Positions 1-37,371 of a stretch of DNA of 37,371 bases are shown here, piece by piece. Position numbers and translations under genes: made by a program. How positions within the stretch are numbered: position 1 is the first letter of the stretch; every line of letters begins with the position of its first letter. The DNA comes from Planctomycetota bacterium. Its GTDB lineage: Bacteria; Planctomycetota; UBA1135. The stretch spans positions 1 to 37,371 of the forward strand of contig JALUVI010000153.1 in assembly GCA_027020785.1 (NCBI GenBank), given 5' to 3'. The notes beneath the pieces are model-generated. The model saw only the letters and a program-made list of their open reading frames with translations. It did not search any database and had not been told where the DNA came from.

Positions 1-1
1 G

Positions 2-2908
<2,907 letters not shown>

Positions 2909-2990
2909 GGGAAACCGGCGGCACGGAGTACGCCGGCCGGAGCTGGTCGGCTAAGCTGGTCCCGGCACGCCTCCCGGGGCGGTTCCCCCG

Positions 2991-4475
2991 ATGACCCTCT
3001 CCGCCTTCCTCCTCGCTTCCCCCTTCCTCCTCGCACCCCAGACCGGTCCGCGCCACGACGTCCTGACCGCGGCCGAACTCGCGGCCCGGAGCGGGATCGG
3101 ACGCCTCGAGGCCGACGGTTCCTGGAGTCTCGCTCCGGGCGAGCGGGCGGTCCTGGCCGTCACCGCGCCGCAGCCCTTCCGCTCGTTCGGCGCCTTCTGG
3201 CGCGGCGGGTTCGCAGCGGCGACCACGCGTCTGGTCCGCAACGACGGCTCGACTTCGCCCGTCTCGCCCCTGGTCCGCAACGACGACCTCACCGCCGGCG
3301 CTCGCGGGCCCGGGGCCGCAGCGCCGACCGGCGCGATCGTCGGCGCCCTCCACCACGGCTACGGCGGTGATTCCCACGCGGTCGTCCTGACGGTCACCGG
3401 GCCGGCGCGCCTCCGCGACCTCGCCCTGGTGTGGGTGCCCGGGGCCGGGGAGGGCGCGCGGCGCCCGGCGCCGCCGCCGTTTCCGGGCGCGGCGGGCTAC
3501 CCCAAGCCCTTCGTGTACGACCGCGGCTCCTGGGGGGCCGACCCGCCGCAGTGCGGTTACTCGTACTGGAGCGTGGACCACGTCGCCATCCACCACACCG
3601 CGAGCGCCAGCGAATACTGGAGCACGAGCTGGTCCGAGTGCGCGGCGAACGTGAAGGCCACGCAGTCCTACCACATGTACGTGAACGGCTGGTGCGACAT
3701 CGGCTACCACTACCTCGTCTGCGTCCACGGTGACCTCTTCGAGGGCCGCGGCGGCGGCGACGACGTGGTCGGCGCCCACGACGCCTACAACCTCGGGTCC
3801 ATGGCGATCTCGTGCATGGGCTACTTCCACCCGCCCTACTCGCAGACCCTGACGCCGGCGATGGAGGACGCCATCGCCGAGCTCGGCGCCTGGAAGTGCG
3901 ACCAGAAGGGCATCGATCCCCTGGGGGCCTCGTGGTACGACGGCTACGGCGGGGTGGTCGCGAACGTCTACGGCCATCGCGACGTACGTTCCACTTCCTG
4001 CCCGGGCGACCAGGCCTACGCCCGGCTCGACGCCATCCGCCAGGCCATTGCAGCGCGGCTGAACGGAGGCGGCGGCCAGGTCGTGCTCGATACCGACCAG
4101 CTCCACCTGCTCGGCGCCTGGAGCCTGGGCTCGTCGTCGTCCGACAAGTACGGGCCGGACTATCGCTGGACCAGCACCGGCACCGGTTCGCGGCTGGTGG
4201 CGTGGTGGGAGCCCGACGTCCCATCCGCCGGCTGGTACGACGTCTACCTGTGGTGGCCGCAGGGCTGGAACCGCAACCCCCAGACCCTGGTCGGCGCTCG
4301 AACGCCGTCCGGCTTGACGACGACCACCGTGGACCAGCAGCACGACGGCGGCCGTTGGAACCTGATCGGAACCTGGTGGCTGCCCCAGGGGCGTCTCTCC
4401 AAGGTCGGCGTGGCCAACGACGGCCCCGCGGGATGGGTCGTGGTGGCCGACGCGCTCCGACTCGTGAAGCGCTGA
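2991..4475 (+). CDS. Secreted PGRP/N-acetylmuramoyl-L-alanine amidase-like protein with golvesin-like C-terminal domain
   Basis: Signal peptide MTLSAFLLASPFLLAPQ; PGRP signature (VAIHHTAS...GYHYLV...VYGHRDVRSTSCPGD); C-terminal WEPDVPSAGWYDVYLWWPQGWNRNPQ...WVVVADALRLV resembles golvesin/xanthan-lyase C-terminal domains. Confidence 0.82.
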   Translation: MTLSAFLLASPFLLAPQTGPRHDVLTAAELAARSGIGRLEADGSWSLAPGERAVLAVTAPQPFRSFGAFWRGGFAAATTRLVRNDGSTSPVSPLVRNDDLTAGARGPGAAAPTGAIVGALHHGYGGDSHAVVLTVTGPARLRDLALVWVPGAGEGARRPAPPPFPGAAGYPKPFVYDRGSWGADPPQCGYSYWSVDHVAIHHTASASEYWSTSWSECAANVKATQSYHMYVNGWCDIGYHYLVCVHGDLFEGRGGGDDVVGAHDAYNLGSMAISCMGYFHPPYSQTLTPAMEDAIAELGAWKCDQKGIDPLGASWYDGYGGVVANVYGHRDVRSTSCPGDQAYARLDAIRQAIAARLNGGGGQVVLDTDQLHLLGAWSLGSSSSDKYGPDYRWTSTGTGSRLVAWWEPDVPSAGWYDVYLWWPQGWNRNPQTLVGARTPSGLTTTTVDQQHDGGRWNLIGTWWLPQGRLSKVGVANDGPAGWVVVADALRLVKR

Positions 4476-4482
4476 CCGCGGG

Positions 4483-7047
4483 TCAGTCCGCGAGCGCTGC
4501 CAGAGCGGCGGCGAGTTCCTTCGGGTCCGGACGCAGGACGGTCTCGGTCGGGCCTCGGGACGGGTCCCATGCGACGACGCCGAGGGCGACCGTCCGTCTC
4601 GCGCCGTCTCCGCTGCGGAGGCGGAGCTCGGCTCGCCACTCGCCGCCGAACGGAAGGCGGAAGACGGCTCGATGGCGGTCGTCCAGCTTCCGGATCGGAT
4701 GCCGGTCGCGTTGCGCCAGGACGACTTCGCCGACCACCCCGGGGGGCAGCGCATCGCATCCCTCCACCGTGACGCCCAGGACGGGCGCCGGCGCCAGCGC
4801 GACTTCCGTGGTGGGCGGGGTCAGGGTGACCACCCGGTCCAGGCGGCCGGATGCGGAGACCCGACCTTGGACCCGCTCGCCGGTGGGTAGCCAGAGTCGG
4901 TAGGGGCGCCGGGCGTCGAACGAAGCGGCGCGCGCGAAGGCGGACGCCTCGAAGTCCGGGGGGACGCGCAACTGGGCGCGCCGGATCACCCCGCCCTCCG
5001 CGCCGCGCACGACGAGGTCGCACCAGGTGAAGCGGCCGCGGAGGTCCCAGGGGTCGAGGCGCGGGTCGTCCGCGCCGCCGACCTCGATGCCCTCCAGACG
5101 GGCCAGGGCGAGCGCGGGCAGGTCCTCGTGGAACAACTGGGCGGCGGCCAGGCCGGGAACCAGTCCGTCGAGCACGAAGCGACCGTCGTCGTCCACCCCG
5201 TACGCGAGCCGCTGCTCCGACCCGTCGGGCCGGGTCAGGGTCGACTCGATGCCGAGTCGGGCCCACGGCGGATGGTCCGCGTCCAGCAGCAGACGTCCGG
5301 ACAGCGCGGCATGGCGCCAGGCGGTGAGACGCAGCGTCTCCCCCGGGACGAAGGACGTCTCGGGGGCCCAGGCGTGGGGCGAGGTGACGACGAGGAAGTG
5401 CTCTTCCGTCCAGGGGGCCGGATGGGAGCGAAGTTCGAACCGTCCGTCGGCGTCGGTGCGCAGGCCGCGGCCCACCGTCATCCGCCAGGCCTCCTCGTCG
5501 CCGTAGCGAGCCGGCGCCGTCACCTCGAGCAGGAGGTCGGGGAAGGGTCGGCCTTGCGGGTCGAGGACGACCCCCGCGACCAGGAGCGGGATCGGCTCCA
5601 GCCGCAGGTCGCCGAGGTCGGCGGGCCGGCCGGGAACGAGCGGGGGGAGAGTGGCGCCGGCGCCGATCGCCGGATCGCCGCGCAGGCGAACGTCCAGCCA
5701 CGCCGGCGGGCCCTGGGCGGGGTCCGTCACCGGCGTGAGGGTGAGTGCGAACCGCCCGGTCTCGTCGGTGGCCACCACCACGCCGCTCTCCGCGAAGGCC
5801 CAATCGGGAAGCGCCTCGACGAAGAGTTCGGTCGCGGCGAGCGGACGGCCGCCGCCGTCCACGGCGCGGCCGGTGACGATCGGGTCGGCGCTGGGGCGGC
5901 GCAGCGCCACCGTCCGCGTGGCGCCTGGACGCTCGGGGCCGTCCGTGGCGACGGGGTCGGCGAAGGGGACGACGTCTGCGACGAAGGCCTCGACGACCAG
6001 CGATTCACCGAGGGGAACCACCGGAAAGAGAGCGGTTCCGTCCGCGCTCCGCTCCCGCGGTCGTCGCCACCGCGGCGGCGGCCGCTCGCCCGCCTTCGGC
6101 CGGGGGTAGGCCGTCACCGTCACCGGTCCGGGGTAGGGTTCGCCCGCCTGGGTGAGCAGGCGCACCTCGAGCGCACCGTGCGCCGGGAGGCGCAGGACGA
6201 TCGGCTCGTCCGGCAGCTCCCCCCAGGCGAGGTCGGTCCGAGGCGGTTCGCGCAGCGGCGCCGCCACCACGAAGGCCACCCGCCGGTCCGATCCGGCGTC
6301 CGGCAGGAAGACCTCCAGGTTCGGGAACACGGCGAGTCCCGAGCGCGGGTCGGTGCGCACGGTCCACCGCGGACGCGTGCGGCCTTCGTCGCCGATCTCG
6401 GCGAAGACCACGGGCACGCCGCCCGCCGGCGCGCCGTCTTCCTCCTCGACCCGAACCACGACGGTGCGGGCCGGCGGAAGCAGCAGGACCACCTCGCCCT
6501 CGGGGGTCGGCTCCGGTTCGAGCACCATCACGAAGCGCCCGCCGTGGCGCGCCGCCAGCGCCCACAGCAGTCCCGTCTCGGGGCGCGGCACCGCCGCCCG
6601 GCCCTCCCCATCGGTACGCCGTCGTGAGCGAGCCAGCGCCGCGTAGGTGTCGGGAAGGTTCGCCCCCTCGGCCAGGCTCTCCTGGACGCGGTCCAGGTCG
6701 TCCGCTTCCAGGACGAGTTCGAGGACCTCCGCGCCGGCCACGCCACGGTCGGGTGCTTCGGTGACGGCGACGCGCACGGTGACCTCGCTTCCCTTTCGTG
6801 GAGGAGGCCAGGATCGAGTCTCGCCCTGCTCCGTCTCCTCGCTCGTCCTCGGGAACTCGCGGAGGGGCTCCGGAACGCCGTCGGAGGCCGTCACCTCGTT
6901 GCCGGCGGCACCGGCCCGACGGGCGGCGCCGTCTCCCCTCGTCGGGCCGCCGTCGGAGCCCGAGCGGTGGGAATCGCGCCACAGCAGGGAGAGCGCGAGC
7001 GCGAGCAGGACCAATCCGGCCCCGACCCAGGTTCGGGGGTTGCTCAC
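4483..7047 (-). CDS. Membrane-anchored protein with carboxypeptidase-regulatory-like (CarbopepD_reg) repeats
   Basis: 854-aa ORF, GTG start, N-terminal TM segment (TWVGAGLVLLALALSLLW), repeated beta-sandwich-like stretches (VAGVVLDPQGRPFPDLLLEVTAP, VTGRAVDGGGRPLAATELFVEA). Confidence 0.65.
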   Translation of the reverse strand: MSNPRTWVGAGLVLLALALSLLWRDSHRSGSDGGPTRGDGAARRAGAAGNEVTASDGVPEPLREFPRTSEETEQGETRSWPPPRKGSEVTVRVAVTEAPDRGVAGAEVLELVLEADDLDRVQESLAEGANLPDTYAALARSRRRTDGEGRAAVPRPETGLLWALAARHGGRFVMVLEPEPTPEGEVVLLLPPARTVVVRVEEEDGAPAGGVPVVFAEIGDEGRTRPRWTVRTDPRSGLAVFPNLEVFLPDAGSDRRVAFVVAAPLREPPRTDLAWGELPDEPIVLRLPAHGALEVRLLTQAGEPYPGPVTVTAYPRPKAGERPPPRWRRPRERSADGTALFPVVPLGESLVVEAFVADVVPFADPVATDGPERPGATRTVALRRPSADPIVTGRAVDGGGRPLAATELFVEALPDWAFAESGVVVATDETGRFALTLTPVTDPAQGPPAWLDVRLRGDPAIGAGATLPPLVPGRPADLGDLRLEPIPLLVAGVVLDPQGRPFPDLLLEVTAPARYGDEEAWRMTVGRGLRTDADGRFELRSHPAPWTEEHFLVVTSPHAWAPETSFVPGETLRLTAWRHAALSGRLLLDADHPPWARLGIESTLTRPDGSEQRLAYGVDDDGRFVLDGLVPGLAAAQLFHEDLPALALARLEGIEVGGADDPRLDPWDLRGRFTWCDLVVRGAEGGVIRRAQLRVPPDFEASAFARAASFDARRPYRLWLPTGERVQGRVSASGRLDRVVTLTPPTTEVALAPAPVLGVTVEGCDALPPGVVGEVVLAQRDRHPIRKLDDRHRAVFRLPFGGEWRAELRLRSGDGARRTVALGVVAWDPSRGPTETVLRPDPKELAAALAALAD

Positions 7048-7169
7048 GCTTCCATCCTAGTCCACGCTGGCAGGAGCGGGGCCGGGGGGCTCGCCTCGGA
7101 AGCCGCCGCTCCTGATTGCTACCTTGGAGGCCTCGGCTGCGTGCCCCACCAGGGAGACGGCCCCTTCCC

Positions 7170-7703
7170 ATGACTCCAGGCGTCGAGGACACCGACTTCC
7201 TGCTCCTCTACCGGGAGCTGCGCGGGCTCGCGGAGGGCTACCTCCGACGGGAGCGGCCGGACCACACCCTCCAGGCGACGGCGCTGGTCCACGAGACTTG
7301 GGAGCGCCTCGAGCGCTCGGGGAGCGGAGGCTTCCAGGACCGCCACCACTTCCTGGCCACCGCAGCGCGGGTGATGCGCCGCATCCTGGTGGACTACGCG
7401 CGCAGCCGCCGCGCCGCCAAGCGCGGCGGCGGCCGCGCCCGGGTCCGGGTGGACGTCCACGACCTCGCCGCCAGTCAGGGCACCGACCCCGACGCCTACT
7501 TGGTCGCCCTCGACGAGGCGTTGGTCCGCCTCGACCGGGTGGACCATCGGGCGGCCCGTCTGGTCGAACTCCGCTTCTTCGCCGGACTCTCCATGGAGGA
7601 GGCCGCCGGCGTCCTCGACGTCAGCCCGGCGACGGCTCACCGTGACTGGGCCTTCGCCCGCACCTGGTTGCACCGCGAGATCACGCGGCACGGAGAGTCG
7701 TGA
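7170..7703 (+). CDS. ECF-subfamily RNA polymerase sigma factor (Planctomycete/Rhodopirellula-type)
   Basis: LQATALVHETWERL, ATAARVMRRILVDYARSRRAAKRGG, HTH LSMEEAAGVLDVSPATAHRDWAFARTWL; overlaps the kinase start by 4 bp. The ORF-track start at 7116 is probably too long. Confidence 0.9.
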   Translation: MTPGVEDTDFLLLYRELRGLAEGYLRRERPDHTLQATALVHETWERLERSGSGGFQDRHHFLATAARVMRRILVDYARSRRAAKRGGGRARVRVDVHDLAASQGTDPDAYLVALDEALVRLDRVDHRAARLVELRFFAGLSMEEAAGVLDVSPATAHRDWAFARTWLHREITRHGES

Positions 7704-10354
7704 GCGAGCCGCGCGAGGTCCTCGACTGGGAGCGCGTCAAGGCGCTGTTCCTCGAGTTGCGCGAGCTCGCGCCGGAGACCGCGGCGACGCGGCTCGACGA
7801 GCTCGCCGCCGAGTCGTCCGAGCTCGCCGACGAGGTCCGCTCGCTGCTCCAGGCCGACGGTGCGCTTCCGGGGTTCCTCCACGGCACCGCCGAGGAGGCG
7901 CTCGGCGCCTTCCTGCGGCCCGACCCCGACCTGTTGCACCCCGGTCAGGAAGTCGGGCGCTACGTCTTGGAGTGCCGCATCGGCACCGGCGGCATGGGGT
8001 CGGTGTGGAAGGCGCACCTGCGTGACGACCCGGAGCGGGTGTTCGCCCTCAAGTTCATCCGCCGCGGCCTGGACACGGCCATCATGCTGCGTCGCTTCGC
8101 CCAGGAACAGCGCACGCTCGCCCTCCTGAACCATCCCAACGTCGCCGCTCTGGTGGATGCCGGGGTCACCGCCGACGACCGCCCGTATCTGGTCATGGAG
8201 TACATCGAAGGGGCGTCGCTGGTCGAATGGTGCGACGAGCGCCGCCTCGGGGTGCGCGATCGGCTGCGTCTGTTCGTCCAGGTCTGCGAAGCGGTCCATT
8301 TCATGCACCGCTCGCTGGTGGTCCACCGTGACCTCAAGCCGAGCAACGTCCTGGTCACCCGAGACGGCGTCCCCAAGCTGCTCGACTTCGGGGTCGCCAA
8401 GATGTTCTCGGCGGAAGGGGGAGCCACCGCTCCGACCGAGTTGGGCCCCGGGCTCCTCACCCCGCGCTACGCCAGCCCCGAGCAGCTGCGCGGCCTGCCG
8501 GTGTCCACGAGTTCGGACGTCTATTCGCTCGGGGTGGTGTTGTTCGAGCTCCTCACCGGCCGCCGACCCTTTCCCCGGCGCGAGGGATCGTTCGAGGAGG
8601 CCCGCCAGGGCGCGCTCGACCCGCCCCCGCGGCCGAGCCAGGTCGTGACCGAAGCCGCGGCCGAGCTGCGCGGCACCAAGCGCGACCTCCTCCGGCGCCA
8701 GCTGCGGGGCGACCTCGACACCATCGTCCAGACCGCATTGCGCATCGAGCCCGAGCGGCGCTACGCCTCGGCCGGCCACTTCGCCGAGGACCTGGAGCGC
8801 CACCTCCAGGGCCAGCCGGTGGTGGCCCGCGGGGATTCGCTGGGATACCTCACGGCGAAGTGGGCGCGGCGCAACGCCCATCTCGTCGTCGCCGCCCTCC
8901 TGGTCCTGCTGACCGTTGCCGGCGCCTTCGTCGGCATCGCCCGGCAGGCCCGTATCGCCCGCGAGGAGGCCGACTTCGCCCGCCGGCAGAGCGACAGCCT
9001 CAATCAGGTGGTGGACCTCCTGGTCGGGCTGTTCGAGAGCTCCGACCCGGGGGCGGGCAATCCGCAGGACCTCCGCGCGCGCGACCTGGTCGAGCACGGC
9101 GCCGAGCTCCTCCGGGGTGACCTCGGCGGAAACGAGGCCGTACGCGCCACGTTGCTGAATGCGCTCGGCCGCGTGTTCCTGAACCTGGGGCTGCCCGACC
9201 GCGCCGAGAGGCTGTTGCGTGACAGCCTCGAGCTGCGACGCCGGACCTATGACGAACCCCATCCTCAGATCGCCGAGGCCCTGGAGCCCTGGGGCGAGTT
9301 GCTCCGGGCACGGGGGCGGCTGGCCGAGGCCGAGGAGGTGCTACGCGACGCCCTGCGGCAGTGGGAAGCCACTTGGGGGCTCGACCATCTCCAGGCGTCC
9401 CGGGCCGAGAACGCCCTGGGCCTGGTCCTGATGGAGGAGGGCGAGCTGGGTGAGGCCGAACAATGGTTCCAGCGCGCCCTCGAGGTTCGGCGCCGCGAGC
9501 TCGGGCCCGATCACCCCTCCACCCTGGTGGTCCAAGGCAACCTCGCCAGTCTGCTCTATCAGAGGCGTCGTTGGGCCGAGGCCGAGGCCGCCCTGCGGTC
9601 GGTGCTCGCGGCGCAGCGGGCGGTGGCCGACGGGGGAGACGACCTCCACACCGCCAACACCCTCAACAACCTCGGTCTGGTCTTGATGGAGCAGGGGCGT
9701 CTCGCCGAGGCCGAGGAGTCGTTCCGCAAGGCCCTCGACGTCCGTCAGAGGCTGCTGGAGCGGGGGCACCCCGACCTCGCCGCGACCCGCAACAACCTGG
9801 CGGTGGCGCGGTACCGGGCCGGCGACTACTCCGGCGCGGCCACGGCTTTCCACGAGGCTGCCGCGGCGACCGCCGAGCGGCTCGGCGACGACCACCTGGC
9901 GACGCTCTTGCTCCAGCTGAACGAAGCCCGCAGCCTGCTCCGGCTGGGCCGGACCTGGGAGGCCCGCAGTCTGCTGGCCCAGGCCTGGGAGCGGGCCCGA
10001 CGCAGCGTTCCCGAGGGCAACGCGGTCCGCGTGGACCTGCTCCAGGCGCTCGGGCTGGCCTACCTCGCCGAGGAACGCCCCCGCTCCGCGGAGAGCGTGT
10101 TCGAGCGAGCCGTGCGCGAGTACGAGGCGCAGGACGATGCCGACCCGGTGCGCCTGGCGCGGCTCCTCCTGGACCTGGGGCAGGCCCGCGTGGACCTCGG
10201 CGACGCCGGGGGAGCCGAGACGGCCTTCCGCGGGGCGCGGGAGCAGCTCGTGGGAGCCGAGGTCGAGGTCGCCGACGAACTCGGGGCCCGGGTCGCGGAC
10301 GGCCTGGCCCAGGTGGAGCAGCTGCGGGCGGCGGGACGGAGCGTCGGCGGTTAG
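7700..10354 (+). CDS. Serine/threonine protein kinase with TM segment and C-terminal TPR repeats
   Basis: IGTGGMGSVWKA, VVHRDLKPSNVLV, LLDFGVAKMF; TM at HLVVAALLVLLTVAGAFVGIA; multiple TPRs. Confidence 0.93.
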   Translation: MSEPREVLDWERVKALFLELRELAPETAATRLDELAAESSELADEVRSLLQADGALPGFLHGTAEEALGAFLRPDPDLLHPGQEVGRYVLECRIGTGGMGSVWKAHLRDDPERVFALKFIRRGLDTAIMLRRFAQEQRTLALLNHPNVAALVDAGVTADDRPYLVMEYIEGASLVEWCDERRLGVRDRLRLFVQVCEAVHFMHRSLVVHRDLKPSNVLVTRDGVPKLLDFGVAKMFSAEGGATAPTELGPGLLTPRYASPEQLRGLPVSTSSDVYSLGVVLFELLTGRRPFPRREGSFEEARQGALDPPPRPSQVVTEAAAELRGTKRDLLRRQLRGDLDTIVQTALRIEPERRYASAGHFAEDLERHLQGQPVVARGDSLGYLTAKWARRNAHLVVAALLVLLTVAGAFVGIARQARIAREEADFARRQSDSLNQVVDLLVGLFESSDPGAGNPQDLRARDLVEHGAELLRGDLGGNEAVRATLLNALGRVFLNLGLPDRAERLLRDSLELRRRTYDEPHPQIAEALEPWGELLRARGRLAEAEEVLRDALRQWEATWGLDHLQASRAENALGLVLMEEGELGEAEQWFQRALEVRRRELGPDHPSTLVVQGNLASLLYQRRRWAEAEAALRSVLAAQRAVADGGDDLHTANTLNNLGLVLMEQGRLAEAEESFRKALDVRQRLLERGHPDLAATRNNLAVARYRAGDYSGAATAFHEAAAATAERLGDDHLATLLLQLNEARSLLRLGRTWEARSLLAQAWERARRSVPEGNAVRVDLLQALGLAYLAEERPRSAESVFERAVREYEAQDDADPVRLARLLLDLGQARVDLGDAGGAETAFRGAREQLVGAEVEVADELGARVADGLAQVEQLRAAGRSVGG

Positions 10355-10493
10355 GGGCCGCAGCGGGGGGTCGGTCGCCCGGGAGGCCGGGAGCGGGCGC
10401 TCACCGGCCGCCCCGGGGCCGAAAAGGAAGACGGAAGGAAGTCCGTGGGGTTGGAGGGGCTCCTCCTCCGTCCTGTCATGCGGATTCCGGGTG

Positions 10494-10515
10494 CCGGGAC
10501 TCTCACGAATCCCGG
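10494..10515. terminator. Possible bidirectional hairpin between convergent genes
   Basis: CCGGGACTC-TCAC-GAATCCCGG: 9-bp stem with one C/A mismatch, tetraloop, between convergent CDSs ending at 10354 (+) and 10540 (-). No strong U-tract on either side. Confidence 0.35.
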
Positions 10516-10539
10516 AAAACTTTCGCGGTCGCGGTCGGA

Positions 10540-12981
10540 CTATTCGGGCAGCGTGCCGAGCCGCAGTCGCGGCGTTCCGACCTCACTCCAACCCTCGCCC
10601 TCGACGACCTCGAGGATCCGGTCCATGGGGAGGCCTTCCAGGACCTCGGGGGGGCCTTCCACCGGCCAGTCGAGCTCGACCCGGAGCAGGCGCTCCGCTC
10701 GGCCCAGGCCGAGTTCCACCTGGAGCGAGTTGCCGCCGAAGGAGGCTCCAGTGCCGGCGATGGCGTGGATCTCGCGCTCGCGGCCGTCCTCGAGGACCAC
10801 GGCCTTCACCCGGGTGCCGACGCCGAAGGAGTTGGACCTCCGGCCGCGCAGGCGCAGGGTCAGCCAGTGGTGGCGGGGGTCGCCCTCGTTGCGGAACAGG
10901 GCGTTGTAGTAGCGACCGTCGAGGTACCAGCCACCGAGCTGGGCGTAGAGGTCCACGTCGCCGTCGTTGTCGACGTCGCCGAAGGCCACGCCGTGCCCCT
11001 TCTGGAAGTGGCCCAGGCCGCTGGCCACGGTGGCGTCGCCGAAGCGTTTCCCGTCCACGTTCCTGAACAGCACGTTCGGGACGATGACCTCGAACGAGGG
11101 GGCGCCGGTGCCGAGGTAGATGTCTTGGAAACCGTCGTTGTCCACGTCGGCGTAGTTGGCGCCCATCACCGGCAGGGTGCGGAGGAGGCCGTACTCCGCG
11201 GTGACCTCACGGAACCCGCCCCGGCCGTCGTTGAGCCAGAAGCGGCAGACCTCCTCGGTGGGCTCCAGGCCGAAGTAGCTCCGCGCCGTGCCCTCGACGC
11301 TGCCGCCGACTCCGCCGAGGGGATAAGGGGCGCAGAACAGGTCGAGCCAGCCGTCGCCGTCCACGTCGAAGAACCAGCTCTGGAAGCTGCGCTGCTTGCG
11401 CGGGTTGTCGGTCTGGAGGTCCACGCCGAGCTCCGGGGCGACGTCCTCGAAGGTACCGTCGCCGCGGTTGCGGTAGAGCCGGTTCGGTTGCCCGAAGTTG
11501 GAGACGTAGAGGTCGAAGTCGCCGTCGTTGTCGTAGTCGCCCCAGCAGACGCCGCGGCTGAATCGGTCGTTGGTGACCCCGGCCTCCTTGGCCACGTCCA
11601 CGAAGGTGCCGTCACCCTGGTTCTGGAACAGTTGCGACGGAGCGAACCGACCGCGGCTCAAGCGTTCGTTGCCCACGTAGAGGTCGAGGTCGCCGTCCTG
11701 GTCGTAGTCGCACCACGCGGCGGCGAGGCAGGGCCAGGCGGGGTCGGCCAGGCCGGCTGCCTCGGTGACGTCCTCGAAGGTGCCGTCGCCGCGGTTGCGG
11801 AGCAGGACGTTGGGGATGCGCCCATCCTCGGCCATCCAGGCGCCGCGGGCCACGAACACGTCCACCCAGCCGTCGCCGTCGTAGTCGCCCTGGACGATGC
11901 TCAACGAGCCGGTCACCTGGTCGACCCCGCTGCGGTGCGACCAGTCGCTGAAGGTGCCGTCGCCGTCGTTGTGGTAGTACACCATCGGCACCTCCTGGTG
12001 GAGGCAGCTCGCCATCAGGTCGAGGAAGCCGTCGTTGTCGAAGTCCTCCACGATGGCGCCGCCGGAGATGCTCAAGTGGTCCACGCCGAGTTCCTGGCCC
12101 ACGTTGACGAAGACCGGCGCCCGCTCGACCGGTTTCCAGGCCGACTCGGGCAGGAGCCAGCGTTCGGGCACCCCCTCGGGGAACGTCCCGGCCACCATGT
12201 GGGCGACGTTCAGCAGCCATGCCGCTCCGACCTGGCCCGGGTCGAGGTCGAGGATCCGCGACAGGAAGTCCTGTGCCGTGCGGGCGTCGATCGGGTTGGC
12301 CCAGATGCCGGTGCCCCGCAGCGGGTAGATGCAGCTCAGGGGGTTGTACTGGTCGATGCAGAACTCGGCCTCGCCCCGGCGCAGGTTGGCGACCGCGAGC
12401 CAGCGCCAGGTCGAGGTCAGGTACTTCTGGTAGAGCTCCTCGGGCACCTCGTCCCGATGGGCTTGGAGGTTGTCGAGCGCCGCCTGGAACTGGGACAGCG
12501 CCTTGCGGTACTCGCCGATCCGCAGGAAGTAGTCGCCGAGCCGGAGGTGGACGAAGTAGGCTTGGCGCGCCACCGAGGGCCTCCCTTCCAGGCGCTCGGC
12601 GAAGGCCTCGGCCCAGGCCAGGTACTCGGGTGGCGCGGTGTACTGTGGTGACCCGTTGCGCCAGAAGGCGAGGCGCCGGATGGACGACAGCCCGACCTCG
12701 GCCTCGGCGCGCGGCCAGGACCAGGCCGAGGCGACCACTGCGAGGGCGACGGCCAGGAGACCGAAGCGGCGCGAGCGCAGCCGCGGCGCCAGCGTCGTCA
12801 GGATCGCGGCGATCCCGAGGACGACCAGCCCGGATTGGGCGGCGACGAAGACGGCGGCGGGCCCGACGTCGAAGGGGATCTCGCGGGAGAGGCCGATGCG
12901 TTCGGCCAGGGCCTCGAAGGGGAGGAGGCCGACGGCGACGAGGAGGAAGCCGAGGCCGCCCAGGGCGAGGGGGCGCAACAT
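10540..12981 (-). CDS. Membrane protein with TPR region, FG-GAP/VCBS repeats and C-terminal ASPIC/UnbV domain
   Basis: N-terminal TM helices; repeated DxDxDGxxDL blocks (DFDNDGFLDL, DYDGDGWVDV, DYDQDGDLDL, DYDNDGDFDL, DVDNDGDVDL); UnbV-like C-terminus (NSFGVGTRVKAVV...SLQVELGLGRAE). Confidence 0.9.
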   Translation of the reverse strand: MLRPLALGGLGFLLVAVGLLPFEALAERIGLSREIPFDVGPAAVFVAAQSGLVVLGIAAILTTLAPRLRSRRFGLLAVALAVVASAWSWPRAEAEVGLSSIRRLAFWRNGSPQYTAPPEYLAWAEAFAERLEGRPSVARQAYFVHLRLGDYFLRIGEYRKALSQFQAALDNLQAHRDEVPEELYQKYLTSTWRWLAVANLRRGEAEFCIDQYNPLSCIYPLRGTGIWANPIDARTAQDFLSRILDLDPGQVGAAWLLNVAHMVAGTFPEGVPERWLLPESAWKPVERAPVFVNVGQELGVDHLSISGGAIVEDFDNDGFLDLMASCLHQEVPMVYYHNDGDGTFSDWSHRSGVDQVTGSLSIVQGDYDGDGWVDVFVARGAWMAEDGRIPNVLLRNRGDGTFEDVTEAAGLADPAWPCLAAAWCDYDQDGDLDLYVGNERLSRGRFAPSQLFQNQGDGTFVDVAKEAGVTNDRFSRGVCWGDYDNDGDFDLYVSNFGQPNRLYRNRGDGTFEDVAPELGVDLQTDNPRKQRSFQSWFFDVDGDGWLDLFCAPYPLGGVGGSVEGTARSYFGLEPTEEVCRFWLNDGRGGFREVTAEYGLLRTLPVMGANYADVDNDGFQDIYLGTGAPSFEVIVPNVLFRNVDGKRFGDATVASGLGHFQKGHGVAFGDVDNDGDVDLYAQLGGWYLDGRYYNALFRNEGDPRHHWLTLRLRGRRSNSFGVGTRVKAVVLEDGREREIHAIAGTGASFGGNSLQVELGLGRAERLLRVELDWPVEGPPEVLEGLPMDRILEVVEGEGWSEVGTPRLRLGTLPE

Positions 12982-12986
12982 GGGGC

Positions 12987-12999
12987 GGCTATTCTAGCC
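12987..12999. promoter_or_regulatory. Near-palindromic divergent promoter core (GGCTATTCTAGCC) with overlapping -10 elements on both strands
   Basis: + strand TATTCT (12990-12995) and - strand TAGAAT (12996-12991) overlap in a 41-bp divergent intergenic region. Confidence 0.5.
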
Positions 13000-13022
13000 G
13001 CGGCCCCGACCGCCCTCCCCCG

Positions 13023-14177
13023 ATGGACCCCGTCGCCCGCCACCTCCGCACCTCGGTCTTCCTCCTGGGCCTCATCGCGACGGTCCTGTTCGGTTGGGTG
13101 CTCCACGTCGGCGCGGGCATCCTGCAGCCCCTCGTCATCGCCCTGCTGTTGGCCAACACCCTGGCGCCGGTGGTGCGCACCCTGTCGCGGTGGCACGTGC
13201 CGCCGGCATTGACCGTGGTCGCCTTGGTGGTGCTCCTCTTCATCGGGCTGGCTCAGGCCGGTCTCCTCCTCCAGGCCAACGTGGCGCAGTTCCTCGGCGC
13301 CGCGCCCTCGGAGGCGCACTCGATCGATCCCTTGAGCCCGGAGCAGGTCGAGCGTTCCAGCGAGTTCGGATGGAGCGCCATCGTCGAGAACGTCCGCCAG
13401 CGGCTCGAAGCCTCGTCCACCCCCAAGCCGGTGGTCGGGATGATCACCGACTCGCTCGAGGGCGTGGATCCGGCGACCCTGGCGCGGGGCGGCATCTCGA
13501 GCGGCATCGACTTCACTCGGGTCCTGGTGATCGTGATGATCTACATGATCTTCATGTTCGCCGAGGCGCGCATCTTCCGGCGCAAGATCCTCGCCATTGC
13601 CGGCACCCGCCGTGACTCGGCGGAGGAGACCCTGCGCCACCTCTCGCTCGGCATCCAGCGCTACCTCTCGGTGAAGACGGTGATCTCGTTGCTCACCGGC
13701 ACGCTGTGCTACCTGCTACTGGTCGCCTGTCAGGTGCCCTATGCGCTGCTCCTCGCCTTCGGCACCTTCCTGCTCAACTACATCCCGACGTTCGGCAGCA
13801 TCGTCGCCGGCATCTTCGCCAGTCTGATCGCGCTTGCCGCGACTGGGTCGTGGGAGGTCACGGCGATCGTGGCGACCGGCTACGTCGCCGTCAACCTCGT
13901 CCTCGGCAGCTATCTCGAGCCGAAGATCCTCGGCCGCGAACTGAACCTCTCTCCACTGGTGATCATCGTCTCGGTGGTGGTCTGGGGCGGGGTCTGGGGC
14001 ATCGTCGGCGCCTTCCTGGCGGTCCCGCTGACCAACGCCCTGCAGATCGTCCTGTGGAACTTCGAGCGCACGCGACCGATCGCGATCATGCTCTCCAGCG
14101 GGCGCACCATCGGGGAAGGGGGCGACACAGGGGGAGCCACCGTCGCCTCGGTCCCTTCGCCGGCTTCGGGAGAGTGA
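13023..14177 (+). CDS. AI-2E family transporter
   Basis: Multiple TM helices, LGSYLEPKILGRELNLSPLVIIVSVVVWGGVWGIVGAFLAVPLT typical of the AI-2E exporter family. Confidence 0.88.
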   Translation: MDPVARHLRTSVFLLGLIATVLFGWVLHVGAGILQPLVIALLLANTLAPVVRTLSRWHVPPALTVVALVVLLFIGLAQAGLLLQANVAQFLGAAPSEAHSIDPLSPEQVERSSEFGWSAIVENVRQRLEASSTPKPVVGMITDSLEGVDPATLARGGISSGIDFTRVLVIVMIYMIFMFAEARIFRRKILAIAGTRRDSAEETLRHLSLGIQRYLSVKTVISLLTGTLCYLLLVACQVPYALLLAFGTFLLNYIPTFGSIVAGIFASLIALAATGSWEVTAIVATGYVAVNLVLGSYLEPKILGRELNLSPLVIIVSVVVWGGVWGIVGAFLAVPLTNALQIVLWNFERTRPIAIMLSSGRTIGEGGDTGGATVASVPSPASGE

Positions 14178-14178
14178 G

Positions 14179-15084
14179 TCATCCTGCGGCGAGGCCGGCC
14201 GTCTCCAGGGCGACGCGGATCGGCAGCGCCAGGTTGTCGGCCGCCAGCCAGAGACGGAACCTGCTGTCGCCGAGCGGGCGGAGGCGCGCGACGAGGACCT
14301 CTTCGCGATCCCGGACCCCCGCTACGTCCCAGGCTTCGGGGCGGCTCGCGCAGCGCAGGCGGGGCGATGCTGCGAGGGCTGCGGCGAGGTCTTCGACCGG
14401 CGCCGGGGCCGCGGTCTCCACGACGAGGTCGGCGGCGTGCCCGACCTCGTGTGCGCAGCGTACGGCGGTGAAGTGGCCGACGAGCTCGGGCAGGCCGAGG
14501 ACCCGGCGCAGCTCGGCGGTCAACGCCCGTTCCTGGCCCCAGTCTCCGGTGCTCGGGTCGGGGGCCTCGCCGCAGGCCGGCGTGGCAGTGAGGCCGGCGG
14601 CCCGAGCCGCGGCCATGCCGCGCCGCCCGAGGCCACTTGCCGCCTGCAGCGTCGTGGCGAGGACGCGTTCCGGCGTGGCGACGGCTCGGATCGCGTCGAG
14701 CACGAAGGCGATGGGCGTCACCATGCAATCCGGGGTGGCGACGCGCCGGGCCCCGCGCGGCGCCGGGGCGACGCCGGGCAGCACCAGGGGCACCTCCGGG
14801 CGGAGACGGGCGGCATCGGACAGGTCCACGATGCGGGTGGTCTGCGGCGCTGCGTTGGCGAGCTCGTCGGCCGCGGCCGCCGGCACCGCCAGGAACAGGA
14901 GGTCCAGGTCGGTGAGGTCCGCGGCGGTGCGCCCGATGCGCCGCACCTCGGTTCGTCCCCGTTCCGCCAGCCGTGCAGTCAGCCGCCGGCCGAGCAGGCC
15001 GCCGGCGCCGGCCACGCCGCAACGCAGGGGGAGGGAGGCCGCGCCCACGAGCCCATCCTCGCGGAACGCCCACTTCCCGTCCAT
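14179..15084 (-). CDS. Aspartate-semialdehyde dehydrogenase-like protein (divergent, short)
   Basis: Rossmann CGVAGAGGLLGRRL; candidate catalytic Cys in ATPDCMVTPIAFVL; TTLQAASGLGRRG (cf. YQAVSGAG); EVGHAADLVVET (cf. GHSEAVNVE); ADNLALP. The start may be internal. Confidence 0.7.
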   Translation of the reverse strand: MDGKWAFREDGLVGAASLPLRCGVAGAGGLLGRRLTARLAERGRTEVRRIGRTAADLTDLDLLFLAVPAAAADELANAAPQTTRIVDLSDAARLRPEVPLVLPGVAPAPRGARRVATPDCMVTPIAFVLDAIRAVATPERVLATTLQAASGLGRRGMAAARAAGLTATPACGEAPDPSTGDWGQERALTAELRRVLGLPELVGHFTAVRCAHEVGHAADLVVETAAPAPVEDLAAALAASPRLRCASRPEAWDVAGVRDREEVLVARLRPLGDSRFRLWLAADNLALPIRVALETAGLAAG

Positions 15085-15104
15085 CCTGCCTTAGACTCAT
15101 GGGG

Positions 15105-15857
15105 ATGCTGGCCATCCACCCCGACGCACCGACCGCTGCGGCGCGACTCGCCGACGCGCTCGAGGCCGAGCTGCGGGGAGCGGAACGCCGACGCGGCCGG
15201 GTGGTCTGGGCGTTGCCGACGGGGCGGACCGTGTTGCCGCTCTACGAGGAGCTCCTGCGCCGCCATCGCGAAGAGGGCCTCTCCTTCGCGCGCGCCGTCG
15301 TGTTCCACCTCGACGAATTGTGGCCGACACCCCCGGGCGGCGGGTTCGGCGCCTTCCTCCGCGAGCGACTGCTCGGAGGTGCCGACTTCCGCGAAGAGAA
15401 CCTCCACTTCCTCGAGGGCGCGGCCGACGAGGCTGCGTGTCAGGCCGTGTGTTCTGAGTACGAAGCCAGGATCCGTTCCGTCGGTGGGCTCGGCCACGTC
15501 GTCCTCGGCATCGGCATCAACGGGCACCTCGCCTACAACGAGCCCGGTTCGTCGCCCGACTCGAGGACCCGACTGGTGCGCCTGCTGCCGAGCAGTCGGC
15601 TCGCGGCCGGAGCCATGGACCCGGCGTGGCAGGACGTCCGCCATGCCCTGACGTTGGGGCTGGGCACCATCCTGGCGGCGCGTCGGGTGTCGGTGCTGGC
15701 CACCGGCGAGGCCAAGGCCGCCGTGGTCGCCGCCGCGCTGCAGTCACGTCCGTACGCGGACCTCCCGGCGAGCTGGCTGCAGCGGCACCCTGCGGTGACG
15801 TGGTACCTCGACGAAGCCGCCGCCGCCGTGGTCGCTTCGCGGCCCGTTTCGCGATGA
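15105..15857 (+). CDS. Glucosamine-6-phosphate deaminase/isomerase family protein
   Basis: ALPTGRTVLPLYEEL, VVFHLDELW, VLGIGINGHLAYNEPGSS, LATGEAKAAVV. Two in-frame ATGs (15099, 15105); 15105 fits a TAGACT-N7-ATG leaderless arrangement. Confidence 0.82.
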   Translation: MLAIHPDAPTAAARLADALEAELRGAERRRGRVVWALPTGRTVLPLYEELLRRHREEGLSFARAVVFHLDELWPTPPGGGFGAFLRERLLGGADFREENLHFLEGAADEAACQAVCSEYEARIRSVGGLGHVVLGIGINGHLAYNEPGSSPDSRTRLVRLLPSSRLAAGAMDPAWQDVRHALTLGLGTILAARRVSVLATGEAKAAVVAAALQSRPYADLPASWLQRHPAVTWYLDEAAAAVVASRPVSR

Positions 15858-16252
15858 TTCCCTGCCCGGAGTGTCGAGGCCCACTGGCGGCCGTCGAACA
15901 TCGGGGGGTCGAGCTGGACGTCTGCCCCGCGGGGCACGGACGTTGGTGGGACCGGGACGAGCTGCGGATGTTGGTGGAGCGGAGCGGTGGAGATGCGCTG
16001 GCAGGCCTGGAGGCGGAACTCGCCGCTCTGCCCGCTTCCAGAACGGGGCGTCCCTGTCCGCGGTGCGACCGTCCGATGGAGCTGGTGCGCCCGGAGGCGA
16101 ACGACGCACCCTGGCTGGACCGTTGCCCGGCGGGTCATGGCCTGTGGTTCGACCCCGGCGAGCTCGCTGCCCTGCTCGCCGCGCGATTGGACGGTGACGC
16201 CCTCGTGTCGGTCCGCGACTACCTCGCCGACTTCCTGGAACCCGCCCCCTGA
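15854..16252 (+). CDS. Double zf-TFIIB-like zinc-ribbon protein
   Basis: Two repeats CPEC...LDVCPAGHGRWWDRDEL and CPRC...LDRCPAGHGLWFDPGEL; ATGA overlap with upstream gene. Confidence 0.8.
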   Translation: MIPCPECRGPLAAVEHRGVELDVCPAGHGRWWDRDELRMLVERSGGDALAGLEAELAALPASRTGRPCPRCDRPMELVRPEANDAPWLDRCPAGHGLWFDPGELAALLAARLDGDALVSVRDYLADFLEPAP

Positions 16253-16256
16253 TTCC

Positions 16257-16847
16257 GTGTCCCCACCCCTGCTGGTCGCCCTCGTCCTCGCCGTCCTCTT
16301 CGTGTGGGGCGTCTTCCTGTGGAACCGTCTGGTGCGGTCGCGCAACGACGTACGCAACGCCTGGTCGCAGATCGACGTCCAGCTGGCCCGCCGCCACGAC
16401 CTCGTGCCCAACCTGGTCGAGGTGGTCAAGGGCTACGCCAGGCACGAGGCCGACCTCTTGCGTGAGGTCGCCGAGGCGCGGAGTCGAGCCGTTCGCCTGG
16501 CCTCGCGCGGAGCCGATGCAGCCGGCGAGCTGGGCGAGGCCGAGACCACCCTCGGCCTCGCCATCTCGCGCCTGCTCGGCATCGCCGAGGCCTATCCCGA
16601 GCTCAAGGCGAGCCGGAACTTCCTGGCGTTGCAGGAGGAGCTGGCGAGCACCGAGAACCGGATCGCGTTCGCGCGACAGGCCTACAACGATGCGGTGGCA
16701 CGATACATGACGCTGCGGGAGAGCTTTCCCGACCGGCTGCTGGCCGGCGGCTTCGAGCCTTATCCGTACTTCACCATGAAGGACGAGGCCGCGCGCCGTA
16801 CGCCGGACGTCACGCTCGACGACCTCGCCGGACGGTCCGCGGTCTGA
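16257..16847 (+). CDS. LemA family protein
   Basis: GTG start; N-terminal TM; RNDVRNAWSQIDVQLARRHDLVPNLVEVVKGYARHE, YNDAVARYMTLRESFPDRLLAG. Confidence 0.93.
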   Translation: MSPPLLVALVLAVLFVWGVFLWNRLVRSRNDVRNAWSQIDVQLARRHDLVPNLVEVVKGYARHEADLLREVAEARSRAVRLASRGADAAGELGEAETTLGLAISRLLGIAEAYPELKASRNFLALQEELASTENRIAFARQAYNDAVARYMTLRESFPDRLLAGGFEPYPYFTMKDEAARRTPDVTLDDLAGRSAV

Positions 16848-16859
16848 CCGTTTCGTCCC

Positions 16860-18149
16860 ATGTGGGAACAGATTCGATCCAACCGGACCCGCAGCTTCCT
16901 GGTCGTCACCGGGATGGCGGTCCTGCTCGGAGTGGTCGGCGCCGCGCTCGGGCTGCTGTTCGGCGGCGAGGGCGGCACGTGGATCGGTGTAGCCGCTGCA
17001 CTGGCCGTCTGGCTCGCCCTCTGGGCGACCTCGGTCTCGCGCGGCGACGACCTGATGCTGCGCATCGCCGGCGCCCAGGAAGTGAGCCGGTCGGACTTCC
17101 CCATGCTGCACAACGTGGTCGAGGAGATGGCGATCGCGGCCGCGCTGCCCGTCAAGCCCCGGGTGTTCGTGATCGAGGACGATGCGCCGAACGCCTTCGC
17201 CACCGGTCTGCGGCCGGACAAGGCCGCGGTCACGGTGACCACGGGTCTCCTCCGTCGGTTGGATCGCGACGAGCTCCAGGGCGTGGTCGCGCACGAGATC
17301 GGGCACGTGCGCAACCGTGACGTCGCCCTGATGGTGACCGCCGGCGTCATGCTCGGTTCGGTCGCCCTGCTGGCGGCGGTGGGGAGGCGCGCCTTGTGGT
17401 GGGGCGGGGGAAGGGTGCGCTCCCGCTCCGGCGGCGACGGGGCGCCGCAGGCCGCCGCCGTCGCCCTGGCCCTGCTGGTGGTCGTCCTGGCGCCGATCTT
17501 CGCCCAGCTCCTCTACTTCGCCTTGTCGAGGCGACGGGAGTACCTCGCCGACGCCTGCGGGGCCGCCTACACGCGCTATCCGGAGGGTCTGGCCCGCGCC
17601 CTCGAGAAGATCTCCGGCGTCCGAGTGCCTGCGCGCTCCGTGGACCCCGTGACCGCCCCCATGTACATCGTGCCGCCGCTGCCGCCGGGGGCGATGGCCG
17701 CCCGCGGCGCCCGCCGTCCGGCCTGGTTCTCGACCCACCCCCCGGTGGAGGAGCGCGTCCGCATCCTGCGCAGCATGGCGGGAGCCGGCATCGCCGACTA
17801 CGCCGCCGCCTTCGAGCGGGTGCGGGGCCGGCGCCTGGTGCGCCACGCCGAGGCCCCGGGCCCGGGGCTGCCGGCCCACGCCTCCGCCGTGGCCCCTGCG
17901 GCCGCGCCTCCTGGAGCCCCCGGTCCGGCCGAACGGGCCCGCGCCGCGAGCGATGCCCTCCTCAGGGCCCGTGGCTACCGCTTGGTCCAGTGCCCGGCCT
18001 GCGGGGCGGTGAACAAGCTGCCGCCCCCGCTCGCCGGGACCGTGGTCCACTGCCTGCGCTGCGGCGAGCGGCTGCCGGGGGGGCATGGCGGCCCCGGCTC
18101 GGAAACTGGGTGCGAAGATTGTTCTACTCCTCCTCGCCATTCCGTGTAA
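16860..18149 (+). CDS. M48 family (HtpX-like) membrane zinc metalloprotease with C-terminal zinc ribbon
   Basis: VVAHEIGHVRNRD, SRRREYLADACGAAYT, TM segments; C-terminal CPACGAVNKLPPPLAGTVVHCLRCG. Confidence 0.92.
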   Translation: MWEQIRSNRTRSFLVVTGMAVLLGVVGAALGLLFGGEGGTWIGVAAALAVWLALWATSVSRGDDLMLRIAGAQEVSRSDFPMLHNVVEEMAIAAALPVKPRVFVIEDDAPNAFATGLRPDKAAVTVTTGLLRRLDRDELQGVVAHEIGHVRNRDVALMVTAGVMLGSVALLAAVGRRALWWGGGRVRSRSGGDGAPQAAAVALALLVVVLAPIFAQLLYFALSRRREYLADACGAAYTRYPEGLARALEKISGVRVPARSVDPVTAPMYIVPPLPPGAMAARGARRPAWFSTHPPVEERVRILRSMAGAGIADYAAAFERVRGRRLVRHAEAPGPGLPAHASAVAPAAAPPGAPGPAERARAASDALLRARGYRLVQCPACGAVNKLPPPLAGTVVHCLRCGERLPGGHGGPGSETGCEDCSTPPRHSV

Positions 18150-18277
18150 GACATTGACTGGCAGGAGGTTGCGGCGTTTTTGCCGCCCGGGCGAGCCCGG
18201 CTCCGTTCCCGGCCTCATGCCCCCCGGTGCGGGGGACTTGAGTCGAATCCAGCACATCCTGGACACCCAGTTTCCGC

Positions 18278-18283
18278 TATACT
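18278..18283 (+). promoter_or_regulatory. -10 element (TATACT) of the trp operon promoter
   Basis: TATACT located 6 nt upstream of the leader-peptide GTG; no convincing -35 at standard spacing. Confidence 0.55.
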
Positions 18284-18289
18284 TCGCTC

Positions 18290-18361
18290 GTGCACCGCTT
18301 CCATGCGTGGTCGTGGCCCGACGGGCCCGGGGTCTTCCCGGGCGCCGGGGTCGCTGGTTGA
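18290..18361 (+). CDS. trpL: Candidate trp operon leader peptide (V/M)HRFHAWSWPDGPGVFPGAGVAG
   Basis: 23-codon GTG...TGA ORF with two Trp codons (18308-18310, 18314-18316) between the -10 and a strong terminator hairpin just upstream of trpE. Confidence 0.7.
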   Translation: MHRFHAWSWPDGPGVFPGAGVAG

Positions 18362-18382
18362 CCTCGCCGCCCCTGGAAGCCC

Positions 18383-18420
18383 GCGGGCCCCGGTTTCCCA
18401 CCGGGGCCCGCTTCCTTTTT
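18383..18420 (+). terminator. Intrinsic terminator/attenuator upstream of trpE
   Basis: Perfect 11-bp stem GCGGGCCCCGG (18383-18393) / CCGGGGCCCGC (18401-18411), 7-nt loop TTTCCCA, then TTCCTTTTT; trpE starts about 10 nt later. Confidence 0.82.
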
Positions 18421-18429
18421 CGGCCCGGA

Positions 18430-19989
18430 ATGCCGATGAGAACCCACTCCCCGATGCCCCCGCCCGCCCAACGCCCGATCGTCCTCGAGCGGTCGCGTCC
18501 CGAGGACGCGGACCACCACGGCCTCGTGTGGATGGTCCTCCCGGCCGACTTCCTGACCCCGGTGACGGCGTTCCTGCGGCTCCGAGCGGGAGGGCGTGAG
18601 CCCGGACTGTTGGAGTCCGCCGAGGGGCCGGAGCGGCTGGCCCGCCACTCGTTCCTGCCGTGCGACCCCGATGCCCGCCTCCTCGCCGACGAGGACGGTC
18701 GGGTCCAGGTCGAGGGAGTGCCGGGAGCCGACGGCGCCACGGAGGGGCCGCTCCTGGCCCGTCTCGTTGCGCTCGCCGCGCCTCGCGTCGCCGCTCCGCC
18801 GCCCGGCCTGCCGCCCTTCCTCGGGGGTTGGGTCGGGGCCCTCTCCTACACGTGGGCCGGAGAGCTCGAACCGCGCGTCGCAGCGGCCGCCCGCGCTGCC
18901 GGGCAGCGCCCGAGCGGCGAACCCATGGCCGACTTCCGGCGCTATCCGACCGTGGTCGCCTTCGACCACGCGGCACAGCGTCTCTACCTGGTGCGCCGCT
19001 GCCCCGAGGGCGGGACCGGGTTCCAGGACGCCATGACTCGGCTCGAGGGCATCGCCGAAGACCTCGCCCAGCCGGCTCCGCCGAGCTCCGCCTTCGAGGT
19101 CGGCTCTCTCGAACCCCGGAGCTCGCTCGACCGCGCCGGCTACGTCGCCGGGGTCGAGGCGCTGGCCGAGGCCATCCGCCAGGGCGAGGTCTTCCAGGCC
19201 GTGCTGGCGCGGCGCTTGGAGTGGGACTTCGTCGGAGATCCGTTCACGCTCTACCGCATGCTGCGTCTGACCAACCCGGCGCCGCACATGTTCTACTTCT
19301 CGTCCGGCGGCCGGACCCTGGTCGGTTCCTCGCCCGAGCGGCTGGTCTCGGTGACCGGACGCCGTGTCCAGAACCGGCCCATCGCCGGGACCCGCCCACG
19401 CCACGCCGTCGAGGCCGAGGACCGGCGGCTCGGCGCCGAGCTCCTGGCCGACGCCAAGGAACGCGCCGAGCACGACATGCTGGTGGACCTCGCCCGCAAC
19501 GACCTCGGCCGCATCGCCCGCACCGGCACGGTCGAGGTCGTGGAGCGCGCCGTCCTCGAGCGCTTCGCCCGCGTCCAGCACCTGGTGAGTCGGGTCGAGT
19601 GCGACCTCGCCGCGCCCTTCGGACCGCTGGACGCCCTGGCCGCCGCCTTCCCCGCTGGCACCGTGTCGGGGGCGCCCAAGGTCCGCGCCATGGAATTGCT
19701 CGCCGCCCTCGAGCCGGTCGCCCGCGGTGCCTACGCCGGCGCCTTCGGCTACCTCGACGACTACGGCAACCTGGACACCGCCATCGTGCTGCGCACCTTC
19801 GTCGCCAACCATGACGCACCCTCACCGGACGGGGGAAGGCACGAGGTCCGCGGCACGGTGGCCATCGGCGCCGGCGCCGGCATCGTCCACGATTCGCGCC
19901 CCGAGGCCGAGTTCCTCGAGACCGAGCACAAGGCGCGCGCCGTCGCCGAGGCCCTGGAGCTCGCTGCGCGCGAGGGAGACCTGCGATGA
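18430..19989 (+). CDS. trpE: Anthranilate synthase component I
   Basis: LLESAEGPERLARHSFL, GEVFQAVLARRLEW, FYFSSGGRTLVGSSPERLV, RPIAGTRPR, DMLVDLARNDLGRIARTGTVEV, GTVSGAPKVRAMELL, YAGAFGYLDDYGNLDTAI. The ORF-track start (18085) overruns the leader; ATG 18430 is the likely start. Confidence 0.95.
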   Translation: MPMRTHSPMPPPAQRPIVLERSRPEDADHHGLVWMVLPADFLTPVTAFLRLRAGGREPGLLESAEGPERLARHSFLPCDPDARLLADEDGRVQVEGVPGADGATEGPLLARLVALAAPRVAAPPPGLPPFLGGWVGALSYTWAGELEPRVAAAARAAGQRPSGEPMADFRRYPTVVAFDHAAQRLYLVRRCPEGGTGFQDAMTRLEGIAEDLAQPAPPSSAFEVGSLEPRSSLDRAGYVAGVEALAEAIRQGEVFQAVLARRLEWDFVGDPFTLYRMLRLTNPAPHMFYFSSGGRTLVGSSPERLVSVTGRRVQNRPIAGTRPRHAVEAEDRRLGAELLADAKERAEHDMLVDLARNDLGRIARTGTVEVVERAVLERFARVQHLVSRVECDLAAPFGPLDALAAAFPAGTVSGAPKVRAMELLAALEPVARGAYAGAFGYLDDYGNLDTAIVLRTFVANHDAPSPDGGRHEVRGTVAIGAGAGIVHDSRPEAEFLETEHKARAVAEALELAAREGDLR

Positions 19990-20573
19990 TCCTCCTGCTC
20001 GACAACTACGACTCCTTCACCTGGAACCTCTACCAGGCACTGGCGGCGCGCGGCGCCGAGGTCGAGGTGGTCCGCAACGACGCCTGCAGCGTGGACGAGC
20101 TGCTCGCCGTCGGCCCGGTCGCGGTCGTCTCCTCGCCGGGGCCGGGGCGCCCCGAGGACGCCGGCGTCCTGCCGGAGCTGATCGCCCGCATCCCCGACGA
20201 GCTGCCGTTCCTCGGCGTGTGCCTCGGCCACCAGGCCCTGGTCCAGCACCACGGCGGACGCCTGGTCGTGGACGACGTTCCGGTCCACGGCAAGGCCTCG
20301 CTGGTCCATCACGAGGGTGCTCCTCTGTTCGCGGGTCTGCCTGAGCCCTTCCCCGCCGGCCGCTACCACTCGTTGCGGGCCGAACGCGAGAGCCTGCCCA
20401 CCATTCTGGAGCTCACCGCCTGGACCGAGGACGGCATCGTGATGGGGGTGAAGCACCGCGAGCGCCCGCACTGGGGCGTGCAGTTCCACCCCGAGTCCAT
20501 CCTCACCCCCCAGGGCGAGCGCCTGCTCGCCAACTTCCTCGACCTCGCCGGGCTGCCGGCGCCGCTTCCGTGA
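19986..20573 (+). CDS. trpG: Anthranilate synthase component II (glutamine amidotransferase)
   Basis: LLLDNYDSFTWNLYQ, SSPGPGRPEDAGV, FLGVCLGHQAL, WGVQFHPESILT; ATGA overlap with trpE. Confidence 0.96.
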   Translation: MILLLDNYDSFTWNLYQALAARGAEVEVVRNDACSVDELLAVGPVAVVSSPGPGRPEDAGVLPELIARIPDELPFLGVCLGHQALVQHHGGRLVVDDVPVHGKASLVHHEGAPLFAGLPEPFPAGRYHSLRAERESLPTILELTAWTEDGIVMGVKHRERPHWGVQFHPESILTPQGERLLANFLDLAGLPAPLP

Positions 20574-21628
20574 ACGTCGCCGAGGCCCTGGACCGCGTCC
20601 GCGGCGGCGGCGTCCTGACCCGCGACGCATCGCGGGCGCTGTTCGCCGCCGTGCTGGCCGACCCCGGCGACGAGGAACTCCTGGGCGACCTCCTCACCGC
20701 CCTCGCCGCCCGCGGTGAGACCGCCGCCGAGATCCTCGGCGCCGCCGAGGCGATGCGGGGGGCGATGGTGCCCTTCCACGCCGCATCCGCGGCCGATGCC
20801 GTGGACACCTGCGGCACCGGCGGTGACGGCCTCGGCAGCTTCAACCTCTCGACCGCGGCCGCCCTGGTCGTGGCGGCCTGCGGCGTGCCCGTGGTCAAGC
20901 ACGGCAACCGCGCCGCGTCGTCGCGCTGCGGCAGCGCCGACCTCCTCGAGGCCGCAGGCGTGCGCCTCGCCCTGACCCCCGAAGCCGCCGCCGAAGTCCT
21001 CGAGCGCTGCGGCTTCGTCTTCCTCTTCGCCCCGGCCTTCCATCCCGCGCTCGGCCGCCTGGCCCCCCTGCGCCGCCGGCTCGGGGTGCGGACCATCTTC
21101 AACTTCCTGGGTCCCCTGTGCAATCCGGCGGGGGTGCGTCGGCAGCTCCTCGGTGTCTCGGCCGCCGACCGCCTCGACGACTACGCCGCCGTCCTCGCGG
21201 AGCTCGGCGTCTCCGCCGCTGCGGCGGTCCACGGCGCGGGCGGCGCCGACGAGCTGACCCTCGAGGGGCCCGCCGAAGTGCGTTGGGTCCTCCCCGGCGG
21301 AGTGACCGCCGAGCGCCTGGACGCCGGCGCCCTCGGGCTCGACGCCGCGCCGAACGCCGCGCTCCGCGGCGGCGACGCCGCGACCAACCTCGCGTTGCTT
21401 CGCTCCGTGCTCGACGGCGAGCCGGGACCGCTGCGCGACGCGGTGCTCCTGAACGCGGCGGCGGCCCTGGCCGTGGCCGGTTGTGGGACGACCCCCCCGG
21501 GGTCGGATCGGATCGCGTCCGAGCTGCAGCGCGCCGGCGAGGCCGTGGACTCGGGCCGCGCCGCCGCCGTCCTCGAGGAACTCGTTGCGGCGACCCGGGA
21601 GGTCGCGGCAGGAGGGAGCGCCCGATGA
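20570..21628 (+). CDS. trpD: Anthranilate phosphoribosyltransferase
   Basis: DTCGTGGDGLGSFNLSTAAALVVAACGVPVVKHGNRAASSRCGSADLLEA, GVRTIFNFLGPLCNPAG; GTG start overlapping trpG. Confidence 0.96.
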   Translation: MNVAEALDRVRGGGVLTRDASRALFAAVLADPGDEELLGDLLTALAARGETAAEILGAAEAMRGAMVPFHAASAADAVDTCGTGGDGLGSFNLSTAAALVVAACGVPVVKHGNRAASSRCGSADLLEAAGVRLALTPEAAAEVLERCGFVFLFAPAFHPALGRLAPLRRRLGVRTIFNFLGPLCNPAGVRRQLLGVSAADRLDDYAAVLAELGVSAAAAVHGAGGADELTLEGPAEVRWVLPGGVTAERLDAGALGLDAAPNAALRGGDAATNLALLRSVLDGEPGPLRDAVLLNAAAALAVAGCGTTPPGSDRIASELQRAGEAVDSGRAAAVLEELVAATREVAAGGSAR

Positions 21629-23034
21629 GCGCGCCGGTCCTGCCCGGACGTCTCGGCCCGATCGTCCGCGACGTCGCCCGCCGCGCCGCGGCCCGCCGCG
21701 CCGAGTCTCCGCTCGCTGCGCTGCGTCGCGAAGTGCGTCCCGAACCCGCCCGGCGCCAGCGCTTCCTCGACGCTCTCCTCGCCGGCCCGGGCCCGGGCGT
21801 GATCGCCGAGTGCAAGCGGCGTTCGCCCTCCGCCGGAGACCTCGCTCCCGGAGTGGACCTCGCAGAACGCGCTGCCGCCTACGCCCGCGGCGGGGCTTCC
21901 AGCCTCTCGGTGCTGACCGAGGAAGACCACTTCGCCGGTTCTCTCGCCGACCTCCGCGCCGTGGGCACCACGCTGCCGCGCTTGCGCAAGGACTTCCTCC
22001 TCGACGAGGGCATGGTCCTGGAATCGGCCGCGGCCGGCGCCGACGCCGTGCTGCTCCTCGCCTGCGTGCTCGACGACGCCCGCCTCGCCGAGCTCCGCGC
22101 CCTCGCGGGCGAGCTGGGGCTCGCCGTCCTGCTCGAGGTCCACGACGAGGCCGAGCTCGACCGCGCCCTGGCCGTCTCGCCCGACCTGCTCGGGGTCAAC
22201 GCCCGCGACCTGACGACCTTCCGCGTCGACCCAGAACGAGCCGCCGAGTTGCTGGCCCGGGTCCCGGACGCCGTCCCCGCGGTCGCCGAGAGCGGCATCC
22301 GCTCCGCCGCCGACGTCCGACGCGCCGCCGCCGCGGGGGCCCGTGCCGTCCTGGTCGGCGAGACCCTGATGCGCGCGCCGCGGCCCGACGCCGTGCTTCG
22401 CGGCTGGCGCTCACAGTTCGCGCCGCCGCGCACCAAGGTCTGCGGCCTGACGCGCGAGCAGGACGTCGCCGCCGCCGTCGCCGCCGGCGCCGACGCCGTC
22501 GGTTTGGTGTTCGCCCCCGCCTCGCCGCGCGTCGTCACCCCCACGCGGGGCGCGGCGCTCGCTGCGGTCGCCTCCGACGCGTTGGTGGTCGGCGTCTTCG
22601 CCGGGGTCACCCGCGGCGAGGCCGAGCGCATCGCCGCCGAGGTCGGCCTGCACGCGGTCCAGCTCTGCGGCGACGAACGACCCGCGGACTTCGCCGACTT
22701 CCCCCTGCCGGTGTGGCGTCGCCTCCCCGTGGACGCCGTCACCGGGCCGCGCGAGGCCGCGGCGTGGCGCGACGTCGCGGCCCTGTTCGTGCTCGACCAT
22801 CCCGCCGCCGCCGGGGGGACCGGCCGCCGCGTCGAGCTCGAGGTCGCCGCCCGCCTCGCCGCCGACCTCCCCTGCCTGCTGGCCGGGGGCCTCGACGCTG
22901 CGGCCCTTCCCGCAGCGGCCGCCGCGGGAGCGCTGGGCTTCGACGCCTCCTCCGCCCTCGAGTCCGCTCCCGGGCGCAAGGACCCGGAGCGGGTCCGCGC
23001 CTTCGTCCGAACCGCCCATGAGCTCCTCGCCTGA
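21625..23034 (+). CDS. trpCF: Fused indole-3-glycerol-phosphate synthase / phosphoribosylanthranilate isomerase
   Basis: TrpC half: VIAECKRRSPSAGDL, LSVLTEEDHFAGS, LRKDFLLDEGM, LLGVNARDLTTF, AESGIRSAADV. TrpF half: TKVCGLTREQDV, ADAVGLVFAPASPRVV, HAVQLCGDE, LAGGLDAAALPAA, GFDASSALESAPGRKD. Same uninterrupted frame; ATG at 21625 overlaps trpD. Confidence 0.95.
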   Translation: MSAPVLPGRLGPIVRDVARRAAARRAESPLAALRREVRPEPARRQRFLDALLAGPGPGVIAECKRRSPSAGDLAPGVDLAERAAAYARGGASSLSVLTEEDHFAGSLADLRAVGTTLPRLRKDFLLDEGMVLESAAAGADAVLLLACVLDDARLAELRALAGELGLAVLLEVHDEAELDRALAVSPDLLGVNARDLTTFRVDPERAAELLARVPDAVPAVAESGIRSAADVRRAAAAGARAVLVGETLMRAPRPDAVLRGWRSQFAPPRTKVCGLTREQDVAAAVAAGADAVGLVFAPASPRVVTPTRGAALAAVASDALVVGVFAGVTRGEAERIAAEVGLHAVQLCGDERPADFADFPLPVWRRLPVDAVTGPREAAAWRDVAALFVLDHPAAAGGTGRRVELEVAARLAADLPCLLAGGLDAAALPAAAAAGALGFDASSALESAPGRKDPERVRAFVRTAHELLA

Positions 23035-24247
23035 CCCCGTCTTCCTCCACGACGCACCCGGCCCGGGTTGGTTCGGGCCTTGGGGCGGGCGCTTCGCCCC
23101 CGAGACGTTGGTCGCGAACCTCGAGGAGCTGGAAGCTGCGTGGCACGACTTCCGCAGCGACCCGGCGGCGCGCGAGGAGTGGGACGCCGTCCTGCGCGAC
23201 TTCGCCGGCCGGCCCACTCCGCTGTTCCCGGCGCGTCGGCTCGGCGCCGAACTCGGCGTGGAGCTCTGGCTCAAGCGCGAGGACCTGCTCCACACCGGCG
23301 CGCACAAGCTCAACAACGCGCTCGGCCAGGCGCTGATCGCGCGCCGCATGGGCAAGACCCGCATCCTCGCCGAGACCGGCGCCGGCCAGCACGGCGTCGC
23401 CACGGCGACCGCATGCGCCCTGCTGGGTTTGGAATGCGTGGTCTACATGGGCGCGGTGGACGCCGCGCGCCAGGCGCCGAACGTCGAGCGCATGGAGCTC
23501 CTCGGCGCGCGCATCGAACTGGTCGAGGATGGCCAGACCACGCTCAAGGATGCGGTCAACGCCGCCCTGCGCGCCTGGGTCGGCGACCCCGAGGCGCACT
23601 ACCTGCTCGGCAGCGCCCTCGGTCCGCATCCCTTCCCGACCATCGTCGCCGGTCTGCAGGAGGTCATCGGCCGCGAGGCCCGCGCCCAGGTCCTCGACCA
23701 GGCGGGCGCCCTCCCGGACCTCGCCGTCGCTTGCGTCGGCGGCGGCTCCAACGCCATCGGGCTGTTCCGCGGCTTCCTCGACGACCCGGTGGAACTGGTC
23801 GGCGTCGAAGCCGGCGGCACCGGGACCTCGCCGGGCCTCCACGCCGCCCGCTTCTCCGGCGAGGGCGGCGCTCCGGGCGTACTGCACGGCTGCCACACCC
23901 GAGTGTTGCAGGACGCGGCCGGACAGGTGCTGCCGACGCACAGCATCAGCGCCGGGCTCGACTACCCCGCGGTCGGGCCCGAGCACGCCGAGCTCGCCCG
24001 CACCGGGCGCGCCCGCTACGTCGCCGCTGGGGACGACGAAGCCCTGGACGCCTTCCTGCGGCTGACCCGCACCGAGGGCATCCTGCCGGCGCTCGAGAGC
24101 TCCCACGCCCTGGCCTGGGTGCTGCGGGAGCGCACCGCGGGCCGTCTGGCCGACGGCCTGCGCATCGTCGTCAACCTTTCCGGCCGCGGCGACAAGGACC
24201 TCCACACCGTGCTCGCGCGGCTGCGCCGCGGGGAGGAGGAGTCGTGA
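23018..24247 (+). CDS. trpB: Tryptophan synthase beta chain
   Basis: FGPWGGRFAPETL, LKREDLLHTGAHKLNNALGQALIARRMGKTRILAETGAGQHGVATATACALLGLECVVYMG, CVGGGSNAIGLF, HSISAGLDYPAVGPEH, NLSGRGDKDLHTV. Confidence 0.98.
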   Translation: MSSSPDPVFLHDAPGPGWFGPWGGRFAPETLVANLEELEAAWHDFRSDPAAREEWDAVLRDFAGRPTPLFPARRLGAELGVELWLKREDLLHTGAHKLNNALGQALIARRMGKTRILAETGAGQHGVATATACALLGLECVVYMGAVDAARQAPNVERMELLGARIELVEDGQTTLKDAVNAALRAWVGDPEAHYLLGSALGPHPFPTIVAGLQEVIGREARAQVLDQAGALPDLAVACVGGGSNAIGLFRGFLDDPVELVGVEAGGTGTSPGLHAARFSGEGGAPGVLHGCHTRVLQDAAGQVLPTHSISAGLDYPAVGPEHAELARTGRARYVAAGDDEALDAFLRLTRTEGILPALESSHALAWVLRERTAGRLADGLRIVVNLSGRGDKDLHTVLARLRRGEEES

Positions 24248-25023
24248 GCCGCTTCGCCTCCGGCCTGCGCGGTCTCGCCCCCTTCGTGATGGCGGGAGAC
24301 GGCGGCCTCGACCTCCTGCCCGACCTGCTCCACGGGCTCGAGGCGGAAGGCGTCGCCGCGGTCGAAGTCGGCCTGCCCTTTGGCGACCCCATCGCCGACG
24401 GTCCCGAACTGCAGGCCGCGGCCGCGCGCGCGCTCGCCGCCGGCGCCGACCTGGACGGCGTCCTCGCCCGCGTCGCCGCCTACCGCGCGGCCGGCGGCGG
24501 TCTCCCGCTGGCGCTCATGTCGTACCTGAACCCGCTGTTGCGCCCCGGCTTCGCCGCCGCCTGTCGCGCCGCGCGTGATGCGGGCTGCGACGCCCTGGTG
24601 ATCCCCGACGCGCCGCTGGACGCGGCCCCCTCGCTGACCACGACTGCGGCGGAAGCAGGGCTCGGCGTCGTCGGCTTCGTCGCTCCGACCACGCCGCCTT
24701 CGCGCGCCGCTGCCGTGACGCTCGCCAGCACCGCCTTCGTCTACGTGGTCGGTCGGGTCGGGGTGACGGGTGCGGCGACCCGACTCGACGGCGACCTCGA
24801 CGCCCTGCTCGCGGCGGTCCGCTCCGCAGCACGGGTCCCCGTGGCCCTCGGATTCGGGTTGCGGGACGCGAGCACCGTCGCCGCTGCCCTGGAGCGCGCC
24901 GACCTCGCCATCGTCGGCTCGGCGCTGGTCCAGCACGTGCACCACGCCGCCGAGGCCGGCGGGGACCGGGTAGCCTCGGCGCGCTCCTTCGTCCGCTCCC
25001 TCCTCGCTCCCACCCGACGATGA
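24244..25023 (+). CDS. trpA: Tryptophan synthase alpha chain
   Basis: FVMAGDGGLDLL, AVEVGLPFGDPIADGPELQAAAARAL, LMSYLNPLL, GCDALVIPDAPLDA, GFVAPTTP, GFGLRDAS; GTG start overlapping trpB stop. Confidence 0.94.
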   Translation: MSRFASGLRGLAPFVMAGDGGLDLLPDLLHGLEAEGVAAVEVGLPFGDPIADGPELQAAAARALAAGADLDGVLARVAAYRAAGGGLPLALMSYLNPLLRPGFAAACRAARDAGCDALVIPDAPLDAAPSLTTTAAEAGLGVVGFVAPTTPPSRAAAVTLASTAFVYVVGRVGVTGAATRLDGDLDALLAAVRSAARVPVALGFGLRDASTVAAALERADLAIVGSALVQHVHHAAEAGGDRVASARSFVRSLLAPTRR

Positions 25024-25253
25024 CCGACCTCCCCGAACGCGTCCAGCTGCGCCGACTCGACCTCGCCCTCCTCGCCCTGGTCGAGGAGCGCGCCCGCATC
25101 CGCGCCGCCCTGCCCGCCGCCGACCCCGCGCGTCGCGCCGCGGTGGGGGACCTCCTGCGGCGCCACTGCGGCGACCTTCCGACCGAGTCGGTGGAGCGTC
25201 TCTTCCGCCTCCTCGACGACGCCTGCGACGCAGCGGAGGAGGGGGTGTCGTGA
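25020..25253 (+). CDS. Small AroQ/chorismate-mutase-like helical protein (possibly degenerate)
   Basis: 77 aa; RVQLRRLDLALLALVEERARI...ESVERLFRLLDDACDAAEE aligns by eye to AroQ helices; ATGA overlap with trpA and overlap with the downstream DAHP synthase. Confidence 0.6.
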   Translation: MTDLPERVQLRRLDLALLALVEERARIRAALPAADPARRAAVGDLLRRHCGDLPTESVERLFRLLDDACDAAEEGVS

Positions 25254-26287
25254 TCGTCCGCTTCACCCCCTCGGCGGTCGCGCACGCGGTCCAGGAGGTC
25301 GTTGCCGAGCTCGAGCGCTCCGGCGCCCGGGTCTGGCGCTCCACCGAATCGGCCCGCCCCATCGTGGCCTCGGCCGGCGGTGGGGGCGACGACCTCGCCG
25401 CCGCCCTGGCCGACCGCCCCGAGGTCGAGGAGGTGGTCGCGCCGCCCGGGGGGCTTCGCCTCGCGGCCCGCGCCTTCCGCGAATCGCCGACCCGGGTCCG
25501 CGTCGGGCGCGGCCCGGGCGCCGTCGTCATCGGCGGCCCCGAGGTCCCGGTCATCGCCGGTCCCTGTTCGGTGGAGGGGCGCGACTTCATGACCGAGGTC
25601 GCCGCCGCCGTGGCCGCCGGAGGAGCGCGCATCCTCCGCGGCGGCGCGTTCAAGCCGCGTACTTCGCCCTACTCCTTCCAGGGCTTCGGCGTGGAGGGGC
25701 TGGCGCAGCTGGTCGAGGCCGGCCGCGCCCACGGTCTGCCGGTCTGCGCCGAGATCATGGACGCGGCCCACCTGCCCGCCTTCCTCGATCACGACGTGGA
25801 CCTGCTCCAGGTCGGCGCGCGCAACTCCCAGAACTTCACCCTGCTCAAGGCGATCGCCGCGGCCGGGCGTCCGGTCCTCTTGAAGCGTGGCCTGGCGATG
25901 ACCCTCGACGAGTGGCTGCAGTCGGCCGAGTACCTGATGGCCCACGGCTGCGACCAGGTGGTGCTGTGCGAGCGCGGCATCCGCACCTTCGAGACCGCGA
26001 CACGCAACACCCTCGACCTCACCGTCCTGCCGGTGCTCCGCGAGCGCACGCACCTCCCGGTGGTGGTGGACCCTGCGCACGCGGTGGGCATCGCTCGCTT
26101 CATCCCGCCGCTGGCCCGCGCCGCCGTGGCCTGCGGCGCCGACGGCCTCACGGTGGAAGTGCATCCCCGGCCCGAGCAGGCGCGGAGCGACGGCCCGCAG
26201 GCGCTCCTGCCGGCGGAGCTGGCGAGCCTGGTCGCCGAGACCCGCATCCTGGCCGCCCTGACCCCGCGGGCGGGGAGGAGCGGATGA
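25250..26287 (+). CDS. aroF: 3-deoxy-7-phosphoheptulonate (DAHP) synthase, class I beta
   Basis: VIAGPCSVEGRDFM, ILRGGAFKPRTSPYSFQGFGVEGL, LLQVGARNSQNFTLLKA, VLLKRGLAMTLDEWLQSAEYL, VVVDPAHAVG; N-terminal ferredoxin-like domain as in Thermotoga/Pyrococcus-type enzymes. Confidence 0.92.
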   Translation: MIVRFTPSAVAHAVQEVVAELERSGARVWRSTESARPIVASAGGGGDDLAAALADRPEVEEVVAPPGGLRLAARAFRESPTRVRVGRGPGAVVIGGPEVPVIAGPCSVEGRDFMTEVAAAVAAGGARILRGGAFKPRTSPYSFQGFGVEGLAQLVEAGRAHGLPVCAEIMDAAHLPAFLDHDVDLLQVGARNSQNFTLLKAIAAAGRPVLLKRGLAMTLDEWLQSAEYLMAHGCDQVVLCERGIRTFETATRNTLDLTVLPVLRERTHLPVVVDPAHAVGIARFIPPLARAAVACGADGLTVEVHPRPEQARSDGPQALLPAELASLVAETRILAALTPRAGRSG

Positions 26288-27195
26288 CGGCCGCCTGCCG
26301 GCCTCGGGTCGGGTTGGCCACGACTCGACCGCTGCCCGAACCCGACCCCGACGAGTTCCCCCTCGTAGCTGCGCTCGAGCGCGAGGGATGTTCCGTTCGG
26401 CTCCTTCCCTGGCGTGACTCCGCGGCTCCGTCGCCGGAGGACTTCGACCTCGTCGTCCTGCGGAGCACCTGGGACTACTCCCGCGCCGGGGAAGCCTTCC
26501 GCGCCTGGCTGGTTCGTGTCGCTGCGGCGACCCGGCTCCTGAACCCCTTGCCGGTGGTCGAGTGGAACCTGCACAAGCGCTACCTCCTGGAGCTCGGAGC
26601 CGCCGGGGTCCCCGTGGTCCCGACCCGGCTGCGGCGCCGCGGCGAATCCGCCGCCGTCGGCGCGGCCTGGGACGAGTTCGGAGCCGAGAGCATCGTGGTC
26701 AAGCCCGCGGTCTCGGCGGCCTCGCGGGACACCCGTCGTTTCGACCGTTCCGAACTCGAGGCGGCCGATGCCTTCGCCGCAGCTCTCCTGCGGAAGGAAG
26801 ACGTCCTCCTGCAGCCCTTCCTGCCCGCCTTCGCCGACCCCGGCGAGCGCGCCGTCGTCTGCTTCGACGGTCGCCCCCACCACGTGGTGGTCAAGCGGCC
26901 CCGCTTCGCCGACGACGCCGAGTCGGTGGGGACGGGGCGGCCTCCGACCGCGGCCGAGTCGGCCTTCGCTGCCGAGGTCCTCGCCCGCGTCCCCTTCGAA
27001 TCGGCGCGGCCGCTCCTCTATGCTCGCGTGGACGCCGTGGCGGATTCGGAGGCACCGTACGGCCTCCGCCTCTCCGAGCTGGAGCTCGTCGAGCCCTCCC
27101 TCTTCCTCACCCACCAACCCGGCGCCGTCTCCCGATTCGCCCGCGCCGTCGCCGCCCGCGCCGGGGCCGCCGTCCTTCCGGAGCAGTCCCCTTGA
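26284..27195 (+). CDS. ATP-grasp domain protein (RimK/glutathione-synthetase-like ligase, unknown substrate)
   Basis: DLVVLRSTWDYSRAGEAFRAWL, NPLPVVEWNLHKRYLLELGAAGVPVVPT, SIVVKPAVSAASRDTRRF, LLQPFLP, LRLSELELVEPSLFL; ATGA overlap with aroF. Confidence 0.75.
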   Translation: MTAACRPRVGLATTRPLPEPDPDEFPLVAALEREGCSVRLLPWRDSAAPSPEDFDLVVLRSTWDYSRAGEAFRAWLVRVAAATRLLNPLPVVEWNLHKRYLLELGAAGVPVVPTRLRRRGESAAVGAAWDEFGAESIVVKPAVSAASRDTRRFDRSELEAADAFAAALLRKEDVLLQPFLPAFADPGERAVVCFDGRPHHVVVKRPRFADDAESVGTGRPPTAAESAFAAEVLARVPFESARPLLYARVDAVADSEAPYGLRLSELELVEPSLFLTHQPGAVSRFARAVAARAGAAVLPEQSP

Positions 27196-27905
27196 CGTCC
27201 CTCCTTCCCGGCCTCCTCGCGGCAGCATGCGTCGGCATGGTCCTGGCGGCGATGCACTTCGCCCCGGTCGAAGCCTACGCTTGGTTCCGCGAAGGGGCGC
27301 TGGTCGAGGACGCCCAGGCCCAGGCCTGGTTCGGCTCCTGTCTCGGGCTCCTCGTCCTGTTCCGGCGCGCCCGGCCGCCACGCTGGCCCCTCGGTTTCCT
27401 GCTCTTTGCGAGCCTGCTGGTGTGGGTCGAGGAGATCAGTTGGGGGCAGCGCCTCCTCGGGTTCGACCCGCCTGCGCTCATGGCCGAGGTCAACCGCCAA
27501 GGCGAGTTCACCCTGCACAACCTCGGCCCTCTCCAGCAGATGCGCCACGGTTTCCTCGCCTTCGCTGCGGTCCTCGGCCTGGTCGGTGTGGTCGCCCGCC
27601 GAAGGCTCGCCCGGTCCTTCCCGGCGCTCGGCCCGGTCCTTCCCGGTCCGCCGCTCGTGCCGGTGTTCCTGCTCGTCCTCGCCGGCATCCTCGCCATGCT
27701 CCGAGGCTGGTTCTGGTTCGACGCCCGCTCTCTGGGGTTGCCCCCGGCGGCCCCGGGCCGCTTCGTCTCCGAGACCCTGGAGTTCTTCCTGGCCGTGACC
27801 TGGTGCGGTCTGGTGTGGTGCGGCGTCCTGCGCGGTGGCCCGTCCGGTCAGCTCCCGGCTTCGCCCTCGTCCGCCTCCACCAGCGGGACGAAGCGGACCT
27901 CGTAG
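27192..27905 (+). CDS. Multi-pass membrane protein of unknown function
   Basis: TTG start overlapping the upstream stop; several TM helices; conserved-looking VWVEEISWGQRLLGFDPP. Confidence 0.6.
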   Translation: MTSLLPGLLAAACVGMVLAAMHFAPVEAYAWFREGALVEDAQAQAWFGSCLGLLVLFRRARPPRWPLGFLLFASLLVWVEEISWGQRLLGFDPPALMAEVNRQGEFTLHNLGPLQQMRHGFLAFAAVLGLVGVVARRRLARSFPALGPVLPGPPLVPVFLLVLAGILAMLRGWFWFDARSLGLPPAAPGRFVSETLEFFLAVTWCGLVWCGVLRGGPSGQLPASPSSASTSGTKRTS

Positions 27906-28504
27906 AGGTCACGCACCCAGAGCCGCCGGCCGTCGGGGTCCTTGCGCAGGACCTGGAGCTTCTGCTGGTGGTCCTGGTGGATGGGCGCGACCATCCGTCC
28001 GCCGGGGGCGAGTTGCTCGATCAAGGCGATCGGCCAGCGCGCCGCCGCGGCGTTGACCAGGATGGCGTCGAAGGGGGCCTCCTCGGGCATCCCCTTCCAG
28101 CCGTCACCGGCGACCACGAGATCGTCTCCATAGCCGAGCGCTGCGAGCCGCTCGTTGGCCTTGCGCGCTTCGTCGGCGTCGAGTTCGATGCCTCGCACCC
28201 AGCGCACCAGTTCCGCGAGCAGGGCGGTGGTGTACCCGGTGCCGGCGCCGACGTCGAGAGCCTTCTCGTCGCCGGTGAGCTCGAGGGCCTCCAGCATGCT
28301 GGCGACGACCAGCGGTTGCGACAGGGTGATGCCCTCCTTGATGAACAGGACCTGGTCTTCGTAGGCGAGGTCTTCGGCGCCGGGGGGCGCGAAGACGTGC
28401 CGCGGCACCTTGGCGAAGGCATCGAGCACGCGCGGGTCGCGGATGCCTCGGCTGCGGAGGTACGCCGCGAGTCGTTCCGGTCCGTGTCGGAGATGGTTGG
28501 ACAT
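27848..28504 (-). CDS. pcm: Protein-L-isoaspartate O-methyltransferase
   Basis: KVPRHVFAPPG, GITLSQPLVVASMLEAL, ALDVGAGTGYTTALLAEL, VAGDGWKGMPEEAPFDAILVNAAA, QLAPGGRMVAPI; ATG at 28504. Confidence 0.9.
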   Translation of the reverse strand: MSNHLRHGPERLAAYLRSRGIRDPRVLDAFAKVPRHVFAPPGAEDLAYEDQVLFIKEGITLSQPLVVASMLEALELTGDEKALDVGAGTGYTTALLAELVRWVRGIELDADEARKANERLAALGYGDDLVVAGDGWKGMPEEAPFDAILVNAAAARWPIALIEQLAPGGRMVAPIHQDHQQKLQVLRKDPDGRRLWVRDLYEVRFVPLVEADEGEAGS

Positions 28505-28524
28505 GGGTTCGCTCGGACGGAGAG

Positions 28525-29367
28525 TCAAACGGAGAAGTAGGACTCGCCCCAGGCGAGCAGCCCGCCGAAGTGGGCGGCGACGGCCGTGAGGCCGGCCAGG
28601 GCGAGGAGGGCGAGCCCGAAGGCCCTCTTCTCACGATGACGCGCGAACGCCGCCAGGAGGAGGAGGGATGCCGCGGCAGTGGCGACGCCGAGCCAGCGGT
28701 GGAGGGTCAGGTCGGATTCAGGGGCGAGTTCCTCGGCGCGCAACCAGCCCGTCGGGGCCGCGGCGAGGGCGCCGAGCGCGCCGAGGGCGAGGGACCAGCC
28801 TTCCGCGGTGCGCAACAGGGTGAGCAGGCTCCGGCCCCGGGGGCCGCGGTGTGTCGACCAGGACAGCATCCGCGCCAGCGCCGCCGAGAGGAGCAGCGCG
28901 ATGGGGAAGTGGACCAGGCGGACGTGCTGGCGCCCGGCCAGGGTCAGCGCGCGTCGCCCGAGGCTCGGTGGGGGCGGAGGGGGCGGGCGCACGACCTCGG
29001 CGTCGCCGCCGAGTGGCGCTCCCGCTTCGATCCAGGTGCGGACCAGGGCGAGTTCCCACTCTTCCAGCGGCGGTACGTCCGAGTCGTCGGGCGGCATGTC
29101 GCCTTCCTCGAGTACCGCCCACAGGTCGGACAGGAGGAGGTCTCCGGGTTCGACCAGCTCCTCACGGGTCGCGGCGAGGTCCCGCGCCCCGTCCCACTTC
29201 CGCCGGGCCTTGCGCTCGTCGGCATCGGGGGTGTGGCAGCTCGCGCAGCGGTCGAGGAAGAGGTGCTCGACTTCAGCAGCCAACCGGGCCTCGGCCGAGG
29301 GAACCGAATGGTGTTCCTCCGGGGTCTGGACCAAGACGGCCAGGGCCAGGACGGCGAAGACGCTCAA
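28525..29367 (-). CDS. c-type cytochrome domain plus DUF2231-like membrane domain protein
   Basis: Signal peptide, heme motif CASCH, PPLEEWELALVRTWIEAGAP, then TM region HVRLVHFPIALLLSAALARML...; TTG start (TTGA overlap). Confidence 0.75.
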   Translation of the reverse strand: MSVFAVLALAVLVQTPEEHHSVPSAEARLAAEVEHLFLDRCASCHTPDADERKARRKWDGARDLAATREELVEPGDLLLSDLWAVLEEGDMPPDDSDVPPLEEWELALVRTWIEAGAPLGGDAEVVRPPPPPPPSLGRRALTLAGRQHVRLVHFPIALLLSAALARMLSWSTHRGPRGRSLLTLLRTAEGWSLALGALGALAAAPTGWLRAEELAPESDLTLHRWLGVATAAASLLLLAAFARHREKRAFGLALLALAGLTAVAAHFGGLLAWGESYFSV

Positions 29368-29879
29368 TCCTCGTCCTCGTCGGGGGGGATGAAGGTGTCG
29401 TGGCCCTTCTTCTTGATGGAGATCATCTCCCGATAGAGCCCGCGCGCCTCGTCGGCCTCGCCCAGGACCACGGCCCGCTCGATCCGGAGCAGGTGGTCCA
29501 CCACGTCCAGGATGCGCCGCTGGAAGGCGATCCGCCACAGGATGCGGTCGTCGTCGCTCATCTCCTCCCACGGCTCCGGCGGCAGCGTCGCTGCTTTCAG
29601 CGCCAGGGTCTGCATCTCGTGCAGCACCTGGAACATCTCGGCGCGGTCTCCCTCGCCTCCCAGGAGCTTGCGCAGCCGCTTCTGGTGGTCGCCGAGCTCC
29701 TCCATGATCTCATGGAGCGGCGAGTCGTCGTCGTGCTCGTGGTCGCCGTGTTCATGGGCCTCGGCGGCGGGCTCCTGGGGCGCGGGGTCGGGCGCGGATT
29801 CCCGGGCGTCGTCCACCGGGACCAGGGCCCAGGGCATCAGGAGGAGGGTGGGGACGAGGAGGAGGGCGGGGATTCTCAT
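29364..29879 (-). CDS. Secreted small helical protein (cytochrome b562/c'-like four-helix bundle, His/Asp-rich linker)
   Basis: Signal peptide MRIPALLLVPTLLLMPWALVP; HEHGDHEHDDD linker; helical HEIMEELGDHQKRLRKLL. Confidence 0.55.
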   Translation of the reverse strand: MRIPALLLVPTLLLMPWALVPVDDARESAPDPAPQEPAAEAHEHGDHEHDDDSPLHEIMEELGDHQKRLRKLLGGEGDRAEMFQVLHEMQTLALKAATLPPEPWEEMSDDDRILWRIAFQRRILDVVDHLLRIERAVVLGEADEARGLYREMISIKKKGHDTFIPPDEDED

Positions 29880-29912
29880 CGGGGTCAGGCTAGCGGCTCC
29901 ACGGGGGTGCAT

Positions 29913-31268
29913 TCAGGGTTTCAGGGTCGCGGCGGCGACCGGCAGGAACGTCCGGTCGAAGCGCTCCGCGAAGTCCTCGAGCAGCGTACGCGCGGATGGC
30001 CGCAGACGCAGGGTTCCTTTGCGCTTCCCGGCGCCGCGCCAGCCGAGGCGCGGATGGTCGGCGGCGAAGGCGGCGGGGAACAGGAGTCGGAATTCCCGCA
30101 CCCCCTGCCCCTCGACCACGACCGTGGGGCCGTCCGGCCCCTCTTCCAGGCGCAGCGTGGCATCGGCGGTGTGCAGGTCGGCCAACTCCATGACGAAACG
30201 CACCTTGCCTTCGTGGTCGAGGCGGTTCCAGCGGGCCGGCTCGACCTTGATCGGGAAGGTCTCCTTCACCGAACCGTCGAGTCGGGTCGCCTGCGCCCAC
30301 CACCGACGGGGGGACTGCTTGCGCGCCTCACGGATGCGGATGCGGCTCGGGAACGGGTCGCGTACCCGACTTCCCAGGTAGTCCACCCAGTCCACCGCGG
30401 TGAAGTCGTAGCCGTGCAGCAGGCCCTCCTGGAGGACCAGTCTGGCGTCGGCGGCTCCGGCGGCCTCGAGGCGTTCGAAGGCGATGCCCAGGTTCAGGAG
30501 GAGTTTCGGATCGTCGCCGGCGCCCTGCAGCTGCAGCAGCGGCACGTCCGCCAGGTTCTCGACGTAGCGCAGCGAGTTGCGCCCCTCGGAGATCACGAAG
30601 GTCGGTCCTCCGATCATCGGGGTCACGCTGGCCCAGAGGTCGGGGTTGCGGACGGCGAGGTCCCAGACCAGGTGCCCGCCGCGGCTCTGGCCGGTCAGAT
30701 GGATGCGGTTCTCGTCCACGTCGAAGTGGCGTCGCATCCAGCGCAGGGCGGCGAGGGCGGACGCGCGTTCTTGCGGCGTGAAGCGGTAGCCCTGGTTCGG
30801 TCCCGTGTCGTCGGGAGCGCAGACCAGCGCGCCGAGTTCCTCGGCGACGCTGCGCCATTGCTCCACCATGCCCGCCCCGTTGCCGCCGGCTCCATGGTGG
30901 GCGAGGATCAGCGGGCGCGGCCCGTCGGCCGGCGCGGAGGGCACCCAGAGGTGGAGGCGCGTCGGCACGGTCTCGCCGCCGACCACGAGATCCACCTCGA
31001 TCCGATGCCGCCCCGGCCGGGCGAGTTCGGGTGGGGGCGGCAGCGGCGCGAAGGAGGCGGCCGCCTGCAGCCACGACTCCAATGGGACGTCCTGGCGTCG
31101 GGCCAGCGCGACGGCCTCCTTCCTGCGTTGCTTGGCCGTCGGCAGGTCCACCAGCCGCTGCAGGCTCTCGGCGGCGGCGTCCAGCGGTGGCGCGGTGGCT
31201 GCCGCCGGCGGGTCCTGCGGCAGGAGCGCAGCGAGGAGGACCAGGGGCAGCGCAGCGAGGGGTGTCAT
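29913..31268 (-). CDS. Secreted alpha/beta hydrolase (esterase/prolyl-oligopeptidase-like)
   Basis: LILAHHGAGGNGAGM, RIHLTGQSRGGHLVWDLA (GxSxG), HGYDFTAVDW; signal peptide at ATG 31268. Confidence 0.8.
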   Translation of the reverse strand: MTPLAALPLVLLAALLPQDPPAAATAPPLDAAAESLQRLVDLPTAKQRRKEAVALARRQDVPLESWLQAAASFAPLPPPPELARPGRHRIEVDLVVGGETVPTRLHLWVPSAPADGPRPLILAHHGAGGNGAGMVEQWRSVAEELGALVCAPDDTGPNQGYRFTPQERASALAALRWMRRHFDVDENRIHLTGQSRGGHLVWDLAVRNPDLWASVTPMIGGPTFVISEGRNSLRYVENLADVPLLQLQGAGDDPKLLLNLGIAFERLEAAGAADARLVLQEGLLHGYDFTAVDWVDYLGSRVRDPFPSRIRIREARKQSPRRWWAQATRLDGSVKETFPIKVEPARWNRLDHEGKVRFVMELADLHTADATLRLEEGPDGPTVVVEGQGVREFRLLFPAAFAADHPRLGWRGAGKRKGTLRLRPSARTLLEDFAERFDRTFLPVAAATLKP

Positions 31269-32209
31269 CTTCCCCTGCGATCCTCCGACGGATGGTCGGC
31301 GGCCCAGGCGCGGCCGACCCGCTCGAGCAGCGTCTTGGTGGCGCGGATGCCGTCTTCCTCGGAGAGGCGGGCCCCCTCGTACTCCACCCCGATCCAGCCG
31401 CGATAGCCGGCGTCCAGGACGATGCCGAGCAATCGGGGATAGTCGAGGGTGGTCTCCCACCCTTCCGCATCGAAGTCGTAGGACTTGGCGCTGACCGCGC
31501 GGGCGAAGGGCATCAACTCGGCGACCCCGCGGTAGCGGTCGTACTCCTCTTCGGGGCCGACACGGAAGTTGCCGAAGTCCGGCAGGGCCCCGACCCTCGG
31601 GTGGTCGGCCGCGGCCAGGGTCTCGGCGAGCCAGCGCCCATTGGAGGACAGCCCGCCGTGGTTCTCGACCAGGACGTCCAGGGCGAGCGGATCGGCCAGG
31701 AGCGCCAAGGCATGCAGGCCTTCGGCTGCGCGGTCGCGCTGTTCGTCCCAGGATCCGGAACTGCGTGCGTTGACGCGGATGGAGTGGCACCCGAGGAAGG
31801 CTGCGGCCTCGAGCCAAGGGCGGTGGGCTGCGACCGCCCGCCGCCGTGCCGCCGGGTCGGGATCGCCGAGCGCCCCGAGGCCGTCGCACATGATCAGGAG
31901 GCTCCGTACCCCGGCGTGGTCGCAGCGCCGCCGCAGCTCGCCGAGGTAGCCGAGGTCCTTCACGTGGTCGCCGAAGAAGACGTTGACGTACTCGATACCG
32001 CGGAAACCGAGCTCACGGGCGCGCTGCGGGAAGTCCAGGTTGGCCATCCGACCGGACATCAGAGCGCGATGGAACGACCACTCGGCGAGCGAGATCGAGA
32101 ACGGCAGTGGGCCGTCACTGCGGCGGAGCCGGAACCGGGGCAGCGCCAGCCCGGCGAAGAGGGCGGCCGAGCTTCTGAGGAAGGCGCGTCGACTGGAGCC
32201 GCGACTCAC
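31265..32209 (-). CDS. Sugar phosphate isomerase/epimerase-like TIM barrel protein, Tat signal
   Basis: MSRGSSRRAFLRSSAALFAGLALP; LGFRGIEYVNVFFGDH, LDVLVENHGGLSSN, LPDFGNFRV, YRGWIGVEYEG; GTG start overlapping upstream stop. Confidence 0.85.
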   Translation of the reverse strand: MSRGSSRRAFLRSSAALFAGLALPRFRLRRSDGPLPFSISLAEWSFHRALMSGRMANLDFPQRARELGFRGIEYVNVFFGDHVKDLGYLGELRRRCDHAGVRSLLIMCDGLGALGDPDPAARRRAVAAHRPWLEAAAFLGCHSIRVNARSSGSWDEQRDRAAEGLHALALLADPLALDVLVENHGGLSSNGRWLAETLAAADHPRVGALPDFGNFRVGPEEEYDRYRGVAELMPFARAVSAKSYDFDAEGWETTLDYPRLLGIVLDAGYRGWIGVEYEGARLSEEDGIRATKTLLERVGRAWAADHPSEDRRGR

Positions 32210-33552
32210 AGCTCTCGCACCTCCACGTTGCGGAAGGCGACCGGGTCGCCGTGCCCGGCGAAGCCGAAGAAGCCTTCGGTCCGCATCCTGCCGGGGTGTT
32301 CCTTGCCGTCGGCGGTCTCCTCGATCTCCCACAGGTCGGCGTCCAGGATGACGGTGCCGTTCAGCTCGACGCGGACCCGCCCGCCCTGGACCGTCACCTC
32401 CTGGAAGTTCCATTCTCCGACCGGGCGTTGGTAGCCCCGGAGGGAAGGCACCATGCCATAGGCCGAACCGTGGTACTGGTAGGGGTGGAGGCCGGCGTAG
32501 CGTTCGTGCGAGTCGTCGAGGACCTGGAGTTCGCACATCCCGACGTAGGCGGTGTCCCCCTCGCCGGGATAGCGGATGGCCAGCCCGTTGTTGCCGCCCG
32601 GCGGGAGCAGGAACTCCAGACGGACCTGGAAGTCGCGGAGGACCTTCTCGGCGTAGATGGTGCCTCCCTGACCCGCTCGGCAGCGCACCATGCCGTCCTC
32701 GGGGAACTCCCAGCCCGCGAGCGGCCCGGCCCAGCCCTCACCGTCGCGTCCGACCAGCAGGGGATGGAAGGTGTCGCCTCCGGCCGCCGGGCGTCCGCGG
32801 CCGAACGCCGTCTCGGGGGGAATCGCCCGCAGCACGGCGTTGGCCTCGTCGGCGGAGAGCTCGCGGACGCGGACGCGCCGGAACTCGATCCGGCCGCCGT
32901 GGGTCTGGAATTGGATCGGCCCGCTCGGCGGCAGCGGTCGGGAGCGGTCCCAATAGTTCTCCAGGGGCGCCCAGGCGACGACCAGACCGCCGTTCAGCCA
33001 CACCGCGACCCGCTCGCCGACCTGGACGATGCGCATCTCGTTCCATTCGCCGGCGGGGCGGTCACGGTTCTCGAGCGGGAAGCGCGGGTGCACCCGATCG
33101 TTCCACAGGCCGCCGGAGCCCCAGGCGTTGCCGGCGTCACGTTGGGTCGGATCGGCCGGGTCCCAGAGCTGGACCTGGGGGGTCGCCCGCAGGTAGATGC
33201 CGCCGTCGGCGCCGGGTTCCATGCGCCACTCCAAGCGCAGGTCCACGTCGCCGAAGGCGTCGCGCGTCGTCAGGTAGGGGCCGGCGCCGTCCGAGACGAA
33301 GACCCCGTCCTCCCAGGTCCAGTGTTCGCGCAGGGCCTCGTCCCATGCGCGCTGGCGCCGCTCCCGTTCTTCCGGCGTCCAGGTCCCTTCGCTGCCCGGC
33401 GCCAGGTGGGGCCGGCCGCGCCAGGCCGAGAAGCCTTCGGCGCAGAGGTCGCGGAAACCCTCCTCCACGAGAGCGGCCGGACCCCTCTCGGAGTCCGGCC
33501 GCTGCACCGGGAGGACGGCGAGGCAACAGAGCGCGACGCCGGCCGAGATCAT
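32206..33552 (-). CDS. Tandem DUF1080 (3-keto-disaccharide hydrolase-like) secreted protein
   Basis: Two LamG-like units: DVDLRLEWRMEPGADGGIYLRATPQVQLWD...GEWNEMRI and DFQVRLEFLLPPGGNNGLAIRYPGEGD...VGEWNFQEVTV...VILDADLWE. Confidence 0.88.
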   Translation of the reverse strand: MISAGVALCCLAVLPVQRPDSERGPAALVEEGFRDLCAEGFSAWRGRPHLAPGSEGTWTPEERERRQRAWDEALREHWTWEDGVFVSDGAGPYLTTRDAFGDVDLRLEWRMEPGADGGIYLRATPQVQLWDPADPTQRDAGNAWGSGGLWNDRVHPRFPLENRDRPAGEWNEMRIVQVGERVAVWLNGGLVVAWAPLENYWDRSRPLPPSGPIQFQTHGGRIEFRRVRVRELSADEANAVLRAIPPETAFGRGRPAAGGDTFHPLLVGRDGEGWAGPLAGWEFPEDGMVRCRAGQGGTIYAEKVLRDFQVRLEFLLPPGGNNGLAIRYPGEGDTAYVGMCELQVLDDSHERYAGLHPYQYHGSAYGMVPSLRGYQRPVGEWNFQEVTVQGGRVRVELNGTVILDADLWEIEETADGKEHPGRMRTEGFFGFAGHGDPVAFRNVEVREL

Positions 33553-33564
33553 GGGCCGATGAGG

Positions 33565-34602
33565 CTACTTCGCCTCGAGAGCCTTGGTTGCGGAGGAGAT
33601 GATGTCCTCGACCAGCGACGCCATGGGCTGGGGCAGATCCCCCAGCTCCTTGGCCTTCCTGGCGAACATCAGCGCCATCTCCGGGTCGTCGAGGAACTGC
33701 ATCGCCAGACGCGCCGCGTTGGCGAAGATCTCCTGACACATCTCGCGGTCATGGTAGTTGCCGGACTCGGCGAGTCGCTTGGCTTCGACGGTCCAGCCCT
33801 CGAGCTGCTCGGCCTTGCTCAACTGCATGAGGTCGTGCATGACCAGGGACTCGAGGACGCCGGCCTCGTTCTTCGGGTCGACCTTGCGCGCCGCGGCGAT
33901 CTCGTCGTCGGTCGCGATGCCTGCCTTCAGCAGCACGGCGAGGGCGGCCGTCCGCAGGCCGTTGGAGCCGTCGGGATCGAGTTCGAAGGCCTTGCGTACG
34001 ACGGAGGCATAGTCGGCGATGCCGGGGCTCGATGCGTCCATCCCGGACACGAGTTCGATGGCCTGGCGCACGTAGCCCGGCTTGTCCTCGGCGGCGGCGT
34101 AACCGGTCGCAAACTCCTTGGCCTGCTCCAGGGCCTTGCGACCCTCCACGGCGAGCTCTCGGAGGTTGTTCAAGTACTCATCGGCCGGGATGCCGAGATA
34201 GCCGGTCTGCCCGACCACGTCCCCCTCGGGGGTGAGCACGAAGACGGTCGGGAAGCCGCGGACCCCGAACTGCCTCATGATCTCTTCGTTGCGTTCCGGA
34301 TTCGGAACCTTGGCCTTCACTTCCTCGCTCCTCGGGAAGTCGAGCGAGACGAAGACGAATTCGTCCGCGGCCTTCTCCTGGAAGCCGGCGTCTTCCCACA
34401 CCTCTGCACGGAGGCGCTTGCAGTAGCCTCACCAGTCGGAGCCGGAGAACTCGAGGACCACCGGCTTGCCGCTCTTGCGGGCGGCCTCCATGCCGGCGTC
34501 GTAGTCGGCGAACCAGTGGATGGAGGAGGCCGGTTCCTGGACCTCCAGTGGGGCGAGCGGACCGGCGGCGAGCAGCAGTCCGAGGGTGATCAGGGTGTTC
34601 AT
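33565..34602 (-). CDS. Thioredoxin-fold protein, candidate selenoprotein read through in-frame TGA (345 aa with U58)
   Basis: ORF-track pieces 33565-34401 and 34429-34632 are in the same frame with one TGA (34431-34429) between them; continuous reading gives SGKPVVLEFSGSDW-U-GYCKRLRAEVWEDAGFQ...QFGVRGFPTVFVLTPEGDVVGQTGYLG. TGA sits at the first Cys of the Trx CxxC motif; signal peptide MNTLITLGLLLAAGPLAPLEVQ. Confidence 0.78.
34399..34416 (-). promoter_or_regulatory. Candidate bacterial SECIS stem-loop
   Basis: RNA CGCCUC-CGUGCA-GAGGUG (6 bp including one G-U, extendable by a further G-U), starting 12 nt and with apical loop 18 nt after the UGA; G is second nucleotide of the loop. Confidence 0.55.
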
Positions 34603-34698
34603 GGTCGGGTTTCGGTTGGGGGCCCCTCGCATCGGAGCCGGAACGGAAGGCGCGAAGGGCGCCCCGTTCGGCTACGGGAGAGGCCCGTGGGCGTTGGC

Positions 34699-34752
34699 GG
34701 GAGCCGGGGCCGGGCCCCGGAGGGTCGGCCCCATCCTACGGCCCCGGCTCCC
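34699..34752. repeat. Perfect 13-bp inverted repeat in the SUMF1-like/Trx intergenic region
   Basis: GGGAGCCGGGGCC (34699-34711) and GGCCCCGGCTCCC (34740-34752), 28-nt spacer, 15 bp from the upstream CDS end (minus-strand sense). Confidence 0.75.
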
Positions 34753-34766
34753 GGCGGTGGGAGGGG

Positions 34767-35861
<1,095 letters not shown>

Positions 35862-35943
35862 GGGAGCATCCTACCCTCCGATGGAAGCTCGGCGCCGTCG
35901 CGCAGGCCGGGGGCGGCCGCCGCGGACCGCTATCCTCGGGGCC

Positions 35944-36417
35944 GTGGAATCGGAACGCGACCTCCCCTCCTCCCGCCGCAGCTCGACGCTGGACCGGGCC
36001 GTCTGGAAGGAGTTGACCCTGTACGGCAAGTTCGAGCAGGTCGTCGCCCTGGTCCTGGCCTTCGCCATCGCCCTGGTCATCGCGGCCGCCATGGTGGACC
36101 TGGCGCGGGAGCTCGTCGGCGGGCTCTGGGCGGAGGCCGGCGCGAAGGACCCCTTCCACGTCCTGTTCGGCAAGATCATGACGGTGCTGATCGCGTTGGA
36201 GCTGAACCACACCATCATCGACGTCGCGAAGCGCACGGCCCACGTCGTCCAGGTCCGTACCGTCTTGCTGGTCGCGCTCCTGGCGGTGGCCCGGAAGTTC
36301 ATCATCCTGGACCTGAAGGCGACCACCCCGTCCGCGGTCTTCGCCCTCGGTTTCTCCGTGGTCGCGCTGACGGCCGCCTACTGGGGGTTGCGGCGGTGGG
36401 GTGACGATCACGAGTAG
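35944..36417 (+). CDS. PsiE-like phosphate-starvation-inducible membrane protein family
   Basis: GTG start; TM helices; MTVLIALELNHTIIDVAKRTAHVVQVRTVLLVALLAVARKFIILDL. Confidence 0.72.
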   Translation: MESERDLPSSRRSSTLDRAVWKELTLYGKFEQVVALVLAFAIALVIAAAMVDLARELVGGLWAEAGAKDPFHVLFGKIMTVLIALELNHTIIDVAKRTAHVVQVRTVLLVALLAVARKFIILDLKATTPSAVFALGFSVVALTAAYWGLRRWGDDHE

Positions 36418-36507
36418 CCGTACCGGAGAGCGGCGGCTTGCGAGTTCACCGACTTCGGCTACCATGGCGTCACCACGTCTCCTGGCCCCATCGAGCTCTT
36501 CGTTGCC

Positions 36508-37371
36508 ATGATCCCGTCCCTGCTCCTCGTCGCTCCCGCCGTCCAGGGGGCGCTGCACCCCCCGTCCGCCGGACCCGGGCCGGCCGCCGCGGTCCGCGTC
36601 CTCCCCGATTGGCAGGTCTCGTCCGGCCTGGACTCCCACGTGCTGGTCCAGGACGGTGCGGGCGACTCCTGGGCCTTCGCCGTGAGCGGCAGCGCCGGAT
36701 ATCTGACCCGATACGACGACCAGGGCATGGCCCTGTGGACTTCGACCACCACGAATACCTTGAGCGCCGAGGCCATTGCGATGCGATCCAACGGTTCCGT
36801 CGTGTGCGCAGGCCACTGGGGGTCGAACCCTTGGATGAGCAGTTGGGATGCTGCGGTGTACTGTTTCGATGCCTCGGGCTCGCTCCTGTGGTCGAAGGTC
36901 TTCGATCGCGGAAGCCAGGACGACGTCGTGGACGTCGTCGTGGACGACCAGGACGTCACCTACGTGTTGATGATCGACGAGCAGTACGACATCGGCGGCT
37001 GGGGTGACGTCTACCTCTTCGCCCTCGACCCGGCGGGAGTCCTGCTCTGGGAGACCGTCTGGACCGGTCGGGGCGCCGGCTACGGCTACCGTGACGTTCC
37101 CTACGACCTGGCCTTGGACCCGACGCTCGATCGCCTGTACGTGGTCGGCGCCAGCCGCACCCCTGCGACCCTGCTCGACCAGGCGGTCCTGGCCTTCGAC
37201 ACGACGGGCAACCTCCTGTGGACCTGGTTTCGTGACGGCCCCGCCTGGAACAGCAAGGACTGGCTGACCCACGTCGGGATCGTTCCCGGGGGAGGCGTCG
37301 TCGCCACCGGACGCAGCGAGTCGACCTCGAACAACGGCATCGACGTCTACACCTTGCGGCTCACCGAGTCC
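36508..37371 (+). CDS. Secreted beta-propeller-like protein, 3' end truncated by window edge
   Basis: Signal peptide MIPSLLLVAPAVQG; repeated LTRYDDQGMALWTST, VYCFDASGSLLWSKVF, LFALDPAGVLLWETVW, VLAFDTTGNLLWTWF; open to window end. Confidence 0.7.
   Translation, partial: MIPSLLLVAPAVQGALHPPSAGPGPAAAVRVLPDWQVSSGLDSHVLVQDGAGDSWAFAVSGSAGYLTRYDDQGMALWTSTTTNTLSAEAIAMRSNGSVVCAGHWGSNPWMSSWDAAVYCFDASGSLLWSKVFDRGSQDDVVDVVVDDQDVTYVLMIDEQYDIGGWGDVYLFALDPAGVLLWETVWTGRGAGYGYRDVPYDLALDPTLDRLYVVGASRTPATLLDQAVLAFDTTGNLLWTWFRDGPAWNSKDWLTHVGIVPGGGVVATGRSESTSNNGIDVYTLRLTES

Follow-up and report, generated by a model that had tools for sequence, protein, structure and literature searches.

We find a leader upstream of trpE in a member of the Planctomycetota that is very likely a ribosome-mediated transcription attenuator sensing charged tRNA-Trp. 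It combines an intrinsic terminator with a short ORF whose Trp codons are clustered, and the segment just 3' of the Trp codons covaries with the 5' arm of that terminator across related loci. The element lies near the middle of the analyzed stretch of 37,371 nucleotides (hereafter the window), and all features are on the forward strand unless otherwise stated.

The trp Cluster and Its Leader

The source assembly is of high GC content, 91% complete, and spread over 270 contigs, and the nearest relatives of its TrpE are nearly all Planctomycetota. Pfam matches give the gene order trpE-G-D-C/F-B, then a DAHP synthase. The first structural gene, trpE (18430-19989; Anth_synt_I_N and Chorismate_bind), starts at the ATG at 18430, with alternative starts at 18436 and 18454; as the earlier sequence-only reading had pointed out, the ORF list over-extends it to 18085. 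It is followed by trpG, the glutamine amidotransferase subunit (19986-20573; PF00117), trpD (20570-21628; PF00591 and PF02885), an over-long ORF carrying fused trpC-trpF in one frame (21118-23034; PF00218 and PF00697), whose true start lies inside it, and trpB (23018-24247; PF00291). The frame ending at 25023, after trpB, is probably trpA, judging from its translation, and the DAHP synthase gene (25250-26287; PF00793) ends the cluster. A gene for an M48 peptidase (16860-18149) lies upstream on the same strand. While the trp cluster is full, the source genome has no match to HisG or prephenate dehydratase and only a marginal, partial match to IlvB, possibly reflecting auxotrophies or assembly gaps.

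The leader ORF has 23 codons (VHRFHAWSWPDGPGVFPGAGVAG), from a GTG at 18290 to a TGA at 18359-18361, and contains two Trp codons (18308-18310 and 18314-18316) in the run TGG TCG TGG (18308-18316); the ORF and its two Trp codons had been described in the sequence-only reading. Two Trp codons in a single short ORF are weak evidence taken alone. Between the ORF and trpE lies an intrinsic terminator, in which a 5' arm (segment C, 18383-18394) pairs with a 3' arm (segment D, 18400-18411) around the loop TTCCC, with a calculated energy of -28.0 kcal/mol, followed by the U-rich tract TTCCTTTTT (18412-18420). A perfect hairpin with a U-rich tail had been noticed at 18383-18420; it is present there, although its stem has 12 pairs rather than the 11 first counted. 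Compared with its dinucleotide shuffles, the region 18270-18425 has a fold that is better by 3.3 s.d.

Conservation of the Leader Upstream of trpE

We compared the DNA upstream of trpE at 39 loci that encode the same type of TrpE, nearly all from Planctomycetota, scoring as Trp leaders those ORFs that do not exceed 60 codons and hold two or more Trp within five codons, against dinucleotide shuffles. Such an ORF precedes trpE at 32 of the 39 loci (2.3 expected), and 23 loci have at least three Trp in five codons (0.06 expected), numbers to be read with the close kinship among the loci in mind, which makes some tests less independent than they suggest. The position and Trp content of the leader are thus kept in relatives, with two to four clustered Trp codons in the 32 leaders. 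Examples are MAQASPFWWWRNRPEGFPGAGSRYS (L037), MTTRSQRWWWWLGPGDAPVAG (L039), MTNQTWRWRKQHGPGSFLGAAVLC (L013), and MNLASLSWLWRWWPEGPGCSPGAPARAS (L064), and the leader of Saltatorellus ferox Poly30 (L057) contains GGSWSWRWWPKGPGC; the source leader has only two Trp codons and a GTG start. Outside the Trp codons, the peptide sequence differs widely among leaders.

In 31 of the 32 leaders, the stop codon is followed after 20-54 nt by a long hairpin whose tail contains T; the exception, L043, has no terminator by the search rule used, though a long hairpin is visible. The comparison with relatives, which the sequence-only reading had offered as its own test, thus came out in its favor.

The remaining seven loci (L035, L041, L049, L050, L055, L058, L062) have no Trp leader, and an Rfam scan of six of them gave no family match. 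At L041, a strong U-tailed hairpin (GGAGCCATCTCC...GGAGGTGGCTCC) is kept without a Trp ORF. Placed on the TrpE tree, presence or absence of the leader needs three changes, which would fit one gain followed by a few losses.

Predicted Leaderless Transcripts

The sequence-only reading had missed a predicted -10 box, TATACT (18278-18283), 6 nt 5' of the leader GTG. The same arrangement recurs among relatives: in 26 of the 32 cases, 6-10 nt separate the end of a TANNNT hexamer from an in-frame start codon of the leader (ATG or GTG). Such a placement is expected in 6.2 cases, and the highest count in 20,000 simulations was 12. The consensus of these boxes is TAN(A/G)(C/G/A)T, and 17 of the 26 lie 6 or 7 nt from the start codon. 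A box so close to the start codon leads us to predict that the leader transcripts are leaderless. The source leader, which has no clear -35 box, is likely to be transcribed from 18290 or its immediate vicinity, and translation of its peptide very probably starts with the first base of the message.

A Predicted Antiterminator Supported by Covariation

The stretch folded for each leader began either at the first Trp codon or at the edge of a ribosome stalled there, and extended to the end of the terminator 5' arm. The same type of long hairpin appears across leaders, in which a segment just 3' of the Trp codons (segment A) closes on C around inner helices, making C common to terminator and antiterminator. 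In the source, segment A is GGGCCCGGGG (18323-18332), and its core GGGCCCG (18323-18329) pairs with CGGGCCC (18384-18390) in the conserved helix. The inner helices, 18334-18353 with 18359-18379 in the fold of 18321-18394, span the leader stop codon and are also predicted in other leaders. Counting whichever of the two folds is better, all 31 foldable leaders form at least five A:C pairs, and the mean is ten. A CCTCC-like pyrimidine run also recurs 3' of the leader stop and before the terminator (for example in L032, L034, and L061), and joins in inner-helix pairing in some folds.

Each A matches its own C better than the C of other species. The summed duplex energy of A with its own C is -530 kcal/mol, against -434 kcal/mol (s.d. 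13.5) with swapped C segments, and none of 20,000 permutations was as low; the result also holds with 25 non-redundant leaders. When the A window is moved downstream, the pairing weakens from -17.0 to -7.4 kcal/mol. On a MAFFT alignment of 19 leaders, built without regard to structure, 90.1% of the cells of the A:C helix are paired, compared with 24-62% for versions slid along the alignment. Compensatory changes occur at four of the seven pairs, and both percent paired and covariation exceed those of all shuffles (0 of 500). For example, GGGCCCG/CGGGCCC in the source corresponds to GGACCCG/CGGGTCC in L034, GAGCCCGCTGG/CCAGCGGGCTC in L036, GCCCGCGATG/CATCGCGGGC in L047, and GGCCCTTTGT/ACAAAGGGCC in L046. 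The terminator puts constraints on C and D and none on A, so that covariation between A and C speaks specifically for the antiterminator.

The sequence-only reading had placed the antiterminator elsewhere, in an 8-mer, CCGGGGTC, that occurs twice in the leader. Each copy can indeed pair fully with GGCCCCGG (18386-18393) in the terminator arm, but the conserved pairing is that of 18323-18329 with 18384-18390, and the only fold in which the first copy pairs with the arm is the one that places the stall at the second Trp codon. The proposal that stalling masks the first copy and frees the second is not supported, the second copy being inside an inner helix in the antiterminator fold. We also do not claim a protector hairpin within the ORF (18326-18331 with 18337-18342): it is plausible by eye and forms in short nascent folds, but it is weak on the alignment, with 76% of cells paired and a compensated-pair count matched by 98 of 500 shuffles.

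For folds in the presence of a ribosome, we took the codon in the A site to be the start of about 13 covered nt, counted from its first base. When the ribosome is held at the first Trp codon, A is free, and nascent-RNA folds contain ten A:C pairs from the moment the RNA end reaches 18390 until D is complete. At that point the terminator becomes somewhat more stable than the antiterminator (-65.3 vs. -60.4 kcal/mol), so that antitermination must be kinetic. If the second Trp codon is the stall site, part of A is covered and the pairing shifts to 18327-18335 with 18385-18393, which takes in the first copy of the 8-mer. With the ribosome at the stop codon, A:C cannot form in the folds, and C:D does.

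His Leaders in the Same Family

Each of the four hisG genes that we found in the family of the source is preceded by a His-rich leader ORF and a terminator. These lie between about 200 and 60 nt upstream of hisG, on the forward strand in L142 and on the reverse strand in L143, L144, and L145, and the leader sequences are MPVRAHLHHHH..., MQSHRHHHHL..., MTNRVHHHAVHAHFH..., and MSNAKQRFHHHHHL.... Each leader stands behind a TANNNT box 6-9 nt upstream, and the terminators are of a GCCGGC type with a T-tract. In three of these few loci, folding again joins the terminator arm to the sequence 3' of the His codons. The hisG leaders are likely to represent a his attenuator of the same design as the trp leader. 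By the same criteria, we detected no His leader at 30 other hisG loci of the phylum, nor in L141, which belongs to the same order. No attenuator was detected by these criteria upstream of leuA, ilvB, or pheA in relatives, where many of the gene matches were below the family cut-offs.

Proposed Mechanism and Alternative Explanations

Ribosome-mediated trp attenuation, the mechanism put forward by the sequence-only reading, is the best explanation of the joint conservation of ORF and terminator and of the A:C covariation. Transcription would begin at or near the leader GTG, as the -10 box suggests, and a ribosome could load on the leaderless message directly behind the RNA polymerase. When charged tRNA-Trp is scarce, this ribosome would stall at the Trp codons (18308-18316), and A (18323-18332) would pair with C (18384-18390), around 18334-18353/18359-18379, once C is made; the terminator would then come too late, and trpE would be transcribed. 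When Trp is plentiful, the ribosome would reach the stop codon (18359-18361) and cover or disrupt A and the inner helices. With A blocked, C would pair with D (18400-18411), forming the intrinsic terminator.

The leader ORF could instead act mainly on translation or RNA stability, whether by translational attenuation, by reinitiation, or in trans through its peptide or an sRNA, as known from Sinorhizobium, with the hairpin being secondary. Extra roles of this kind are possible, since in S. meliloti the trp attenuator gives rise to a functional sRNA and peptide (PMC7298713). We nevertheless consider such a primary role improbable here: transcription attenuation calls for just such a U-tailed terminator, with a 5' arm that covaries with the segment after the Trp codons; the roughly 70 nt between the leader stop and trpE are a long distance for simple reinitiation; and the peptide varies widely outside the Trp codons.

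An RNA that senses Trp independently of translation, such as a T-box, a TRAP-like site, or a riboswitch, would also be in keeping with a region that folds better than its shuffles. However, the clustered in-frame Trp codons, as well as the His codons before hisG, need a ribosome, and no covariance model of Rfam 15, the T-box and the proteobacterial trp leader included, matched at the gathering score in the window or in 14 related loci, making such a sensor very improbable. Hardly credible is an ordinary terminator of the M48 peptidase gene next to a chance ORF: although this gene is on the same strand and short ORFs are common in DNA of 70% GC, the hairpin is about 235 nt past the gene and adjoins trpE, the same layout recurs with His codons before hisG, and both the 32 of 39 loci (against 2.3 expected) and the swap test speak against chance.

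Relation to Known Attenuators

Attenuation by a leader ribosome is a textbook mechanism. In Escherichia coli, the short leader ORF trpL contains tandem Trp codons, charged tRNA-Trp is the signal, and RNA lying ahead of the stalled ribosome forms a helix with the 5' arm of an intrinsic terminator located before trpE. The planctomycete element shares this logic of leader ORF, antiterminator, and terminator, but it has no Rfam match, is predicted to be leaderless, has a longer nested antiterminator and a much higher GC content, and belongs to another phylum.

Leaderless trp leaders are likewise known, in Sinorhizobium and Streptomyces. The leader transcript of S. meliloti trpLE(G) starts with its own start codon and continues into a terminator and trpE (PMC7298713). 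It therefore resembles the planctomycete arrangement in having a Trp-containing leader ORF, a leaderless message (predicted in our case), a terminator, and trpE; it differs in belonging to an Alphaproteobacterium, with a 14-aa leader and a trpE(G) fusion, whereas the planctomycete trpE and trpG are separate. Streptomyces lividans trpL1 (MFAHSTRNWWWTAHPAAH) is a leaderless WWW leader with hairpins and a U-rich stretch before trpE and a TAnnnT -10 box (PMC8079986). It is similar to the WWW leaders found in the planctomycete relatives, but comes from an Actinobacterium in which trpE is monocistronic, whereas the planctomycete leader precedes a whole trp cluster.

What seems undescribed is the phylum, the leader sequence family, and the pairing of trp with his. 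In their 2010 survey, Naville and Gautheret noted that leader-peptide systems had been shown only in Proteobacteria and Actinobacteria before their own bacillus His case (PMC2965389). A statistical survey by Korolev et al. reports an excess of short leader genes near structural genes in Planctomycetes, in passages that name no trp attenuator for them (PMC4833913). We found no description of a trp or his attenuator from Planctomycetota in open-access full text, although the broad survey of Lopatovskaya et al. (2010), cited by Korolev et al., could contain one. We give even chances to a broader proposal: that one planctomycete lineage uses trp and his attenuation on leaderless leaders, of an origin separate from the proteobacterial and actinobacterial systems, with a long nested antiterminator whose outer strand begins where a ribosome halted on the first Trp codon has its leading edge.

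Planctomycetota have unusual internal membranes and a condensed nucleoid. A family of trp and his attenuators in this phylum would imply tight transcription-translation coupling there, and it makes such coupling testable by a simple reporter. It would also support leaderless leaders as a recurrent design, and the 32 natural leader variants can be used for modeling.

Two records carry a TrpE of the planctomycete clade under other names, one of Byssovorax sp. (L053), which has a leader, and one of Myxococcales (L062); they may be misnamed bins or cases of gene transfer.
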